Of a stretch of 64,000 bases of DNA, positions 1-64,000 are shown one piece after another; within the stretch, counting starts at the first letter, position 1, and the number at the start of each line of letters is the position of its first letter. The DNA is taken from contig CAKNGB010000002.1 in NCBI GenBank assembly GCA_930971385.1, forward strand, positions 1 to 64,000, read 5' to 3'. The notes beneath the pieces were generated by a model. It saw only the letters and a list, made by a program, of their open reading frames with translations, was not told where the DNA came from and did no database searches. Source of the DNA: an uncultured Clostridia bacterium (GTDB taxonomy: Bacteria; Bacillota; Clostridia; Christensenellales; UBA1242). The translations under genes and the position numbers were made by a program.

Positions 1-29
1 AAAATTCCTTCCTAGTGGTTTTTATTTTG

Positions 30-71
30 AGTGACCCCTTCGGGGTTCACTTCAATTTGCCTGTTTTTTTT
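30..71 (+). terminator. possible terminator hairpin at the window start
   Basis: A GC-rich hairpin (AGTGACCCC, TTC loop, GGGGTTCACT, one bulge) is followed after about 11 bases by a run of eight T. It probably ends a transcript entering from the left. The gap before the T-run makes the call uncertain. Confidence 0.4.
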
Positions 72-92
72 GTTGTTGCAAATTATTTTTGT

Positions 93-118
93 AAGAGGAT
101 GTTTTTGTCCTCTTTTTT
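93..118 (+). terminator. rho-independent terminator
   Basis: AAGAGGA (93-99) pairs with TCCTCTT (108-114) across an 8-base loop and a T-run follows. It lies just after the first hairpin, so two terminators may act in tandem on the same upstream transcript. Confidence 0.6.
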
Positions 119-266
119 ATTGGCATAAGCATGGTATAAATAATTTGTGAGAATGGCAAAGTTGACTGTGCAAAATTTATGACGGGTAGAGGTTATAAGG
201 TTTAGTGTTAACTTTAAAATAAGTGTAAAGTTTTTGAATTTGATGTTGTTTAGTTTGTGCTGTGGG

Positions 267-407
267 GCGGGCGAAAGTCCATGCAGGGCATGGGCGCGCG
301 CAAGCGCGCTGTCTTTTTGCAGTTAGGGCAATGTTTTTTTGTTGAAAAAGTGCGTGATGTTAAGTTTTATTTGCTTTTTCACACTGCAAAAAGACACTTT
401 CGCCCGC
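267..407 (+). ncRNA. structured element with a predicted four-way junction, family not recognised
   Basis: Four perfect helices close on one another. P1 pairs 267-278 with 396-407 (12 bp). Hairpin a pairs CCATGC 279-284 with 288-293. Hairpin b is GCGCGC 294-299 and 304-309 with a GCAA tetraloop. Arm P4 pairs 311-323 with 383-395 (13 bp) and contains a further helix, 344-350 with 374-380. The helices abut, leaving only base 310 unpaired at the junction. The base composition is far richer in GC than its AT-rich surroundings, and a T6 run follows at about 420. It could be a small RNA, the 5' leader of the sigma-factor operon, or a folded DNA element. Strand is inferred from the T-run. I do not recognise an Rfam family. 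Confidence 0.45.
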
Positions 408-487
408 GTTTAGCCGAAATTTTTTCAAAAAAATCTATCAATTTTCATTTTCATGGTGTATAATATGATAACTTACAAAGGAGAAAA

Positions 488-1024
488 ATGAAAGATATAA
501 ACGCGCTTGTCAGCAGGTTGCAGAAGGGCGAAACGGAAGCGTTTGATAAGATATATAAGTTGACGAACAAGTCAATTTATTTTGTCGCCTACTCAATTTT
601 GAAAAATAAGGAAGACAGCGAAGAAATCGTGCAAGAAGTTTACATAAAATTCTATAAAAATCTTCCTAAAATTGACACCTCGCGCAATGTTTATAATCTT
701 CTTTACACGATTGCCAAAAACTTATCACTCAACAAACTTAAAACAAACAAAAGGTCGGTCACACTGGAATTTGCCGAAAATGTGACGGAGGAGAAGAATG
801 AAACTTTCCACAAAGCATCTTATGACAACATTTTAAACCTTGCCTTATCCACGCTTAAGCAAAATGAATTTGAGGTTTTGTCGCTGTGTTTAATTGAAGG
901 GTATAAGCGAAAAGAGGTGGCAAAAATGTTGGATAAATCGGTGGCGACAGTCACATGGCAATATAACAACGCACTTAAAAAACTTAAATCTAAATTAGAA
1001 GGAGGGGGATATGAAAAAAATTGA
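488..1024 (+). CDS. ECF-type RNA polymerase sigma factor
   Basis: The 178-residue protein has the layout of an extracytoplasmic-function sigma factor. A region 2 helix bundle lies at about residues 5-85 and includes the EDSEEIVQEVYIKFYK core-binding segment. A region 4 helix-turn-helix lies at about 120-170, with GYKRKEVAKMLDKSVATVTW as recognition motif. AAGGAG precedes the ATG. The 3' end overlaps the next gene by 14 bases, which is typical of a sigma and membrane anti-sigma pair. It presumably directs RNA polymerase to a stress or envelope regulon when released. The target promoters cannot be read from this window. Confidence 0.88.
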   Translation: MKDINALVSRLQKGETEAFDKIYKLTNKSIYFVAYSILKNKEDSEEIVQEVYIKFYKNLPKIDTSRNVYNLLYTIAKNLSLNKLKTNKRSVTLEFAENVTEEKNETFHKASYDNILNLALSTLKQNEFEVLSLCLIEGYKRKEVAKMLDKSVATVTWQYNNALKKLKSKLEGGGYEKN

Positions 1025-2132
1025 GAAAGAACTCAAAAAAGAGATACGAGAGATAAATGTTGATGAAAGCATTTTAGACGACATCAAAAACACTTGCAAT
1101 ATGCCAAAACCGAAGAACAAAGCCTTTCGTTTATGCAAAATTCTTGTTCCCGCTTTAAGTGCAGTTGCAGTGGTTTTAACGCTTTGCTTAACACTGACAA
1201 ATCGCGACAATGTTTCGCTTAAAAGCTATCTTTTAATGGCGTTTGGTGGGGCAACGCTGGCGTCGGCTGAGATGTCAGGCGAACAGGAAAGCCCAGCCTT
1301 TGAGATTGTGCTTTCTGACGGCGAAAAGGTGGAAAGTGTTAAGTGCTTGAATGAAAGAGGTGCTGTTGTGCTTGCAGGGCAAAATATTGATGAAAACTTA
1401 GACGGCACCATCACAAATTTGGTGCTTGAAGCAAACGACATCAACTATTTAAACAACATCACAGTTGTTGGGTTTGACGGCAACATGGCGCTTCAAGAAA
1501 GAATTTCCACCACACTTCAACATATTGTTGACAGCAACGACATTGCTTGTGAATATAGCGTTCGTTTCAATGAAAACAAGGTGGATAACATCAACGCAAA
1601 CCACTATATCTTGGCAGAATACGCTCAAGAACGGAACGGTGGTGAAATAGCAGATTACATAGGCAAAAACATCGACGAGTTATTGCGACTGTTGTTTAAT
1701 TATGATGAAGAAGCACTCTCTCGAATTGAAGAGCATATTGAAAAATATATTGGATTTGTGGAAGAGCAAACAAGCACAATAACAAGCCTTTATAACGATA
1801 TTGCAGACGCAACAACAACTTTCTTAGGAAGAGTTGATGACCTTATTGACAGTTATAAACAGGGCAGTGACCTTGCCGAACTTCAATACGATGCGCTTGT
1901 GGAGCAACTGACCATTTTTGTTAACCAATTTTCCACATATTTTGGAGATATAAGCACTGGTCAAATGAACGAATATTTGCAACAAGATAAGATTGAAAAC
2001 TTCTATAACCATTTCCAAAGCGGTTATAACAACATTGTAAGTCAACTTGAAGAAGCGGAAAAATCTGTTCAAAACAAAATCGACATTTTTAAAGAAGATT
2101 TCAATGTGAACAATTTTGCCATGGTGGCATAG
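1011..2132 (+). CDS. membrane-anchored protein, probable anti-sigma factor
   Basis: The 373-residue protein starts inside the sigma gene, behind AGGAGG. It has a charged cytoplasmic segment (about 1-42), one transmembrane helix (about 45-65) and a long external part. The outer part begins with a roughly 100-residue globular region (about 75-180) and continues as acidic helical sequence likely to form coiled coils (about 200-365). Position, overlap and topology support anti-sigma function. No zinc-binding HxxxCxxC motif of the ZAS class is visible, so the class is unknown. The outer region may sense an envelope signal. The function is inferred from context. Confidence 0.6.
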   Translation: MKKIEKELKKEIREINVDESILDDIKNTCNMPKPKNKAFRLCKILVPALSAVAVVLTLCLTLTNRDNVSLKSYLLMAFGGATLASAEMSGEQESPAFEIVLSDGEKVESVKCLNERGAVVLAGQNIDENLDGTITNLVLEANDINYLNNITVVGFDGNMALQERISTTLQHIVDSNDIACEYSVRFNENKVDNINANHYILAEYAQERNGGEIADYIGKNIDELLRLLFNYDEEALSRIEEHIEKYIGFVEEQTSTITSLYNDIADATTTFLGRVDDLIDSYKQGSDLAELQYDALVEQLTIFVNQFSTYFGDISTGQMNEYLQQDKIENFYNHFQSGYNNIVSQLEEAEKSVQNKIDIFKEDFNVNNFAMVA

Positions 2133-2139
2133 ATTTTTG

Positions 2140-2168
2140 TTGCGAACACTTGTGTTTTGTGGTATAAT
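2140..2168 (+). promoter_or_regulatory. sigma-A-type promoter giving a leaderless mRNA
   Basis: TTGCGA (2140-2145), a 17-base spacer and TATAAT (2163-2168). Six bases separate the -10 box from the ATG at 2175, so the expected transcription start is the A of the start codon. No Shine-Dalgarno site is present. Confidence 0.65.
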
Positions 2169-2174
2169 ATTACT

Positions 2175-3050
2175 ATGGAAAGAAATGTTTATGATATTTT
2201 AATTCTTGGAGGTGGCGTTGCTGGAATAACCGCTAGCGTCTATGCCAAAAGGCGCAACAAAAAGGTGGCAATAATTGAAGAGATGCTTCTTGGCGGGCAA
2301 CTTGCTTCGATAAGTGAAATTGAAAATTTTCCGTCATATTCGCGCGTTTCTGGCTTTGAACTTATGGAAAATTTCCAAAAACAAGCAAAAAGTTTGAATA
2401 TAGAGGTTATCTCCGACACCATTAAAAAGGTTAATTTTGAAGGCGAAGTTAAATCTCTTCAAGGAAGTAAAGCGGAATATTTTGCAAAAAGTGTCATCAT
2501 CGCAACTGGGCTTAGTTATAAAAAACTTGGCAAGGGCGAGGAGGAATTTTTAGGTCGCGGAGTAAGTTTCTGTGCTGTTTGTGATGCAAATTTTTATAAA
2601 GGCAAAGAAGTTTGTGTGGCTTCAAAGGCAGGAAGCGGAGTGCATGGCGCGCTGATTTTGGCAGATGTTGCAAAGAAAGTTTATCTTCTTGACAGCGAAG
2701 ATTTAACTAAATATGCGTCTGTTTGCCCTAAGAAAAACATTGAAATCATCTCTTTTGCCGACATTCAAAAATTTGAAGGCAAAGATGTGCTGGAAAAGGT
2801 TATTTACAAAGAGGGTAAAAAGAAAAAAGCACTCGAAATTTCTGCTTGCTTTGTGGAACTTGGCAAAATGCCTAACACGAAGATGTTTGAAGGTGTTTTA
2901 GATTTGGATAAAAATGGCTATATTAAAACTAACGAGATTATGGAAACTTCAATTTCTAAGGTGTTTGCTTGTGGAGATATTCGCGCGGGAGTTTTAAAAC
3001 AACTTGTTTGTGCTTGCTCTGATGGTGCAATAGCTGGTCAATATGCTTAA
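2175..3050 (+). CDS. thioredoxin-reductase-like FAD/NAD(P)-dependent oxidoreductase
   Basis: The 291-residue flavoprotein has an N-terminal FAD-binding ILGGGVAG motif (about 8-15), a redox pair C-A-V-C in FCAVCDANFYKG (about 130), a second Rossmann glycine motif GSGVHG and the C-terminal FAD-binding FACGDIRAG. These are the parts of a low-molecular-weight thioredoxin reductase, which passes electrons from NADPH to thioredoxin. The NADPH-binding segment is more divergent than usual, so a ferredoxin- or NADH-linked relative is possible. An in-frame ATG lies upstream at 2157, but it would sit inside the promoter. The ATG at 2175 directly precedes the conserved N-terminus, so I chose it. Confidence 0.8.
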   Translation: MERNVYDILILGGGVAGITASVYAKRRNKKVAIIEEMLLGGQLASISEIENFPSYSRVSGFELMENFQKQAKSLNIEVISDTIKKVNFEGEVKSLQGSKAEYFAKSVIIATGLSYKKLGKGEEEFLGRGVSFCAVCDANFYKGKEVCVASKAGSGVHGALILADVAKKVYLLDSEDLTKYASVCPKKNIEIISFADIQKFEGKDVLEKVIYKEGKKKKALEISACFVELGKMPNTKMFEGVLDLDKNGYIKTNEIMETSISKVFACGDIRAGVLKQLVCACSDGAIAGQYA

Positions 3051-3140
3051 AAATTTTGAGATTTTTCTTTATTTTGTTTTGCAAAACCATAAAAATGTGC
3101 TATATTAAAAATGAATTTATCATTTTATAAAGGTGGTTTT

Positions 3141-3536
3141 GTGGAAGAAAAAATTAAAGAAAATCAAAAAATAGAAAATCAAAATTTAAAAAATGACGAA
3201 AAAAAAGATAAGGCAAGTTTAATTTTGTTTATCATTGGCGCGGTTTTGTTTGGAATAGCTTTGATTATGGTGATAATGTTTGGTGTTATGTCAATCTCAT
3301 TTTTTACTGCGACTGGTGAAGAACAACTTGGTGAGGCGTTGGGATATATCATCTATTTTGCTTATTTTGGTTTTCCTGCTTTGATAATTGGCTTAGTTTC
3401 TGTTATTTTGAACATCATTTCAGTTGCATTAAGCACAAGGCTTAGGGTGGTTAAAATCACTTTCATGATTTTTTCCATTCTTGTGGTTATTGCTGACATT
3501 TTACTTTACATTTTGCCTTCTGCAATTTCAGGTTAA
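3141..3536 (+). CDS. small membrane protein, three predicted transmembrane helices
   Basis: The 131-residue protein has a lysine- and glutamate-rich N-terminus followed by three hydrophobic segments (about residues 27-55, 70-98 and 105-128). I start it at GTG 3141 because AAGGTGG lies 5 bases upstream. An in-frame ATG at 3111 has no such site. I recognise no family. Neighbours give no functional hint, and the convergent genes beyond are on the other strand. A strong hairpin terminator follows. Confidence 0.6.
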   Translation: MEEKIKENQKIENQNLKNDEKKDKASLILFIIGAVLFGIALIMVIMFGVMSISFFTATGEEQLGEALGYIIYFAYFGFPALIIGLVSVILNIISVALSTRLRVVKITFMIFSILVVIADILLYILPSAISG

Positions 3537-3545
3537 GTTTAACAC

Positions 3546-3580
3546 AAAAAGAATAGTGAAAAAAACACTATTCTTTTTCT
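3546..3580. terminator. bidirectional terminator
   Basis: AAAAAGAATAGTG (3546-3558) pairs with CACTATTCTTTTT (3566-3578). T-runs suit both directions, so it serves the membrane-protein gene on the plus strand and the short gene on the minus strand. The stop codon of the minus-strand gene lies inside the stem. Confidence 0.75.
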
Positions 3581-3684
3581 TTGCCGTTTTCCTGCTTTTT
3601 ATAGAACCATTTGAGGAAGGGAACAGTCCATCTTGGTGCTTTTATGCAAATGATTCTTATGTTGCTCTTTTTTTCTTTTTCCAT
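3568..3684 (-). CDS. SpoVM-like small amphipathic protein (candidate)
   Basis: A 38-codon frame reads MEKEKKSNIRIICIKAP, then RWTVPFLKWFYKKQ and a charged tail. The core resembles the SpoVM pattern (I-K-x-P-K/R, then an amphipathic helix ending in basic residues). SpoVM marks the curved forespore membrane and recruits SpoIVA during coat assembly. Synteny supports the call: in Bacillus subtilis spoVM lies beside rpmB, yloU and yloV, and here rpmB, a yloU homologue and a yloV homologue lie within 1.2 kb. The longer charged N-terminus and the lack of an obvious ribosome binding site are weaknesses. The start lies 8 bases after the stop of the upstream minus-strand gene. Confidence 0.5.
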   Translation of the reverse strand: MEKEKKSNIRIICIKAPRWTVPFLKWFYKKQENGKEKE

Positions 3685-3692
3685 ATTAATTA

Positions 3693-4007
3693 TTATGAAA
3701 ACATCTTTTCTTTTGTCACATTTATTTCTTGCTTTTTGATAGATTCATGTGCAGATGTTATGATTGTGCCAATTTTATACACCACTTTATCAAAGCCTAA
3801 GTCCATTGCCTCGTGAAAAATTATGCCTGTTGTTTTTGGATTTATAAATATGCAGGAAGGGCATTCCTTCAAAACTTGAGTGCATCTATTTTCTGTGTAT
3901 TCCTTTTCTTTTGGCGTGTGGTCAATTCCAAGTGCAACATCATTAGAATATGACACAATGTAAAGTTTAAGTTTATTGAAATATTCTTCCTCTTTTAATT
4001 TATTCAT
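3693..4007 (-). CDS. hypothetical protein, 104 residues
   Basis: AGGAGG sits 5 bases before the ATG at 4007, which fixes the start although the frame stays open upstream. The product is soluble and mixed in composition. Visible features are an ECPSC segment followed by FINPKTTG, then a GFDKVVYKIG stretch. I recognise no family. It lies between rpmB and the SpoVM-like gene, on the same strand as both. The rpmB terminator precedes it. Confidence 0.6.
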   Translation of the reverse strand: MNKLKEEEYFNKLKLYIVSYSNDVALGIDHTPKEKEYTENRCTQVLKECPSCIFINPKTTGIIFHEAMDLGFDKVVYKIGTIITSAHESIKKQEINVTKEKMFS

Positions 4008-4019
4008 ACATCCTCCTAT

Positions 4020-4049
4020 AATAAAAAAACACTCCCATAAAGAAGTGCT
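4020..4049 (-). terminator. rho-independent terminator after rpmB
   Basis: Read on the minus strand, CACTTC pairs with GGAGTG around a 6-base loop (one G-U pair) and is followed by seven T. It lies directly after the rpmB stop. Confidence 0.6.
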
Positions 4050-4053
4050 TAAA

Positions 4054-4233
4054 TTAGCCATTATTATTTTTCTTGGCTGTTCTAATACATTTTGTGCAGG
4101 CTTTAACCTTTTTTCCATCAATAACAACATCCTGAAGATTGGCATTATATTTTCTAGGTGCTCTGTTATTTGCATGGCTGACAGTGTATCCGCTCATTTT
4201 GCCTTTTCCACAAACATCACAAACTCTGCTCAT
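4054..4233 (-). CDS. rpmB: 50S ribosomal protein L28
   Basis: The 59-residue product starts MSRVCDVCGKG and contains SHANNRAPRKYNANLQ, the L28 signature. Two CxxC pairs (C5/C8 and C46/C49) form a zinc ribbon, so this is the zinc-binding form of L28. L28 is a component of the large ribosomal subunit. AAGGAG precedes the start, and a promoter and a terminator flank the gene, so it is monocistronic. Its position between the SpoVM-like gene and yloU matches the Bacillus arrangement. Confidence 0.95.
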   Translation of the reverse strand: MSRVCDVCGKGKMSGYTVSHANNRAPRKYNANLQDVVIDGKKVKACTKCIRTAKKNNNG

Positions 4234-4271
4234 AACTTTCTCCTTTTAGTAATTTTTTACATTCGATGTAT

Positions 4272-4300
4272 ATCATACCACAACTGAAAGAAAAAATCAA
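4272..4300 (-). promoter_or_regulatory. promoter of rpmB
   Basis: On the minus strand TTGATT, a 17-base spacer and TATGAT. The expected start is about 30 bases before the rpmB ATG and leaves room for the Shine-Dalgarno site. Confidence 0.6.
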
Positions 4301-4479
4301 CTGTTTTTTCACAACTTATCATATATTTTATCTTTTTTAAATATTTTTAAATATATAATAGGGCGAAATTTCGGCTTATTTTTAAAAATTTTTCAATTTT
4401 TGCCTTAAAATGCTTGCTTAAAATTTCATATTGTTGTATTATTATAGTGCAATATACTTTAAGTGTTTTGGAGGAACTT

Positions 4480-4830
4480 TTGACAGTAGATACCAATAAT
4501 TACTATGGAAACATTTCGATAAGCGACGATGCCATTCGCACTGTCGCTGGTTTTGTTGCTATGGATTGTTATGGCGTTGTTGACTTGGTTTCCAAAAGCA
4601 TAAAGGATAGTGCACGCGAAATTTTTAAGAAAGAGTCCTACTCAAAAGGGGTCTCTGTTCATCATATTGACAACCGCATATTCATCGACATTTACTGTAT
4701 TTTAAAATACGGTGTTTCTATCTCTGCGGTTGCTGAGTCACTTAAAAAATCAGTAAAATACACAATCGAAAATTTCACAGGTATGATTGTTGACACTGTG
4801 AATGTTCATGTTGTGGGTGTTAGAGTTTAG
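4480..4830 (+). CDS. Asp23/Gls24 family protein (YloU-like)
   Basis: The 116-residue protein carries the Asp23 fold: GNISISDDAIRTVAG near the N-terminus, a VDLVSK strand, FIDIYCILKYG and the C-terminal VDTVNVHVVGV. Members of this family are envelope-stress or cell-surface-associated proteins of unsettled function. I place the start at TTG 4480 because GGAGG lies 6 bases upstream. An in-frame ATG at 4414 would add a 22-residue hydrophobic extension without a ribosome binding site. The gene is 12 bases from fakA, the conserved yloU-yloV pairing. Confidence 0.85.
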   Translation: MTVDTNNYYGNISISDDAIRTVAGFVAMDCYGVVDLVSKSIKDSAREIFKKESYSKGVSVHHIDNRIFIDIYCILKYGVSISAVAESLKKSVKYTIENFTGMIVDTVNVHVVGVRV

Positions 4831-4842
4831 GAGTTTTTTACT

Positions 4843-6477
4843 ATGCAAAAATCGATTAATGGAGCGACTTTTCGCAAGATGGTGCTTGCGGGAGTCAGTC
4901 TTTTAGAACAAAATAAAGAATATATTGATTCACTTAACGTTTTCCCTGTTCCTGATGGCGACACTGGAACTAATATGTTTTTAACCATGAAAAGCGCTGT
5001 TAATGAAATTAACAAGTGCATGAACAGCGACCTTGCCTCACTTTCAGAAGCCTTCTCAAAAGGAGCGCTTCGTGGAGCAAGAGGAAACAGTGGTGTTATC
5101 ACTTCTCAAATTTTCAAAGGCTTTTGCTCTGTGACGGGTGGTTGCAAGGAAATTTCCACAAAAGATTTTGCCAAGGCTATGCAAGAGGGTGCAACAATCG
5201 CATATAAGGCTGTGACAAAGCCAAAAGAAGGCACAATTTTAACTGTCATTCGTGTTATGGCGGAAAATGCTGTTTCGCTTGCCAAAAAGCACGATGATTT
5301 TGAAGTTTTCCTCAAAAAAGTTATCGACACTGGTGAAGAAATCTTAAAACAGACGCCAGAAATGCTTCCAGTTTTGAAAAAAGCGGGCGTGGTGGACTCG
5401 GGTGGTCGCGGAATTTTGGTTATCTTCACAGGTTTTTATCGTTTCATTATGGGCGATGAGGATCTCGAGATTTCGTTTGAGGATGATAAACAACCACAAA
5501 CGCTTGACGATGTGATTGCAGACATCAACAATCTTGGCGACATTGAATTTGGCTATTGCACTGAGTATATGATTATCCATATGCATAAAAAGACGACCGA
5601 GGCAGACATCGACAAACTTCGCGAAAAACTTATGGAGATTGGCGACTCGGTTATCTGTATTGGCGATTTGTCGCTTGTTAAGGTTCATGTTCACACAAAC
5701 GAACCTAATAAGGCACTCCAATATGCGTTGGAACTTGGCGAACTATTTAACTTGAAAATTGAAAATATGCGCGAGCAAAACCGTGAACTTAAAAAGAAAG
5801 CGCAAGCAGTGGAAGAAAGTAAGGGAATGGGCATGATTGCGGTTGCTCCTGGCGATGGGCTTGCCACAATCTTTAAGGAACTAACGGTGGATGAAATCAT
5901 CGTTGGCGGTCAAACCATGAACCCTAGCGCTGAGGACATTGCAAACGCTGCTGATAAAGTGCCTGCAAGAACAGTTTTTGTTTTCCCTAATAATAAAAAC
6001 ATCGTTTTGGCAGCAGAACAGGCGAATGATGTGACTAATAAGAATTTGGTTATCATTCCAACTAAGAGCGTGCCAGAAGGAATTTCGGCTTCGATTGCGT
6101 TCAATCCTGAGGCTAGCGTGGAAGAGAACAAAACGGCTATGCTTGAAGCAATTAAGGCTGTTCGTTCTGGTCAAGTGACATATGCAGTGCGTGACACCCA
6201 TGTTGACGGTTTTGACCTTCAAAAAGGAGAAATAATTGGGCTTGACGATAAGGCAATTCTTGCAAAAGGAAATTTAGTTGGCGACACAACCGAAAGTTTA
6301 ATTGAAAAGATGTTTGACGACTCTGTTATGAACATCACTTTGTTCTATGGCGAGGATATTCGCGAGGATGAGGCGGTTAAACTTCAAGAAAAGTTGGCTG
6401 AAAAATATCCTGATTGTGAAGTGACAGTGGCAAACGGCGGTCAACCAGTTTACTATTACATTGTTTCCTTAGAATAA
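4843..6477 (+). CDS. fakA: fatty acid kinase subunit A, DAK2-domain protein (YloV-like)
   Basis: The 544-residue protein opens with a DhaL/DAK2 kinase domain (about 1-200). FPVPDGDTGTNM (about 32-43) binds ATP and Mg through its aspartates, and GARGNSGVI follows. A middle and a C-terminal domain complete the FakA/YloV layout. FakA phosphorylates fatty acids held by FakB (DegV-type) proteins so they can enter phospholipid synthesis. No fakB gene lies in this window. The gene follows the Asp23 family gene closely and is probably cotranscribed with it. A strong terminator lies downstream. Confidence 0.9.
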   Translation: MQKSINGATFRKMVLAGVSLLEQNKEYIDSLNVFPVPDGDTGTNMFLTMKSAVNEINKCMNSDLASLSEAFSKGALRGARGNSGVITSQIFKGFCSVTGGCKEISTKDFAKAMQEGATIAYKAVTKPKEGTILTVIRVMAENAVSLAKKHDDFEVFLKKVIDTGEEILKQTPEMLPVLKKAGVVDSGGRGILVIFTGFYRFIMGDEDLEISFEDDKQPQTLDDVIADINNLGDIEFGYCTEYMIIHMHKKTTEADIDKLREKLMEIGDSVICIGDLSLVKVHVHTNEPNKALQYALELGELFNLKIENMREQNRELKKKAQAVEESKGMGMIAVAPGDGLATIFKELTVDEIIVGGQTMNPSAEDIANAADKVPARTVFVFPNNKNIVLAAEQANDVTNKNLVIIPTKSVPEGISASIAFNPEASVEENKTAMLEAIKAVRSGQVTYAVRDTHVDGFDLQKGEIIGLDDKAILAKGNLVGDTTESLIEKMFDDSVMNITLFYGEDIREDEAVKLQEKLAEKYPDCEVTVANGGQPVYYYIVSLE

Positions 6478-6502
6478 TTATTAATTAAAGAAAATTTAAA
6501 AG

Positions 6503-6537
6503 AACATATTGAATTAAAGTCAATATGTTTTTTATTT
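6503..6537 (+). terminator. rho-independent terminator after fakA
   Basis: AACATATTGA (6503-6512) pairs with TCAATATGTT (6520-6529), followed by T-rich sequence. Confidence 0.75.
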
Positions 6538-6625
6538 AAGTTAAATTTATTATTAAACAACATTTAAGTCAACTTTTAATATCTTCTTGCATATCTTTTT
6601 AATGAGACTTTAAGGAGGTTAAAAG

Positions 6626-7309
6626 ATGTCTTTTTATATCAATAACACGAATGGGAATAGACCCGGGCCCATCAGTGGAAATCCTACCAACGGCATCTGT
6701 GAAAAGATTTTAATTCAAACAAGAAAAATCTTTGATGCTTGTGTTTCCACCGCAACTGAAACGGGAATTGTGCTTCAAGCCACAAATTTTACTCCTGCAG
6801 ACCCAACACTTCCACTCACATATCTTTCCGCAGAAGTGACACCAAATGCCACAGCAACGGTCACCGACCTTGTTGTTGAAAGGCTGGATAATGCACCAAA
6901 CTACGCAAATGTGACGATGAACATAAGCGTTCCAATCACGATTACATACCGTGATGCAAATGGAGTTATTGGGACGGCAACTTCAACAATCACAATAAGC
7001 AAAGCGGTTGTTCTTTTTGTTCCTCAACCATCAGCAACACCAATCGACATCACTGCAAGCGTGCTGTTCTCCAGCCAAATTGGCACTTTCACTTCGCCAA
7101 ACATCTTCACAGTGACTGCGTGCATTCAAGTTATAATTCGAGTGTCTGCCATTGTTGATGTGCTTGTGCCTAGTTATGGCTACCCTTGCCTTCCACCTTG
7201 TCAACAAGCGTGTGGCGCTCAATGCCCAGGTATTCAAGATTTGCCGACCTATCCAACTGCGGCAGGACCTATTCCAACAAGAATCACACAATTAAATCAA
7301 ACCATTTAA
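6626..7309 (+). CDS. beta-rich protein with Cys/Pro-rich C-terminus, possibly a spore-layer protein
   Basis: The 227-residue protein has AAGGAGG ahead of its ATG and no signal peptide. An ICEKILIQTRKIFDAC segment lies near residue 25. A Thr/Val-rich beta-strand region runs from about 50 to 180, and the end is Cys- and Pro-rich (PSYGYPCLPPCQQACG). The cysteine-flanked start and the PSYGYP-x-PPC ending remind me of structural coat-layer proteins of spore-forming Clostridia, but I cannot name a family. It appears to be transcribed alone, between two terminators. Confidence 0.55.
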   Translation: MSFYINNTNGNRPGPISGNPTNGICEKILIQTRKIFDACVSTATETGIVLQATNFTPADPTLPLTYLSAEVTPNATATVTDLVVERLDNAPNYANVTMNISVPITITYRDANGVIGTATSTITISKAVVLFVPQPSATPIDITASVLFSSQIGTFTSPNIFTVTACIQVIIRVSAIVDVLVPSYGYPCLPPCQQACGAQCPGIQDLPTYPTAAGPIPTRITQLNQTI

Positions 7310-7315
7310 TGATAG

Positions 7316-7355
7316 AAAAGAGTGTATCAAAATTTTTAAAGATATGCTCTTTTTT
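7316..7355 (+). terminator. rho-independent terminator
   Basis: AAAAGAGTGTATC pairs with GATATGCTCTTTT (one wobble pair) across a 12-base AT loop and runs into T6. It directly follows the 6626-7309 gene. Confidence 0.7.
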
Positions 7356-7401
7356 ATTTATCTTTTTCCTCTTTTTGTGATATACTCTATTTGAGGTTTA
7401 T

Positions 7402-7926
7402 ATGAACATTTGGAAGGAAATTGATAAAAAAAGAATAACACCAAAAGATTTTATGGCTTGCATTGAAATTCAGCAGGGTGATAAAACCAAGTATGAACTC
7501 GACAAGGAAACAGGCCTGCTTAGAATGGACAGGGTGCTTTACACCAGCACAAACTATCCAATGAACTACGGCTTTATTCCCTTGACGCTCAGCGAGGACG
7601 GCGACCCACTCGATGTTTTTGTTTTGTGCAGTCAGCCACTTGCAAGGCTCTGCCTTGTTAGGTGTTATCCTATTGGCGTGGTGACGATGATTGACAGAAA
7701 GGAGCGTGATGAAAAAATTATCGCCATACCTTTCGACGATCCACAATATAACACCTATCATGACATAAGCGAACTTCCAAGGCATATCTTTGATGAACTT
7801 AAACATTTCCTTTCAGTTTATAAACAGTTGGAAAATAAAGAAGTTCATGTGGAGAGATTGGAAAACTTTGAAAGTGCGCAAAAAGTGATTGAAAAAAGTT
7901 TAAAGAATTTTGAAAAAACAATGTGA
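7402..7926 (+). CDS. ppa: inorganic pyrophosphatase, family I
   Basis: The 174-residue protein has the family I core. YPMNYGFIPLTL is followed by EDGDPLDVFVL, which carries the metal-binding aspartates of the D-G-D-P-x-D signature. It hydrolyses pyrophosphate to orthophosphate in the cytosol and so drives biosynthetic reactions. The length matches bacterial enzymes. A weak GAGG precedes the ATG. A second, shorter relative with an altered signature lies at 13886-14251. Confidence 0.92.
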   Translation: MNIWKEIDKKRITPKDFMACIEIQQGDKTKYELDKETGLLRMDRVLYTSTNYPMNYGFIPLTLSEDGDPLDVFVLCSQPLARLCLVRCYPIGVVTMIDRKERDEKIIAIPFDDPQYNTYHDISELPRHIFDELKHFLSVYKQLENKEVHVERLENFESAQKVIEKSLKNFEKTM

Positions 7927-7980
7927 GTTTCCAAGCAAAACATGCAGTTTAATCGTCAAACTTTTTAAATTTTTGTTAAA

Positions 7981-8007
7981 GAAAAAAGAGGAGACTCCTC
8001 TTTTTTC
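7981..8007. terminator. bidirectional terminator
   Basis: A near-perfect palindrome of 27 bases (GAAAAAAGAGGA / TCCTCTTTTTTC) with a 3-base loop has A- and T-runs on its flanks. It ends ppa on the plus strand and can end the ABC gene on the minus strand. Confidence 0.75.
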
Positions 8008-8041
8008 TGCTTTCTTTATATTCCATATTTTGTTTTTAAGT

Positions 8042-8076
8042 TTGCATACTACACAACATCTTGAGGTGGTATGCAA
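8042..8076 (-). other. hairpin just beyond the ABC exporter gene
   Basis: TTGCATAC (8042-8049) pairs perfectly with GTATGCAA (8069-8076), with CAC/GTG able to extend the stem inside. It lies between the ABC stop codon and the terminator palindrome and may stabilise the mRNA 3' end. Confidence 0.4.
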
Positions 8077-8080
8077 TGCG

Positions 8081-9886
8081 TTACTCTAAATTTTCCGCAT
8101 AGAACATATTTTTGAATTTAACATTATTTTCAAAAAGTTCGTCAAAGGAACCAATATCTTCAATCTTTCCATTATCCAAGAAAAAGATTTTGTCAACATT
8201 TCTTATTGTTGAAAGGCGATGCGCCACAATGACGATTGTGCTTTGTCCTTTCAAATTGTCTATGGAATGTTTGATGTCCTCTTGCGCAAAATTGTCAAGC
8301 GAACTTGTGCTTTCGTCGAAGATGATTATCGGCGAATTTCTAAGAAGCGCTCTTGCGATTGCGAGGCGTTGTTTTTGACCACCTGAAAGTTTAATTCCGC
8401 TTTCGCCAACTTTGCTGTCGATGCCTTTTTTTAGTGAGGAAATGAAGTCTTTAAGTGATGCTTTTTCAATTGCGCTTTCAATTTCTTCGTCGGTTGCATC
8501 TTTCTTTGCAAGAAGTAAGTTTTCTTTAATGGTCATGTCGAAGATGTATGGAAATTGGTTGACAAGAGAAATGGAGTCTCTTAAAGTTTCTTTGTCAAGG
8601 TCGTTTATGTTTACGCCATCAATCAAAACTTCTCCGCCGTTCACTTCATACATTTTCGACATCAAATTCAAGATTGTCGATTTTCCAGAGCCAGATTTTC
8701 CCACAAATGCCACGGTGGTGTTAGGTTCAATTTTAAAGGAAAGATTGTCAAAAATTTTGTTTTCGTTTTCCACTTTACGCTTTTCATTTTTCTTCTTTTT
8801 CCAATCTTTTGGACTGAGATATTTTTCGTTGTCGATTTGTTCGTATTCGATATATGAATATTCCACATTTCTAAATTCGATTTTGCCTTTAACTTCATCT
8901 AAGTGCACATTGCCGAATTTTTCGCAAACATAGTCGGAACTGTTGAACAGTGCAAACATTCTGTCTGAACTAATTTTAACTTCCAAAAAGATATCCATAA
9001 TTCTTCCAATTGACCACACAAATGAGTATAGGCTATTATTATTTGAGTAGATTATCATAAATGAGGCGACGGTTAAGAGGGAAATATCAATCATGTAAAC
9101 GCCAAGAATTAAGATTAAAATTCCACAAATTTCAATTATCACATTTCTAAGAGAAAATAGGTTTGTATCTTTAATTTCAAAGTTATAGGTTGCTTTTTTG
9201 TAGTCAGCGTAGTATTCTTTGGAAATTTCACTTAATTTATCTTCTAAGCCAAGCGACTTAACATCTTTTTCGCTTCTCACAATTTCATTGGTTAGCGAAT
9301 ATATCTTATCACTTTTTCGGCGCATGATGAATTTGTTTTTTCGATTTCTCTTTCTTCTGAATGCTTCAATAATCATGGAAACTGCTATCACCAAAACAAC
9401 ACCAAGCCCAACAAAAATGTTGAGAGTGGAAATGTAAACAATCATAACAAGCGAGGTGATGATGTCGGTGATAATATCGACAAGGCCAGATAAGTTTAAA
9501 ACCACAGTTTCAGGGTCGTTAACAATTCTTCTAACAAATTCGCCAGACTCGTGATTTGCATAGGTGGCAGAATTAAGTTTGAATGCCTGTTTTGCTAAGT
9601 CCAAATTCAAATCTGCCATGATTTTGTTGGCGTATTTTTGATAGATAATGTGAGTTAAATACCAACTCAGCCTTTTCAAAATCACAATGCCTGCAATGAA
9701 AATCAGGGTGTAGATCGCCTCGCGATATAGTGAAAGAGTGATGTATTCAATTGCCCTAGCAAATAAAATTGTTTGCAAAATCGTGCAAGCGCCAGACACG
9801 AGATAAATAAGAATATACATCGATATTCCAAATTTATACTTTCCTAGATATAAAGAAAGCGATTTCTTTTCTTTCTTATTTTGCAT
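8081..9886 (-). CDS. ABC exporter, fused membrane and ATPase domains
   Basis: The 601-residue half-transporter has six predicted membrane helices (about 15-320) and a nucleotide-binding domain (about 340-600). Walker A is GKSGSGKST, the signature is LSGGQKQRLAIARALL, Walker B is IIIFDESTSSLD and the switch is VAHRLSTI. It should dimerise to export lipids, drugs or peptides. An insert rich in lysine and glutamate (about residues 355-375) precedes Walker A. GGAGG lies 6 bases before the ATG. No partner half-transporter is adjacent, so a homodimer is likely. A leader with a short ORF lies upstream, which suggests substrate-dependent control. Confidence 0.9.
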   Translation of the reverse strand: MQNKKEKKSLSLYLGKYKFGISMYILIYLVSGACTILQTILFARAIEYITLSLYREAIYTLIFIAGIVILKRLSWYLTHIIYQKYANKIMADLNLDLAKQAFKLNSATYANHESGEFVRRIVNDPETVVLNLSGLVDIITDIITSLVMIVYISTLNIFVGLGVVLVIAVSMIIEAFRRKRNRKNKFIMRRKSDKIYSLTNEIVRSEKDVKSLGLEDKLSEISKEYYADYKKATYNFEIKDTNLFSLRNVIIEICGILILILGVYMIDISLLTVASFMIIYSNNNSLYSFVWSIGRIMDIFLEVKISSDRMFALFNSSDYVCEKFGNVHLDEVKGKIEFRNVEYSYIEYEQIDNEKYLSPKDWKKKKNEKRKVENENKIFDNLSFKIEPNTTVAFVGKSGSGKSTILNLMSKMYEVNGGEVLIDGVNINDLDKETLRDSISLVNQFPYIFDMTIKENLLLAKKDATDEEIESAIEKASLKDFISSLKKGIDSKVGESGIKLSGGQKQRLAIARALLRNSPIIIFDESTSSLDNFAQEDIKHSIDNLKGQSTIVIVAHRLSTIRNVDKIFFLDNGKIEDIGSFDELFENNVKFKNMFYAENLE

Positions 9887-9903
9887 AAAAAACCTCCGTA
9901 ATT

Positions 9904-10012
9904 GTTTTTTTATACGAAGGATTAAGTTTTGCCTTAGTTATTTAATTGTGTTAGACAAACTTCAACACAAATTTTATCTTATATACGCAAAAGAAAAACC
10001 ATTCGTATGATT
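9904..10012 (-). promoter_or_regulatory. possible attenuator helix in the ABC exporter leader
   Basis: On the minus strand ATACGAATGG, inside the short leader ORF, can pair with CCTTCGTAT shortly upstream of the exporter Shine-Dalgarno site, with one bulge. The two arms are about 80 bases apart. The second arm is followed by an A-run, not a T-run, so a translational effect is likelier than termination. Confidence 0.35.
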
Positions 10013-10045
10013 TAAATTTGTTCTGTAAACTGTTTGATTAAGCAT
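9974..10045 (-). CDS. short leader ORF (23 codons) upstream of the ABC exporter
   Basis: An ATG 8 bases after AAAGGAG opens a 23-codon frame: MLNQTVYRTNLNH, then TNGFSFAYIR. It ends about 90 bases before the exporter start. Its codons include ATACGAATGG, which can pair with CCTTCGTAT just before the exporter ribosome binding site. Ribosome position on the leader could therefore decide whether that helix forms. Leader-peptide control is known for bmrCD in Bacillus subtilis. That this ORF is translated and regulatory is inference. It could instead encode an exported peptide. Confidence 0.45.
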   Translation of the reverse strand: MLNQTVYRTNLNHTNGFSFAYIR

Positions 10046-10111
10046 TTTTTTGGTTCTCCTTTTGTTAAATTTTTTTGTAGGTTGGAACAAAAACAACCTT
10101 TCGACTTTTTC

Positions 10112-10142
10112 AGTATATTATAATTCTATTTAGGTTGTCAAT
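10112..10142 (-). promoter_or_regulatory. promoter of the leader ORF and ABC exporter
   Basis: On the minus strand a consensus TTGACA, an 18-base spacer and TATACT. The predicted mRNA leader before the exporter gene is about 220 bases. It contains an AGGTTG/CAACCT hairpin near its 5' end, then the short ORF. Confidence 0.6.
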
Positions 10143-10309
10143 AGTTTTTTAAATTTTATTTTAAAATTATTATTTTTTTATGAAATAGGATAAACATTTT
10201 ATATTTTAACATTAGTTAAATATAAAACTAAAACTTCAACAAAAATTTGGTAATATTTTGCTTGCGACAAAAAAATCTAAAAAAATTTTAAAATTTTTGG
10301 CAATATTAG

Positions 10310-10338
10310 TTGACAATTTTACCAAACTTGCATATAAT
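10310..10338 (+). promoter_or_regulatory. sigma-A promoter of the hrcA operon
   Basis: Perfect TTGACA (10310-10315), a 17-base spacer and perfect TATAAT (10333-10338), directly upstream of the CIRCE operator. Confidence 0.85.
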
Positions 10339-10342
10339 AGTG

Positions 10343-10369
10343 TTAGCACTAAAAAGTCGAGAGTGCTAG
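10343..10369 (+). promoter_or_regulatory. CIRCE operator (HrcA binding site)
   Basis: TTAGCACT, a short spacer and GAGTGCTAG form the inverted repeat of CIRCE (TTAGCACTC-N9-GAGTGCTAA). It starts 5 bases after the -10 box, so bound HrcA would block transcription. This gives HrcA autoregulation of the whole heat-shock operon. One arm base in the left half and the last base of the right half deviate from consensus. Confidence 0.9.
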
Positions 10370-10395
10370 CAACTAGATAAAATCTGGGAGTTTTT

Positions 10396-11376
10396 ATGGA
10401 ACTTTCTGAAAGAAAAATCAAGATTTTAAATATTGCTGTGGAGGAGTTTATCAAAGATTCCGCGCCAATCACAAGTGGTTCGGTTAAAGATAAAACGGCA
10501 CTGAATGTTTCCACTGCCACTTTAAGAAACGAACTTAATGCACTTGAGGCGATGGGGTTTTTGAAGCAACTTCACACTTCTGGCGGGCGTGTTCCAACAG
10601 CGCAAGGCTATCGCTTTTATGTGGAAAATCTTTTGAAAGATGTTAAAGCCACAAACAAGGAACTGGAAGAAATTAAAAGTGTGATTGAAAACAGAACTCA
10701 AAGTTTGTCGGAGATGATTGGAAAGATTGCAAAGCTAATTTCTAAGGCCACAAACTATCCAACTGTTGTTATGATGAATGGTATTGAAAATTTGGTGCTT
10801 TCTGAATTCAAAATCATTCCGCTTTTAGATGAAAAATGTATGGTTTTAATCGGCACAAACTATGGCTACATCTCAAACACGATGGACTTTTCTGCAACCA
10901 TGGAAAATTGTCAAGACGCGTCAAACTATCTCACCAAATATTTTAAGGGCGAAACAATGGGCTTTTTGCTTGCTAATATTGACGAATACATGAAAGGCAT
11001 GAGTGGCGAGATTGAGGCTTTTCAAGAAGTGGTCAACAACATCATCAAGGGCTTAACCAAAATGAATAGGCAAAAACTTTTGAATGCTGAGGGTGCTATG
11101 GACCTTGTGGAACGTGAGGAAGATTTCATTGAAACCAAAAAAATCATGAAACTACTTCGCGATGAAGATGAGCTTATTGAAGTTTTGGATAAGACTGACG
11201 ACAAGATTTCTGCCGATGTTGGAGAAAAAGGCGTTTCGGTTGTGAAAGCACCAATCTTGGTGGGAGGAAACAAACTTGCTTCGATTGGAGTTATTGGTCC
11301 GCAGAAAATGGATTATTCTGGAATTGCATCCGCTTTGAAAGTTGTTATTGATGAACTTAATAAGCGAAATGAATAA
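10396..11376 (+). CDS. hrcA: heat-inducible transcription repressor HrcA
   Basis: The 326-residue protein has an N-terminal winged helix (about 1-75) with SGSVKDKTALNVSTATLRNE and the HrcA hallmark SGGRVPTAQGYRFYV (about 58-72). The GAF-like and C-terminal dimerisation region follows, with LASIGVIGPQKMDYS near the end. It represses class I heat-shock genes through CIRCE, and GroEL usually maintains its activity. It is the first gene of the operon behind a CIRCE site. Its stop is 8 bases before grpE. Confidence 0.93.
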   Translation: MELSERKIKILNIAVEEFIKDSAPITSGSVKDKTALNVSTATLRNELNALEAMGFLKQLHTSGGRVPTAQGYRFYVENLLKDVKATNKELEEIKSVIENRTQSLSEMIGKIAKLISKATNYPTVVMMNGIENLVLSEFKIIPLLDEKCMVLIGTNYGYISNTMDFSATMENCQDASNYLTKYFKGETMGFLLANIDEYMKGMSGEIEAFQEVVNNIIKGLTKMNRQKLLNAEGAMDLVEREEDFIETKKIMKLLRDEDELIEVLDKTDDKISADVGEKGVSVVKAPILVGGNKLASIGVIGPQKMDYSGIASALKVVIDELNKRNE

Positions 11377-11384
11377 GGAGGACA

Positions 11385-11969
11385 ATGTTGGAAAAGAAGA
11401 AAAAAGAAGAAAAAGTGCAAGAAGAAACAAGTTGCGAATGTGAAAACAAAGAACCTTGCAACTGCGACGAACACTGCGAATGTGAAAATTGTAACTGCGA
11501 GGAAAGTTATTGCGAAAAAGAGTGCAATTGTAAAGAAGACGAGGTTAAAGCACAGGAATACTTGCAACTTGCACAGCGAATTCAAGCAGAGTTTGAAAAC
11601 TATCGTAGGCGCATGGCGGACGAACTTGTGCTTAAAAAGCAAGAGGGAATTGTCAGTGTTATCAATGTGTTTTTGCCATGTCTTGACACCTTTAAAGAGG
11701 CAAAAAAAAGCATAACCGATGAAAAGGTTTTAGAGGGCGTGAACATGATTGAACAAAAAATCTACTCTGCTTTAGACACTTTGAAAGTGGAAAAAATTGA
11801 AACCATAGGGAAGAAATTTGACCCAAACTTGCATGATGTTATTGCAGTTATGCATGACGACAAACAAGACGAAGATATCATCTTGGACGAATACCAAGCA
11901 GGATATACGTATAACGGTAAAGTTATAAGATACTCAAAAGTTATTGTGAATAAAAGGGAGGTTAAATAA
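11385..11969 (+). CDS. grpE: GrpE nucleotide-exchange factor with a cysteine-rich N-terminal extension
   Basis: The 194-residue protein is the cochaperone that releases ADP from DnaK. The GrpE long helix is seen at about 55-110 ([16 protein letters not shown]). The C-terminal beta domain contains [14 protein letters not shown] and ends with [13 protein letters not shown]. The unusual part is residues 17-50, where 11 cysteines occur mostly as CxC pairs (CEC, CNC, HCEC, NCNC, ECNC) among acidic residues. This resembles a metal-binding or redox-sensing tail rather than the usual acidic disordered N-terminus. AAGGAGG precedes the ATG. dnaK follows after 2 bases. Confidence 0.93.
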
Positions 11970-11971
11970 TT

Positions 11972-13810
11972 ATGAGTAAAATTATCGGTATTGACTTAGG
12001 AACAACAAATTCTTGCGTTGCGGTTATGGAAGGCGGAAAACCAACCGTTATCCCAAACGCTGAGGGCGACAGAACAACACCATCTGTTGTTGCCTACACA
12101 AAGGACGGAGAAAGACTTGTTGGTAAGGTGGCAAAACGTCAAGCAATTGTTAACCACGAAAACACAGTTATCTCCATTAAAAGAGAGATGGGCACAAACT
12201 ATAAGGCAAAATTAAACGGAAAGGAATATTCTCCACAAGAGATTTCTGCCATGATTTTGTCGAAACTTAAACAGGATGCTGAAAGTTATTTAGGAGAAAA
12301 AGTGACACAAGCGGTTATCACAGTTCCTGCATACTTCAACGACAGCCAACGCCAAGCAACAAAGGATGCTGGCAGAATTGCAGGGCTTGATGTTTTAAGA
12401 ATTATCAACGAACCAACTGCCGCTGCACTTGCTTATGGCCTTGACAAAGGAGAAAACAAGAATCAAAAGATTTTGGTTTATGACCTTGGTGGCGGAACGT
12501 TCGATGTTTCCATTTTGGAAATTGGCGACAATGTGTTTGAAGTTTTATCCACAAACGGCAACACTCGTCTTGGTGGCGATGACTTTGATAACAGAATTAT
12601 TGATTTCTTAGTGGAAGAATTTAAATCTCAAAATGCTGGCATGGATTTATCGAAAGATAAACTTGCTCTTCAAAGATTGAAAGAAGCTGCAGAAAAAGCA
12701 AAAATTGACCTTTCTGCAACTCCAAAAACAACCATTTCTTTGCCATTTATTACAGCTGACGCAAATGGCCCTAAACACTTGGAAGTGGAACTTACAAGGG
12801 CTAAGTTTGATATGCTAACAGAGGACCTTGTTAAAGAAACCACAGACTGCGTGGAAAAAGCACTTAAAGACGCAAATCTCACAAAAGACCAAATCGACAA
12901 GGTTATCTTGGTTGGTGGTTCAACAAGAATTCCAGCTGTTCAAGATGCAGTTAAAAACTTCACTGGAAAAGAACCATACAAGGGCATTAACCCAGATGAA
13001 TGTGTGGCTATCGGTGCTGCCATTCAAGCGGGCGTGCTTGCTGGAGATGTGAAAGATGTTCTTCTTCTTGATGTCACACCACTTTCACTTGGCATTGAAA
13101 CCTTGGGCGGAGTGTTCACAAAACTTATTGAAAGAAACACCACAATCCCAACAAGAAAGAGCCAAATCTTCTCAACCGCTGTGGACAATCAACCAGGCGT
13201 TGACATCCATGTTCTTCAAGGCGAAAGAGAATTTGCAGCACAAAACAAAACTCTTGGAAGATTTCAATTAACCGACATTCCACCAGCACCAAGAGGCGTT
13301 CCACAAATTGAAGTGACATTCGATATTGATGCCAACGGAATTGTTAAAGTTTCGGCTAAGGACCTTGGAACAAACAAGGAACAAAACATCACAATCACTG
13401 CTTCCACAAACCTCAAAGAAGAGGATATTCAAAAGGCTATCAAAGAGGCTGAGGAACACGCTGAGGAAGACAGAAAACACAAGGAACTTGTGGAAACCAA
13501 GAACCAAGCCGACAACCTTGTTTACGGGCTTGAAAAACTCATTAAAGACAATGGCGACAAACTTAACGAAGAAGATAAAACAAAACTTCAAGAGGCAATC
13601 GACAAGGCTAAGAAAGAGTTTGAAAGCGAGGATATTGAGGTTGTTAAGAAAGCGATTGACGAACTCACAACTGCATCAAATGGCATAGTTTCAAAGATGT
13701 ATCAATCGGCAAATCCAAACGGCGCAACTGACGCTGGCAATGCTGGAAACGACACAAACAACAATAACAACAATAATAACGGCGAAGACCCAGTTGTTGA
13801 TGTTGACTAA
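11972..13810 (+). CDS. dnaK: molecular chaperone DnaK (Hsp70)
   Basis: The 612-residue chaperone has the complete Hsp70 layout. The ATPase domain starts [19 protein letters not shown] and includes [14 protein letters not shown] and the [10 protein letters not shown] segment. The substrate-binding domain (about 365-500) contains [14 protein letters not shown], and a helical lid follows. The tail is a run of eight asparagines and then EDPVVDVD, matching the acidic ending typical of DnaK. It binds exposed hydrophobic segments and works with GrpE and DnaJ of the same operon. Confidence 0.97.
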
Positions 13811-13885
13811 TCAAAATGCTTTTCTAATTGCAATGTTTTTTGTTAAGAATTTAATATTTCAACAAACTTTCATTAAAGGAGCAAT

Positions 13886-14251
13886 ATGAACTCGGAAGAA
13901 TATTTAGGAAAAACTATTAAAGTGGTTATTGACAGGAAAATGGGTTCAAAACATCCAAAACACGGTTTTGTGTATCCAATTAATTATGGATATATTCCAA
14001 ACACAATTTCAGGTGATGGAGAGGAATTGGATGCGTATGTTCTTGGCGAGTTCACTCCACTTGAAAGTTTTACTGGAATTGTGAAAGCAATAATCCACAG
14101 AACAAATGACAACGACGATAAACTTGTTGTTATGCGTGAAGATAAAAACTACACTGATGAGCAAATTAAGGCTCTTACGGAATTTCAAGAACGATTTTTT
14201 AAAAGTGAAATTATAAGACAAAATTCTCATGGTTGTGAAAAAGTAAAATAA
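13886..14251 (+). CDS. short inorganic-pyrophosphatase-like protein
   Basis: The 121-residue protein aligns with family I pyrophosphatases through GSKHPKHGFVYPINYGYIPN, but is about 50 residues shorter than the true enzyme at 7402-7926. The active-site signature reads DGEELDAYV where the canonical form is D-x-D-P-x-D, so the second metal-binding aspartate is glutamate. Activity may be weak, altered or absent. It is preceded by AAAGGAG and lies in the dnaK operon, about 75 bases after dnaK. Short proteins of this type occur in Clostridia. Its role in a heat-shock operon is unknown. Confidence 0.75.
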   Translation: MNSEEYLGKTIKVVIDRKMGSKHPKHGFVYPINYGYIPNTISGDGEELDAYVLGEFTPLESFTGIVKAIIHRTNDNDDKLVVMREDKNYTDEQIKALTEFQERFFKSEIIRQNSHGCEKVK

Positions 14252-14275
14252 TTAAAACTAATGTGAGGAGTTTTT

Positions 14276-15304
14276 ATGAGTGGCAAAATTTTTGTGGAAG
14301 TTAAGAAGCAAACGGAACTTATGGGCGTTTGTTTAAGGCTTTCTGACTACAAAAATAGGTATCCATTTTTAGCTAAAGATTTAAAGAATTATCCTTATCT
14401 TGACGAGGTTAATGAATACTTCATAAAGTTTTCTTCTCATAAGGCAATTCAAACATTAAATGAAATTATTAAATTAGGCTTTTCCTATGATGCCCCTTAC
14501 GCAATTATTCTTTATGTGGATGATGATTGGAATTTTCACGGACAAAATTATTATCCTTTTGTTGACAGATTGAAAAAATCTCCATTAGTTTTAAAATTTA
14601 TGGAAGAATTAAAAGATTTTGTTAAAGAAACCAAGTTTGAGGAATTTTTTGCAAAGCATAAAAATTATTACGAAGAAGAAATCAAGAACTTTAATGAAAG
14701 TATGCCACTTGATGATATTCTTCCATATATGAGAAAATTTTTCCATAAAGATTTTGATGAAAACGAATTTCATGTGGTTTTGGCACTTCTTTCAACAGGT
14801 GGAGGGTATGGTCGCAATGATTTTACTTTAAAAAATTTTTATTGCGTAGAAAGCAAAAGGCAAAAAAATGGTGGTGAGGCAAACAAAAAGTGGGGAATTA
14901 ACACTGCTACAGGGCGTTCGCATTACTTACATGAATTTTGTCATCCCATTGTCAATCCTGAGTCTGATAAAAATTTAGATAAAGTTGAAAAGCCTGATAT
15001 GCCAAAAGAAGAATACGAAAGACTGTGTGCAAGTGCTTATCCAAGTTTTTATAGCATCGTGAATGAGTATATCATAAGAGGAATTCAACTTTGCTATATT
15101 CAAGATTGTAAAGAGGATGTTCAAGATTTTCTTGCATTAAACGAAAGACTTGGTTTTAATAAAAAAGTTTTAATGGACTTAGCAAAAAGATTAAACAAAT
15201 TTAAAAATTCAAACCTAAAGTTTGAAGATGAATATGTGGATATTGCAAACACGATTGCAAAATCTTATAATGAAATGAATAAAGGGAAAAATTATGGCGA
15301 ATAA
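14276..15304 (+). CDS. DUF4932-like putative zinc metalloprotease
   Basis: The 342-residue protein contains a clear HExxH motif in [15 protein letters not shown] (about residues 221-235), where H, E and H would form a metallopeptidase active site. Surrounding features ([11 protein letters not shown] before, and a later [15 protein letters not shown] helix) fit the DUF4932 family as I know it. No signal peptide is visible, so it acts in the cytosol. The gene sits between dnaK and dnaJ and overlaps dnaJ by 11 bases, so it is presumably heat-inducible through HrcA. The substrate is unknown. Confidence 0.7.
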
Positions 15305-16427
15305 GGATTATTATCAAGTTTTAGGAGTGGATAAGAATGCGAGTGCGGATGAAATTAAGTCAGCATATCGTAGGCTCGCCAAAAAATATCACCCTGACCT
15401 TAATAAAGCCCCAGAAGCCGCTGAGAAGTTCAAGGAAATCAATGAGGCGTATGAAGTTTTAGGCGACGATAAAAAGCGCGCTAACTACGACCAATTTGGC
15501 TCTGCTGACGGACCACAATTCTCAAATGCTGGTGGCGGAGGTTTCTCTGATTTCTTCGGCGGTGGCTTTGGAGGCGGTTTCGGCGGAGGATTTTCCGATA
15601 TTTTCTCTGACATTTTTTCCGCTTTTGGAGGAGAAAGGCGTTCGCGCGTGTCGGAGAGAGGAGAGGATATTAATCTTGCTATGAAACTTAGTTTTGAAGA
15701 AGCCATATTTGGCGTGAATAAAACAATCACTGTTTCCAAAATTCAAACTTGTTCCGATTGCTCTGGAACAGGGGCAAAAAACGGAACAGCATTTTCCACT
15801 TGCCCTGATTGCCGAGGTGTTGGGCGTGTTAGAATTCAACAAAACACCATGTTCGGCACAACGATTAGGGAGGCAAATTGCCCTAAGTGCGGTGGAACTG
15901 GAAAGATTATTAAGGATAAATGTGCAACTTGTGGTGGCAAGGGATACAAGCGTGTGCAGAGTCAAATCACAGTTAAAATTCCAGCGGGTATTGACGACGG
16001 TCAAACTGTTCGTATGCGTGGCGAGGGTAATGCTCCACTTGGCAAAGGCATTAACGGCGATTTGAACATAAGAATCAGCGTTGCACCGCACAAACTGTTT
16101 AAGCGTGACGGCATGAACCTGTCTTATGACCTCTATGTGCCATTCACAACCCTTCTTCTTGGTGGAAAAGTGGATGTTGCTCTTCCAAAAGGCAAATTCG
16201 CGCTTGACATTAAGGAAAGAACGCCAAGTGGCACAATTATGCGCATCAAAGGAAAGGGTGTTAAGGCACTTAATAAGGAAAGTTACGGCGACCTTCTCAT
16301 CACACTGAAAAGCGAACCACCAAAATCGCTTACGGCGTCGCAGAAGGAAATGTTGCAAAAACTTTCCAACTCCTTTTCGGAAAGCGATTTTCCAAAATAC
16401 AAAGATTTCAAAAAGAGCAATTTATAA
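15294..16427 (+). CDS. dnaJ: chaperone protein DnaJ (Hsp40)
   Basis: The 377-residue type I J-protein has a J domain (about 1-70) with the HPD tripeptide in [10 protein letters not shown] Gly/Phe-rich linker follows (about 78-112). The zinc domain holds four CxxCxGxG repeats ([32 protein letters not shown]; about 145-215), then the C-terminal substrate-binding domains. It stimulates the DnaK ATPase and delivers clients. Its start lies within the preceding metalloprotease gene, so it is translationally coupled. Its own stop lies within a terminator hairpin. Confidence 0.97.
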
Positions 16428-16440
16428 CGCTCTTTTTTCT
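16411..16440 (+). terminator. terminator overlapping the dnaJ stop codon
   Basis: AAAAGAGC (16411-16418) pairs with GCTCTTTT (16429-16436) and T-rich sequence follows. The dnaJ stop is in the loop. A new promoter lies just downstream, so rsmE can be transcribed separately. Confidence 0.7.
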
Positions 16441-16457
16441 TTTTTCTTAAAAATTGC

Positions 16458-16486
16458 TTGAAAAAAAGATAATATTGTTGTAAAAT
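16458..16486 (+). promoter_or_regulatory. promoter of rsmE-mtaB
   Basis: TTGAAA, a 17-base spacer and TAAAAT, 17 bases before the rsmE start. GAGGAG between them is the ribosome binding site. Confidence 0.55.
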
Positions 16487-16503
16487 AACATCGAGGAGAA
16501 AAT

Positions 16504-17208
16504 ATGAGAAGATTTTTTGGTGAAAAAAATGGCGATAAAATTGTGATTAAAGGGGATGAGTATAACCATTTGAAAAATGTTTTGCGTCTTAAAGTGGGCG
16601 CAGAGGTTTTGGTTAGCGTCAACACCCCTGTGGAATATGTTTGCGAAATTGTTTCGCTTGGCAAAAACGGCGCAACTTGCAAGATAAATGGCGAGCATGA
16701 ATGTGTGGGAAATCCGAATAAGGACATCACTCTTTTTCAGGCTATCACAAAAGGGCCAAAATTTGAGTTCATCGTGCAGAAAGCAACCGAAATTGGAATT
16801 ACAAGGGTTATTCCTTTTGTCAGCGACTTTGTGATTGCAAAAGTTAGCGAGCATAAAAAGGATAGGCTGGATGGCATCATTGAAAACGCTTGCAAGCAAT
16901 GCGAAAGAACAATTAAAACCATTGTGGAAGATGTGGAAACGGTTGACAGCATAATCGAAAAATTTAAGGACTACGACATTGTGCTTTTCGCCAATGAACG
17001 CACTGATGTTGGTAAGGAAATCACTAAACTTACGAAATACAAAAAGATTGGCATCATCGTTGGCTCTGAGGGCGGTTTTTCGCAGAGAGAAAAAGAGAGA
17101 TTTATTGATGCTGGCACAGTTTCCGTGTCACTTGGCAGAAGAATTTTGCGTTGCGAAACGGCATCTGTTGCCATGATGAGCATGGTGTCGATTATGAGTG
17201 GAAACTAA
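16504..17208 (+). CDS. rsmE: 16S rRNA (uracil-1498-N3)-methyltransferase RsmE
   Basis: The 234-residue protein is a SPOUT-class methyltransferase. It has an N-terminal PUA-like part (HLKNVLRLKVGAEVLV) and a knotted C-terminal SAM-binding core with IIVGSEGGFSQREKE, LGRRILRCETA and the ending AVAMMSMV-like helix. It methylates U1498 of 16S rRNA. It directly follows dnaJ, as in many Bacillota. The mtaB gene begins right after its stop codon, so the two are one transcription unit. Confidence 0.92.
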   Translation: MRRFFGEKNGDKIVIKGDEYNHLKNVLRLKVGAEVLVSVNTPVEYVCEIVSLGKNGATCKINGEHECVGNPNKDITLFQAITKGPKFEFIVQKATEIGITRVIPFVSDFVIAKVSEHKKDRLDGIIENACKQCERTIKTIVEDVETVDSIIEKFKDYDIVLFANERTDVGKEITKLTKYKKIGIIVGSEGGFSQREKERFIDAGTVSVSLGRRILRCETASVAMMSMVSIMSGN

Positions 17209-17209
17209 G

Positions 17210-18445
17210 ATGAAAATTGCGGTTATAACACTTGGTTGCAAAGTTAATAAATATGAGAGCGATGCTCTCATTTTTACTCTGCGTAATTCTGGCAACGAGG
17301 CGACGGATAAGTTGGAGTTTGCAGACGCTTACATAATCAACACCTGCGCTGTCACAAACGAGGCGGAAAAAAAGAGCAGACAGATGATTGAGCGTTGCAG
17401 AAAATTTAATAAAAATGCCAAAATTTTTGTGATTGGTTGTGCAAGTCAAAACAGACCCGCTCAGTTTCAAGATAAGGGCGTCACATATCTTCAAGGCGTG
17501 GCAAACAAAATGGAAATCTTAAACCACTTAAACGAAACTGGAAATGAACTTTATCCACTTCCAGAAAATTATGAAAACAATATGTTTTCTGCACAAACCT
17601 TGTCACGAGCGTTCATAAAGGTGCAAGACGGATGCAACAATTTTTGCACATATTGCATAATTCCATATCTTCGCGGAAGAAGCCGTTCAAGAGATATGCA
17701 AAGCGTGGTGGAGGAAGTGGGGAAACTTCCAAACAGCGTGAAAGAGGTTGTGCTTGTTGGCATTGATGTTTCAAGTTATGAGCAGAATGGCAAAAAGGCG
17801 CTTATAGACCTACTTGAAAAGTTAGATAAGTTTAATTTGCGTTTGAGGCTTTCTTCCATGGAAGATAATTTGGTGGATGAAGATTTTGTTTTACGCTTAA
17901 GCAAACTCAAAAACTTTTGCCCGCATTTTCATTTATCACTTCAAAGTGGAAGCGATGAAGTTTTGAAAAAGATGAACAGAAAATACACCACAGCGCAGTT
18001 TTTAAATTCCGTGAACCTAATTAGAAAATACTTTCCACTTGCTGGCATCACAACCGATGTTATTGTGGGCTTTCCAACTGAAACAGAGGAGAATTTTTTG
18101 GAAACGGTGGAGTTTGTGAAGAAAGTTGAGTTTTCCAATCTTCACATCTTCCCTTACTCTAAGCGTGACGGCACGGTGGCGTCGAAACTTTATAAGGACC
18201 TTCCAAAACAAGTTAAAATGGCAAGGTGGAAGAGGTTAGAAGAGGTGGCAGAAAAGTTGAAAGCCGATTTCATTCAAAAAAACACAACTTTTGAAGTTTT
18301 GATTGAGGAAGAAGAGGACGGCTATTTTGTTGGATACAGCAAAAACTACATAAGGTGCTATTTCAAAGGCAATCTCCGCGCTGGCGACATTGTGAAAGGA
18401 AAACTTAAACAACCATTTAAAAACGGCGCTTTGTGTGAAATTTAA
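17210..18445 (+). CDS. mtaB: tRNA (N6-threonylcarbamoyladenosine) methylthiotransferase MtaB
   Basis: The 411-residue radical-SAM enzyme starts MKIAVITLGCKVNKYESDA, the UPF0004 start typical of MtaB. The radical-SAM cysteines are in the motif CNNFCTYCIIPYLRG (about 145-159). The N-terminal cluster cysteines are the C in LGCKVN, the C in INTCAVTN and the C in IGCASQ. A C-terminal TRAM-like domain is present. It adds a methylthio group to t6A37 of tRNAs. A GTG at 17198 is also in frame, but the ATG at 17210 gives the conserved N-terminus. Confidence 0.92.
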   Translation: MKIAVITLGCKVNKYESDALIFTLRNSGNEATDKLEFADAYIINTCAVTNEAEKKSRQMIERCRKFNKNAKIFVIGCASQNRPAQFQDKGVTYLQGVANKMEILNHLNETGNELYPLPENYENNMFSAQTLSRAFIKVQDGCNNFCTYCIIPYLRGRSRSRDMQSVVEEVGKLPNSVKEVVLVGIDVSSYEQNGKKALIDLLEKLDKFNLRLRLSSMEDNLVDEDFVLRLSKLKNFCPHFHLSLQSGSDEVLKKMNRKYTTAQFLNSVNLIRKYFPLAGITTDVIVGFPTETEENFLETVEFVKKVEFSNLHIFPYSKRDGTVASKLYKDLPKQVKMARWKRLEEVAEKLKADFIQKNTTFEVLIEEEEDGYFVGYSKNYIRCYFKGNLRAGDIVKGKLKQPFKNGALCEI

Positions 18446-18454
18446 GAAAAACAC

Positions 18455-18483
18455 TTGACAAACGTGTTAAAAATGCTTATAAT
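18455..18483 (+). promoter_or_regulatory. sigma-A promoter of rpsU
   Basis: Perfect TTGACA, a 17-base spacer and perfect TATAAT, about 38 bases before the rpsU start. Confidence 0.8.
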
Positions 18484-18520
18484 ATCATAAGTATACTGAA
18501 AATGAAAGGTGGTGAGAAAG

Positions 18521-18703
18521 TTGACAACAGTCAAGGTTGGCGAGAACGAGTCTCTTGAAAGCGCGCTTAAAAGATTTAAAAGAAAATGCCAAAAAGACGG
18601 CATTATTGGCGATATAAGAAAGAAAGAAGCATATGAAAAGCCAAGCGTTAAAAGAAAGAAAAAAAGCGAAGCAGCAAGAAAGAGAGCAAGAAAAAGAGGA
18701 TAA
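18521..18703 (+). CDS. rpsU: 30S ribosomal protein S21
   Basis: The 60-residue basic protein contains [16 protein letters not shown] and [17 protein letters not shown], the S21 signature. S21 belongs to the small subunit and helps mRNA binding during initiation. I choose TTG 18521 as start because AAAGGTGGTGA lies at the right distance before it. The in-frame GTGs at 18509 and 18512 are part of that ribosome binding site. The gene has its own promoter and terminator. Confidence 0.93.
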
Positions 18704-18732
18704 AAAATCGGACAAACAAGTCCGATTTTTTT
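18703..18732 (+). terminator. rho-independent terminator after rpsU
   Basis: AAAAATCGGAC pairs perfectly with GTCCGATTTTT around a 6-base loop, followed by T. Confidence 0.85.
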
Positions 18733-18758
18733 AATCAAATTTGATAAAACGCCTATCT

Positions 18759-19001
18759 TCACCGAAGAAACGACCTAACAAATTTTAGAACGAAAGACAC
18801 CAGTAGTTTTTCATCCCAAAATTTTTGAGAATCAATTTCCAAAAGCAAATTTGTGAAAATTAAATTTTGCTCAGGTGTTAAAGATTCTCGCAATTGTTTT
18901 GCAAGTTTGAAATCATTAAAAGACACTATCTTTTTTTCGGCTTCAAGCTCTTTTTTAAATTCGTTATAAATAACTTCTTCCATATCAACTCTAAATACCA
19001 T
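18759..19001 (-). CDS. hypothetical protein, 80 residues
   Basis: AGGAGAG precedes the ATG. The product is predicted mostly helical and charged (EEVIYNEFKKELEAEKK near the N-terminus), with a more hydrophobic C-terminal third. I recognise no family. It is divergent from the HTH regulator gene at 19165, with an AT-rich region of about 160 bases between them. The two could be functionally linked, for example as an antitoxin-like pair, but nothing in the sequence proves this. Confidence 0.5.
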   Translation of the reverse strand: MVFRVDMEEVIYNEFKKELEAEKKIVSFNDFKLAKQLRESLTPEQNLIFTNLLLEIDSQKFWDEKLLVSFVLKFVRSFLR

Positions 19002-19164
19002 TTTTTCTCTCCTTTATATTTTGTATAGTAATATTATAAATAATAAATAATATAAAGTCAAGTAAAATAGAGTATATTTCAATCTAAATAGAATAATTTT
19101 AATTTTTTAATAAATTATAATAATTCTATGAAAATTGAGTAAAATTCAATAGAGGTTGAGATAT

Positions 19165-19476
19165 ATGGTAGACATAGTGAGAAAATTGGAAAATATAAGA
19201 GCAAATCGTGGTTTGTCAGTCTATAAAGTGACGCAACTTGCCGAAATTTCTCAACAAACATATTATTCTTGGATAAAAGACAATGTTATGCCGTCAATGA
19301 CTTCGCTTAAAAAGGTTTGCAATGTGTTGGGAGTGGAAATTACTGATATTTTGACAGATGATAGTGATAGTTTAGAATTTGAAACACTTAAATCAAAATG
19401 GAACATGATGACTCTTAGTCAAAAACAATCAATTATGTCGATTATTGACAATTATATAAATAATAATTTTAAATAA
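19165..19476 (+). CDS. XRE-family helix-turn-helix regulator
   Basis: The 103-residue protein has a Cro/CI-type DNA-binding domain at about 6-60 (NRGLSVYKVTQLAEISQQTY, then KKVCNVLGVEITDIL). A short helical C-terminal segment may mediate dimerisation (LSQKQSIMSIIDNYI). It is a cytosolic transcription regulator of unknown targets. I start at ATG 19165 because AGAGG lies upstream. An earlier in-frame TTG at 19156 lacks a site. A bidirectional terminator follows. Confidence 0.8.
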   Translation: MVDIVRKLENIRANRGLSVYKVTQLAEISQQTYYSWIKDNVMPSMTSLKKVCNVLGVEITDILTDDSDSLEFETLKSKWNMMTLSQKQSIMSIIDNYINNNFK

Positions 19477-19501
19477 AAATCCGACACTGCGGATTTTTTT
19501 A
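19474..19501. terminator. bidirectional terminator
   Basis: AAAAATCCG pairs with CGGATTTTT around ACACTG. The stem lies between convergent genes and has T-runs on both strands; it overlaps the 3' end of the deaminase gene. Confidence 0.75.
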
Positions 19502-19945
19502 TAGGTCCTCATATTTTGTTAGTTTAACTCCTGCCTCAGCGCATATTTGGCGAGAAAATTCGTCTGGATAGCCCTCTTTATAGATAACCTCTTTGATACC
19601 TGCATTGATTATCATTTTTGCACAAACAACGCAAGGTTGGTGGGTGCAATATAGAACACATCCATTCAAACTGACACCTTCTTTTGCTGCTTGAATTATG
19701 GCATTTTGTTCGGCATGGGCGGCGTAGCAAATTTCAGCATGAGTGCCAGACGGAATTTGCTTAACATTTCGCATACATTCTCCGCGCTCCACACAGGTTT
19801 TCACTCCTGCGGGCGCGCCATTATAACCAGTTGTCATGATGCGCTTATCTTTCACAATCACGGCGCCAACTTTTCGCCTTAAACAACTTGACCATGTGGC
19901 AATATGTTCGGTAAGTTCCATAAATCTCTTGTTCCACTTATCCAT
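19499..19945 (-). CDS. deoxycytidylate deaminase family protein (ComEB-like)
   Basis: The 148-residue protein has the zinc-dependent deaminase motifs. HAEQNAI carries the zinc histidine and the catalytic glutamate, and HQPCVVCAK carries the two zinc cysteines. The extra HAEICYAAHAEQ context and length match dCMP deaminase (ComEB), which converts dCMP to dUMP for thymidylate synthesis. The N-terminus KWNKRFMELTEHIATWSSC is typical. It appears monocistronic. A ribosome binding site (GGAGG) precedes the start. Confidence 0.9.
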   Translation of the reverse strand: MDKWNKRFMELTEHIATWSSCLRRKVGAVIVKDKRIMTTGYNGAPAGVKTCVERGECMRNVKQIPSGTHAEICYAAHAEQNAIIQAAKEGVSLNGCVLYCTHQPCVVCAKMIINAGIKEVIYKEGYPDEFSRQICAEAGVKLTKYEDL

Positions 19946-20011
19946 TTTTTTCCTCCTAAACTAAGTATATTAACGAAGTATAAATCTTTTCACGAAATTT
20001 GTCAAATTTCT

Positions 20012-20040
20012 TTGACAAAAATGTGTGGTTATGGTAAGAT
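20012..20040 (+). promoter_or_regulatory. promoter of the SIMPL-domain gene
   Basis: Perfect TTGACA, a 17-base spacer and TAAGAT, 22 bases before the start codon. AAAGGAG lies between them. Confidence 0.65.
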
Positions 20041-20062
20041 TTTCTGGTTAAAAGGAGAAAGT

Positions 20063-20683
20063 ATGGATAAGATTTTGAAAGTTAAAGGTTTTGGCGAGGT
20101 GGCAGTGCGACCTGAAAAAATTTGTGTTTTTCTTACGCTAATTAGCACAAACAAGAATTTTAAAATAGCGCTAAGTGAAGTGGAGGTGCAAAAGCATTTG
20201 TTGTTTGAAAGTCTAATAAAAGCTGGGCTCAAGGAAGAAAGCGCCACTGTTTCGCATTACGATGTTAGGCAGGAATATGAATATCCACAAAATGTTAAAA
20301 GGTTTAAGGGGTATAGAGTTTCAGAAGGCGTGGAGGTTAAGTTTGATTTTAACACTCAAAAACTTAGCGACCTTATTGAGCAAATTTCTCTAAGGTTCAC
20401 TCCAAGCATAAGTGTCTATTTCACAGCGGATAGGGAAAACTATGAAGCCACTCTTCTTGAAAAGGCGGTTGGGGATGCTGAAAATAGGGCAAAAATTTTG
20501 GCAAAGGCAAGCAAAACAAAACTTAAAGGAATCAGACACATTTTCTATGGAGTAAACGACGAAGCCACAGTTTCTTATGAACAACCGGAAGGCGCACTTA
20601 TGAAAAGCGCATCGTTTAATGATGTGAGTGTGGACGACATCAAATTTTATGACACAGTTGTTGTTGAATGGGAAATTGAATAA
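20063..20683 (+). CDS. SIMPL (DUF541) domain protein
   Basis: The 206-residue protein starts MDKILKVKGFGEVAVRPEK, which matches the SIMPL opening (G-x-G-x-V-x-V-x-P-D/E). The body contains VSHYDVRQEYEYPQNVKRFKG-like strands and DAENRAKILAKASKTKL, where the family has A-x-x-K-A-x-x-L-A. Many SIMPL proteins are exported, but this one has no signal peptide and is probably cytosolic. Function in bacteria is unknown. It is preceded by its own promoter and is likely monocistronic. Confidence 0.8.
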   Translation: MDKILKVKGFGEVAVRPEKICVFLTLISTNKNFKIALSEVEVQKHLLFESLIKAGLKEESATVSHYDVRQEYEYPQNVKRFKGYRVSEGVEVKFDFNTQKLSDLIEQISLRFTPSISVYFTADRENYEATLLEKAVGDAENRAKILAKASKTKLKGIRHIFYGVNDEATVSYEQPEGALMKSASFNDVSVDDIKFYDTVVVEWEIE

Positions 20684-20778
20684 TTTTTGTTGTTTTAAAT
20701 AAAAAATTTAATTTTTTTTCATATTTATTAGTTTTTTTTGCATAAAAATGATATTATATAGATAAGGAGGGCGGACTT

Positions 20779-21003
20779 ATGGCTAAATATGGAAAAGATT
20801 ATTTTGGCTGGAACAGAGTTCTCAGCATCATCTTGGCAATCATTCCTGTCACTGCTTTCATTTTGGGCTTTGTGACAAGAATTGCAGAAGGCAAGATTGT
20901 TGCAGCAATTGTGAGAATTATTCTTGGCTGGAATATCATTTAGCTTGTTGACCTTGTGCTTATGATTGTCAATGGTCAAATCTGGCGCTTGATTGATTGC
21001 TAA
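20779..21003 (+). pseudogene. small membrane protein gene interrupted by an in-frame TAG
   Basis: AAGGAGG precedes an ATG that opens a 54-codon frame (MAKYGKDYFGWNRVLSI at the start, two hydrophobic helices). It ends at TAG 20941. The same frame continues for 19 more sense codons to TAA 21001 and encodes LVDLVLMIVNGQIWRLIDC, an amphipathic end that clearly belongs to the same protein. TAG differs from the Trp codon TGG by one base, and a Trp would fit this membrane context. This may be a recent nonsense mutation, a sequencing error or suppression. Other genes here stop normally at TAG, so recoding is unlikely. Confidence 0.6.
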
Positions 21004-21010
21004 TTAATTT

Positions 21011-21047
21011 AAAAAAAGAAGTGTAATTTAATTTACACTTCTTTTTT
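21011..21047. terminator. bidirectional terminator
   Basis: AAGAAGTGTAA pairs with TTACACTTCTT around TTTAAT, with A- and T-runs outside. It separates the interrupted plus-strand gene from the convergent surface-protein gene. Confidence 0.8.
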
Positions 21048-21049
21048 CA

Positions 21050-24000
21050 TTATTTTTTCTTCTTTTCAGAAGTTTTTGTTTCCTCGCTTGCGTCGTTTTT
21101 TTTCTTTTCCTTTTTCGCTTTGCTGAGTTGTTTTTGTTTTGCGTCATGTTCAAGGTATTTCTTTCTTTCAAGTGAAAGGAGATATTCAGGCGAGTTAACA
21201 TTTTCAAGTTGATGTTTCAAGATGTCAATCTTTTCGGTGATCACTGCGCGTTTTTGTGCGAAAAGTTTGAATTCTTTTTCTGTTGATTTGGAAACTTCTT
21301 TATTTTCCTCTTTTCTTAAAGCCACAACTTTTTCTTTATGCTCTTTCTCTAAGGAGGCGAGTTCGTTTTCAAATTTTTGGATGTTGTTTTCAAGTTCGCT
21401 TGCTTGTTTTGCTCTCTCATCCTCTGCTTCCTTGCGGATAGTGTCGTGATGGATGGAGCCTTTTCTGTCGTAAGTTTCTTGACGCTTAGTTTCAACTTTT
21501 TGAATTTTAATCTTTCTTGTGAAGTAGCCAACAACTGCAATCACAATGGCAAGGGCGGTGATGAGGGTGGAGATTAAGATAAGCCAAGTGAAATCGTCGT
21601 TATTTGTTGTTGTGTCGCCAGTGTCGTCTGATGTTGAATCGTCAGTTGTGCCGTCGCCTTCTTCGTCTGCTGGGGTTTCAGTTGCAAAAACATGGTCGGT
21701 GTTAACATCATATTCACTTCCTTCCATAAGTTCAACTGCCGAGTCATAGTCGCGGGAGGCGTTATCTTCGTCAGACGCAATTTCAGTGAAGTTGAAATCA
21801 TAAACAACCATTGTTCCTGTGGTGGAAGCGCTGTCGCTTACAAGTGCGATGTGCAAGGTTGAGGATGCGTCTTCAGTTGCATGGATGTGCATGGTGTATT
21901 CAGTGTATTCCTCATTTGAAACAAGCCCTGTCATATAGTCGAAACCAGAAAGCCCAACTGTTGCACCATAGGTATGTTCATCTGCTTTGAATTCGTTATT
22001 TTCGTCGGTGGAAACATAGTCGAAATTGGTTTTAAGTTTAAATGTTATTGTGTAGTAGTTTCCACTTGTTAAGTCGAAGGTGAACAAACTGTTAATTGTG
22101 TAGTTTGCATTTGGTGTTCTGTTGCTTAAAAGGAAAACATTTTGTTCTTCCTCTTCTTCGCTGAGTCTAAATTTGGTGTAGTCAGTTTCAAAGAAGGAGG
22201 AGTTCACAATTCCGCCAACACCATCTTCGCTGTAGCCTGTTGTTTCATAGGCACTTGACGAGAAATCTTTAAGATTGTTGGAAATGTTGTTGGTTGGAAG
22301 GTTCAAATAGTAGTCGGTCATGTCAACGCGATGTGTTAAGTTTGTTTCGGTTACATTGGAGTATTCATCTGTGTCGCTGGAAACAAGGCTGAAGTTGTCG
22401 AAGTATGCAAAACCAACTTGAGTGTCCTCATCGTTTCCAAATTCAATTTCGATGTAAACATTTTCAGCACCAGCAAAGGTTTCAAAATAGATTTCATATT
22501 CTTCCCAAACTGAGCTGGAAACATCTTTACCTTCAAACAATAAAACATCATCTTCGTTGTAAATTCTTACATTGAATTTTGCATATTGTGTTGGTTCAAT
22601 CGACATGGTTTTGAAATTGAAGGAAAGTTTGTAGAAGGAATTTGCCTCCATGGTGAAAGTGGAGGAGGTGAGTGTTTGTGCACTGGAATTATAGTTCGCA
22701 AGCATCAAGATGTTGTTGGAATATTCGCTTGAATTTGAAGAACTTAAAGGATTTGCAAAACTTGCCCAAAGATATGGATTTTCTTCGCCTTTTTCAAGAT
22801 TGTTTAAATATTCTTGCTTATAGAAATCGTATTCGCTTGCCTTTGTGTTGATAACTCCGCCAAAGTTTAAGCCACCATCGCTTTCGATTGTCCATCCAGA
22901 AGGAGCAAGTGGATAGGAGTTAGTTGTGTTTTCTGTTGAGTTGAAGTAGCCATTAGTGATTGTGGCAGAGGACTCAGTTTCATGAAGAGTCACTTGATTG
23001 TCGGCATTTGAGAACTCTTCATAAGTCACATTTTCCACTTTAATGTCGTCGAACACCACACAGCCAGTTGCGCTTTCGCTTTCAGAACCAAGGCCAAGAG
23101 CGATGTTGACATAGGAGTTGTAGAAGTCGGAGCCTTTAACATATATTTCCAATATGTTATAGTTGTTTTCAAAATTGTTTTCTGCATTTTCGGTTGCTGT
23201 TGCACTTCCGCTTGCAAGGGCATAGCCATAAGTTTCATTTTCGTCGCTTGAGGTCAAGTTGTTTTCTTCAATAACTCTGCTGTTTTCACGGATGTTTAAG
23301 TAAACATTGCCTTCGTCTAAGGAGGAAATTTTGTAGTAAACTGAAATCTTATAATAGCCATGCATCTTGATTTCAACATCTTTGGAAGTGGCTTCAACAT
23401 AGTCGTTATCAGCCCAAAGCACAAGTGCTTGATTGTTTTCTTTAATGGTCAGTTCGCCGTCATCATCTATTTTGGCGTCAACATGAAGGTTGGAGCCTGT
23501 GAAGTCGTGGCCAGTCACTCTTTCAAAGCCTTCATCGGAGTTGAGAGAGATGATTCTTGCATTGCCGTTTCCAGATTTCGTCCAGCCGTTGAGGGCGGTG
23601 ACATCAAGTGTGTTTTCAAAGTCGAAATTATTTTCGCTTGGCATTGTGATGGAATTATCTTCGTTGAAACTTATGAATTTCACAGCACTTTGAGATTCTT
23701 CATTTTGTGTGTAGAACATACTGTCTTTATAGTCAAGATAGGTGGAGAAGAAATGGTTTTCACTGTATTTTTGCACTTGAACATCGTCGAAGAACACAAC
23801 TCCAGTGCTGTCCATTCCATAGTGGTCGCCACCAAGCCAAAGTTCCAAGTTCACGGTTTGTTCGCTGTTTCCTGTTTCAATAAAGAAGAAGAATGTTGTC
23901 CAGTTTTTAGTTAAAACTTTTTCAAAGGAAAGGTCCATTTCTTCGCCGTCGTTATTCTTTAAACCTTTAACATAAATAGATGCAGTGCCGAATTGATTAA

Positions 24001-25075
24001 GGTCAGTGTATTCTTCAGTAAGGTTATACCACGCTTCGCCAGACCTTAGATAATAGCTTCCAGAAGAGCCTGATTCGCTTGGTCTATACTCGATGTTTGA
24101 GGTGAAGTAGTCTGAATTAGCGCTAAATGTGAAGCGAACTTGACTTGGCTCAGCATAGTAGGTGGTGCCGTTTTCAGCTCTAATTAAAATGTAGTCTTCA
24201 TACTCTTCATATTCGGTCACGGTTATATCTTCGCTTATTGTTTCACTGTCTTCAGTTTCAGGATTGGTGATAACGCTTAAACCTGATCTTAAAGTTAATG
24301 AGGTAATATTTTGAGTGCTAACATAAATTGGAGTGTTCACAGCATTGATTTCACGCATAAAACCAACATAATCGCCGTCGAAATAAAAAACATTTTCTGC
24401 TGTTACTTCGCTGTCGAAGTTGCCTTCGCGTGTAAGTTCCTTGTGAGCATAGCGTGTGCGACTGTTATAAGTCATTTGCAAATAGTCGCCAAAACTTGTG
24501 CTGTTGAAGTTTGCTCTTGTGATGGAAACATCGCTGGAAACATTTCCTCTTTGTGTGTAGGTCTCTTTTGTTTCATAGTTCGTGTCGCTTTTAACTGAAA
24601 CTTGGAATGTGTAGTAGGAATTTGCTTCCAAGGTAACAGAGTTCGATGCAAAACCTTCTCTTGTTGTTCTTGTGCTGACATTTGCAGTTTTAGAGTTGAT
24701 CATTAAAATTTGATTATCGCCAGTTTCTGAGTTAGGAAGGCTGGTGCCTGGGTTCACAGAAAGATAGAAAGAGTTTTTCTTATAGTTTTCAAACCTAGAA
24801 CCAACATTGATAATTCCAGCAGTTGAACTGTTGTCGTCAACCTGTTTCGACCAGCCCGATGGATTTGTGCTTATGGAAGTGATGTTACTACTATTAAAGT
24901 TGTTATTAGTTAAAGAAACAGGCTCCATATATTTATTATAATAATAGGTTGTTGAAGCCTCAGCCGAAGCAAGACTTTCAATGTAGGCACCTAAAACACC
25001 AGTGACAACAATAGGCATCAAAAGTGCCAAAACGATAAGACAAATTTTTGTGTTAAGTAATCTTAATTTTTTCAT
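21050..25075 (-). CDS. giant surface protein with carbohydrate-binding-like repeats, one C-terminal membrane helix and a cytoplasmic coiled coil
   Basis: The 1341-residue protein has an N-terminal signal or anchor helix (about 8-36). About 1100 extracellular residues follow, built of several beta-sandwich-like units that share a pattern: NSYYTFQVSVK or NSFYKLSFNFK, then VFFDDVQV, VFDDIKV or YFDNFSL. That pattern is typical of CBM_4_9-like and related jelly-roll carbohydrate-binding modules. A transmembrane helix lies near 1155-1180 (TWLILISTLITALAIVIAVV). The last 160 residues are strongly charged, with coiled-coil heptads, and end in a lysine-rich tail. No LPxTG is present. It may link surface glycan binding to the cytoplasm. 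The gene is monocistronic. Confidence 0.7.
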   Translation of the reverse strand: MKKLRLLNTKICLIVLALLMPIVVTGVLGAYIESLASAEASTTYYYNKYMEPVSLTNNNFNSSNITSISTNPSGWSKQVDDNSSTAGIINVGSRFENYKKNSFYLSVNPGTSLPNSETGDNQILMINSKTANVSTRTTREGFASNSVTLEANSYYTFQVSVKSDTNYETKETYTQRGNVSSDVSITRANFNSTSFGDYLQMTYNSRTRYAHKELTREGNFDSEVTAENVFYFDGDYVGFMREINAVNTPIYVSTQNITSLTLRSGLSVITNPETEDSETISEDITVTEYEEYEDYILIRAENGTTYYAEPSQVRFTFSANSDYFTSNIEYRPSESGSSGSYYLRSGEAWYNLTEEYTDLNQFGTASIYVKGLKNNDGEEMDLSFEKVLTKNWTTFFFFIETGNSEQTVNLELWLGGDHYGMDSTGVVFFDDVQVQKYSENHFFSTYLDYKDSMFYTQNEESQSAVKFISFNEDNSITMPSENNFDFENTLDVTALNGWTKSGNGNARIISLNSDEGFERVTGHDFTGSNLHVDAKIDDDGELTIKENNQALVLWADNDYVEATSKDVEIKMHGYYKISVYYKISSLDEGNVYLNIRENSRVIEENNLTSSDENETYGYALASGSATATENAENNFENNYNILEIYVKGSDFYNSYVNIALGLGSESESATGCVVFDDIKVENVTYEEFSNADNQVTLHETESSATITNGYFNSTENTTNSYPLAPSGWTIESDGGLNFGGVINTKASEYDFYKQEYLNNLEKGEENPYLWASFANPLSSSNSSEYSNNILMLANYNSSAQTLTSSTFTMEANSFYKLSFNFKTMSIEPTQYAKFNVRIYNEDDVLLFEGKDVSSSVWEEYEIYFETFAGAENVYIEIEFGNDEDTQVGFAYFDNFSLVSSDTDEYSNVTETNLTHRVDMTDYYLNLPTNNISNNLKDFSSSAYETTGYSEDGVGGIVNSSFFETDYTKFRLSEEEEEQNVFLLSNRTPNANYTINSLFTFDLTSGNYYTITFKLKTNFDYVSTDENNEFKADEHTYGATVGLSGFDYMTGLVSNEEYTEYTMHIHATEDASSTLHIALVSDSASTTGTMVVYDFNFTEIASDEDNASRDYDSAVELMEGSEYDVNTDHVFATETPADEEGDGTTDDSTSDDTGDTTTNNDDFTWLILISTLITALAIVIAVVGYFTRKIKIQKVETKRQETYDRKGSIHHDTIRKEAEDERAKQASELENNIQKFENELASLEKEHKEKVVALRKEENKEVSKSTEKEFKLFAQKRAVITEKIDILKHQLENVNSPEYLLSLERKKYLEHDAKQKQLSKAKKEKKKNDASEETKTSEKKKK

Positions 25076-25167
25076 AAACCACCCGTAGTTAGAATTTAAC
25101 TATAACATTATAATACATATAAACAAAAAAATCAAATATTTTCTTAAAATTTATCAATAATATTACT

Positions 25168-25584
25168 ATGATGTCGAAAAATTTGGAAAAAAGAGAGCAA
25201 TTTTTAATGGCAAAAGAGGATAAATTGACGGGTAAAGAGCAATTTATTTTAATCTTGTGTGGCGTCATTATCGGCTTTATCAATGGCTTTTTCGGCGGTG
25301 GCGGAGGAATGATTTGCGTTCCTTTACTTGAAAATGTGCTTCATTTAAACAACAAATATTCTCATGCGACAGCAATCGCGGTTATTTTTCCAATTTCTTT
25401 CGTTAGCGCCATAATCTACATTTTTTCTGGCACATTGCAAACAATTCCTTTTGTGACAGTTGGCTCTGGCGTTGTGCTTGGCGGGATAATTGGCTCGTAT
25501 TTCCTTAAAATTCTTCCATCAAATGTCGTTCGCATAATCTTTGCCATCATCATGCTTTTAGGCGGAATTAGGCTTCTTTTTTAG
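25168..25584 (+). CDS. half-size TauE/SafE (TSUP) family transporter, first of a pair
   Basis: The 138-residue protein has four predicted membrane helices. The TSUP motif GFINGFFGGGGGMICVPLL lies in the first helix after a charged N-terminus. Full-length TauE/SafE proteins have two such homologous halves in one chain of about 250 residues. Here the halves are separate genes 8 bases apart and would form a heterodimer. The family exports sulfite, sulfoacetate or similar small anions. ATGs at 25168, 25171 and 25207 are all possible starts and no clear ribosome binding site decides. An AATAAT hexamer lies six bases before the first. Confidence 0.8.
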   Translation: MMSKNLEKREQFLMAKEDKLTGKEQFILILCGVIIGFINGFFGGGGGMICVPLLENVLHLNNKYSHATAIAVIFPISFVSAIIYIFSGTLQTIPFVTVGSGVVLGGIIGSYFLKILPSNVVRIIFAIIMLLGGIRLLF

Positions 25585-25592
25585 GAGGAAAA

Positions 25593-25991
25593 ATGATTTA
25601 TGTTATATATGTGCTTGTTGGCATAATTTCTGGCATATTTGGCGGACTTGGCATGGGAGGTGGAACTCTTTTAATTCCAATTCTCACAATTTTTCTAGGC
25701 TTTGACCAAAAGTTAAGCCAAGGCATCAATCTTTTAAGTTTTCTTGTTATGGCAATTTTTTCGCTTATCATTCACTACAAAAACGGCTACATCGCCACAA
25801 AGCACCTTTTTTGGATAATTATTCCAGCAGTGATTTCTTCCGTGCTTGGCGCTTTTGCCATGACACTTATTCCTTCCAAAATTTTAAAGATGATTTTTGG
25901 GGCGTTTCTTTGCGTGCTTGCGGTTATTGAATTTATCAAGGTGTTTAAGAAGGATAAAAGCAAGAAGAATGAGAAAATCGCCAAAAAATAG
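25593..25991 (+). CDS. half-size TauE/SafE (TSUP) family transporter, second of a pair
   Basis: The 132-residue partner has the second-half TSUP motif LGMGGGTLLIPILTIFLGF, then LSQGINLLSF, four predicted helices and a basic tail. AGGAGG overlaps the end of the first half-gene, so the two are coupled. Together they make the equivalent of one full-size transporter. A 2[4Fe-4S] ferredoxin gene follows 58 bases later, so a link to redox or sulfur metabolism is conceivable but not shown. Confidence 0.8.
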   Translation: MIYVIYVLVGIISGIFGGLGMGGGTLLIPILTIFLGFDQKLSQGINLLSFLVMAIFSLIIHYKNGYIATKHLFWIIIPAVISSVLGAFAMTLIPSKILKMIFGAFLCVLAVIEFIKVFKKDKSKKNEKIAKK

Positions 25992-26049
25992 TTTACAAAA
26001 TTTGTTTTTTATGCTATATTTATCATAAGTTTTTGCATAGGAGGCAGAT

Positions 26050-26220
26050 ATGGTTGATAAACAAAAGTGTATTGGATGCGGAACTTGCGTGGCTATTTGC
26101 CCAGTTGGCGCAATTTCTTTCGACACCGACGGCAAAGCACAAATTGACAAGGCTAAGTGTATTCATTGCGGGGCTTGCCAATCAAGTTGTCCAGTAAGTG
26201 CCATCGATTTAAACAAGTAA
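26050..26220 (+). CDS. 2[4Fe-4S] ferredoxin
   Basis: The 56-residue protein contains two CxxCxxCxxxCP motifs: CIGCGTCVAICP and CIHCGACQSSCP. This is the clostridial ferredoxin pattern, with one 4Fe-4S cluster per motif set. It carries electrons in anaerobic metabolism. GGAGG precedes its ATG. The next gene starts 14 bases downstream, so they are probably cotranscribed. Confidence 0.95.
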   Translation: MVDKQKCIGCGTCVAICPVGAISFDTDGKAQIDKAKCIHCGACQSSCPVSAIDLNK

Positions 26221-26234
26221 TCACGAGGAGATTT

Positions 26235-27716
26235 ATGGAAAATATAGCATTCATTCAACTAACTGAAAGAAAAATTGAACTTAAAATCATTCAAACAAGG
26301 GCGGGACGCTATCGCATTTTAGAGGAAGTTATCAATCAATACGATTTGACGGACGACTTAACTAAGGAATGTTTGTTTACGCCAAAATCAAGACAGGATA
26401 TTTTGAAAATATTGAATATTTATAGATATACCATTGAAACATATAATGTCAGCAAAATGGTGGCATTTGCTTCAAACATCATTGTGAAGGCAAGGAACTA
26501 TCGCGGACTTTTGGATGAAATTTACACGCACACTGGCATGAATTTCATTTTAACCAATGATGAAGAAGAAGTTAAAGATGTCTATCAAGCACTCATTTCA
26601 AAAATCGATGTTTCAAAGGGTGCGGGTGTTTATATTGCTGGCTATCGCACTTATGTTTTCAAGTTCAACAGGCGCAGTGTTAACGATTTTTGTGTTGTGC
26701 CATATGGATATATAAACTTAACAGAAAACTTCTCTTCAAAAGCGGAAAGGATTTCTGCCGTTAAAAAGGAACTTAGAGATTGCCAGATTATCAAAACTTT
26801 CGACGAGGAAATTTTGGTTGGTGCTGGCGTGCCATATATTGACATTTCTCGCGTTGCCAAGAAACTTCAAAGAAACGCAGTGGAAATCGACAATAACTAT
26901 GAACTAAATAAAGATAGTTTTGAAAAAGTTGTTGCTTTTGTTAAAGACCTTGATGTTGAAAAAATCAAAAAAATTAAAGGGCTAAGTTTTGAAGGAAGCG
27001 ACAGTTTGCAAGGAGGGCTGGCAATCATCGAGGCTATGTTCGACCTATTTAAAAACGACTATATTGTTGTGACCGATGCCAATAAAATGGAAGGAAAGAT
27101 TATTGAAAACCTTGTTGGCGCACCAGTGGAGAGATATTCCGACCTTCTTTTAAACAGTTTAGACAGTTATTATGAATTTAAAAAAGAAGGCTTGTCGATT
27201 AACGCTAATGTCTATAACATGGCAATTCTTCTTTTCAAGCAACTTAAAGTTGTTCACAAACTTTCAAGAGTTTATGCAAAACCTCTTAAAATCGCCTCAT
27301 ATATGTTCGACAGCGGTAAATTTATTGACTTTAAAAACTATGAAAAACATGGTTTTTATGCCATTTTAAATTCCAACATCGTGGGTGCGTCGCAAAAGGA
27401 TATTTTGATTGCAAGTTTTGCTTGTTCCTGCCAAAACATAGACAACTTTAATTTGCAAGAAATCTTAAAATTCAAGGATGTTTTAAACGACGAAGATGTC
27501 GATGCTATAAGGAAATTAGGCATTTTGGTTAAACTTGCAGTCACTTTAAATGCCTCTCGCAAAAATGTTATCTCCGACATTATTTGCGACATCTTAGGCG
27601 ACTCTATCATCATGAAAACGGTGGTTAAAAGTGACCCTTCTTTCGAGATTATGCAAAGCATGAAATTGCAAGATGATTTTAAGAAAATTTTTAAGAAAAG
27701 TTTGCAAATTATTTAA
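26235..27716 (+). CDS. Ppx/GppA-like protein with a degenerate phosphate-binding motif
   Basis: The 493-residue protein follows the Ppx/GppA exopolyphosphatase plan. The N-terminal part contains MVAFASNIIVKARNYRGLLDE, then TGMNFILTNDEEEVKDVYQA, matching the ATSAxRxAxN and SGEEEA segments. The second actin-like lobe contains YGYINLTENF where Ppx has G-A-V-R-L-T-E. The C-terminal part (about 290-480) resembles the HD-like helical domain. The glycine-rich DIGGGSTE loop is replaced by YIAGYRTYV, so hydrolase activity is doubtful. It may be a binding or regulatory paralogue. GAGGAG precedes ATG 26235. Confidence 0.6.
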   Translation: MENIAFIQLTERKIELKIIQTRAGRYRILEEVINQYDLTDDLTKECLFTPKSRQDILKILNIYRYTIETYNVSKMVAFASNIIVKARNYRGLLDEIYTHTGMNFILTNDEEEVKDVYQALISKIDVSKGAGVYIAGYRTYVFKFNRRSVNDFCVVPYGYINLTENFSSKAERISAVKKELRDCQIIKTFDEEILVGAGVPYIDISRVAKKLQRNAVEIDNNYELNKDSFEKVVAFVKDLDVEKIKKIKGLSFEGSDSLQGGLAIIEAMFDLFKNDYIVVTDANKMEGKIIENLVGAPVERYSDLLLNSLDSYYEFKKEGLSINANVYNMAILLFKQLKVVHKLSRVYAKPLKIASYMFDSGKFIDFKNYEKHGFYAILNSNIVGASQKDILIASFACSCQNIDNFNLQEILKFKDVLNDEDVDAIRKLGILVKLAVTLNASRKNVISDIICDILGDSIIMKTVVKSDPSFEIMQSMKLQDDFKKIFKKSLQII

Positions 27717-27808
27717 CTTATAAATATCATAAAATTAAACATAATAAATAGTATTAACAATTTGTTGATTTTTGATGTAAATAATAGAAAAACTTTTTAG
27801 GGAATTGT

Positions 27809-28951
27809 ATGGAGAAGAAGGGCGGAGTTTGGAGAATTTTACTTATCATTGGCATAGTAATAGTTGCAGTGTTACTATGCTATTTTTCCGTTGTACTTTA
27901 CTTTTACTGCACAAAAACAAATGATATTTCCTCTAAACTTTCGCTTTTCAACCTCTTTTCCGACGAGCAAGTGGGCGAAATGTATCAAGATGTTTCGTAT
28001 GAAATTAAAAATGGCGAGGATGACACATATTACGGTGTTAATGTGAACGAAAATGGCTACCTTTTAACTGTTGCGCATAATGTGGATGAAAACGAGGAAT
28101 TTCTTGCATTCAGCAAAAATGGCACAGTGTTCAACGGCGAACTTGTGTTTTGCGATGATAACTATAACCTTGCAGTTATAAAACTTTATGATTTGCAAGA
28201 CAGCGAAAAAGTGCTCAGTTTGCCATATGTGAGACTGAGCGGAGTTTCTTTCTTTAATTCTTCATATATCTCAATTGGCAAAACCAGTGATGAAGAAATT
28301 TCCACTGCAACAAATGTTGACTACACCTATCAAGCAATAAGTTTAACCACTCAGCACGACGGCATTGATGTTGTTGACAGCATCTACACAAACGCCATTA
28401 TGTTTGAAAGCGAAAATGATTCTTACGGACTTTTTGATAAGCGAGGAAATTTAGTTGGGCTCACTTATGCCTATGCCGACACCTCAGAAGGAAGGGAATA
28501 TTTTGCAATTCCTGTTGATTTATTTGACAACACATTAAATAAAATTATATCATTAAATGGAGAAAGGCTTCAAAACGCACTTGTCAACAGTTTGCACGGC
28601 TATGATATGTTTGAATTTGAACAATATCTTTCCTATCCAATATCCGAGAGTTCTGGCGTTGACCAAATTTTCTTTGATGGCGCTTGGCAGATTGTGGATG
28701 AAAATGTGCATTCCTATTATGCTTCTGGCTTAGACGGCTTCTATCTCACAGAAAATTTAACATATAACGAAACTGTGATTCCAAAAGGCTCAATGATTCA
28801 AAGTGTGACTTACAACAATTTTTCCTATCAAATCACTGTAAGGCTTGATTTAGTTGATTTGTTGTATCAAGCAAACACTTGCGAAACTTTAACAATAACC
28901 TACACTAATATGCAAACAGGAGAGCAGACAGAGACACAAATTTTAGTTTAA
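27809..28951 (+). CDS. membrane-anchored HtrA-like trypsin-fold protein with a broken triad
   Basis: The 380-residue protein has one N-terminal membrane helix (about 8-32) and an external chymotrypsin-like domain. His90 sits in GYLLTVAHNV, as in HtrA. The Asp position reads YNLAVIKL (Asn120). The Ser position reads NDSYGLFDKRG, where HtrA has GNSGGPL; aligned on the Leu, the catalytic serine is Asp204 with a serine displaced by one. It is probably inactive as a protease. No PDZ domain is obvious; the C-terminal 100 residues form a separate domain. It may act as a scaffold or binding protein. The mreB-like gene follows 11 bases later. Confidence 0.6.
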   Translation: MEKKGGVWRILLIIGIVIVAVLLCYFSVVLYFYCTKTNDISSKLSLFNLFSDEQVGEMYQDVSYEIKNGEDDTYYGVNVNENGYLLTVAHNVDENEEFLAFSKNGTVFNGELVFCDDNYNLAVIKLYDLQDSEKVLSLPYVRLSGVSFFNSSYISIGKTSDEEISTATNVDYTYQAISLTTQHDGIDVVDSIYTNAIMFESENDSYGLFDKRGNLVGLTYAYADTSEGREYFAIPVDLFDNTLNKIISLNGERLQNALVNSLHGYDMFEFEQYLSYPISESSGVDQIFFDGAWQIVDENVHSYYASGLDGFYLTENLTYNETVIPKGSMIQSVTYNNFSYQITVRLDLVDLLYQANTCETLTITYTNMQTGEQTETQILV

Positions 28952-28962
28952 AAGAGGTGTGT

Positions 28963-29964
28963 ATGAGAAAATATAAATACGCCATTGAAATGGGTGGAGG
29001 CTTCACCAACATATATGTGAAAGGGCAAGGTTTGGCACTTAAAGAGCCAACGCTTGTTGCTGCTGAGCCAACAGAAGAAGGGTATAAGGTGATTGCACTT
29101 GGTTTGGATGCCAAACGCTTGGTTGGCAAAACCAAGGAAAACATTGAAATTTTCACACCTTGTGTTTATGGCGAACACAGCAATTATGAATATAGCGTGG
29201 TGCTTTTAAAACATCTTCTTTCAAAAGTTGGATTTAAACCAAATGAAGATAATGTGCTTTTCTTAACACCTTGCGGAATCACTGCACATGAAAAGGATAA
29301 CATTTTAAGAGTGTGCGAGTCTGTTAACATGGGCTATGTCGATTTAATTCCAGCGGTTATCTGCTCCTGTGTGGGCGAGGGAAGAAAGATTGACGGTTCA
29401 AATGTTCACATGGTTGTTAACATCGGCGGAACTTACACCGACATCGCCGTTATAAATATGTCTAACATCATGAAAGGAGCAACTCTCTCAATAGGCGGAA
29501 AATCTATCGACGCTTCCATTGTAAATTATCTTGCATATAAAGACGAACTCGTGATTGGACTTTCAACTGCGGAAATCCTTAAAAATGATGTGGGAAGTTT
29601 GTATGAAAACGACACTCTTAACATGGAAGTGACAGGTGTTGACCTTAAAACGAAATCGCCAAAAACAGTGGTTATAAGTTCCTATGACCTATTGAACGCC
29701 ATCGAGCCATTTTTTGCGGAAATTGTTAGAGCCATCGACACCACAATCAACACTTTGCCACCAGAGGTTGTGACTGACATCATAAACAATAAGATTTTGG
29801 TGTGCGGAGGCGTGGCAAAACTTCAAGGCTTGGAGCATTTCTTTAAAAAACATCTTAAATATCCAGTGCAAATTTCCGAGGACACTGACTATATCACAAG
29901 TTTGGGCGCGGGAAAACTCCTTTCCGACCAACCACTTCTTGAAAGCGTGTTAAAAAGATTGTAA
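28963..29964 (+). CDS. MreB/Mbl-like bacterial actin
   Basis: The 333-residue protein fits the MreB family. KYAIEMGGGFTNIYVKGQG resembles phosphate loop 1 but lacks the usual DLGTANT. NIGGTYTDIAVINMSNIM matches phosphate loop 2. ILVCGGVAKLQGLEHFFKK and SLGAGKLL match the adenosine-binding end. It presumably forms membrane-bound filaments that guide cell-wall synthesis. No mreC or mreD genes are adjacent. Its partner here is the degenerate HtrA-like protein gene just upstream. AAAGAGG lies before ATG 28963, which I prefer over GTG 28957. Confidence 0.8.
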   Translation: MRKYKYAIEMGGGFTNIYVKGQGLALKEPTLVAAEPTEEGYKVIALGLDAKRLVGKTKENIEIFTPCVYGEHSNYEYSVVLLKHLLSKVGFKPNEDNVLFLTPCGITAHEKDNILRVCESVNMGYVDLIPAVICSCVGEGRKIDGSNVHMVVNIGGTYTDIAVINMSNIMKGATLSIGGKSIDASIVNYLAYKDELVIGLSTAEILKNDVGSLYENDTLNMEVTGVDLKTKSPKTVVISSYDLLNAIEPFFAEIVRAIDTTINTLPPEVVTDIINNKILVCGGVAKLQGLEHFFKKHLKYPVQISEDTDYITSLGAGKLLSDQPLLESVLKRL

Positions 29965-30073
29965 TTCATAATTTTAACAAATACTTATCAAAATCTTTAA
30001 AAATAAGCATGATTTCGACATTAAAATTTCAATTTTTCTTTGAAAATAGAATTTCAAATCGAGTGTGATAAAA

Positions 30074-30125
30074 CAAAAAATCCACTAAATTTGCGGTTGA
30101 AATTGCTAAATTAGTGGATTTTATT
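30074..30125. terminator. bidirectional terminator
   Basis: AAAAATCCACTAA pairs with TTAGTGGATTTT across a 22-base loop that can itself fold. It lies between the convergent mreB-like gene and the 30132-30470 gene. Confidence 0.7.
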
Positions 30126-30131
30126 TTAATA

Positions 30132-30470
30132 TTATTCTTTAATTTTATCTTCAAGTTTTTCTTCCTTTTCCTCTTGCTTACTTGCGGAAATAAGTTTTGT
30201 TTGGCAATCAAGCAAAGCGTTTTGTATAGAATTAGCAGTGCGTAGAAACATATCAACATTTGTTTTTACAAGAGGGAAATTTATATCTCCTGTTTTATTG
30301 CCAGCATCTTGAAGTGAAGAAAGAATTGGAAAATTTTCTCCAACTTTACCCTTTATGTTTTTGTGTGTTTGCGTTTTAAGTTCGTTAGCAATTGCATTCG
30401 CAACGTCTAAAATTTTTAATGCTTCATTAAGATCATTTAATGCACCCTTTCTTTTTTCTTCAACAGTCAT
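30132..30470 (-). CDS. hypothetical helical protein, 112 residues
   Basis: AAGGAG precedes the ATG, and a consensus promoter lies upstream. The product looks mostly helical, with EALKILDVANAIANELK in the first half, and the last 20 residues are nearly all Lys and Glu. No membrane segment or signal peptide is seen. I recognise no family. It lies between two plus-strand transcription units and is transcribed alone. Confidence 0.6.
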   Translation of the reverse strand: MTVEEKRKGALNDLNEALKILDVANAIANELKTQTHKNIKGKVGENFPILSSLQDAGNKTGDINFPLVKTNVDMFLRTANSIQNALLDCQTKLISASKQEEKEEKLEDKIKE

Positions 30471-30491
30471 ATTTGCTCTCCTTATGCTAAC

Positions 30492-30520
30492 ATTTTACCA
30501 CAACCTATTTATGTTGTCAA
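30492..30520 (-). promoter_or_regulatory. promoter of the 30132-30470 gene
   Basis: On the minus strand, perfect TTGACA, a 17-base spacer and TAAAAT, about 22 bases before the ATG. Confidence 0.7.
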
Positions 30521-30567
30521 TAGGTAATTTTTTGCTTGTGTTTAATTTTACTTTGTGCTTTAATCGT

Positions 30568-30597
30568 TTGCAAAAATTTTAGGCGGTGTGATAAAAT
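30568..30597 (+). promoter_or_regulatory. promoter of pcrA, predicted leaderless
   Basis: TTGCAA, an 18-base spacer and TAAAAT (30592-30597). Six bases separate the -10 box from the ATG at 30604, and no Shine-Dalgarno site is present. Confidence 0.5.
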
Positions 30598-30603
30598 GAA
30601 ATC

Positions 30604-32745
30604 ATGGAAAAATTTGACATCAATTCTCTTAACGACGAACAGAAGAAAGCCCTCTATGAAACCGAGGGTGTTGTGCTTGTGACGGCGGGCGCTGGAAGTG
30701 GAAAAACGCGCCTTTTAACTCACAGAATTTGTCATTTAATTTTGGATAAACACATTTCTCCATACAACATTCTTGCCATAACTTTCACAAATAAGGCGAC
30801 AAACGAAATGAGAGAGCGGGTTCTAGCTATGTGCGATTGCAACATTTGGATTTCCACTTTCCACTCGATGTGCGTGCGAATTTTAAGGCAAGAAATTGAA
30901 GTTTTGGGAGATTACACAAGAAATTTCACAATAATCAGTGAAACCGACCGCGATAAAATTTTAAAAGAGATAATAAAAACGCTAAATCTCGACGAGGAAG
31001 ATTTGGAAAAGGTGGAAATGCACCTTGACAACATCAAAAACAAAGGGCAGGATATAGAGGAATATTTTAACTATTTGATGCAGTTTGGCAACAAAAACAA
31101 TTTGAAGAATTATTATCAAGCGGTTTGTTTATATGAAGAAAGGCTGAGAAAGAGCAATAGCCTTGATTTTGACGATTTGCTTAATATTACGCTTCAAATT
31201 TTCAATAACTATCCAGAGATTTTGAATAAATATGCTGAAAGGTTTAGGTATATTTTGGTGGACGAGTTTCAAGATACCAATCTTGTGCAGTATAAGCTTA
31301 TTAAACTTCTCTCTTCCGTTTGGGGAAATCTTTTTGTTGTTGGCGATGAGGACCAGTGCATCTATTCTTGGCGAGGAGCAAACTACAGAAATATTTTAAA
31401 TTTGAAAGAAGATTTTAAAGATGTTAAAGTTTTTAAATTGGAAAGAAATTATCGTTCCAGCAAAAACATCTTGGATATTGCCAATAATGTGATTTCCAAT
31501 AACAGTGAAAGGCTAGAGAAAAATCTTTGGACAGATAAAGACGAGGGGCTTCCACCAGTTATTTACACTGCATATGACGAGCGAGATGAAGCACAATTTG
31601 TGGCTCGAGAAATTTTGAACTTGGTGGATGAGGGCTATTCGTTCAGCGATTTTGCCATTTTGATGAGAATAAATGCACTTTCTCGTTCGGTGGAAGAGGG
31701 ATTATTAAATTATAATATTCCATACAGGCTTTATGGCGGGCAGAAATTCTTTGAGAGAAGCGAAGTGAAAATTCTTCTTGCATATATCTCTATTTTTGTC
31801 AATCCGAAAGACGAGATTTCTCTTCTTAAAGTTATCAACTTTCCAAAGCGAGGCATCGGCGATGTGGCAATTTTGAACTTAAAAAAAGAGGCGGGAGAGA
31901 ATGACTTACTTTCCTATCTAACCAGCGAAAAGTTTCAGTTTAGTAAGTATTACAGTAAACTTAAAGCATTTGTGGAAGGATATAAGAGTTTATTACATGA
32001 TATGCCAGCGCTAAGCTTAGAAAAATTCGCGCAAAAGGTGTTGGAAGTTTTTGGAATTATCTCTGCCTATCAAGGAAAGGATGAAGACAGTGTTAACAGG
32101 CTTTCCAATATCGACAGTTTTCTTGCTTCCGTTAAAGAATTTGAAGAGCAAAATGAGGACCCAACTTTCATCGACTATCTTGCAAGCGTTATGCTTCGTT
32201 CTGACCAAGACGACATCGAAAACGGCGGAACGGTGAGTTTGGCGACCATCCATGCCGTGAAAGGTTTGGAATTTAAAGTGGTGTTTGTGATAGGCTTGGA
32301 AGAGGGAATTTTTCCGCTAACTCGAGCCAACAACAGCAAAAGCGAGTTGGAAGAGGAAAGAAGGCTTTTGTATGTGGCAATAACGCGAGCGGAGGAAAAA
32401 ATCTATTTAACGCACGCAAATAGGCGATATATGTATGGCAAAACGAATAATGAGGTGGAAAGCCGTTTCCTAAAAGAACTTCACATTGTGGAAAAAGCGG
32501 ATAAAACAAAAGTAAAGGTGCCTAAGCGAAAAGATGACTTTTTTCTTCCAGAAAAAGAGGAAGAAGCCTTTGTTAGTGGTCTGAAAGTGGGCGACAAAGT
32601 TGAGCACACAAGGTTTGGCGTGGGCAAAATTAAAGCAATATCTGGTGACGGACTTGTTGGTAGAATAGATTTTGAAGATTTTGGCGAAAAAGAACTTATG
32701 TTAAACATCGCCACACTTAAAAAATTGGAGGAGAAAGATGAATAA
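30604..32745 (+). CDS. pcrA: ATP-dependent DNA helicase PcrA (UvrD/Rep family)
   Basis: The 713-residue superfamily 1A helicase has Walker A in TAGAGSGKTRLLTHR, motif Ia AITFTNKATNEMRER, Walker B LVDEFQDTN, motif III EDQCIYSWRGA, motif IV LERNYRSS, motif V HAVKGLEFKVVFV and motif VI RRLLYVAITRAEEK. The C-terminal KVGDKVEHTRFGVGKIKAI is the Tudor-like end that in PcrA contacts RNA polymerase. It unwinds DNA 3'-5' in repair and in conflict resolution. It overlaps ligA by 8 bases, the usual pcrA-ligA pairing in Bacillota. Confidence 0.96.
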   Translation: MEKFDINSLNDEQKKALYETEGVVLVTAGAGSGKTRLLTHRICHLILDKHISPYNILAITFTNKATNEMRERVLAMCDCNIWISTFHSMCVRILRQEIEVLGDYTRNFTIISETDRDKILKEIIKTLNLDEEDLEKVEMHLDNIKNKGQDIEEYFNYLMQFGNKNNLKNYYQAVCLYEERLRKSNSLDFDDLLNITLQIFNNYPEILNKYAERFRYILVDEFQDTNLVQYKLIKLLSSVWGNLFVVGDEDQCIYSWRGANYRNILNLKEDFKDVKVFKLERNYRSSKNILDIANNVISNNSERLEKNLWTDKDEGLPPVIYTAYDERDEAQFVAREILNLVDEGYSFSDFAILMRINALSRSVEEGLLNYNIPYRLYGGQKFFERSEVKILLAYISIFVNPKDEISLLKVINFPKRGIGDVAILNLKKEAGENDLLSYLTSEKFQFSKYYSKLKAFVEGYKSLLHDMPALSLEKFAQKVLEVFGIISAYQGKDEDSVNRLSNIDSFLASVKEFEEQNEDPTFIDYLASVMLRSDQDDIENGGTVSLATIHAVKGLEFKVVFVIGLEEGIFPLTRANNSKSELEEERRLLYVAITRAEEKIYLTHANRRYMYGKTNNEVESRFLKELHIVEKADKTKVKVPKRKDDFFLPEKEEEAFVSGLKVGDKVEHTRFGVGKIKAISGDGLVGRIDFEDFGEKELMLNIATLKKLEEKDE

Positions 32746-34699
32746 ACTTGAAAGAATGAAATTTCTTGTTCAAGAGGTTAATAAGCATAATTATAACTAC
32801 TATGTTTTAGATAATCCTACCATTTCGGATAAGGAATATGACGCGCTTTACTATGAACTTGTTGACCTTGAAAAAGAACTTGGAATAATTTTACCAAACT
32901 CTCCAACTCAGCGTGTGGGAGGCGAGGTTTTAGATAAATTTCAGAAAAAAAGACATGAAATTCGCCTATATTCGCTTAACAAAGTGAGAAGTTTTGAAGA
33001 TTTGGGCGACTTTATGGCGGAAATGGCAAAATACGAGAAAAATCCAACTTTTAGTTTGGAATATAAGTTCGACGGGCTTACTGTTGTTGTGGAGTATGAA
33101 AACGGCGTGTTTAAGTCGGCAACAACAAGGGGTAATGGAGAAATTGGCGAGGATGTGACAGAGCAGGCAAAGACCATTAAAAGCATTCCTCTTGCCATTC
33201 CATTCAAAGGTCGTTTGATTGTTCAAGGCGAAGGCATGATGACGATGAAAGCCTTTAAAAAATATAACAAAACCGCCGAAATTCCGCTTAAAAATCCACG
33301 AAATGGCGTGGCTGGTGCGATAAGAAATTTAGACCCAAAGGAAACTGCAAGAAGGAGTTTGGATTATTTTTGCTATGCGGTTTTGCTTGCAGAGGGAAAA
33401 AGTTTTAAAACGCAAAAAGAAATGCATGAGTTTATTGAAGAGCAGGGCTTTTTGACGGGCGGATATTTTAAGATAATTTCCACTTTAAAAGAGGCAGAAA
33501 AATATATTGAAGAGGTGGATGAGGTCAAAAATTCGCTGGATGTGATGATTGACGGAATGGTTTTAAAACTAAACGAGGTTGCACCGCGTGAAGAAATCGG
33601 CTTTACCAACAAATTTCCAAAGTGGGCAAGGGCGTTTAAGTTTGAGGCTATGGAAACCTCCACCATTTTAAAGGATGTGGTTTGGCAGGTTGGACGCACT
33701 GGCAAAGTTTCGCCAATCGCCATTTTAGAGCCCGTGGAACTTGCAGGAGCAACAATTTCGCGCGCCACATTAAACAATATGGACGACATCAAAAAGAAAG
33801 GCGTTTTAAAAAATTCAAGAATTTTCATAAGGCGTTCTAATGAGGTTATTCCAGAGGTTTTGGGTTTGGCAGAAAAATTAGAAAATTCCACTGAGATTGA
33901 AGAGCCATCATATTGCCCATGCTGTGAAAGTAAGTTGGTGAAAAAAGGTCCGCTTCTTTATTGTTTAAATCGCGACGGATGCGAGGAGCAGATAATCAGC
34001 AGGCTCACTCACTTTGTTTCGAGAGAGGCTTTCAACATTGAAGGGCTTTCTGAAAAAACACTTTTAGCGTTATATCACAAGGTTGGTGTTTGCGAGTTTT
34101 CTGATTTATATAACCTAACTGCTGACGATTTAAGAAAACTTGACAACTTTAAAGACAAAAAAACAAACAACATAATTAATTCGATTAATCGCAGTAAGGA
34201 AGTGGAATTATATAGATTTTTGTTTGCGCTTGGCATAAACGAAGTGGGAATTAAAACAGCAAAAGATTTGGCCAAGAAATTTAAAAAATTAAATGCTATT
34301 ATGAAAGCGTCGAAAGAGGAACTTCAAGAAGTTGACGATGTTGGCGAAGTTATTGCAGATAACATTGTGGAATATTTTAAAGACGAGGAAAATGTCAAGG
34401 AAATTGAACGACTGTTTAATAACGGCGTTTCCATTTTAGAGGTGCAAGAAAATGAAAATTCACTTTTTAAAAACATGACCTTTGTTTTAACTGGAACACT
34501 TGAAAATTACACGAGAAGTGAGATGAGTGCAATCATTGAAAAACATGGCGGAAATGTTTCTTCATCGGTTTCCAAAAACACCACCTATGTGCTTGCAGGA
34601 AGCGAGGCAGGCAGTAAACTTGACAAAGCCAAAAGTTTGGGCGTTAAAATAATTTCTGAAAATGATATTCTTGAAATGTTGAAAAATGCCGAAAATTGA
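32738..34699 (+). CDS. ligA: NAD-dependent DNA ligase LigA
   Basis: The 653-residue ligase has all the standard modules. These are the NAD-binding Ia domain (YYVLDNPTISDKEYDALYY), the adenylation motif with the nucleophile Lys in LEYKFDGLTVV, and an OB fold. A four-Cys zinc finger (CPCC, then a later Cys pair), helix-hairpin-helix repeats and a C-terminal BRCT domain (FVLTGTLENYTRSEM) follow. The active-site motif reads KFDG instead of the common KxDG with Ile or Val, a minor variation. It seals nicks in replication and repair. Confidence 0.96.
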   Translation: MNKLERMKFLVQEVNKHNYNYYVLDNPTISDKEYDALYYELVDLEKELGIILPNSPTQRVGGEVLDKFQKKRHEIRLYSLNKVRSFEDLGDFMAEMAKYEKNPTFSLEYKFDGLTVVVEYENGVFKSATTRGNGEIGEDVTEQAKTIKSIPLAIPFKGRLIVQGEGMMTMKAFKKYNKTAEIPLKNPRNGVAGAIRNLDPKETARRSLDYFCYAVLLAEGKSFKTQKEMHEFIEEQGFLTGGYFKIISTLKEAEKYIEEVDEVKNSLDVMIDGMVLKLNEVAPREEIGFTNKFPKWARAFKFEAMETSTILKDVVWQVGRTGKVSPIAILEPVELAGATISRATLNNMDDIKKKGVLKNSRIFIRRSNEVIPEVLGLAEKLENSTEIEEPSYCPCCESKLVKKGPLLYCLNRDGCEEQIISRLTHFVSREAFNIEGLSEKTLLALYHKVGVCEFSDLYNLTADDLRKLDNFKDKKTNNIINSINRSKEVELYRFLFALGINEVGIKTAKDLAKKFKKLNAIMKASKEELQEVDDVGEVIADNIVEYFKDEENVKEIERLFNNGVSILEVQENENSLFKNMTFVLTGTLENYTRSEMSAIIEKHGGNVSSSVSKNTTYVLAGSEAGSKLDKAKSLGVKIISENDILEMLKNAEN

Positions 34700-34818
34700 T
34701 GAAATTTTTGTGATTTTTTGCTTTAAAATGTGATTTTTTACAATTTATTCGTTTAGAAACAAAATTTCCTTGCTTGAATTTGTTTATTTATGATATAATT
34801 TGCAAAAGAGGGAAGAGT

Positions 34819-35184
34819 ATGAAATTTATGGATTACATCTATAAAGCGCTTGGTTTTGAAACTGAAGATGTTAAGTTGGTTAAGAAAAAACCAGCCAAGA
34901 AAAACGCAACCTATAACTTGAAAGTCAGCGAAAAACTTCCTGACGAAATCGACGGCATCAAAGTTTTCTATCCTGAAAGTTTGGCGGACTGCAAAGAGAA
35001 AGCGGAGTATCTGAAAAAAGAAACGCCATTCATTTTAGATTTCAGAAAATGTTCGGCTTTTGAGAAAAATAAAATTTTAGATTACTTCGACGGCGTGATT
35101 GATATGCTTGGTGCAAAAGAGGAAGAGATTGAAAAAAATATGTATATCTTCCTGCCTAAAAATTTTGAGATTGAAATTGATTAG
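34819..35184 (+). CDS. sepF: cell division protein SepF
   Basis: The 121-residue protein begins MKFMDYIYKALGFE, an amphipathic membrane-targeting helix. After a charged linker it has the SepF core: IKVFYPESLADCKEKAEYL, then TPFILDFRKC and the ending YFDGVIDMLGA with YIFLPKNFEI. SepF tethers and organises FtsZ at the septum. GAGGGAAG precedes ATG 34819. A promoter-like TTGCTT and TATAAT with an 18-base spacer lie upstream. lspA follows 7 bases later. Confidence 0.88.
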   Translation: MKFMDYIYKALGFETEDVKLVKKKPAKKNATYNLKVSEKLPDEIDGIKVFYPESLADCKEKAEYLKKETPFILDFRKCSAFEKNKILDYFDGVIDMLGAKEEEIEKNMYIFLPKNFEIEID

Positions 35185-35191
35185 AGGGTTT

Positions 35192-35857
35192 ATGAGTAAG
35201 AGTTTAAGAAACAAAATTATCGTGCTTGTGGTGCTTTCGGTGGCAATTCTGGCACTTGACCTTATAACTAAATATGTGATATGTGGAATGTTTGCTGAAA
35301 ATGAAGGGATAACCGCCATTCCATATCTTTTTAACATCATTGTGGTGCACAATGAAGGTGCGGCGTGGGGAATTTTATCTGGCAACCAAATTGGGCTTAT
35401 TATTTTAAGTGTCTTATTGTTCGCTTTTCTTATTTGGTATTTTGTGAAAGAGAAGAAAAAACGTTGGCTTCTTGTTGTTAGCATGGCGTTCATCTATGGT
35501 GGTTGCATTGGAAATTTATTCGACCGAATTGTGTTTGGATATGTTCGCGATTTCATTCAATTTGCTTTCTGGCAAAGTTTTCCAATATTCAATTTTGCGG
35601 ATGTGTTTTTAACTGTTGGCGTCATTCTTTTTGCTATTTACCTTATCATTTTCTTGGTTAAAAAAGAAAAGAGTGAGGACGCTGAAGTTGTCAGTGCTGG
35701 CACTGGCGAAGTGACCATCGAAAAATATGAAGATGAGGAAAAATCACAAAAAAATGGTGAAAAAACAGATAAAAACGCTGAAAAAAGTGAAAATTTTGAT
35801 AATTTAGACGATAAAAATGAATTTAAAGAAAATAAAAACAAAAGTAAAAAAGAATAA
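35192..35857 (+). CDS. lspA: lipoprotein signal peptidase (signal peptidase II)
   Basis: The 221-residue protein has four membrane helices. The family motifs are VVHNEGAAWGIL, GGCIGNLFDR (first catalytic Asp) and FNFADVFLTVG (second catalytic Asp). It cleaves lipidated prolipoproteins before the lipobox cysteine; at least six candidate lipoprotein substrates lie in this window. An extra C-terminal tail of about 60 residues is highly charged (Lys, Glu, Asp, Asn). Most LspA proteins lack it. Spacing suggests an operon with sepF and the rluD-like gene. Confidence 0.95.
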   Translation: MSKSLRNKIIVLVVLSVAILALDLITKYVICGMFAENEGITAIPYLFNIIVVHNEGAAWGILSGNQIGLIILSVLLFAFLIWYFVKEKKKRWLLVVSMAFIYGGCIGNLFDRIVFGYVRDFIQFAFWQSFPIFNFADVFLTVGVILFAIYLIIFLVKKEKSEDAEVVSAGTGEVTIEKYEDEEKSQKNGEKTDKNAEKSENFDNLDDKNEFKENKNKSKKE

Positions 35858-35862
35858 AATTT

Positions 35863-36774
35863 ATGGAAAAAGTGGAAATTTTTAACGTGGAAAAGGAAGA
35901 TGTGGGGAAACGACTCGATGTGTTTTTACAAGAGAAATTTCCCTCTTTTTCTCGTTCTTATTTTAAAAATTTGATTGATAGTGGCGACGTTTTAGTTGAT
36001 GAGAAAGATGTTAAAAGTGGCGAAAAATTGAAAATGGGAAAAAGCGTTAAAGTGCGCTTTAAAGAGCCAGAAAAAATTTCCACTGAGGCAGAGGATGTGG
36101 ACTTTGAAATCGTCTATGAAGATGACGACATTGTGGTTATCAATAAACCGCAGGGGCTTGTGGTGCATCCATGTTCGTCAACAAGACATGGCACGCTTGT
36201 GAATGGACTTCTATATCGCGTTAAAAATTTAAGTGGCATAAATGGCAAACTTAGGCCAGGCATTGTGCATAGGCTGGACAAGGAAACAAGCGGACTTCTT
36301 GTGGTTGCTAAAAATGATAAAACACACATTTCGCTTGCTGAGCAAATTAAAAACAAAACTTGCAAAAGAAACTATCTTGCCATTTTGGAAGGAAATTTAA
36401 AGGACGACGAAGGCGAAATTGAAACCAAGATTGGCAGAGATAAGAAAGACAGAAAAAAGATGGCGGTGATTGAAAACGGCAGAGTTGCCATAACCAATTA
36501 TAAGGTTTTGGAGAGGTTCAAAAACGCCTGCCTTGTGGAATTTTCTTTAAAAACAGGAAGGACGCATCAAATTAGAGTTCATGCAAAGTTTTTAAACCAT
36601 CCAATCATTGGCGACAAAGTGTATGGAAAGGAAGTTAAATGCTTAAATGGGCAACTTCTTCATGCTTACAAACTAACATTTATGCATCCATCCACACATA
36701 AAGAGGTTTCGTTCGAGGTCAAACCGCCAAAATATTTTGAAGAATATCTCGAAAAACTTAGGAGGGAGAGATGA
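35863..36774 (+). CDS. RluA-family pseudouridine synthase (RluD-like)
   Basis: The 303-residue protein has an N-terminal S4 RNA-binding domain (about 10-75: GKRLDVFLQEKFPSFSRS). The catalytic domain contains the signature GIVHRLDKETSGLLVVAKN with the active-site Asp, and then LKTGRTHQIRVH. It isomerises uridine to pseudouridine in 23S rRNA or other RNAs. The S4 domain and length match RluD/YlyB. In Bacillus subtilis ylyB also follows lspA. It overlaps the next gene by 4 bases. Confidence 0.92.
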   Translation: MEKVEIFNVEKEDVGKRLDVFLQEKFPSFSRSYFKNLIDSGDVLVDEKDVKSGEKLKMGKSVKVRFKEPEKISTEAEDVDFEIVYEDDDIVVINKPQGLVVHPCSSTRHGTLVNGLLYRVKNLSGINGKLRPGIVHRLDKETSGLLVVAKNDKTHISLAEQIKNKTCKRNYLAILEGNLKDDEGEIETKIGRDKKDRKKMAVIENGRVAITNYKVLERFKNACLVEFSLKTGRTHQIRVHAKFLNHPIIGDKVYGKEVKCLNGQLLHAYKLTFMHPSTHKEVSFEVKPPKYFEEYLEKLRRER

Positions 36775-37310
36775 TATATTTCGTTAGGCACGGCAAAACA
36801 GACTATAACGAAAAAAATCTCTTATCTGGTGGAGATTTAGATATACCAATAAACGAAGAAGGCAAAAAGCAAGCGAAAATAACGGCAAAACTTCTTAAAA
36901 ATGTGAAATTTGATGTGATTTTTTGCTCGCCACTTATTCGTGCAAAAGAAACTTGCGAAGAGATTTTGAAGTTTCATAAAAATGTGCAAGTTTATTTTGA
37001 TGAAAGGATTGTGGAACTTAAACTTGGCAAATTAAATGGTGAGTTTGCGCAAGGTTATGACGAGTTGCTTTGGAAAATTGACGAAAAGCCAAAAATGAAA
37101 GTGAAAGAAACATTAAGTGAATTTTATGATAGATGTGCAAGTTTTTTAAATGAAGTTCGCGAAAAATATAGAGATAAAAATGTTTTAGTGGTTGCTCACA
37201 ATGGCGTTGGTGCGATGTTTAAGTGGTATTTTTATGGCGAGCCGAAAGACAAAGATTTAACAAACTACTTTTCATATAACTGCGAAATTGTGAAATTTAA
37301 GTTTAATTGA
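36771..37310 (+). CDS. histidine phosphatase (phosphoglycerate-mutase-like) family protein
   Basis: The 179-residue protein starts MIYFVRHGKTDYNEKNLLSG, the RHG motif with the phosphorylated histidine. The second histidine appears in VLVVAHNGVGAMFKWY. A catalytic glutamate candidate is in IVELKLGKLNG. Members include CobC, GpmB and broad phosphatases; nothing here picks the substrate. It starts within the stop region of the RluD-like gene (ATGA), so it is translationally coupled. Confidence 0.88.
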   Translation: MIYFVRHGKTDYNEKNLLSGGDLDIPINEEGKKQAKITAKLLKNVKFDVIFCSPLIRAKETCEEILKFHKNVQVYFDERIVELKLGKLNGEFAQGYDELLWKIDEKPKMKVKETLSEFYDRCASFLNEVREKYRDKNVLVVAHNGVGAMFKWYFYGEPKDKDLTNYFSYNCEIVKFKFN

Positions 37311-37406
37311 GTGGCTTTTTTTAACAATTTGAAGCGCTAAAAAGTATGAAATTAGCCTATTTATAGGAAAATATTGCAAAATTTTGCTAAAAGTTTTTAA
37401 AAACTG

Positions 37407-37435
37407 TTGACAAAATGCTTTTTTCATGCTAAAAT
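37407..37435 (+). promoter_or_regulatory. promoter of the rplU-prp-rpmA operon
   Basis: Perfect TTGACA, a 17-base spacer and TAAAAT. Confidence 0.75.
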
Positions 37436-37436
37436 A

Positions 37437-37521
37437 AGGACATATCCGCATATATCGGGTTTTGGAAGATTGCCTTAGGCAACACCTATGATAATAGCGA
37501 GTTTGGTTAGAGGAGGTATTT
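37437..37521 (+). promoter_or_regulatory. L21-type leader of rplU
   Basis: The roughly 80-base transcript leader contains a TTGCC-TTA-GGCAA hairpin (37470-37482) and other partially complementary segments before GAGGAGG. Ribosomal protein leaders at this site (L21 leader) are known in Bacillota and regulate the operon. I base the call on position and hairpin only. Confidence 0.5.
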
Positions 37522-37524
37522 AAG

Positions 37525-37833
37525 ATGTTTGCTATCATTGAAACAGGTGGAAAGCAATATAACGTGACAGAAGGCGACATCATCAAAGTGGAAAAACTTT
37601 CAAACGCTGTTGGCGACAAAGTTAAGTTTGAAGTTCTTTTAGTTTCTGATGGTAAGAAGTTAGTTGCTGGAACACCAACCGTTAAAGGTGCAGAAGTGAC
37701 AGCCGAAGTTCTTTCTCATGGCAAAGGCGACAAAATTGTTGTTTTCAAGTATAAGCCAAAGAAAAACGAAAGAAAGAAGCAAGGTCACAGACAACCTTGG
37801 ACAGAAATTAAGATTGAATCCATAAAGATGTAA
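37525..37833 (+). CDS. rplU: 50S ribosomal protein L21
   Basis: The 102-residue protein begins [18 protein letters not shown] and ends with the basic [20 protein letters not shown], both typical of L21. L21 binds 23S rRNA in the large subunit. GAGGAGG lies 8 bases before the ATG. It is the first gene of the conserved rplU-prp-rpmA operon. Confidence 0.97.
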
Positions 37834-37834
37834 G

Positions 37835-38158
37835 ATGACAAAGATTTTAATTTTCAAAAACAAAAATTTCATCACAGGGTTCGAAATTTCTGGTCATTCG
37901 GGTTATCAGGATGAAGGGAGCGACATTGTGTGCAGTGCAATTTCCACGGCAAGCCAAATGGCAGTTGTTGGAATTAACGAGGTTTTAAAACTTGGTGCAT
38001 TCGTGGAAATAACAGAAGGATATTTAAAGTTAAAATTAAAAAATTATCAAAACGAAAGCGCGCAAACAGTTTTAAAAAGTATGCAATTAACCCTTCAAGA
38101 AATCGCCAAAAACTACAAAAACTATGTTAAAATGGAGGTCAAAAAAGATGTTTATTAA
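37835..38158 (+). CDS. prp: ribosomal-processing cysteine protease Prp
   Basis: The 107-residue protein has the Prp catalytic features: histidine in [15 protein letters not shown] and cysteine in [13 protein letters not shown]. Prp removes the short N-terminal extension of ribosomal protein L27, an essential step in Bacillota. The substrate gene rpmA overlaps its 3' end by 11 bases and carries the expected cleavage motif, so the enzyme and its target are coupled. Confidence 0.93.
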
Positions 38159-38417
38159 TATTCAACTTTTTGCTCATAAAAAAGGTGGCGGTAGCACTAA
38201 AAACGGCAGAGATTCACAGTCAAAGCGTCTTGGTGTAAAGGCTTATGCTGGTCAACAAGTGACCGCTGGCTCAATTATCGTTCGTCAACGTGGCACTGCA
38301 ATTTATCCAGGTGCTAATGTTGGAATTGGTAAGGACTACACACTTTTTGCTCTCAAAAACGGCAAGGTCGTTTTTGGAACATCTAACGGCAAAAAAATCG
38401 TTTCAGTTGAAAATTAA
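38148..38417 (+). CDS. rpmA: 50S ribosomal protein L27 with Prp-cleavable N-terminus
   Basis: The 89-residue protein reads [20 protein letters not shown] at the start. The first nine residues match the extension that Prp removes (consensus ...LQFFA before the cut), leaving HKKGGGST as the mature N-terminus near the peptidyl-transferase centre. The body has the L27 signature [21 protein letters not shown]. GGAGG precedes ATG 38148. The operon ends with a clear terminator. Confidence 0.97.
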
Positions 38418-38419
38418 TT

Positions 38420-38442
38420 AAAGGGCGTCATGCCCTTTTTTT
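38420..38442 (+). terminator. terminator after rpmA
   Basis: AAAGGGC and GCCCTTT pair around GTCAT, followed by T-rich sequence. Confidence 0.85.
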
Positions 38443-38532
38443 GTATTTGAATTGAAAAATTTGTCGAAAAAACAATAAAGCAAACAAATTAAATAACTTT
38501 CAGCCAAATTTAGAAAAGAACAAGAGGAAAAA

Positions 38533-39360
38533 ATGAAATACAAAGTCACATCTAACAGCATTGAGATTGAAGGAAAGGATGATTTTGTTGCAAAAGACAT
38601 CTTGGAGTGCGGTCAGATTTTCGCTTTCATTAAAACCAGCACTTCCTATGTGGTGTTTTCGCGAGATTATAAAGCGGAAATTGTGGAAAACAAAAACGGC
38701 TACAAAATTCTCACAGACAATCCAACCTATTTTGAAAACTTTTTCGATTTAAAAACCGATTATGGAAAAATTAAAAAGATTTTAAGCGGTTATGAAATTC
38801 TGAAAAAGCCTATCGAATTTGGTAAGGGTATAAGAATTTTGAAGCAAGACTTGTTTGAAACACTTATAAGTTTCATAATATCGGCGAACAACAACATAAA
38901 AAGAATTCAACTCATTTTGTTTAGATTGCGTGAAAAACTTGGCGAGAAAAAAGATGGATATTTTGCTTTTCCAACCCAGCAAAAGTTGCTTGAAGTGGAT
39001 GAAAACTTCTTTAAGGAAATTGGAGCAGGGTATCGGGCAAGTTATCTTTACAAAGTTTTGAGGCAGGTCGACGAAAACACGCTGGAAGAGTGGCGAAGTT
39101 TGCCAACACAAACGCTTAGAAACAAACTTATTGCGCTTTCTGGCGTTGGTCCAAAAGTTGCGGATTGTGTGCTTCTTTTCGGCTATGGCAAACAAGATGT
39201 TTTTCCAGTTGACACTTGGATTGAGAAGATGTATTGTAAGTTTTATAAACCTCTTTCCAACCGCGAGAAGATAAGAGAAAATTTGCTCTCTGAGTTTAAA
39301 AATCTATCTGGCTACGCACAACAATATTTGTTCTTTTCCATGCGCGAAGGTGAAAACTAG
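38533..39360 (+). CDS. ogg: 8-oxoguanine DNA glycosylase (OGG1 family)
   Basis: The 275-residue protein has an OGG N-terminal domain (ILECGQIFAF and GYKIL segments) and a helix-hairpin-helix GPD domain with LSGVGPKVADCVLLFG. The catalytic Lys is the one in GPKVADC, and the catalytic Asp is in FPVDTWIEK. It excises oxidised guanine from DNA and can cut the backbone. AGAGGAAA precedes the start. It lies alone between the rpmA terminator and the lipoprotein genes. Confidence 0.9.
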   Translation: MKYKVTSNSIEIEGKDDFVAKDILECGQIFAFIKTSTSYVVFSRDYKAEIVENKNGYKILTDNPTYFENFFDLKTDYGKIKKILSGYEILKKPIEFGKGIRILKQDLFETLISFIISANNNIKRIQLILFRLREKLGEKKDGYFAFPTQQKLLEVDENFFKEIGAGYRASYLYKVLRQVDENTLEEWRSLPTQTLRNKLIALSGVGPKVADCVLLFGYGKQDVFPVDTWIEKMYCKFYKPLSNREKIRENLLSEFKNLSGYAQQYLFFSMREGEN

Positions 39361-39436
39361 AATTTAGTTTTACTTTCAAAATATAATTAGAAAAACTACA
39401 TTTAATTTTCGTGAATTAATAAAGGGGGATATTATT

Positions 39437-40681
39437 ATGAAACGAGAAAGAATTTTAAAAGCGTTAGCAGTGCTTGGCTTAGGGGCGACGCTTACTCTTT
39501 CTGCAAGTGCTTTTGTGGGGTGTGATAACAGCAAAACTCAAGGGGGGATTGTTGATCCTCCAATCATTGTCGTTGACCCACCAGAACCAGACAAACCAAT
39601 TATCGAGCCTGACGAACCAATCACAGAACCAGATGACCCTGTTGATGAAAAACCAGTTGATGAGCCCGATGATCCTGTTATTGACGAACCAGACGAGCCT
39701 GTGATTGATGTGCCTGACGATCCAGTGATAGAAGACCCAGATCAGCCAGATAATCCTCCAGAGGAAGAAGAGAAATTGACCGAGGCGGAACTTGAAGAAA
39801 ACGAAAATCGAATTTATAAATATGTGGCGAAAGCCGACAATTCTGGCTGGGAGTTAGACAGCCGAGGAAATCCTGTTGAAGTGTTTAATAAGGAAGGCGT
39901 GCGTGAAACGGTTAACGATTATTTATATTCAGGTTATGCTGGCACAAATATAACACCTTTTTCAGCCAAAATTGGTGATTTAGATAATGAAGAACAAATT
40001 TTCACTAATTATGATGAAAGAAACGAAAAATATCAAATAGGTTATTTGGGTGATTTAAAATATGCCGATAACCATGGAAACGCTAAGCGATTTAATGTGC
40101 TTGATATTTCAGTAGATTTATCAAATTATGAAACACTTGATGAACTAACCGATTATTTGTCAACATATAAACCAGGGAATATAGACATAGCAGCTTCATA
40201 CTCATATTCTTACTCCAATTTAGATAGAGAATATCGTTCAAACAGAACTTTAAGCGAAGTCCTTAAAGAAAAATTGTTTGGCGATTATAGCGATGATGAA
40301 ATCATTTTTGAAATGTATGCTGAGCCATATAATGGTGGAGTTGGGCATGATTTTGGAAACTTTATGGTTGTACCAGCAAGTTGTATTATCCGTGAAGGTG
40401 ATAAATTAAGTCTAGTTATAGGTTCTGCTAACTCATCAATGTTTTATGATGGTTGGGAAGATAATTTATTGGAAAGTGAAGTTGTGGGAAAAGATTGTAT
40501 AAATGCAGATGGTGATAGAGTTTGCACTATAGGTTTATATGAGCCACAAGAGATTTTAACAATCGACGATAATTTCTACGATGCAAAGGATGAAATTGAA
40601 ATTGTTTTATCAGCAGGTATCTCAAATTCACGAAGTAATTTAAAAAATATATACACAGAAAATAAAGAAAGAACTTTATAA
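39437..40681 (+). CDS. lipoprotein with an acidic proline-rich repeat linker, tandem paralogue 1
   Basis: The 414-residue protein has a signal peptide (about 1-27) with a plausible lipobox, AFVGC. A low-complexity linker (about 36-115) repeats E-P-D-x-P-V/I units. A domain without recognised family follows (about 118-414). The gene is about 110 bases from a paralogue. The two match almost base for base over the signal and linker region and again around YSYSYSNLDREYRSNRTLSE, while the intervening part is strongly diverged. The linker probably spans the cell wall. The function is unknown. Confidence 0.7.
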   Translation: MKRERILKALAVLGLGATLTLSASAFVGCDNSKTQGGIVDPPIIVVDPPEPDKPIIEPDEPITEPDDPVDEKPVDEPDDPVIDEPDEPVIDVPDDPVIEDPDQPDNPPEEEEKLTEAELEENENRIYKYVAKADNSGWELDSRGNPVEVFNKEGVRETVNDYLYSGYAGTNITPFSAKIGDLDNEEQIFTNYDERNEKYQIGYLGDLKYADNHGNAKRFNVLDISVDLSNYETLDELTDYLSTYKPGNIDIAASYSYSYSNLDREYRSNRTLSEVLKEKLFGDYSDDEIIFEMYAEPYNGGVGHDFGNFMVVPASCIIREGDKLSLVIGSANSSMFYDGWEDNLLESEVVGKDCINADGDRVCTIGLYEPQEILTIDDNFYDAKDEIEIVLSAGISNSRSNLKNIYTENKERTL

Positions 40682-40695
40682 AATTAAATCTTATG

Positions 40696-40724
40696 AATAG
40701 CGTATTAAATTACGCTATTTTTTA
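40696..40724 (+). terminator. terminator between the tandem lipoprotein genes
   Basis: AATAGCGTA and TACGCTATT pair around TTAAAT, followed by T-rich sequence. Confidence 0.8.
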
Positions 40725-40734
40725 TTAAAAGCCC

Positions 40735-40763
40735 TTGTTTTTTCTATAAATATGTGATATAAT
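40735..40763 (+). promoter_or_regulatory. promoter of the second lipoprotein paralogue
   Basis: TTGTTT, a 17-base spacer and TATAAT, 27 bases before the ATG. AAAGGAAG lies between them, so this mRNA has a normal leader. Confidence 0.6.
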
Positions 40764-40790
40764 TTTCACACTAAAAGGAAGTATATTAAT

Positions 40791-42014
40791 ATGAAAGACC
40801 AAAAATTATTGAAAACACTAATAGTGATTGGCTTGGCGACAACGCTTGCTTTTTCTGCAAGTGCTTTTGTGGGGTGTGATAACAGCAAAACTCAAGGGGG
40901 GATTGTTGATCCTCCAATCATTGTCGTTGACCCACCAGAACCAGACAAACCAATTATCGAGCCTGACGAACCAATCATAGAACCAGACGACCCTGTTGAT
41001 GAGCCCGATGATCCTGTTATTGACGAACCAGACGAGCCTGTGATTGAAGAGCCTGACGATCCAGTGATAGAAGACCCAGATCAGCCAGATAATCCTCCAG
41101 AGGAAGAAGAGAAATTGACCGAGGCGGAACTTGAAGAAAACGAAAATCGAATTTATAAATATGTGGCGAAAGCCGACAATTCTGGCTGGGAGTTAGACAG
41201 CCGAGGAAATCCTGTTGAAGTGTTTAATAAGGAAGGTGTGCGTGCCGCGTTCAATGAGTATATGAACACAGATTTTGAAAACACCAACCAAACTCCATTA
41301 GAGGGTAGAACGGGAAAATTAGAAAATTTGGAACAAATTTTTACTAATTATGAAGAAAATGAAAAATATCAAATGGGTTATCTTGGTGATTATAAAACGC
41401 CAGATAATTATGGAAACACTAAAGCATTTGTAGTTCTAGAAATGCCTATTGATTTAGACGACTGCAATAATTCTATTGAAGAATTAACTGAAAAATTATC
41501 TGAAACCAAACCAAGAGAAATTTCAACTGCAATGACATACTCATATTCTTACTCCAATTTAGATAGAGAATATCGTTCAAACAGAACTCTAAGTGAAGCG
41601 CTTAAAGACAAATTATTTGGAGATTATAGCGACGATGAAATCATTTTTGAAATGTATGCTGAAGTATTTGATGGTGGAATAGGGCATGATTTTGGCAATT
41701 TCATGTCTGTGCCAATGGCTTGCATTACTCTTGAAAATGATAGTTTAACTTTGCGAACTGCCTCAATTTCATCATCAATGTTTTATGATGGTTGGGAAGA
41801 AAATTTATTAGAAAGTGAAGTTGTTGGCACTGATTGTATTAATGCAGATGGCGAACGTGTTTGTGTTCTTAATTATGGTGATCCGAAATCAATTTTAACA
41901 ATCGACGATAACTTTTATGATGCAGATGACGAAATTGTTTTATCAGCAAATATCTCAAATTCACGAAGTAATTTAAAAAATATATACACTGGAAATAAAG
42001 AAAGGGCTTTATAA
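40791..42014 (+). CDS. lipoprotein with an acidic proline-rich repeat linker, tandem paralogue 2
   Basis: The 407-residue protein repeats the plan of its upstream neighbour: signal peptide with AFVGC lipobox, E-P-D-x-P linker (about 36-108, one repeat unit shorter) and a distal domain. Residues of about 155-250 differ strongly from paralogue 1, while the segments on both sides are nearly identical, also in DNA. This suggests duplication with gene conversion at the flanks or diversifying selection in the middle. It has its own promoter and terminator. Surface-exposed; the ligand is unknown. Confidence 0.7.
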   Translation: MKDQKLLKTLIVIGLATTLAFSASAFVGCDNSKTQGGIVDPPIIVVDPPEPDKPIIEPDEPIIEPDDPVDEPDDPVIDEPDEPVIEEPDDPVIEDPDQPDNPPEEEEKLTEAELEENENRIYKYVAKADNSGWELDSRGNPVEVFNKEGVRAAFNEYMNTDFENTNQTPLEGRTGKLENLEQIFTNYEENEKYQMGYLGDYKTPDNYGNTKAFVVLEMPIDLDDCNNSIEELTEKLSETKPREISTAMTYSYSYSNLDREYRSNRTLSEALKDKLFGDYSDDEIIFEMYAEVFDGGIGHDFGNFMSVPMACITLENDSLTLRTASISSSMFYDGWEENLLESEVVGTDCINADGERVCVLNYGDPKSILTIDDNFYDADDEIVLSANISNSRSNLKNIYTGNKERAL

Positions 42015-42020
42015 AATTTA

Positions 42021-42047
42021 AAAACAAGGAGATTTCCTTGTTTTTTT
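42021..42047 (+). terminator. terminator overlapping the next promoter
   Basis: AAAACAAGGA (42021-42030) pairs with TCCTTGTTTT (42035-42044) and T follows. The -35 hexamer of the next gene (TTGTTT, 42038-42043) lies inside the second arm. Confidence 0.8.
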
Positions 42048-42067
42048 ATTTTAATTCATGGTATAAT
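42038..42067 (+). promoter_or_regulatory. promoter of the 42074 lipoprotein, predicted leaderless
   Basis: TTGTTT, an 18-base spacer and TATAAT (42062-42067). Six bases precede the ATG at 42074, and no Shine-Dalgarno site is visible. Confidence 0.6.
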
Positions 42068-42073
42068 AAATAT

Positions 42074-44185
42074 ATGAAAAAGAAAAGTTTTAGGATTTTA
42101 TCAATTTTTCTTTGTTTAACCATGTTTTTCCTTGCAGGTTGCACGGGAGGCTTGGGTTTTGACGGTGGCGATGGAGATTACGCCAGCGGATTTCAACCAA
42201 GGCAGGTGGACGGCGTAAAGGCAATGATGAAGCCAGCAGACTATTCCATTGCTGAGGCTGTTGGAGAAAACTCAGAATATTTTTATAACCTTTTTGCTGG
42301 AAATGCGACAACATTTTTGTTTAATTCATATTACGATTTAATGGAAACATATGTCGGAACAAACCCTGACGGAGAGGCTACTCAAGAACAAATATTTAAT
42401 AACACAAATTTGTTATCAAATAATATTCAAGTAGATGGCAGTGTTGTGGAGGATGCAAATAAGCAGTATTACTACTATGACTCCATTCGTTATTCCATTC
42501 AAAGCATAACCATAAATCAAGATGAAAATGGCGAGCCAACAAGCGCCGAGGTGGTTTTAAATTTAGATAATGGATGGAATTTTTCCATTCAAAATTTTGA
42601 ACAATTTATTATTTCAGCAATAGGTAATAGATCAATTAATTCCGATTTATATTCTATTTCAATAAATACAAATACTATAACAATAAATTTTACAGAAACT
42701 TATTTTGCTATTTATAACGATGTAATGGAAGCCTTTGGAACGCCTGGACAATATGATAGTTTCTATTATGGCAACCTTATTATGAAAGACGAAACATTGC
42801 CAAACTATTTCGACTCGGCATATTATCAACAAAATGTGGCGGAAAGTGCTGTGACGGCAGTTAACGCTTATCAAGAGGTTTTGGAGTATGCCACATATTT
42901 GTTTGTGCTTGGGTATGATTATGAAAATGCAGACGGTTCGGTAAACGCAGACGGCGCACCTTTCTTTGATTTTCAAATTACATACGAAACGCAAAGCGTA
43001 AACATTAACGGCGTTGATATGACAGTAAGCGTTCCACAAATCACAGTTGGTGGCTGGGGAAGTGGCTACATTTCCATTACTGAGGCGCTTGCAAGAGCAA
43101 AAAGGATGTATGAGCAGTTTGGAACATACATTGGTTTGACAACCGACGAGGAAACTGGGAACTTGGCACAAATTAAAAGATTTATTCTAGACTATTTTAT
43201 CGGTGCAAGTCAAAATGCCGATGGAACTTACAATTCCACTTCCATTATGACAGTGACAACTCGTCAGCAACTTTCCGAGGGTGGTGCATATAATGAGCTG
43301 AGCAGGGTTAATTACACTTTAGACAGAGAGTATGAAACAGTGGTGGAAAACATCTTAAATTATGCGTGCGACCAAGTTAGAATTGGTAATGCTGAGGACG
43401 GTTCGGCAGTGCAAATCGACACCGCTTATCCAATTTCGCAGATAGTGGACTTTGAGGGAGATTATTTTGCTGCAAGTTTCACAGACGAAAATGGTGAATC
43501 AGACGATTCAGACCCACTCAGACACATTGCTGAAGCGGAATATCAAAACCTTTCCTTTACAATTTTGGATGAGGATGTCGGTGCAAACTTTTCTGAATTG
43601 GTTTTGATTTTTCAATACTACGACACTGGAACCACCGATAGAGATTTGGAGTATTTAGACGAATTAACAATCAATGTTGGGTTTAATTACTATGATTCTT
43701 CAAGTGGCGTGCTTTATGATGTTGGCTCAATAAGAAAGACAATTAAAAATCAAATTGCGATGTCCGACACTGATTACAGCGCTGGCGTTGACCCAGACGA
43801 AAATTGGGCTATCTTCACAGTTAGTGATGCGATTGCGGAAAGCGATAAGGTGAAAAAAGTGGAGCCGTTTGAAATGAAAATGAAATTTGATAATAACATC
43901 GACGGCGGAGTTTTAAACGCCACCGAAAAGGGTGAAGAAATTGACGGCTCTGGCTATGCTAAGGCGATAACAATCACAGGCTCGTCAAAGGCGAGAGAAT
44001 ATTATCAAATGAATGATTCTTCAACTTATGGAAGATATGCCACATTCAATCCTGATATGTTCTACGGCAAAACGGACTATATTGAAGTTTATTTTGATGT
44101 GGAAAAAGAGGAAGGAAGAGAAAATGTTAACTACAACTTTAAAGTTGGGTTGTTCGGTCTTTTCTCAGATGAATATATGAATTAA
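42074..44185 (+). CDS. large lipoprotein, family not recognised
   Basis: The 703-residue protein has a signal peptide with a strong lipobox, FFLAGC (cysteine near residue 22). A small Gly/Asp-rich spacer follows. The rest is a long extracellular part with alternating Tyr/Asn-rich and acidic stretches. It appears mixed alpha/beta in its first 450 residues, and a beta-rich end starts at about 470 (LSFTILDEDVGANFSELV). No catalytic motif is visible. An in-frame ATG at 42038 would lie inside the upstream terminator and promoter. Likely a surface-binding lipoprotein. Transcribed alone. Confidence 0.65.
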   Translation: MKKKSFRILSIFLCLTMFFLAGCTGGLGFDGGDGDYASGFQPRQVDGVKAMMKPADYSIAEAVGENSEYFYNLFAGNATTFLFNSYYDLMETYVGTNPDGEATQEQIFNNTNLLSNNIQVDGSVVEDANKQYYYYDSIRYSIQSITINQDENGEPTSAEVVLNLDNGWNFSIQNFEQFIISAIGNRSINSDLYSISINTNTITINFTETYFAIYNDVMEAFGTPGQYDSFYYGNLIMKDETLPNYFDSAYYQQNVAESAVTAVNAYQEVLEYATYLFVLGYDYENADGSVNADGAPFFDFQITYETQSVNINGVDMTVSVPQITVGGWGSGYISITEALARAKRMYEQFGTYIGLTTDEETGNLAQIKRFILDYFIGASQNADGTYNSTSIMTVTTRQQLSEGGAYNELSRVNYTLDREYETVVENILNYACDQVRIGNAEDGSAVQIDTAYPISQIVDFEGDYFAASFTDENGESDDSDPLRHIAEAEYQNLSFTILDEDVGANFSELVLIFQYYDTGTTDRDLEYLDELTINVGFNYYDSSSGVLYDVGSIRKTIKNQIAMSDTDYSAGVDPDENWAIFTVSDAIAESDKVKKVEPFEMKMKFDNNIDGGVLNATEKGEEIDGSGYAKAITITGSSKAREYYQMNDSSTYGRYATFNPDMFYGKTDYIEVYFDVEKEEGRENVNYNFKVGLFGLFSDEYMN

Positions 44186-44215
44186 AAAAGGTTTGTAGCT
44201 TTTAAAACTTAAATA

Positions 44216-44252
44216 AAAAGATAGTGGAAACAATTTTAACCACTATTTTTTA
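44216..44252 (+). terminator. terminator after the large lipoprotein gene
   Basis: AAAGATAGTGG and CCACTATTTTTT pair around a 12-base AT-rich loop. Confidence 0.75.
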
Positions 44253-44475
44253 TATTGGCTTGAAAATAAATCAACTATTTTTTTAAAATTTCTAATTTAT
44301 CATAAAATTTATAGTTTTTTCATGAAAAATGCTTATTTTTGGACTTATTTTTGAATTGATGTGTGATTTTTGATATTAAAATTAGCAAAAACATTTATTT
44401 CGCATTTTTTTAATGTTTTGATATTTAAGCAACCTTTTTTGTTTTTACTTTTATTTTAAGATATTATAAATATTG
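44253..44475. other. AT-rich intergenic stretch
   Basis: About 220 bases of very AT-rich sequence between the terminator and the sufC promoter. I see no open frame with a ribosome binding site, no RNA gene and no clear repeat. Confidence 0.5.
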
Positions 44476-44504
44476 TTGACAGAAAATTTGTTTTGCGTTA
44501 TAAT
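44476..44504 (+). promoter_or_regulatory. promoter of the SufC-SufB pair, predicted leaderless
   Basis: Perfect TTGACA (44476-44481), a 17-base spacer and perfect TATAAT (44499-44504). Six bases precede the sufC ATG at 44511. Confidence 0.75.
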
Positions 44505-44510
44505 CTTCAT

Positions 44511-45221
44511 ATGTTAAGAATTGAAAATTTAAGTTATAATATCGCGGATGAGAACAGCGAAAAAGAAATATTGAATAATGTCACATTTAAGTTCGACAAA
44601 AACAAAATCTATGTGATAACTGGACCAAACGGAAGTGGCAAATCTACCCTTGTGAAAAACATCATGGGTATTCTTTCGCCCACTGGTGGCAAGATTTTTT
44701 TAGATGAAGAGGATATAACCAATTTGCCTATTAATGAGCGCGCTAATCGTGGAATTGCCTATGCTTTTCAAACGCCTGTCACATTTAAAGGACTTAAAGT
44801 GAAAGAACTTCTCGACATCGCTTCAGGCAAGACGAACGACTTTAACACGCTTTGCGACTATCTATCTAAAGTTGGGCTTTGTGCAAAAGATTATATTAAT
44901 CGTCCACTTGACGATAAACTTTCTGGCGGAGAATTGAAGCGTATTGAACTTGCACTTGTGCTTGCTCGCAAAGCAAAAATCAATATTTTTGACGAACCAG
45001 AGGCGGGAATCGACCTTTGGAGTTTCGACAATTTAACCAAAATATTCAAAAGTTTGAAAAGCACAAATATCATTGTCAGCCACCAAACAAAAATTTTGGA
45101 AATTGCCGACTGTGTTCTGCTTTTAAAAGGTGGGCAAATTCAAAAAGTCGGAAAATATGAGGAAATTAAACCTTATATTCAATCTTCCACTTGCGGAAAA
45201 CTGAGAGGTCAAGATGAATAA
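44511..45221 (+). CDS. sufC: SufC-type Fe-S assembly ATPase
   Basis: The 236-residue ABC-type ATPase has Walker A GPNGSGKST, a Q-loop in YAFQTPVTFKGLKV, the signature LSGGELKRIELALVLARKA, and Walker B INIFDEPEAGIDLWSFDNL. The DEPEAGIDLWSF context is characteristic of SufC. It powers assembly of Fe-S clusters on the SufB-type scaffold encoded by the next gene, which it overlaps by 8 bases. I start at ATG 44511. The in-frame ATG at 44493 lies in the promoter. Confidence 0.9.
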   Translation: MLRIENLSYNIADENSEKEILNNVTFKFDKNKIYVITGPNGSGKSTLVKNIMGILSPTGGKIFLDEEDITNLPINERANRGIAYAFQTPVTFKGLKVKELLDIASGKTNDFNTLCDYLSKVGLCAKDYINRPLDDKLSGGELKRIELALVLARKAKINIFDEPEAGIDLWSFDNLTKIFKSLKSTNIIVSHQTKILEIADCVLLLKGGQIQKVGKYEEIKPYIQSSTCGKLRGQDE

Positions 45222-46134
45222 GATTGATAAATCGCTTTTGGAGCAAGTTTCTGACCTTCACAAAATTTCGCTTGGTGCGTTCAATATCAGAAAAAACGGC
45301 GAGGTTTTAGACAGAAAAAGCACAAAAGAAATTGAAATTGTTAAAAAGAAAGACAAAAGCGGAATTGACATTTTCATTAAAAAGGATGTGAAAAATAAGG
45401 CTGTTCACATTCCAGTTATCATCACTGTTGGTGGGCTCAACGACCTTGTTTATAACGATTTCTATGTCGGCGAAAACGCTGATGTGACGATTGTTGCAGG
45501 GTGCGGAATTCATAACGACACAAACGAAACCAGCACGCATAACGGCATCCACTCTTTCCACCTTGCCAAAAATTCAAGGGTTAGATACATCGAAAGGCAT
45601 ATTGGAGAAGGCAAGGGCGAGGGCGGAAAAATTTTAAATCCTATCACAAAAATATATCAAAAAGAAAATTCATATATGAAAATTGAAACTTTGCAACTTG
45701 GTGGAGTGACTTCGTCTGTTAGAAAAACTTTTGCAAGTTTAGGCGATGGTGCTGTGCTAAACATTCAAGAAAACATTTTGACCGAGTTCGACCAAACCGC
45801 AAAAACACTTTTTAAGGTGCATTTAAAAGGCAAAAATTCAAGAGTGGAAGTGGTTTCGCACAGTGTGGCGAAGAATAATTCCTATCAAGTATTTAAGTCG
45901 GATGTTATTGGCGAAAACGAGTGTTTTGGTCATGTTGAATGTGACGGAATTTTGCTTGATAACGCTCGCATTGTTTCCACACCTATGATTGATGCAAAAG
46001 ACAGCAATTCTTCTCTTGTTCATGAGGCGGCTATTGGCAAAATTGCTGGCGACGAACTTATCAAACTTATGACACTTGGGCTTTCACAAGAAGAAGCAGA
46101 GAAACTTATCATCAAAGGCTTCCTTATGGGTTAA
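45214..46134 (+). CDS. SufB/SufD-family Fe-S scaffold protein of a minimal Suf system
   Basis: The 306-residue protein has the SufBD beta-helix core, with repeated strands and the end segment LVHEAAIGKIAGDELIKLM, then GLSQEEAEKLIIKGFL. It lacks the long N-terminal domain of full-length SufB (about 470 residues). It resembles the short scaffold of the two-gene SUF-like minimal (SMS, SmsCB) systems of anaerobes. A cysteine in VAGCGIHND and a histidine- and glutamate-rich centre could ligate iron. No sufS, sufU or sufD gene follows, so the desulfurase must come from elsewhere or sulfide is used directly. Confidence 0.82.
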   Translation: MNKIDKSLLEQVSDLHKISLGAFNIRKNGEVLDRKSTKEIEIVKKKDKSGIDIFIKKDVKNKAVHIPVIITVGGLNDLVYNDFYVGENADVTIVAGCGIHNDTNETSTHNGIHSFHLAKNSRVRYIERHIGEGKGEGGKILNPITKIYQKENSYMKIETLQLGGVTSSVRKTFASLGDGAVLNIQENILTEFDQTAKTLFKVHLKGKNSRVEVVSHSVAKNNSYQVFKSDVIGENECFGHVECDGILLDNARIVSTPMIDAKDSNSSLVHEAAIGKIAGDELIKLMTLGLSQEEAEKLIIKGFLMG

Positions 46135-46320
46135 TTTGATAAATGGTATTTTGCAGTAAAATAATTTTAATTAAATATTTCTAAAAATATATCAAAAAAT
46201 CAAGAAAATGATATGTTTTTTTAAATTTTTTATGAAAAAAAGCGAATTTTTTGATATTTTTATTAATTTTCTTTATTTTTAAGTTCAAATTTATGTTAAA
46301 ATGTTTAAGTCGAGGAATAT

Positions 46321-46731
46321 ATGGCAAGTAAAAATAAAATTAGAAATAAAGTTGAAAATCAAGTGGAAAAACAAAAAAGGAAACATCCAGTTGCTTTTCT
46401 TCTTGTTGTTTTGTTTTTAGTTATCGGCGCGCTGGTTGGCTATTTTGGCGTGCAAGCATTAACTAAGAACGATAAATTTGAACTTATCGGCGAAAGCACA
46501 ATAACACTAAATCTTGGCGAAACTTATGAGGATGAAGGTGCAGTTGCCATTTCTTTTAATCGCGATATTTCCGATAAAATTGTCACGGAAACTAATCTTC
46601 CAGAAACTATGACGGCGGGAAGATATTACATAAGATACACTGTTGATGATTTGAGGTTCAATGGCGTTGTTCGCTATCGCACAATAATAATTTTGGATGA
46701 AGTTGGAGGCAGTGATGGCGAAGAAATCTAG
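46321..46731 (+). CDS. membrane-anchored DUF5011-type Ig-like domain protein
   Basis: The 136-residue protein has a basic N-terminus, one transmembrane helix (about 23-45) and one external Ig-like beta domain. The latter starts at FELIGESTITLNLGETYEDEGAVA; the G-E-x-Y-x-D-x-G-A pattern is typical of DUF5011. Such domains are surface-binding or spacer modules. Here it stands alone and is anchored by its N-terminus. GTCGAGGAA precedes the ATG. It overlaps the next gene by 17 bases, so the two probably work together. Confidence 0.7.
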   Translation: MASKNKIRNKVENQVEKQKRKHPVAFLLVVLFLVIGALVGYFGVQALTKNDKFELIGESTITLNLGETYEDEGAVAISFNRDISDKIVTETNLPETMTAGRYYIRYTVDDLRFNGVVRYRTIIILDEVGGSDGEEI

Positions 46732-47818
46732 TTCAACAACCGTCAAAGTTGTGACGACAATTTTGTGCATACTTTTTCTTGCGCTTGGGCTTTTGGCGGG
46801 CGCAGGAGTTTATCTTTACACTAATCAATTTGAATCTGACACATTCGTGAGTGGCGAAATTGAATTTCACTTTTTGGAACTTGGAAATAAGTATACTGGC
46901 GACTGCATTTATGTTAGGTGCGGTGACGTTGACATTTTGATTGATGCTGGCTCGCGTAAAAACAGTGCTCCAACAATCACAAGTTATATCGACCAATACG
47001 TTGATGATAACACTTTGGAATATGTGATTGTCACGCACGCTCACCAAGACCATATTGCTGCTTTTTGCGACACTGCAAACACACAAGGAATTTTCTCATA
47101 CTATAATGTGGAAACTATTATCGACTTCCCTCGCACTGAATCTACTTCTGAAATTTATAGTGAATATGTTGAATTGAGAGATAAAGAAATTGCAGAAGGT
47201 GCAACACACTACACCGCTCTTCAATGCTATAATGAAGAGGACGGCGCAAAACGCGTTTATCAAATTTCTGAAAATGTGGAAATGGAAATTTTGTATAACT
47301 ATTATTACGAAAATGATGCGTCAACCGAAAATGATTATTCAGTTTGCGTGATGTTTAATCAGGGCGACAATCACTACCTCTTCACTGGCGACTTAGAGGA
47401 AGGAGGTGAAGAGCGTTTGGTTGATTACTATAATGAAATTGGCGACCCTCTTCCACACTGCATTTTGTATAAGGCAGGTCACCACGGTTCTTACACATCT
47501 TCATCAAGTTACCTTATGGACACAATAACACCTGAATATGTTGTTGTTTGTTGTTGTGCTGGAACTGATGAATATGGCGCTTCAGAGGAAAATAAAATGC
47601 CTGCTCAAGAGTTTGTCAATAATGTTGCAAAGTGGACGGATAAAATTTATGTGACCACGCTTTGTGTTGATTACAGTGCAGGAGTTTATCAGTCTATGAA
47701 TGGTAATGTTGTTTTCAAAGTGGAAAATGGCGAGCCGAAAGTGGAATGTTCCAATAATAACACCATTTTGAAAGACACCGATTGGTTTAAAGCAAACAGA
47801 ACTTGGCCGTCGACTTAA
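46715..47818 (+). CDS. exported ComEC-like metallo-beta-lactamase-fold protein
   Basis: The 367-residue protein has an N-terminal membrane helix (about 12-33) and an external metallo-beta-lactamase domain. The metal motif is VTHAHQDHI, with later ligands in HYLFTGDLEEGG and KAGHHGSYTSSS. This matches the C-terminal nuclease-like domain of ComEC and stand-alone relatives, which may cut DNA or phosphodiesters outside the cell. No competence membrane channel domain is fused. GGAGG precedes ATG 46715, within the Ig-like protein gene. The C-terminal end is rich in asparagine. Confidence 0.8.
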   Translation: MAKKSSSTTVKVVTTILCILFLALGLLAGAGVYLYTNQFESDTFVSGEIEFHFLELGNKYTGDCIYVRCGDVDILIDAGSRKNSAPTITSYIDQYVDDNTLEYVIVTHAHQDHIAAFCDTANTQGIFSYYNVETIIDFPRTESTSEIYSEYVELRDKEIAEGATHYTALQCYNEEDGAKRVYQISENVEMEILYNYYYENDASTENDYSVCVMFNQGDNHYLFTGDLEEGGEERLVDYYNEIGDPLPHCILYKAGHHGSYTSSSSYLMDTITPEYVVVCCCAGTDEYGASEENKMPAQEFVNNVAKWTDKIYVTTLCVDYSAGVYQSMNGNVVFKVENGEPKVECSNNNTILKDTDWFKANRTWPST

Positions 47819-47911
47819 AATTCGAGTTGAAACAAAAATGTTTAAAAAATATACCAAATTTTGATAAAAAAATGGAAAAAAGTTGAATTTTTACTAAATA
47901 AAGGAGAAATT

Positions 47912-48895
47912 ATGCCAAAAAATTATGATGAAAGCGTTTTTGAAATTTCAAAAGATGAACAAGATTATGTAAAAAGAGCCATTAAACTTTTTGAAGAAAA
48001 AGAAAATAGTTTTGAAACGAGATATAGGTCTTGGGATAGTTGCCATAACTTTTTTAACGAGTTATATAAGAAAAACCATGGCAAAAAATTTGAAGAATTA
48101 AGTGATGTGGAAAAAGAACTTGCATTATTAAATCTTTCCTACTATCTTGCAAGTTGGGGGATGTATCGTGGAAGCTCTTTCACTCTTCAATTTGATAATT
48201 CAATTTTTAAGGATGTTATTTCAACAGTTTTAAAGGATGACTTTAAAATTCTTTGGAATTTAAATTTGGAAACTATTAAAGAGTTTTATAATGAAACTGA
48301 TGACAACAAAAATGATGTTTTGATGCGCTTAATACAGGTTGGAAACGAACTTAACGAGATCTTGAAACCATATAGACAACACTATAGCACAAAATCTGAT
48401 GTTAGGGTTAAGCAAACCAACGAAGAAAAAGAAGTAAGTCAAACTCTTATCACAAAAATCTTGCTTGGCACAATTTGCTGTTGCCCTGCCTATGACCAGT
48501 TTTATTATTCTGCAGTTGACAGTGCTTTTAATAACTTTTTTAATTGCTATAAAGTTAAAAACCTATTAAAAAGAATTGTTAAAAATGAGGAATTTTTTAA
48601 AGAACTTAATGCCGATAAAAAATATCCACTTATGAAACAAATTGATATGGCGTATTTCACAATCGGTCTTGAAAAAGATTTCTATGAGAATTATTATAAG
48701 AAATACATAGTAAACAACATTGTGCCAAGGGATGAAAATAAACAACTTAGAAAATATCTAAATCAATTTTATTACAAATATGATGAAAAAAGCCCATGCG
48801 AACTTCATGTTGCTTTCACTCATGACGAGGCAAATAAGGCAAAAGCGGAAAGATATATAAAACAACATTTTGTTGAAAAAGAAAGAGAAAAATAA
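47912..48895 (+). CDS. conserved hypothetical protein, 327 residues
   Basis: AAAGGAG precedes ATG 47912; the frame is open further upstream without a better start. The product is soluble, helical and rich in Lys, Asn and Tyr. Recognisable stretches are YYLASWGMYRGSSFTLQ (about 87-103) and TICCCPAYDQFY (about 188-199). I recall the Y-L-A-S-W-G-M-x-R-G-S pattern from uncharacterised proteins of many bacteria, but know no function. A strong terminator follows. Confidence 0.65.
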   Translation: MPKNYDESVFEISKDEQDYVKRAIKLFEEKENSFETRYRSWDSCHNFFNELYKKNHGKKFEELSDVEKELALLNLSYYLASWGMYRGSSFTLQFDNSIFKDVISTVLKDDFKILWNLNLETIKEFYNETDDNKNDVLMRLIQVGNELNEILKPYRQHYSTKSDVRVKQTNEEKEVSQTLITKILLGTICCCPAYDQFYYSAVDSAFNNFFNCYKVKNLLKRIVKNEEFFKELNADKKYPLMKQIDMAYFTIGLEKDFYENYYKKYIVNNIVPRDENKQLRKYLNQFYYKYDEKSPCELHVAFTHDEANKAKAERYIKQHFVEKEREK

Positions 48896-48922
48896 AAATT
48901 GCAAATCTTTTGCAATTTTTTT
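48895..48922. terminator. terminator between convergent units
   Basis: AAATTGCAAA pairs with TTTTGCAATTT and is followed by T on the plus strand and by A-rich sequence on the other. It ends the 47912 gene and may end the tRNA-Trp transcript. Confidence 0.75.
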
Positions 48923-49063
48923 GCGGTCCGCCCGACAGGGTCGAACCTCGGTTCGATTGCTTCCACATGAATAAGGAGTTTTAAAATTAAACACAAAAAG
49001 TTGCGACGGCGTCACAAGCAGCGCTTTATTTCAACTTTTGCTTATTATCAAAAATCTTACCAC

Positions 49064-49185
49064 AAAGTTGCGACAAAATCGCCAACGAAGTGCGATTTTC
49101 GATTGGTCGCATAAAAGAAAAAACAAGCGAAAAGCGATACTTTTCAAACTTGTTTGAAAATGAGCAAAAGCGCAGTTTTTTCTTA
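49064..49185 (-). repeat. tRNA-3'-linked structured repeat, copy A
   Basis: It starts directly after the CCA of tRNA-Trp on the minus strand. Read in tRNA orientation it has AAGAAAAAACTGCGCTT, a palindrome TTTTCAAAC-AA-GTTTGAAAA (49141-49160), CGCTTGTTTTTTCTTTTATG, then a large hairpin (49069-49111). In that hairpin TGCGAC and AAAATCGC pair with GCGATTTT and GTCGCA around a 6-base bulge and a 9-base loop. The same series follows tRNA-Thr at 52315. It may be a cotranscribed RNA domain, a processing or termination signal, or a mobile palindromic element. Confidence 0.75.
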
Positions 49186-49259
49186 TGGCAGGGGTGGAAG
49201 GAATCGAACCCTCCTCTGGAGTTTTGGAGACTCTCATTCTACCGATGAACTACACCCCT
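49186..49259 (-). tRNA. tRNA-Trp (anticodon CCA)
   Basis: The cloverleaf has acceptor AGGGGTG/CACCCCT (7 bp), D arm GTTC-ATCGGTA-GAAT, anticodon loop CTCCAAA (anticodon CCA), a 4-base variable loop, T arm GAGGG-TTCGATT-CCTTC, discriminator G and an encoded CCA. The first anticodon-stem pair is an A-C mismatch. It decodes UGG. Confidence 0.95.
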
Positions 49260-49279
49260 AAAAAAATGAAATCTATTGT

Positions 49280-49308
49280 ATTTTACTATTTTTTTCCTCT
49301 TTTGTCAA
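49280..49308 (-). promoter_or_regulatory. promoter of tRNA-Trp
   Basis: On the minus strand, perfect TTGACA, a 17-base spacer and TAAAAT, 20 bases before the tRNA 5' end. Confidence 0.7.
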
Positions 49309-49465
49309 TCTTTTACACCATATTTTTCATTTTAATTAAAATTTTCTTGTTTTTCATTTATTTTTTGTTGGTGATTGAATGTATAAGATAAAGAAATTAT
49401 GTTTCCGCAAATTTAGTTGACAATTTTATGTTAAAAGTTTAAAATCTAATCTTAGAGGTGAATTC

Positions 49466-50083
49466 ATGCAACAAATTGTTAGTAGTCTTTATGAAAGCAA
49501 CACTTTTATTTTAGAAAAAAACAATGAAATCCTCATTATTGATGCGGGTGCAACTGCGGATGAAGTTAAGAAATATGTGGGAGATAAAAAGGTTGTTGGC
49601 GTTTTATTGACGCACGGACACTTTGACCACGCATATTATGTTTCTGACTATATCAAAGAATTCAAAACAAAGGCGTATGCAAGCGAGTTTGCTAAGGAAT
49701 ATCTTTCCGAACACAAAAAGAATTATTCAAACGATGCTGGTTTAAATATGGACTTAAAAGACTTTAAAGATTTTGTTTTTTTAAAGGGTTCGGGAGAAAT
49801 TCAAATAGGAGATTTTATAGTGGAATATGGGCAACTTGGCGGACACAGTAAAAGTGATATGTTCTTTAAAATTGACAACTTTCTTTTCGTTGGCGATGTG
49901 ATTATCGGGCGTGGAATTGGAAGGGTTGACCTCTATGGCGGAAGCAAAGCCGAAATGCTGAAAAGTTTAAAAATTCTGGCAAACGCTCAATATGAAACCA
50001 TGTGTTGCGGTCACGGCGAAAATCGCACAAAAGGGGCGCAAGATAAGGTTATTTCCACTTACATTAAATTTTTAAGTAGATAG
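49466..50083 (+). CDS. metallo-beta-lactamase-fold hydrolase (glyoxalase II-like)
   Basis: The 205-residue protein has the metal-binding motif LLTHGHFDHAYYV and later ligands in YGQLGGHSKSDMFF, FVGDVIIGRGIG and CGHGENRTKG. Size and the GRGIGRVDLYGG segment place it among small hydroxyacylglutathione-hydrolase-like enzymes. The substrate cannot be read. It has no signal peptide and is cytosolic. AGAGGTG precedes the start. It is probably monocistronic. Confidence 0.88.
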   Translation: MQQIVSSLYESNTFILEKNNEILIIDAGATADEVKKYVGDKKVVGVLLTHGHFDHAYYVSDYIKEFKTKAYASEFAKEYLSEHKKNYSNDAGLNMDLKDFKDFVFLKGSGEIQIGDFIVEYGQLGGHSKSDMFFKIDNFLFVGDVIIGRGIGRVDLYGGSKAEMLKSLKILANAQYETMCCGHGENRTKGAQDKVISTYIKFLSR

Positions 50084-50108
50084 ATTTTAAAAAAATAAGT
50101 AAATTTGT

Positions 50109-50137
50109 TTGTAAAAAAGTGTGATTTTATTTATAAT
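50109..50137 (+). promoter_or_regulatory. promoter of the short lipoprotein gene, predicted leaderless
   Basis: TTGTAA, a 17-base spacer and TATAAT (50132-50137). Six bases precede the ATG at 50144. It is nearly identical to the promoter at 54025. Confidence 0.65.
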
Positions 50138-50143
50138 ATAAAC

Positions 50144-50422
50144 ATGAAAAAATTACTAATGATTATTTTATCATTTGTTTTTCTTGGCGGAGCGGTGACA
50201 GGCTCTGCCCTTCTTCTTTCTGGCTGTAATTACGAGCAATCAGAAAATTCGCAAGGAGATATTTTAGACGATAATCAAAATAACGATGAAGAAGATAGTT
50301 CAAACGGCGATAATGAGGATAATCCTGAAAATAATGGCGATTCTGAAGCCCAATCAACTTCTCATAATTTTTCTGTTATTGCACAGTTGGTATGCAATAA
50401 AACTTTCAAAATGCTAACATAA
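50144..50422 (+). CDS. short lipoprotein, truncated-looking paralogue of the InlB-repeat lipoprotein
   Basis: The 92-residue protein has a signal peptide and lipobox LLLSGC almost identical to those of the 988-residue lipoprotein at 54060 (FLGGAVTGSALLLSGC in both). An Asn/Asp/Glu/Ser-rich spacer of about 45 residues and a short end without repeats follow. Both genes share promoter geometry as well. It looks like the 5' end of a duplicated lipoprotein gene that lost its distal domains, or a free-standing short lipoprotein. No downstream remnants of the repeats are seen. Confidence 0.6.
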   Translation: MKKLLMIILSFVFLGGAVTGSALLLSGCNYEQSENSQGDILDDNQNNDEEDSSNGDNEDNPENNGDSEAQSTSHNFSVIAQLVCNKTFKMLT

Positions 50423-50432
50423 AATCTATAAT

Positions 50433-50461
50433 TTGACAATTTAAATTATATATGTTATAAT
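50433..50461 (+). promoter_or_regulatory. promoter of the 50481 gene
   Basis: Perfect TTGACA, a 17-base spacer and perfect TATAAT, followed by GGAGGT and the ATG. Confidence 0.7.
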
Positions 50462-50480
50462 TAAACATATGGAGGTAGAT

Positions 50481-50906
50481 ATGAATACTTTGGCAGATTT
50501 TTTGTATAGAAATTATGATAAAATTAAGTATAAAAGAATAGTTTTAACGAATGAAGTTGCCATTGCGTTTAATAATCTAGCAGAGAGTCAAAAATATGGT
50601 ATTGATAAAAAATTGGTTGTTGGCACACAACTTGGCACAAATAATGAAACGCGAACGGTGATCAGAAAATATTATCTTCCAATGGTAACGCAAGACGGAA
50701 AACTCAATAACAATTTTCATGACTATGTGGAAATTACGCACAATCAACTTGGTTTTGAAAAACGCGAAATTGAGGTGTCGTCGTTCAAAATATTCGGTTT
50801 GGAATATCCAGTTAAGGAGCAAGGCGTTTCAAAAGGAAATGCTAACGATGAAATTATTATTGATTTAGATATGATAAAAGAAAATCAAATTGTAAGAGAA
50901 AGATAA
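50481..50906 (+). CDS. hypothetical protein, 141 residues
   Basis: GGAGGTAG directly precedes ATG 50481, so the in-frame ATG at 50469 is unlikely to be the start. The protein is soluble and mixed alpha/beta, with KRIVLTNEVAIAFNNL and LVVGTQLGTNNETRTVIRKY as clear segments. It shows no known motif. Its own promoter precedes it. I cannot assign a function. Confidence 0.6.
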   Translation: MNTLADFLYRNYDKIKYKRIVLTNEVAIAFNNLAESQKYGIDKKLVVGTQLGTNNETRTVIRKYYLPMVTQDGKLNNNFHDYVEITHNQLGFEKREIEVSSFKIFGLEYPVKEQGVSKGNANDEIIIDLDMIKENQIVRER

Positions 50907-50933
50907 AAGTAGCTTTTTTTAATCAAAAATTTA

Positions 50934-51989
50934 TTATTCATTTTTGCCATAAATTTTTTTCAAAGTTTCTCTTAAATCATCACGCCATGAAAGGTAGTCG
51001 TGACCTCCAGAATAGGTGTGAAAAGATATTTTTTTATACTTAACTTTTTTCTTTAAATTTGAAATTGGCTTTTGCATAGTTTCATTTGGTTCACAGTTGC
51101 CATGTGAAATTATGATGTTTCCGTAAAGTGGTAAAGTTATGTATTGTTGAAAATTTCTTCCATAGTTTTCTTTTTCGTCAAGATAAAGGCTAGGCGACTG
51201 GCAGATTAGATATTTAAAAGGATTTTTAGAAAAGCAGGCAACATTCAGTCCGCAAAGTGCACCATATGAATTTCCCAAAAATATCATATCGTTTATATTA
51301 TATTCCTCTTTAAGTTTGTTTGAAAGAGTGTTCACAATGAATTCTGCAAAATACATATTGTAGGGCAATTCTTTGGTTCGGTCTTTTTGTAAAATTCCAA
51401 CCACAATCATATCAAGTTTTAATTCGTGCTGAATTAGGTCATCTAGGCGAAGAAATCTCATCCACAAAAAACCATCCGTGGCAATTAAACAATCATATTT
51501 CTTGTTTGGGTCGAAGTTTTTTGGCAGGGCAACAAAATATTCATAATATTTCCTTTTGTCTGCCTTAATTTTTTTTCTTATAAAGAACATTCTTGTGCGC
51601 GACATTTTTTTGAAAGGAAAAAGGTAGGAGGTTATAAGTTGAAACTTACCGCTTTTAAATTTCAAATTGTTTCGGCAAAATTTATCGTGGGTGGCGTGTT
51701 CATAAAAACTTTCGTCGTCGTCACAGTCAATTGAAAGATAGTATCCAATATTTTTTGTGTTGGGTAATAGATATCTTAAATAAAAAAATTTATCATCAAT
51801 AAGTTGAAAATCTGCTCCGTCGTTTCCGCTGGACTCTATCAATTTGATTTTTTTGCAAATGTTAGGATAAAAATGCTCCACAGTTAAAAAATGGTGATTA
51901 TTTTCCACAACAACGGAACCATTTTTTTTGAGATATTCCTCTATCTCATCCTTGTTTAGTCCTTTTAAAGTTTCAAACACGCTTTTCAT
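50934..51989 (-). CDS. esterase-family alpha/beta hydrolase (enterochelin-esterase-like)
   Basis: The 351-residue protein matches the putative esterase (PF00756-type) family. The nucleophile motif is GNSYGALCG, and the catalytic histidine is in YSGGHDYLSWRD near the C-terminus. An acidic residue for the triad probably lies in SHGNCEPNE. About 130 N-terminal residues form a separate domain, as in Fes-like enzymes. No signal peptide is visible. The ATG at 51989 lies six bases after a TATAAT and has no Shine-Dalgarno site. Substrates of this family range from siderophores to feruloylated or acetylated sugars. Confidence 0.78.
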   Translation of the reverse strand: MKSVFETLKGLNKDEIEEYLKKNGSVVVENNHHFLTVEHFYPNICKKIKLIESSGNDGADFQLIDDKFFYLRYLLPNTKNIGYYLSIDCDDDESFYEHATHDKFCRNNLKFKSGKFQLITSYLFPFKKMSRTRMFFIRKKIKADKRKYYEYFVALPKNFDPNKKYDCLIATDGFLWMRFLRLDDLIQHELKLDMIVVGILQKDRTKELPYNMYFAEFIVNTLSNKLKEEYNINDMIFLGNSYGALCGLNVACFSKNPFKYLICQSPSLYLDEKENYGRNFQQYITLPLYGNIIISHGNCEPNETMQKPISNLKKKVKYKKISFHTYSGGHDYLSWRDDLRETLKKIYGKNE

Positions 51990-51995
51990 AGAATG

Positions 51996-52024
51996 ATTAT
52001 AGCACAAAAAGAAGTAAAATCAAA
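51996..52024 (-). promoter_or_regulatory. promoter of the esterase gene, predicted leaderless
   Basis: On the minus strand TTTGAT, a 17-base spacer and TATAAT (51996-52001), with six bases before the ATG at 51989. Confidence 0.6.
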
Positions 52025-52102
52025 GAAATTTTAAATAATTTTTAATATTTTACAATAAATTTTATCAACTTCTAATTATTTTTGCGAATTTGCGAAAAAT
52101 AA

Positions 52103-52131
52103 TTGACTTTTAACTTCTAGACTGTTATAAT
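52103..52131 (+). promoter_or_regulatory. promoter of tRNA-Thr
   Basis: TTGACT, a 17-base spacer and TATAAT. The tRNA starts about 100 bases after the expected transcription start, so 5' processing is needed. Confidence 0.6.
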
Positions 52132-52238
52132 ATTCTTGCAATTTTGTTGAATGCTTAAGAAATTATAAGAAACAATAGTTGATAGTTATGGCTTTATAAT
52201 TTAACAAAACACGCAACAAAAGTCGTCATTTGGTTTGT

Positions 52239-52314
52239 GCTGATGTGGCTCAGTCGGTAGAGCGTCGCCTTGGTAAGGCGGAGGTCACGGGTCCGATTCC
52301 CGTCATCAGCTCCA
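52239..52314 (+). tRNA. tRNA-Thr (anticodon GGT)
   Basis: The cloverleaf has acceptor GCTGATG/CATCAGC, D arm with CTCAGTCGGTAGAG, anticodon loop TTGGTAA (anticodon GGT), variable loop AGGTC, T arm ACGGG-TCCGATT-CCCGT, discriminator T and encoded CCA. It decodes ACC and ACU. Confidence 0.95.
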
Positions 52315-52436
52315 AAGAAAAAACTGCGCTTATTATTCATTTTGAAAACAAGTTTCAAAATTTCATTTGATGCTTGTTTTTTCTTTTATGCGACCAAACG
52401 AAAATCGCACTTTGTTGGCGATTTTGTCGCAACTTA
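52315..52436 (+). repeat. tRNA-3'-linked structured repeat, copy B
   Basis: It starts directly after the CCA of tRNA-Thr and aligns base for base with copy A for most of 120 bases. The first palindrome is TTTTGAAA-ACAAG-TTTCAAAA (52340-52360), with a G-C pair where copy A has C-G, so pairing is preserved by a double change. The large hairpin (52389-52431) differs from copy A only in the bulge and loop. Confidence 0.75.
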
Positions 52437-52460
52437 CTATTGAAGAATGTCTTTGTGCTG

Positions 52461-52545
52461 AAACTGCGCTTTTGCTCATTTTCAAAACAAGTTTGAAAAA
52501 CTTTTCGCTTGTTTTTTCTCTTTAGCGACCAAACGCAACTCGCAT
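52461..52545 (+). repeat. tRNA-3'-linked structured repeat, partial copy C
   Basis: A third, shorter copy follows copy B after about 25 bases: AAACTGCGCTTTTGCTC, palindrome TTTTCAAAACAAGTTTGAAAA, CGCTTGTTTTTTCTC and GCGACCAAACGCAACTCGC. The large hairpin is truncated. It has no functional tRNA directly upstream. Confidence 0.65.
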
Positions 52546-52587
52546 AACAAAAAGGCTTTCGAAAATGCATTTGCATTTTTGGAAAGA

Positions 52588-52683
52588 GGAGAAAACGATT
52601 GAACGGTAAAACTTTTGTGTTGCAAAAGTTGAAGTGGAAAGAAGTTTTCGACGCAGTTGCAAGTTTAATTCCTGTCATCTCCA
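52588..52683 (+). pseudogene. degenerate tRNA-like sequence
   Basis: GGAGA at 52588 can pair with TCTCC at its end. A D-arm-like GATTGAACGGTAAAAC, an anticodon-arm-like CTTTT-GTGTTGC-AAAAG, a long variable-arm-like hairpin and a T-arm-like GCAAG-TTTAATT-CCTGT follow. Several stems contain mismatches, and the size suits neither a normal class I tRNA nor an Asn anticodon. It may be a decayed tRNA that once followed repeats B and C. Evidence is weak. Confidence 0.25.
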
Positions 52684-52690
52684 AACTTAA

Positions 52691-52936
52691 AAAATCGCTA
52701 CATTTTGGTTCACAAACTATAAGGCGGGATATTCTCATGAGCAGATTTTGAATTTATTTGGGAATTGTGAGGATGTTGAAACAATTGTGATGTTTTATGA
52801 TGACTGGCAAAGATATATGGGTTCTGGTGTTCAGTTCAATAAAAAAATTGCCGTGCACACAATTAATGATTTATATACCGCACGCGAACTTGTTAAAAAT
52901 GGGGTGTTTTATATCTACACTGATGTTATCATGTAG
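52691..52936 (+). pseudogene. gene fragment without a start codon
   Basis: A frame open for 81 codons from the previous stop to TAG 52936 encodes KIATFWFTNYKAGYSHEQ and then an ordinary-looking soluble sequence with ETIVMFYDDWQRYMGSG. Neither an ATG with a ribosome binding site nor a promoter opens it; the first ATGs are deep inside, and the earliest alternative start is a TTG at 52748. It may be the 3' remnant of a gene lost next to the tRNA region. I recognise no family. Confidence 0.35.
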
Positions 52937-53013
52937 CGATTTTTGCGATAAGAATTTACTTTAAGGATAAAGAAAAGGTTTTAAAGTCTTTTTCTGTTTT
53001 CATATATTAGTTT

Positions 53014-53157
53014 ATGGACAAAACGAAGCAAAAATCTTATGGCGAGGAGTATCGACCAGTGCGGAGAGGTTATAGAATAAAACTGAAAATTGTTTTGCCG
53101 ATTTTCTTTGCGATTGTGGCTTTAATTATAACTCTCTCTAACTTGTTTTTGAGATGA
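53014..53157 (+). CDS. small single-helix membrane protein coupled to the SpoIVFB-like protease
   Basis: The 47-residue protein has a basic N-terminus (about 1-24) and one membrane helix (LPIFFAIVALIITLSNLFL), with the end just outside. Its stop overlaps the start of the next gene (ATGA), so the two are translationally coupled. In Bacillus, spoIVFA, a larger single-pass membrane regulator, precedes spoIVFB in the same way. This tiny gene may be a reduced counterpart, but I see no sequence similarity beyond topology. It lacks an obvious Shine-Dalgarno site; a TATATT lies five bases before the ATG. Confidence 0.55.
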   Translation: MDKTKQKSYGEEYRPVRRGYRIKLKIVLPIFFAIVALIITLSNLFLR

Positions 53158-53996
53158 AAAAGTGCACAGTTAATCCTTGTTTTTTCATAATTTTGATTTG
53201 GCTTTTGTTTTGTTCTGGCTTTATGGTGGCGCTGTCCTATTTTTTGGTTATCTTTTTGCATGAACTTGGGCATTATTTTGTTGCCAAAAGGTTGGGATAC
53301 AAATTGTCGAGATTTTCGCTTTCTCCGTATGGCGTCAGTTTGTCTTACTACGGCGAAACCTTGGAAGAGAAAGATGAGGTCAACATCGCGCTGGCTGGAC
53401 CTTTTGTGAATTTTCTTTCCGCTTTTCTTGTTATGGCTGTTTGGTGGCTTTTTCCAAGTTTCTACTCCATATCCAAAGAGTTTACTCTTGTTAGTTTTGT
53501 TATTGCACTTTTCAATCTTCTGCCTGCTTATCCGTTAGATGGCGGTCGAGTGTTTGTGGCTTGTTGTGGCAGGTTTATGGATAGGAAAAAGGCGATTAAA
53601 ATCACTATGATTTTGAATGTTGTTTTAAGCGTGTTTTTCTTTTTGATGTTCATTGTGTTTTGTTTCATCAATTTTAATCCAACCTATCTTCTTTTTGGAG
53701 TTTTTTTAGTTATGGGGCTTTTAGATTTGAAATTTTTAAGTAAGTTTGAAAAACTGAATGTTTTTAACAAGAATTTTAAAAACTTTTCTAAACCTAGATT
53801 TTTGGTGATAACAGAGGAGGCAACTTTAAAGGAGATTTTAAAGAAAGTTGAGCCAAACAAAACCACAATTTTTGTTTTCATGAAACAAAATGGTAAAAGC
53901 GTGTTAATTTCAGATAAACAGATTTTAAATTTGGCGCTTAATTCTGATATCAATTTAAAAATAGGCGATTTTATATCAAAAAAAGGAAAAAAGTAA
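53154..53996 (+). CDS. site-2 intramembrane metalloprotease, SpoIVFB-like
   Basis: The 280-residue M50 protease has the zinc motif HELGH (H36, E37, H40) in its first helical region and the third ligand in LLPAYPLDGGR (about 124-134). About six membrane helices are followed by a soluble C-terminal domain (about 200-280) with a CBS-like pattern. This is the SpoIVFB layout, the enzyme that activates pro-sigma-K in the mother cell. Other S2P proteases of this group act elsewhere, so sporulation is inferred. It is coupled to the small membrane gene upstream. Confidence 0.82.
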   Translation: MKKCTVNPCFFIILIWLLFCSGFMVALSYFLVIFLHELGHYFVAKRLGYKLSRFSLSPYGVSLSYYGETLEEKDEVNIALAGPFVNFLSAFLVMAVWWLFPSFYSISKEFTLVSFVIALFNLLPAYPLDGGRVFVACCGRFMDRKKAIKITMILNVVLSVFFFLMFIVFCFINFNPTYLLFGVFLVMGLLDLKFLSKFEKLNVFNKNFKNFSKPRFLVITEEATLKEILKKVEPNKTTIFVFMKQNGKSVLISDKQILNLALNSDINLKIGDFISKKGKK

Positions 53997-54024
53997 GAGA
54001 TTTTAAAAATTAGCTTAAAATTAT

Positions 54025-54053
54025 TTGTAAAAACCAATTATTTTATTTATAAT
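54025..54053 (+). promoter_or_regulatory. promoter of the InlB-repeat lipoprotein, predicted leaderless
   Basis: TTGTAA, a 17-base spacer and TATAAT (54048-54053). Six bases precede the ATG at 54060. Confidence 0.7.
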
Positions 54054-54059
54054 ATAAAT

Positions 54060-57026
54060 ATGAAAAGGTTGTTTTTGTTAATTTTATCCTTTATGTTTTT
54101 AGGCGGAGCGGTGACAGGTTCAGCACTTCTCCTTTCTGGCTGTGACAGTGCACAAACTGAAACAAATGGGGGGGGGAATTCGCAAGATGAGAATTTAAAT
54201 GAAAATCAAAACGGAGAAACTTCTGAAAAAGATGATGAAAACAACGAAAATGTGCAAGCATATACAAATTCTATAAGAGTTGTCTATGAAGAATATGTTG
54301 GATATGCTAGTTATGAGTGTTCGATTATGTTTGCTTGTGATAACGGCTCAAGTATGCAAATATTAAATGTTGGCGATTATTATGTTTTTGAAAATGTTGG
54401 AACATATCCACAAATTTCTTTAGGTCCTTGGGGCGGTGGTTCAACTGGATATATATTTACATCATATGTTAATGGTGAACTTTGGGGAAATGCATATTTC
54501 CAAGGTACCACTCCTGGCATCATGGATTTACCTCTTGAAGAAGATTCAGGTGAAACATTGATTTTGCTTACTGTTTCGCAAGCAATCACAGTAAGTTATC
54601 ATGCCAATGGTGGTTCAGGTTCAATGGACACAGAGCATTTACCATATGGCACAACATACGAAATTAAAGATTGTGAGTTTACAAATAGTTATGGTGATTT
54701 TTTGGGCTGGGCGACTACTTCCACTGGAGGTGTACGTTATCAACCAGGCACCAGAATAAATTTAAGTAGTGATTTATCGTTGTATGCAGTTTGGGATGTG
54801 ACCACATACACCAATTATTATTACTATCGAACGACAAGTGGCACAACGACATCTACGACTCAGACGCACACAGGTACTTTCACAACTTTAACTGCTTCAA
54901 ACATCAGTAATGAATACACCTCAAATGGCTGGCGCATAAGTATGTGGGGAACAAGTTCTTCAACAACAACTCAAGGGTATAGTGCTGGAGAAACAGTCAC
55001 AACTGCCTCGGGTGATAATCTATATGCTGTTTCAAATCGAACTGTAAGTATAACCTATAACACAGGTGGAGGTTCCTCTGTTTCCTCAACAACAGGTATT
55101 CAATGGTGGAATCAATACGGAAATAGATGCACTAATCCAACTTTAACAATCTCATCAACAAGACCAACGCGGTCGGGGTATACCTTTCTTGGCTGGACAG
55201 AGACCCCAAATGGTAGTAGTGTTCAATATGATTCAGGTTGGTCATATACATTTTCTAGAGCATACAACCAAACTGCAAGCGTGACTTTGTATGCTGTTTG
55301 GGAGAAATCGACATATGATGCAACTTTAAATGTTAAATTTGTTCGCAATTATGGGACGTATAATGTTTCACTTAGCGTGAGTGGCACTGGACTTACAACA
55401 AGAAGTATCAGCGAGGGTGGCACAGCCACATTTACATATGAGACAGATGGCTCTGCTTCGTCAATCACTGTAACAGTTCGTGAAACTTCTCCATCTCCAA
55501 ATTACTTCTATGTTGGCACATCAACAACCCCAACAAGTTTAACTTCATATTCTTTCACATGGGATAGAAATTCTGATAAAACAGTGAATATATACACAGA
55601 ACAGCGTTATACTATAACATATGACGGAAATGGATCGACTTCTGGTTCAACTTCACCCACATATTATAGATATAACTCTTGGCCGACAATCGCATCTAAT
55701 GGTTTTAGTCGAACGGGGTATACATTTGCGGGTTGGTCAACAAGTTCAAGTGGAGGTGTTGATTATCGCCCGGGAAACTCTTACACGAAAAATGATTATC
55801 CAACCTTGTATGCTGTTTGGAATAGGATTTCTTACACCATAACATATAATGGTAATGGTCACACGGGTGGAAGCATGAATCCAACAACAAAATATTATGG
55901 TGATACTGTGACGCTGAGTGCAAATGCTTTCACAAGAACTGGATATCATTTCACTGGCTGGGCAACAAGTCCAACTGGTCCATTTGCTTATGGCGACCAA
56001 GCCTCTTATTCATCAAATTCCAGCGTGACCTTGTATGCTGTTTGGGCGGTTAACACATATTACGTTTCTTTCCAACCAAACGGAGCGAGCGGAAGTGCCT
56101 ACACGCAAACTTTCACTTGGGGTGTTTCCACCACGCTTACTGCAAATAGATTTACAAGAAGTGGATATAACTTCTTGGGTTGGAGTGTTGGTTCAGCCTC
56201 GGCAGGTGTTAGTTATGGCGATATGGCGACGGTTTCCAACTTAACCTCTTCAAATGGCGGAACGGTGTATTTCTATGCACAATGGGAGGCAAAAGTTCAA
56301 GCGAAATATGACAGCGTGGGTGGATATTGGTATGTCGAAAATGGCAAAATTCCACAAACTAAAGTGACGGACACAACAATCATCAACGCACTTAACAGCA
56401 CTTCCACAACAGGTGCATCTTATAACATTGCTGGACAAATTTTACAATCGCGAGTATATAGTGGCACGGAGTATTGCCAATGGAATGGAAATTGGTATGA
56501 AGTTGAGCCGATTAAATGGCGTTTGACTTCTGATCCAAATCAAGCGGTTGGCTACACCTCCACAAGTCCAATCAATGCCGTTTTAGCGGAGATTGTGTAT
56601 GTTGACCAATATTCTTCCATTGAATTAAACGCTGGTGCTGGGTATTCGTCTGAAGCGGTCACTGAATTTTTGAGCAATGGAATTTCAACTCAGTATTTAG
56701 ACGGCACATACGCATATACCGTGGAAAACTTTGGTGATGGCACAACTTTCATAACCACAACAACCACAACTGCACAAGTTTTGGTGGCAAGCGAAAGTGA
56801 GATTAAAGCGGTTGCAGGCACAACAGCTATTGAGTTTTCTGATCTTGCAAACGATATTATGCAATATTATAGTGGAGTGAATGTTTACTTCACACGAGAT
56901 TTAGGTTCTAACTATAACAACATCGTTTGCTTTAATGGAGCAGGCAAAGAAACACAACGCTTTGCAACGGAATATCGCGGAGTGCAATTTACTCTTCGTT
57001 TTACTGAATATGTTTGTGTGGCATAA
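54060..57026 (+). CDS. lipoprotein with InlB-type B repeats and a DUF6273-like end
   Basis: The 988-residue lipoprotein has signal peptide and lipobox LLLSGC, then an Asn/Glu-rich linker. At least five Listeria-Bacteroides (Flg_new) repeats follow, with the pattern I-T-Y-x-x-N-G then G-Y-x-F-x-G-W and L-Y-A-V-W (for example TGYTFAGWSTSS and SGYTFLGWTETP; about 180-760). The last 220 residues, with EVEPIKWRLTSD, resemble DUF6273. Such proteins bind host or glycan surfaces. A run of nine G (54168-54176) near the start of the coding region could shift the frame by slippage. Its N-terminus matches the short lipoprotein at 50144. Confidence 0.8.
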   Translation: MKRLFLLILSFMFLGGAVTGSALLLSGCDSAQTETNGGGNSQDENLNENQNGETSEKDDENNENVQAYTNSIRVVYEEYVGYASYECSIMFACDNGSSMQILNVGDYYVFENVGTYPQISLGPWGGGSTGYIFTSYVNGELWGNAYFQGTTPGIMDLPLEEDSGETLILLTVSQAITVSYHANGGSGSMDTEHLPYGTTYEIKDCEFTNSYGDFLGWATTSTGGVRYQPGTRINLSSDLSLYAVWDVTTYTNYYYYRTTSGTTTSTTQTHTGTFTTLTASNISNEYTSNGWRISMWGTSSSTTTQGYSAGETVTTASGDNLYAVSNRTVSITYNTGGGSSVSSTTGIQWWNQYGNRCTNPTLTISSTRPTRSGYTFLGWTETPNGSSVQYDSGWSYTFSRAYNQTASVTLYAVWEKSTYDATLNVKFVRNYGTYNVSLSVSGTGLTTRSISEGGTATFTYETDGSASSITVTVRETSPSPNYFYVGTSTTPTSLTSYSFTWDRNSDKTVNIYTEQRYTITYDGNGSTSGSTSPTYYRYNSWPTIASNGFSRTGYTFAGWSTSSSGGVDYRPGNSYTKNDYPTLYAVWNRISYTITYNGNGHTGGSMNPTTKYYGDTVTLSANAFTRTGYHFTGWATSPTGPFAYGDQASYSSNSSVTLYAVWAVNTYYVSFQPNGASGSAYTQTFTWGVSTTLTANRFTRSGYNFLGWSVGSASAGVSYGDMATVSNLTSSNGGTVYFYAQWEAKVQAKYDSVGGYWYVENGKIPQTKVTDTTIINALNSTSTTGASYNIAGQILQSRVYSGTEYCQWNGNWYEVEPIKWRLTSDPNQAVGYTSTSPINAVLAEIVYVDQYSSIELNAGAGYSSEAVTEFLSNGISTQYLDGTYAYTVENFGDGTTFITTTTTTAQVLVASESEIKAVAGTTAIEFSDLANDIMQYYSGVNVYFTRDLGSNYNNIVCFNGAGKETQRFATEYRGVQFTLRFTEYVCVA

Positions 57027-57063
57027 AAGTTTAAAATAGATTTATTTTTAAAATGACAAAATA

Positions 57064-57098
57064 AAAAACTTTATCGAAACCGATAAAGTTTTTTTTGA
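57064..57098. terminator. bidirectional terminator
   Basis: AAACTTTATCG and CGATAAAGTTT pair around AAAC with A- and T-runs outside, between two convergent lipoprotein genes. Confidence 0.8.
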
Positions 57099-57120
57099 TT
57101 AAACAGGTTTTAACTATAAG

Positions 57121-57861
57121 TTATGCTCTTTGAAGATTTAAAAGCACGACATCGTCGGTGTTTGTGACTGTGTTCCAAAAAGATCTAAATCCAACAATCG
57201 CGCCAGTTGTGAATAAGTCGGCATTTGCTGTGTTTTCAATGGTTGCATCGTTAACAATGAAGGAATAGGTAAGTGTTTCGCTCTCGTATGAAACCACGAA
57301 ACTAACATCTAAAATTCCGTCCTCGTCTTGAACCAAAGTGTTTGATGCAATTATGTTGTTATAGTCTTGTTCGCTCCAGAAAATTCCTCCAAGCTCAGCA
57401 ACTTTGTATCCCTCGGCAGTTTTTGCAACTCCAAGTCTAATTTCGTAGGTGTGGTTATAAGTTGTTGTTTCTTCCGTTGTGTTAGCGCTGTTGAAGGAAA
57501 GAACGAAAGCGGTAAAATCTCCTTCATCAATGTTTTTTAAGTCTAAGTCGAAAGAAAAGGTTGTTTGTGTGCCATCCCAATCTAAATTTTTATCTTCTTC
57601 ATTGAAGTAAGTTGAACCAGACTCTCTGTATTCTCCACTTCCTTCGCAAGTTTCTCCTTCTGTGTTTCTTATAAGTATAACTCCGCCGTCTACACGCTCT
57701 TCAATGTTAGCATTTCCTTGGTAATCGTTTTGGAAGGCTGAATAATCGTAATTTGTTGCGTTCGTTCCACAGCAAGCCGAAAGAAGAATTGCTGAAATAA
57801 CTAAGAAAACGCTTGCCATAATTCCGACTAAGACCTTCTTCAAAGTTCTTGAATTAGTCAT
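57121..57861 (-). CDS. lipoprotein, family not recognised
   Basis: The 246-residue protein has a signal peptide and lipobox LLSAC (Cys about 29). The mature part looks like one beta-sandwich domain, with TTFSFDLDLKNIDEGDFTAF and later VSFVVSYESETLTYSFIVN. This resembles a lectin or concanavalin-like jelly roll, but I cannot name a family. AAGGAGG precedes the start. It is transcribed alone. Confidence 0.65.
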   Translation of the reverse strand: MTNSRTLKKVLVGIMASVFLVISAILLSACCGTNATNYDYSAFQNDYQGNANIEERVDGGVILIRNTEGETCEGSGEYRESGSTYFNEEDKNLDWDGTQTTFSFDLDLKNIDEGDFTAFVLSFNSANTTEETTTYNHTYEIRLGVAKTAEGYKVAELGGIFWSEQDYNNIIASNTLVQDEDGILDVSFVVSYESETLTYSFIVNDATIENTANADLFTTGAIVGFRSFWNTVTNTDDVVLLNLQRA

Positions 57862-57983
57862 TTTTACCTCCTTTTAATTCAAGCGACAAACAAATTTTGT
57901 TTGACTACGCTTAGACTAACATTTTTTATTCAATAAGTCAAATAAATATCACAAAAATATTTTTTTATTTATAAATAAAATAT

Positions 57984-58012
57984 TTGCTATTTTTTTCCTT
58001 CTGGTTTATAAT
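57984..58012 (+). promoter_or_regulatory. possible promoter of the two-ATPase ABC operon
   Basis: TTGCTA, a 17-base spacer and TATAAT. The leader would be about 128 bases and contains AAATTTCTAA and TTAGAAATTT, able to form a hairpin with a long loop. The remaining intergenic sequence (57862-57980) is AT-rich, with a CAAACAAA/TTTGTTTG palindrome near the divergent lipoprotein start. Confidence 0.5.
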
Positions 58013-58146
58013 ATATTTGATAAGTTTCTTTTAATTTCTGTTTTTGCTTGAAAATAAAAATTTCTAAAAATTTAGTATGAATATTTTAACATTTATTAGA
58101 AATTTTATCTTGTGTTTTTGTATATATTATATGGAAAGGAGGGCGC

Positions 58147-59115
58147 ATGAACATTATTGAAGTTGACAACTTAACAAAAGACTATGGGCATGGCAGAGGT
58201 GTGTTCGATGTGTCGTTTAATGTTAAGGAAGGCGAAGTTTTTGGCTTTTTAGGTCCTAACGGCGCTGGAAAATCAACAACAATCAGGCATATCATGGGTT
58301 TTTCGCGTCCTCAAAAGGGTGAAACGCGCGTGTTTGGCATGGAGTCGTTTCATAACTACTATAAAATCTTGGCAAATGTTGGCTATCTTCCTGGCGAAAT
58401 CGCACTTCCAGAGGGGCTTACTGGCTGGGAATTTATTGATATGATGAGAAAACTTAGAAAGAGCGAAAACAAGGAAAGGTTAGACTATCTTCTCGACAAA
58501 TTTAAGTTAGATCCCTCCATGGAAACAAAAAGGATGAGTTTGGGCGATAAACGTAAACTTGCCATTATCACTGCTTTTATGGATGACCCTGAAGTTTTGG
58601 TTTTGGATGAGCCGACAAGCGGACTTGACCCAGTTATGCAACAAGTTTTCATTGATTTCATAAAGGAAGAGAAGAAAAAAGGCAAGACCATTCTCCTTTC
58701 CTCTCACATTTTTAACGAAGTCGAAGCAACTTGCGACAGAATTGCCATTATTAAAGACGGGCGCATTGTTTCGGAATTTGAAACAAGTTTTATTAAGCAT
58801 AACGAAAATAAGGAATATGTTTTAGAATTCGACACTTTAAAAGATTTGCAAGATTTTGTTAAACTTTTCCCTAAAGGTCACACTGTTAAAGGCGTGGTTA
58901 AAAAAATGGGTGTGATGAAGGTGGACGAGAAAAATCTCACTGCCAACATCGTTTTCCGCGATGAAAGCGTCAATAAGTTTTTGGATTTAATCACAAAGTG
59001 CAAGGTTAAGTCGTTTAAAGAAATAAAGTTCACTTTGGAAGACTATTTCATGCAGTTCTATAAGGAAGATAAAGATTTTGGAGGTGCAATGCAATGGAAG
59101 AAAAAGAAGAAGTAA
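58147..59115 (+). CDS. ABC transporter ATPase, first of two
   Basis: The 322-residue ATPase has Walker A GPNGAGKST, a Q-loop region in VGYLPGEIALPEG, the signature RMSLGDKRKLAI, and Walker B VLVLDEPTSGLDP. A C-terminal extension of about 90 residues follows. It belongs to the group of ATPases that work with ABC-2 permeases in export of drugs, peptides or polysaccharides. GGAGGG precedes the start. It overlaps the second ATPase by 22 bases. Confidence 0.9.
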   Translation: MNIIEVDNLTKDYGHGRGVFDVSFNVKEGEVFGFLGPNGAGKSTTIRHIMGFSRPQKGETRVFGMESFHNYYKILANVGYLPGEIALPEGLTGWEFIDMMRKLRKSENKERLDYLLDKFKLDPSMETKRMSLGDKRKLAIITAFMDDPEVLVLDEPTSGLDPVMQQVFIDFIKEEKKKGKTILLSSHIFNEVEATCDRIAIIKDGRIVSEFETSFIKHNENKEYVLEFDTLKDLQDFVKLFPKGHTVKGVVKKMGVMKVDEKNLTANIVFRDESVNKFLDLITKCKVKSFKEIKFTLEDYFMQFYKEDKDFGGAMQWKKKKK

Positions 59116-60011
59116 TCAAAGTGGAAGACCTCACAAAAGACTATGGAAACGGGCACGGAATTTTTGATATTACCTTTTCAGTGAAAAAACATGAAACCTT
59201 TGGCTTTGTGGGAACAAATGGAAGCGGAAAAACAACAACCATTCGTCACATTATGGGTTTCATTAAAGCACAAAAAGGAAATGTTCAAGTGCTTGGCATG
59301 GATGCGTGGAAGGACTCTTGCGAGATAAAAAAATATGTTTCCTACATTCCTGGCGAAATTGCCTTTCCAGACCTTTACACTGGCACAGCCTTCTTGAAAG
59401 CACAGGCGGAACTATTGAAACTTAAAGACTGGACTTATGCCAACACACTTATCGAAAGGTTGCAACTTGACCCGTCGGCAAACCTTAAACGCATGAGTAA
59501 AGGTATGAAGCAAAAAACGGCGATTGTGGCGGCACTTATGGCGGATAAGGACATTCTTATCATGGATGAGCCAACAACTGGGCTTGACCCACTTATGCGT
59601 GAAACCTTTTTGGAACTTGTTAAGGAAGAAAAGCAAAAAGGTAAAACAATTTTGATGTCCAGCCAGATGTTTGACGAACTTGAAGCAACTTGCGACCGTG
59701 TGGCACTTATCTTTGACGGAAGAATTATTGATATTGCCGACATCAACGCACTTAAAAATTCTCATGTTAAAGCGTATAAGGTGGAATTTAAGAATAAGGA
59801 AGACTATCAAAACTTCAAAAGAACGAAATATAAAATTATTCGTGACCAAGAAAAATACTTTCAGGTGACTGTGCAGATTGAAGATAAAGATATTAATAAA
59901 CTTTTTAAGAGTTTGACTAAATATGATGTGAAATTTATTGCAGAAGTCAAATTTAATTTGGAAAAACACTTTAAGGATGTTTTGGCAAAAAAAGGAGGAG
60001 AAAATGTTTAG
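59094..60011 (+). CDS. ABC transporter ATPase, second of two
   Basis: The 305-residue paralogue of the upstream ATPase has Walker A GTNGSGKTT, the signature RMSKGMKQKTAI and Walker B ILIMDEPTTGLDP. In Walker A the usual GPNGAGKS/T is slightly altered (GTNGSGKTT). It overlaps both neighbours (22 bases with the first ATPase, 8 bases with the permease). Two different ATPases beside one permease suggest a heterodimeric ATPase pair. Substrate unknown. Confidence 0.9.
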   Translation: MEEKEEVIKVEDLTKDYGNGHGIFDITFSVKKHETFGFVGTNGSGKTTTIRHIMGFIKAQKGNVQVLGMDAWKDSCEIKKYVSYIPGEIAFPDLYTGTAFLKAQAELLKLKDWTYANTLIERLQLDPSANLKRMSKGMKQKTAIVAALMADKDILIMDEPTTGLDPLMRETFLELVKEEKQKGKTILMSSQMFDELEATCDRVALIFDGRIIDIADINALKNSHVKAYKVEFKNKEDYQNFKRTKYKIIRDQEKYFQVTVQIEDKDINKLFKSLTKYDVKFIAEVKFNLEKHFKDVLAKKGGENV

Positions 60012-61725
60012 TGGAGCGCTTTTTAAACAATCCATGAAAGCAAATTGGGTTAAGTGGACGTGTGTGACAGTTGCCACTTGTGCCATGCTTGCCATTGTTA
60101 TTATTGTGCTTGGAAGTTTGGCAATTAACGATATTCGCGATTCGCTTAAATCTGTTTTTCAGGATGCGGAAATGCAATCGGTTGTGCAAGAAAACGCGAT
60201 TGACGGCTACACACTTAGCGATCAGACTTTAGAGTTTGAAAACACAATTCAAACAAATCAGTATCTGACACAAGATATGGCTGATGTAATAAATTCTGTT
60301 TTTTGGGCAAACGCCGTTTCTGGCTATGACACAGCAATAGACGAATTAGAAGCGGACGGCACACTTGCAACAGAGGAAGAAAAGGAGGCGGTAAGAGCGG
60401 AACTTACACCATCACTTGCTGAAACATTTGGTGGTTTTCTTCCAATGCTTGGAATGGAGATGTCAGACGATCAATTATTATCTTTTGCAGATTGCTTTTT
60501 AAGAGCGTATGATGCAGATGGCAGGCAGGTTAATGACCCTAGCGATGAAAATTTCGTTGACGGCATTAAGAGAATTTTTGAAAGCACCTATCTAAATTTC
60601 TTATATGATACCGCATATCAAACTGAATATGATGCAATCTATCAAGAAGAAATGGCAAAAGAGGATGCAATTGAAAGTGAGGTAATCGAAATTGCAGAGG
60701 CTTCCGCTTTAGTTCAAGCACAAGGTGCTCGCGATATTGCTGAAAAATCAATTGAAACTTACAAAAACCCAGAAATCACTTTGCCTGAGGATTTGTCAAT
60801 TTTGGCAAATGAGATTATCAATGATTATTTATATGACCAAGTTTACACCGAGTCTGTTAATGGCGGAATGAGCGACACAGACGCAAGGACCACCGCTACC
60901 GCTGTTAAGGTTATGTCTAACACTGCAATCAGCACTTATGAATTTTACTTAAATGAAGAGGATCTTCCTCTTGAAGAGGGGCAGACTCAAGAGGAATATG
61001 CGAAAGAACAGGCAACCAGAAGCATTACCGACCAAATTCCAGAAGATGTGGCATCGGCGCTTGAAGAACTTGGAAACATGGATATTTATGGATTAATTAT
61101 AGGTTCAATTTTCTATCAAATAGCAGGTCTACTTCTTCCAATGGTATATGTTATCATGGTGGCAAACGGACTTCTTGCAGGGCAAGTGGACAGCGGTTCA
61201 ATGGCGTATGTTCTTTCCACACCAATCAAAAGAAGAACGGTGACGGTCACTCAAATGGCATATCTTATGATTTCCCTTTTCTGTATGTTTGCACTTGTCA
61301 CGGTGACAAGCGTCATTTCCATTTGGATTGTGGGTGGCGATGCGTTTGCTATTAATTTCGCAGAAATCTTGCTTTTAAACCTTGGCGCATTCTTAACTAT
61401 GTTTGCTTTCTCTGGTTTCTGCTTTATGTGCTCGGCACTCTTCAACAGAACCAAACATTCGCTCTCGATTGGAGGTGGAATTTCCATATTCATGCTTGTT
61501 TGCACAATTTTGGGTCTATTTGGTTCCAGCGTTGTGCCAGCAGCAATGAGAATTGATGCTATGAATGTGTTTAACTATGTTTCCATAATTACGCTTTTCG
61601 ACACGGTTTCCATTCTTAACGGCGGAATAGACTTTTTGTGGAAATTCGCTATTCTTGCAGGCATTGGAATTATCACATTCATAATTGGTGTGTTCAGATT
61701 TGACAAGAAAGATTTACCACTATAA
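60004..61725 (+). CDS. ABC-2-type permease with a large external loop
   Basis: The 573-residue permease has a first membrane helix at about 18-40. An external, acidic region of about 300 residues follows (about 45-355). Five or more helices complete the protein (about 375-570). The helical part contains LLAGQVDSGSMAYVLSTPIKRRTVTVTQMAYL, broken here only by small gaps, which is typical of ABC-2 permeases. AAGGAGG precedes ATG 60004. It is the last gene of the operon, followed by a strong terminator. Confidence 0.85.
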   Translation: MFSGALFKQSMKANWVKWTCVTVATCAMLAIVIIVLGSLAINDIRDSLKSVFQDAEMQSVVQENAIDGYTLSDQTLEFENTIQTNQYLTQDMADVINSVFWANAVSGYDTAIDELEADGTLATEEEKEAVRAELTPSLAETFGGFLPMLGMEMSDDQLLSFADCFLRAYDADGRQVNDPSDENFVDGIKRIFESTYLNFLYDTAYQTEYDAIYQEEMAKEDAIESEVIEIAEASALVQAQGARDIAEKSIETYKNPEITLPEDLSILANEIINDYLYDQVYTESVNGGMSDTDARTTATAVKVMSNTAISTYEFYLNEEDLPLEEGQTQEEYAKEQATRSITDQIPEDVASALEELGNMDIYGLIIGSIFYQIAGLLLPMVYVIMVANGLLAGQVDSGSMAYVLSTPIKRRTVTVTQMAYLMISLFCMFALVTVTSVISIWIVGGDAFAINFAEILLLNLGAFLTMFAFSGFCFMCSALFNRTKHSLSIGGGISIFMLVCTILGLFGSSVVPAAMRIDAMNVFNYVSIITLFDTVSILNGGIDFLWKFAILAGIGIITFIIGVFRFDKKDLPL

Positions 61726-61749
61726 AGTTTAAAATTAAGTGCAAAAATA

Positions 61750-61787
61750 AAAGAACATATTGACAATTTCAATATGCTCTTTTTTTA
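61750..61787 (+). terminator. terminator after the ABC permease
   Basis: AAAGAACATATTGA pairs with TCAATATGCTCTTT (one mismatch) and T7 follows. The stem closely resembles the fakA terminator at 6503. Confidence 0.8.
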
Positions 61788-61798
61788 TAAGCAAAATC

Positions 61799-62242
61799 TT
61801 AGTCAAGATATGGCAAAAGGCGGTCGATGTTTTCGCGTTCAAAGTTATAGAGTTTATCAATGATTTCGTCAAGTTCTTTGCTTACGCCTTTGTGGTCGTG
61901 CTTATCTTTAAGGCAGGTTATGATGCCCATAAATGTGCCAATAAGCATAAGTTCGGCAATCTTTCGGTTGGAATTGTCGGTTATGGTGGACATATTCACG
62001 CTTGCCCACAACTTTGCCTTTTCAATCCAGTTGTTATCTTTAAGATTTTCAATTTTTTCCGCTTTGGCAAAAACTTCGCATTCTTTGGCAAGGCAAGAGT
62101 ATTCATCTTGCTGTTTTGATAGTTCGCTGACAAAGGCGTCATCCTCAACTTTTGGAATTATATCTTCAATCGACTGAACCGCTGTTCGAATATTTTGATA
62201 GATAGCGTTTAAATATTTTGTGATTAATTCTTTTTCGTCCAT
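61799..62242 (-). CDS. hypothetical helical protein, 147 residues
   Basis: AAGGAG precedes the ATG. The product is predicted helical throughout and begins MDEKELITKYLNAIYQNI. Two long amphipathic pairs of helices suggest a four-helix bundle, as in ferritin-like DUF2383 proteins, but I see no clear metal motif, so the link is weak. It lies between the ABC operon and the divergent cyclase-like gene. Confidence 0.6.
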   Translation of the reverse strand: MDEKELITKYLNAIYQNIRTAVQSIEDIIPKVEDDAFVSELSKQQDEYSCLAKECEVFAKAEKIENLKDNNWIEKAKLWASVNMSTITDNSNRKIAELMLIGTFMGIITCLKDKHDHKGVSKELDEIIDKLYNFERENIDRLLPYLD

Positions 62243-62332
62243 AATTTCTCCTTTCCCTTATTGTTGCCAAAATTCGACATATTATGCAAAAATATTGTGC
62301 ATACAAAGAAAATTTTTTCAAACACTAAGAGC

Positions 62333-63715
62333 ATGAAAACTTCTATGAAAATTATGCTTATTGTGAATATCCTTTTGCTTATCGCCAACATCTTTTTGAT
62401 TAGGTATCTAATCGAGGCTATTGTGCCAACTGGCGAGGGGTTCTCTTTCAATTTCTCTGCACTTACTTGGGTGGCACTTGTGGCATTTGTGCTTTTTCTT
62501 ATCTCATCCGTTGTGCTTTACATCATGATTTTAAGGCGACTTAGTTTATCTAACCTCATCTTCTTTTCCATTCTTCCTTTGGCGCTTGTTTATGGTGTTT
62601 CGGTTTCGTATCTTGCGCAAGTTAACAACTTAACTGATGTGACATCAGAGTCGATTAAGGCAACTTTAAATTTAAACAGTTCGCCAAACATCAACATTCT
62701 TTGGATAATTCTTTCCACCATCCTTTTCCTTTTAGGCGTGTTCACACTTCTTCTTATCGCTTGCAGGCCTTTAAAAAATGTGGAAAAAATAACACAAAAT
62801 CTCGGCGACGGCAGGTCGAAAATCGATGATTTCAAGGTGGGCGGAAGTAAGCAGTTTCAAGAGATTGAACATTCGCTGAATAAGATAAACTATATCTATA
62901 AAGAAAATGAAAATAAAATCAAAGTGGCGTCACTTAAAGATATTTCCAAGGAAATGCAGAAATTTTTGGGTAAAAATGCCATAACGGAGTTGGAACTTGG
63001 GCGAAATGTTCAGAAGGAGGCCACAACTTTGTTTTGCGATTTGAAAGCGTCGAAAACTTTAAGTTTAGAGCAAAATTTTAACTATATCAACTCATTTTTG
63101 AAAATTGTTGCACCACTCGTTAAACGCTATGACGGCATTGTGGACAAATTTCTAGGCGACGGACTTCTTGCAATATTTTCAAAAACGCAAAATGCCATAG
63201 AGTGCGCGCACGCCATTGTGAAAGCGATAAATAATCGAAATAAAATTCAAAAAACAAACATCTCAGTTGGCGTTTCAATCGACTTTGGAAGTTTAACTTT
63301 TTCGCTTATGGAAGAGGACGGAAAGAAATATCCAACCATAACTTCCGATGTTTTAACGCTTGCCTCGAAAATGGAAGAGATAAACGAGTATATCGGTTCA
63401 AAAGTGTTGATTTCAAAAAAGGCGCTTTCAAGTTTGCCTCAAAATTTCTCTTTCAATTTTCGCTACACAGGCACGCTTAATCATGAAAAAACTCAAATTC
63501 CACTTTACGAAAGTTTGGAATACTATCCAAAGCGTAGGCGTGACAAACTCATAAAGATGAAAAATATTTTTGAAAATGGCGTTAGGTTCTATAACGAACG
63601 CAAGTTTGAGGAGGCAAAAAATTCTTTTGAAGAGGTTTTGCAGGAAGTTGCAGACGATAAGCCGTCCTATGTTTATTTCAACAAAGCAAGCGAAAAACTT
63701 CAAGAGGCTGTTTGA
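62333..63715 (+). CDS. membrane protein with a class III nucleotidyl-cyclase domain
   Basis: The 460-residue protein has four membrane helices (about 6-30, 45-67, 72-95, 121-143), a HAMP-like linker (about 145-200) and a cyclase domain (about 225-400). The metal-binding aspartates are D236 in TTLFCDLKAS and D276 in VDKFLGDGLLAIF. The lysine in VDKF suits ATP as substrate. The later N-x-x-A-A-R region reads TLASKMEEI, so the transition-state residues are altered. A TPR-like C-terminus follows (about 425-460). It would make cAMP, or act as a sensor. Start ATG 62333 or 62345 is uncertain. Confidence 0.75.
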   Translation: MKTSMKIMLIVNILLLIANIFLIRYLIEAIVPTGEGFSFNFSALTWVALVAFVLFLISSVVLYIMILRRLSLSNLIFFSILPLALVYGVSVSYLAQVNNLTDVTSESIKATLNLNSSPNINILWIILSTILFLLGVFTLLLIACRPLKNVEKITQNLGDGRSKIDDFKVGGSKQFQEIEHSLNKINYIYKENENKIKVASLKDISKEMQKFLGKNAITELELGRNVQKEATTLFCDLKASKTLSLEQNFNYINSFLKIVAPLVKRYDGIVDKFLGDGLLAIFSKTQNAIECAHAIVKAINNRNKIQKTNISVGVSIDFGSLTFSLMEEDGKKYPTITSDVLTLASKMEEINEYIGSKVLISKKALSSLPQNFSFNFRYTGTLNHEKTQIPLYESLEYYPKRRRDKLIKMKNIFENGVRFYNERKFEEAKNSFEEVLQEVADDKPSYVYFNKASEKLQEAV

Positions 63716-63804
63716 GTAAAAGAGAGAAAAATTACTCTTTATTAATAAAATTTGCAGTTTTTTCCTAAAAAATAGGTTTTTAAGAAAAATTGAAAAAAGT
63801 GGGG

Positions 63805-63833
63805 TTGACATTTCACCAGTTATATTGTAAGAT
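63805..63833 (+). promoter_or_regulatory. promoter of the last gene, predicted leaderless
   Basis: Perfect TTGACA (63805-63810), a 17-base spacer and TAAGAT (63828-63833). Six bases precede the ATG at 63840. Confidence 0.65.
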
Positions 63834-63839
63834 ATTTGC

Positions 63840-64000
63840 ATGGACAATAAATTAGTTGAAAGAGTCAATCTCATAGATAAAAAAATTTTAGCGGTGTGCG
63901 CCAATAGATTTTTTGTAAGCATGACTAATCAAACCTTAGATTATATTGACAATGTTTATAATTTTTTGGTTCATTATTGCAAGTATGACACCACATCAGA
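63840..64000 (+). CDS. partial gene at the window end, product not recognised
   Basis: An open frame begins at ATG 63840 and runs to the window edge. It gives MDNKLVERVNLIDKKILAVC and then a helical-looking sequence (53 complete codons). No motif allows a family call. A consensus promoter directly precedes it, with six bases between the -10 box and the ATG. Confidence 0.55.
   Translation, partial: MDNKLVERVNLIDKKILAVCANRFFVSMTNQTLDYIDNVYNFLVHYCKYDTTS

Follow-up and report, generated by a model that had tools for sequence, protein, structure and literature searches.

Small, putatively mobile palindromic repeats adjoining gene 3′ ends in uncultured gut Clostridia

A repeat adjoining two tRNA genes

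The window analysed here, a 64,000-nucleotide stretch of contig CAKNGB010000002.1 from an uncultured Clostridia bacterium, carries a minus-strand tRNA-Trp gene (CCA anticodon, 49186–49259) and a plus-strand tRNA-Thr gene (GGT anticodon, 52239–52314), both called by ARAGORN and Rfam. An earlier note on this sequence had reported that the same repeat of about 120 bases begins at the CCA of either tRNA, and we confirmed this: the 122-base sequence on the Trp side aligned to 52315–52435 (plus strand) with 88% identity (E 2e-35). The copy behind tRNA-Trp (copy A, 49065–49184, minus strand, cmsearch 134 bits) starts 1 nt past the CCA (CCA-T-AAGAAAAAAC), and the copy behind tRNA-Thr (copy B, 52315–52435, plus strand, 141 bits) starts flush against it, at an offset of 0 nt.

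Both full copies fold into a stem, P1, that encloses a hairpin, P2, and is followed by a further hairpin, P4. On the minus strand, copy A has P1 arms at 49175–49184 and 49115–49124, P2 arms at 49152–49160 and 49141–49149, and P4 arms at 49092–49110 and 49070–49082 with an asymmetric bulge at 49100–49105. The corresponding plus-strand arms of copy B lie at 52315–52324 and 52376–52385 (P1), 52340–52347 and 52353–52360 (P2), and 52390–52408 and 52418–52430 (P4), with the bulge CAAACG at 52395–52400. The switch from C-G to G-C in the inner palindrome, P2, to which the earlier note had drawn attention, is real. Minimum free energies of the repeat copies gave z-scores of -3.4 and -4.5 relative to dinucleotide shuffles, and a search of the window and its neighbours found no Rfam family matching the repeat at gathering score.

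A third, partial copy had been placed at 52461. The sequence is indeed present (52461–52544, plus strand, 85% identity to the Trp-side sequence), but it is better described as a tandem unit (copy C, 52455–52578, plus strand, cmsearch 68.6 bits): it begins at AAACTGC (52461) without the left arm of P1, and its shortened P4 breaks off after 52543. The same pattern was seen again in 15 other tandem copies. Further downstream, 52587–52683 (plus strand) reads GGAGA...ATCTCCA, and its ending resembles the 3′ end of tRNA-Thr; judged by eye only, it may be the degenerate remnant of a tRNA-like sequence or some other module, and it has neither an ARAGORN call nor an Rfam match at gathering score.

Architecture and pattern of covariation

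Across its copies, the element is non-coding and ~120–170 nt long. P1 (~10 bp) joins the left end to an internal segment, leaving P4 and the tail outside. The asymmetric bulge of P4 is conserved, mostly as CAAACG, and the feet of the stems vary (AAGAAA, GAGAAA, AGGCG, TGGCG; one subgroup in genome G030 starts CGTCG). Pairing of the outer stem depends on where a copy lies: 96% at RNA ends, 94% at stop codons and 35% in tandem copies, whereas P2 and P4 remain 93–100% paired in all three settings. Since tandem units retain the right P1 arm and not the left, the mobile unit appears to start at AAACTGC.

Covariation was very strong in all four helices, with changes on both sides in 29 of 32 pairs (769 cells versus 177 in shuffles) in an alignment that was fitted to the model and included loci preselected by sequence pattern. 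The earlier note had taken covariation as a sign of selection on RNA structure. Its expectation of covariation is borne out; the inference drawn from it is doubtful, because nearly all changes swap one Watson-Crick pair for another and G-U intermediates are almost missing. The element has 44 G-U pairs (~1.2%) against 27 A-C pairs, while the 129 tRNAs of the same loci have 90 and 8, respectively; in P1 of copies at RNA ends, the counts are three G-U and five A-C. Such predominantly Watson-Crick switching points away from RNA selection as the sole cause and fits DNA hairpins or template switching during replication at least as well. Whether perfect hairpins arise and persist through RNA selection or through DNA template switching is debated for RNA genes generally (PMC8794818). 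The comparison of G-U with A-C pairs is a warning that strong covariation alone fails to prove a functional RNA.

Placement at gene ends across a genus

The element occurs genus-wide in Candidatus Caccovivens (GTDB UBA11517), a group of uncultured gut bacteria, in 69 of 101 genomes and with up to 30 copies in each; every genome compared is a metagenome-assembled genome (MAG). Three genomes from other genera of the same family had none, and the rest of a 200-genome sample of the order yielded a single weak match, so the element is essentially absent from the order outside the genus. When 84,980 species genomes were scanned, the listed MAGs were of the uncultured Clostridia/Firmicutes type, Caccovivens included. 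The one named isolate, Acidaminococcus (locus L222), was discounted as a lone terminator-like match, of which we estimate that about one would be expected by chance. Carriage by phages was likewise set aside, as the core pattern of the element had no match in IMG/VR.

In four genomes, 23 of 76 copies adjoin the end of a tRNA or tmRNA gene, compared with 5 of 2705 random positions, and 11 of 76 adjoin a stop codon (27 of 2705 at random). The preference for tRNA 3′ ends on which the earlier note had staked its reading is thus far above chance. A further 28 of the 76 lie at no tRNA end or stop codon and are not in tandem; several of these adjoin other repeats. Among the note's three options, a mobile palindromic element targeting tRNA 3′ ends came closest, but it is too narrow, because the element also adjoins tmRNA (308–699 in locus L114, with a copy at 703), a duplicated 5S rRNA 3′ end (locus L275) and protein-gene stop codons, including those of dnaK, rpsL, rplA, polA and lysS. 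In more than 20 copies, the host stop codon ends 0–3 nt within the element. Docked copies share the orientation of their upstream gene, and duplicated gene 3′ ends lie beside some copies. As the note had argued, plain duplication of a tRNA gene is not the source, since the carriers are unrelated tRNAs and ORFs. Most tRNAs in the window's genome are without the element and have ordinary terminator-like hairpins just past the CCA instead.

The dnaK gene provides filled and empty versions of one site. The element lies behind dnaK in genomes G086, G035, G019, G106 and G108, whereas in G064, G002 and many others a C-terminus of the same type is followed by a short, element-free spacer. The insertions look independent, because the dnaK copy of G086 is closer to other copies in G086 than to the dnaK copies of other genomes. 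In the copies behind dnaK, host coding sequence serves as the left arm, and the element's right arm can pair with it: the last codons TTGAATAAAC, ATCGAATAAC and TGGAGTAAAC face the right arms GTTTATTCAA, GTTATTCGAT and GTTTCCTCCA, forming 10 of 10, 10 of 10 and 9 of 10 pairs, respectively. That these arms track the codons of each species allows the origin and upkeep of perfect hairpins to be asked about directly. Derivation of P1 from a pre-existing host terminator is not supported, since no such hairpin is seen at the majority of dnaK ends that lack the element. No target-site duplication was seen at dnaK in these comparisons, where filled and empty sites come from different species.

Behind RNA genes, the left arm is A-rich and the right arm U-rich. 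A run of at least five U in the right arm is found in 50 of 56 copies at RNA ends, versus 4 of 16 at stop codons, and on the strength of this run the copies behind RNA genes probably act as terminators. The A-rich and U-rich arms further suggest that a copy behind a tRNA very likely takes the place of its intrinsic terminator, although a simple terminator scan flagged neither copy A nor copy B. If a mobile repeat routinely replaced tRNA terminators in this way, it would clearly exemplify the capture of gene ends by selfish DNA.

Interpretation and comparison with known systems

We favour, at a probability of roughly 0.6, a new family, confined to the genus, of small palindromic repeats that are mobile and dock on gene 3′ ends. 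Such a unit would move in trans; its docked copies lie with the left end flush against a tRNA CCA, a tmRNA, a stop codon or a duplicated 5S end, and in every case share the direction of the gene. At a gene end, the left arm belongs either to the element or to the final bases of the host gene, and the right arm pairs with whichever is there. Both partners of a pair change, and wobble intermediates are nearly absent, which points to complementarity being created and maintained at the DNA level, perhaps by hairpin-templated template switching or repair. Ordinary transposition does not account for the exact flushness, and no target rule for the right end has been established. Among the genomes tested, copy number does not follow any transposase, reverse transcriptase or integrase. 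Y1 transposase, present in 7 of 61 genus genomes, is absent from G030 with its 30 copies; RVT_1 proteins are absent from the copy-rich genomes G000, G030, G065 and G086; and copy-poor genomes have tyrosine recombinases just as copy-rich ones do, with PF00589, a general rather than integron-specific model, matching in 12 of 12 copy-rich and copy-poor genomes tested.

The covariation in all four helices, the low folding energy and the orientation shared with the upstream gene would also be expected of an RNA structure transcribed together with tRNAs and mRNAs and kept by RNA selection for processing, stability or regulation. We regard this as unlikely given a G-U frequency hardly above that of A-C, in P1 at RNA ends even below it, the lack of an Rfam match, and the many tRNAs of the window's genome that make do with ordinary hairpins. 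Ordinary intrinsic tRNA terminators, alike only as A/T-rich hairpins, would account for the A-rich and U-rich arms at RNA genes and resemble what follows other tRNAs of the genome. They are hardly credible as the source of 88% identity across 120 bases, P4 and loops included, of copies that occur in tandem, at other sites or, with no U-run, at stop codons, or of presence and absence at the same dnaK end. The common terminator type proposed in the earlier note is therefore refuted as the whole explanation; a co-opted terminator role is plausible, and at RNA genes it is a likely secondary one.

Insertion at the RNA level is a distinct idea, in which the element is joined to the 3′ ends of mature tRNA, tmRNA, 5S RNA or mRNA cleaved at its stop codon, for instance by template jumping of a reverse transcriptase, and the resulting chimera enters the locus by recombination. 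It would suit left ends that coincide exactly with genuine RNA 3′ ends or with stop-codon positions +1 to +3, the single orientation, and the occurrence close by of tandem copies and of gene 3′ ends in duplicate. Against it stand the copy-rich genomes lacking RVT_1 and the absence of any direct sign of an RNA intermediate; moreover, REP elements of other bacteria supply stop codons without such a mechanism (PMC3733652). We consider it improbable, and are equally sceptical of a SINE-like retro-chimeric element whose insertion is directed by RNA 3′ ends and whose outer stem is copied from the host's last bases on arrival. Lower still, as very improbable, we rank modules of an integron-type or other site-specific integrase, in which attC-like hairpins of single-stranded DNA would be recombined at the 3′ ends of genes. 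In their favour are DNA hairpins whose stem carries AAC/GTT, units of 140–200 nt arrayed in tandem, docking on gene 3′ ends like that of integrases, and duplicated gene 3′ ends beside some copies. The attC R-box consensus is RYYYAAC ... GTTRRRY, however, and the element has AAAAAAC/GTTTTTT and CGAAAAC/GTTTTCG; no cassette genes were seen, tyrosine recombinases do not follow copy number, and one integrase cannot account for dozens of unrelated targets.

Small palindromic repeats are already known in many bacteria, and the family proposed here shares features with several. Like MITEs, the element is short, non-coding, multicopy and present or absent at orthologous sites, but it is without terminal inverted repeats at both ends. 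REP or GTAG-CGTC palindromes are short, dispersed and for the most part <20 bp away from an ORF 3′ end, and those of the GTAG type often provide the TAG stop codon (PMC3733652). The element resembles them in its many copies per genome, its clusters and its association with ORF 3′ ends and stop codons; it differs in its length of 120–170 nt, its two hairpins, the lack of a constant GTAG/CGTC tag at the stem foot, the absence of a Y1 (RAYT) transposase from copy-rich G030, its docking on tRNA, tmRNA and 5S ends, and an arm complementary to host codons. SPRITE, BOX and RUP of pneumococcus are likewise small repeats. SPRITEs, in the part of their description consulted, are terminator-like with AAAA...TTTT ends near CDS 3′ termini, consist of a single duplex plus a U-rich tract in a different host, and are not described there as docking exactly at a CCA or stop codon (PMC3049150). 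Rickettsia palindromic elements are ~150 bp palindromic selfish repeats of a small genome (PMC10969869), which insert inside ORFs as in-frame fusions, whereas the element leaves native gene ends. Mitochondrial repetitive and double hairpin elements are mobile and occur singly and in tandem (PMC2800124), but at intergenic and rRNA sites of organelles and with no gene 3′-end rule. Literature searches on repeats downstream of tRNAs turned up only a short Methanopyrus motif (PMC5217627). Intrinsic (Rho-independent) terminators share the hairpin with a U-run directly behind RNA genes, and differ from the element, a putatively mobile family of shared sequence with a second hairpin and with stop-codon copies lacking the U-run. 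Structured RNAs of the Rfam kind share the strong covariation, but not a use of G-U on a par with A-C. Docking to the nucleotide on tRNA, tmRNA and 5S ends and stop codons alike sets the element apart from every repeat family compared.

Copies in the window and distribution of the element

Each of the two tRNA genes of the window, tRNA-Trp (49186-49259, minus strand) and tRNA-Thr (52239-52314, plus strand), has a copy of the palindromic element behind its CCA. Copy A (49065-49184, minus strand) and copy B (52315-52435, plus strand) are 88% identical over 121 bases and a third copy, C, begins at 52461, confirming the earlier note's claim of one sequence behind both tRNAs. Copies A and B are predicted to fold more stably than shuffled controls (z = -3.4 and -4.5). 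The element comprises an outer stem P1 of ~10 bp (49175-49184 paired with 49115-49124 in copy A, 52315-52324 with 52376-52385 in copy B), inside which lies the hairpin P2; P4, the second hairpin, carries an asymmetric bulge (CAATCG/CAAACG). The reported C-G to G-C switch between copies is indeed present, and is located in P2. In copy C the left arm of P1 is missing and P4 is shortened.

BLAST returned further copies in the window's genome (1.05 Mb, 13 contigs), and a covariance model (R1) brought the total up to 16. These lie behind tRNA-Trp, Thr, Pro, Arg and a degenerate tRNA-Gly, and also behind a second tRNA-Met 3' end and a duplicated 5S 3' end; one lies inside a tRNA-Ser copy, others are in tandem behind tRNA-end or 5S-end copies, and two sites match in little beyond P4. 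The genome belongs to GTDB genus UBA11517, Candidatus Caccovivens, since the same match occurs at a locus of Ca. C. faecavium (L162) and in another genome of that genus (G121); the two genus names are synonymous (family UBA1242, order Christensenellales; PMC8035907). Among the genomes compared, all of which are MAGs, the element is present in 69 of 101 members of the genus, at up to 30 copies per genome. Matches in a sample of 200 genomes of the order were restricted to genus members, except for one weak match. When 84,980 species genomes were scanned by pattern, the matches were uncultured Clostridia/Firmicutes-type MAGs, including Caccovivens, plus one chance-like match; IMG/VR gave no match.

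Docking at gene 3' ends

We sorted 76 copies from four genomes, by simple rules, according to what adjoins the left end. Twenty-three are flush (0-6 nt) with a tRNA or tmRNA 3' end, as against 5 of 2705 random positions in the same loci, which bears out the suspected preference for tRNA 3' ends. Another 11 lie at stop codons of ORFs at least 100 codons long (random positions, 27/2705), 14 are in tandem behind another copy, and 28 fall elsewhere. In a larger set (n = 126; copies were partly collected by sequence pattern), 56 are at RNA 3' ends, assigned by a CCA rule that may admit a few false cases, and 16 at stop codons. The tRNA targets include Thr, Trp, Leu, Lys, Val, Glu, Gly, Met, Arg, Gln, Pro and Ser, and tmRNA is also a target (locus L114). 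From their translated ends, we take the stop-codon targets to include rpsL, rplA, polA, lysS, bipA, a spoIVB-like peptidase, dnaK and acpS; here the stop codon is common to gene and element (T|AG, TA|A, TA|G or TAA|). The order is always gene, then element, with no reverse flush copy among those examined.

A comparison of dnaK 3' ends across the genus revealed both empty and filled sites. In two genomes (G064 and G002) dnaK is followed by a short spacer and the next gene, with no element, and most other dnaK ends have no hairpin at the stop. In G086, G035 and G019 the last dnaK codons and the stop fall within the left P1 arm, and in G106 and G108 the left arm begins inside the stop codon. DnaK C-termini at filled sites (EVTVE, EVTIE, DVTIE) match in type those of relatives that lack the element, hence the left arm here is host sequence. 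The right arm is complementary to the host codons, codon for codon, in TTGAATAAAC with GTTTATTCAA; a second pair, ATCGAATAAC with GTTATTCGAT, is likewise complementary, and a third, TGGAGTAAAC with GTTTCCTCCA, has one mismatch. Because the nearest kin of the G086 dnaK copy are other G086 copies, the sequences favour separate insertions over a single ancestral one. We also noted unrelated hairpins flush at the dnaK stop in G066 and G107 (L299, L300: CTTTTCTATGTTAGAAAAG; GGCTGGGGAGGCACC...), suggesting further repeat families with the same docking habit.

Outer P1 pairing reaches 96% at RNA ends and 94% at stop codons but drops to 35% in tandem copies; P2 and P4 are 93-100% paired in every class. 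Tandem copies begin at AAACTGC, which, together with their low P1 pairing, places the left arm outside the duplicated unit; it is either supplied by the site or acquired or corrected there.

Probable upkeep of pairing at the DNA level and a probable terminator role

The earlier note read covariation as selection on structure. Of 32 pairs compared over 126 copies, 29 have changes on both sides and 96% of cells are paired, with slid or shuffled controls far below this covariation. The paired changes stand, but their reading as selection on RNA is doubtful. Wobble is nearly nil in the element (G-U 44, A-C 27), compared to G-U 90 and A-C 8 in the acceptor and T stems of 129 tRNAs from the same loci; P1 at RNA ends has G-U 3 and A-C 5 of 553. 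Since A-C on one strand is G-U on the other, near-equal numbers hardly point to a functional RNA strand, and alignment bias would act oppositely, because a covariance model should prefer G-U to A-C. Template switching during replication yields both-side changes without intermediates (PMC8794818). On these alignments, upkeep of pairing at the DNA level is likely, if short of proven.

A right arm with five or more consecutive T is found in 50 of 56 copies at RNA genes and in 4 of 16 at stop codons, and many element-free tRNAs of the same genome have, by eye, a hairpin and T-run directly behind CCA. The element behind a tRNA most likely serves as its terminator, a role we infer, since a simple terminator scan flagged neither copy A nor copy B, the hairpins of which have long internal loops. 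At two loci (L154, G065:C4; L336, G113:C12) the element immediately follows TGGTACCACC, a motif resembling a T-box antiterminator, as though standing in place of the riboswitch terminator; neither locus has a T-box match in Rfam at gathering score.

As for mobilisation, we searched three protein families, and none of Y1 transposases, RVT_1 or tyrosine recombinases follows copy number. A junction formed at the RNA level would explain why copies sit exactly at RNA 3' ends as well as at stop codons, but the copy-rich genomes checked have no resident RT.

Duplicated gene ends, mosaics and related systems

Some copies adjoin duplicated gene ends. At L275 (G000:C6, ~71.9-72.4 kb), a second 5S 3' end (AAGAACACTGCTGGTTAG), flush with the element, lies behind the 5S rRNA gene, with the 5S 3' region repeated in inverted orientation (CATTTTCCCGAGCCGTCGGCCCG) in between. 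Duplicated tRNA 3' halves adjoin an intact tRNA at L282 (G000:C1, ~262.1-262.4 kb), L131 and L120. A GC-rich hairpin module of 80-100 nt splits these halves at the anticodon or T loop (in one tRNA-Leu copy, for example, CCCCTACGGGCGGAGAG...AACGCGTCGCCCC comes after the TAA anticodon) and looks like a second repeat family residing within tRNA copies. Modules of 110-220 nt whose last part repeats the tRNA 3' end lie between intact tRNA and element at L278 (G000:C1:21713-22060), L060 and L054. Inverted tRNA T-arm copies were seen beside tRNA-Met, and beside tRNA-Gln downstream of the element (e.g. AAGGATTTGAACCTACGG). At L277 (G000:C2:66.5-66.9 kb) an element copy sits within the D-loop region of a partial tRNA-Ser copy, immediately upstream of the intact tRNA-Ser. 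Tandem pairs of low-scoring tRNA-like genes (37-43 bit; G000:C13:2939-3117 and G065:C8:18459-18646) are possibly odd or decaying tRNAs. Three copies of G086 (L144, L145, L147) keep P1/P2 and have P4 replaced by another common sequence (ACTTGGGACAGACACCAAAGT...); by sequence, they are modular mosaics of palindromes.

Known relatives in kind are SPRITE (PMC3049150), RPE (PMC10969869), mitochondrial hairpin elements (PMC2800124) and REP palindromes, the last of which likewise lie close to ORF ends and often provide TAG stops (PMC3733652). The extracts consulted for these elements do not describe docking on tRNA, tmRNA and 5S ends.
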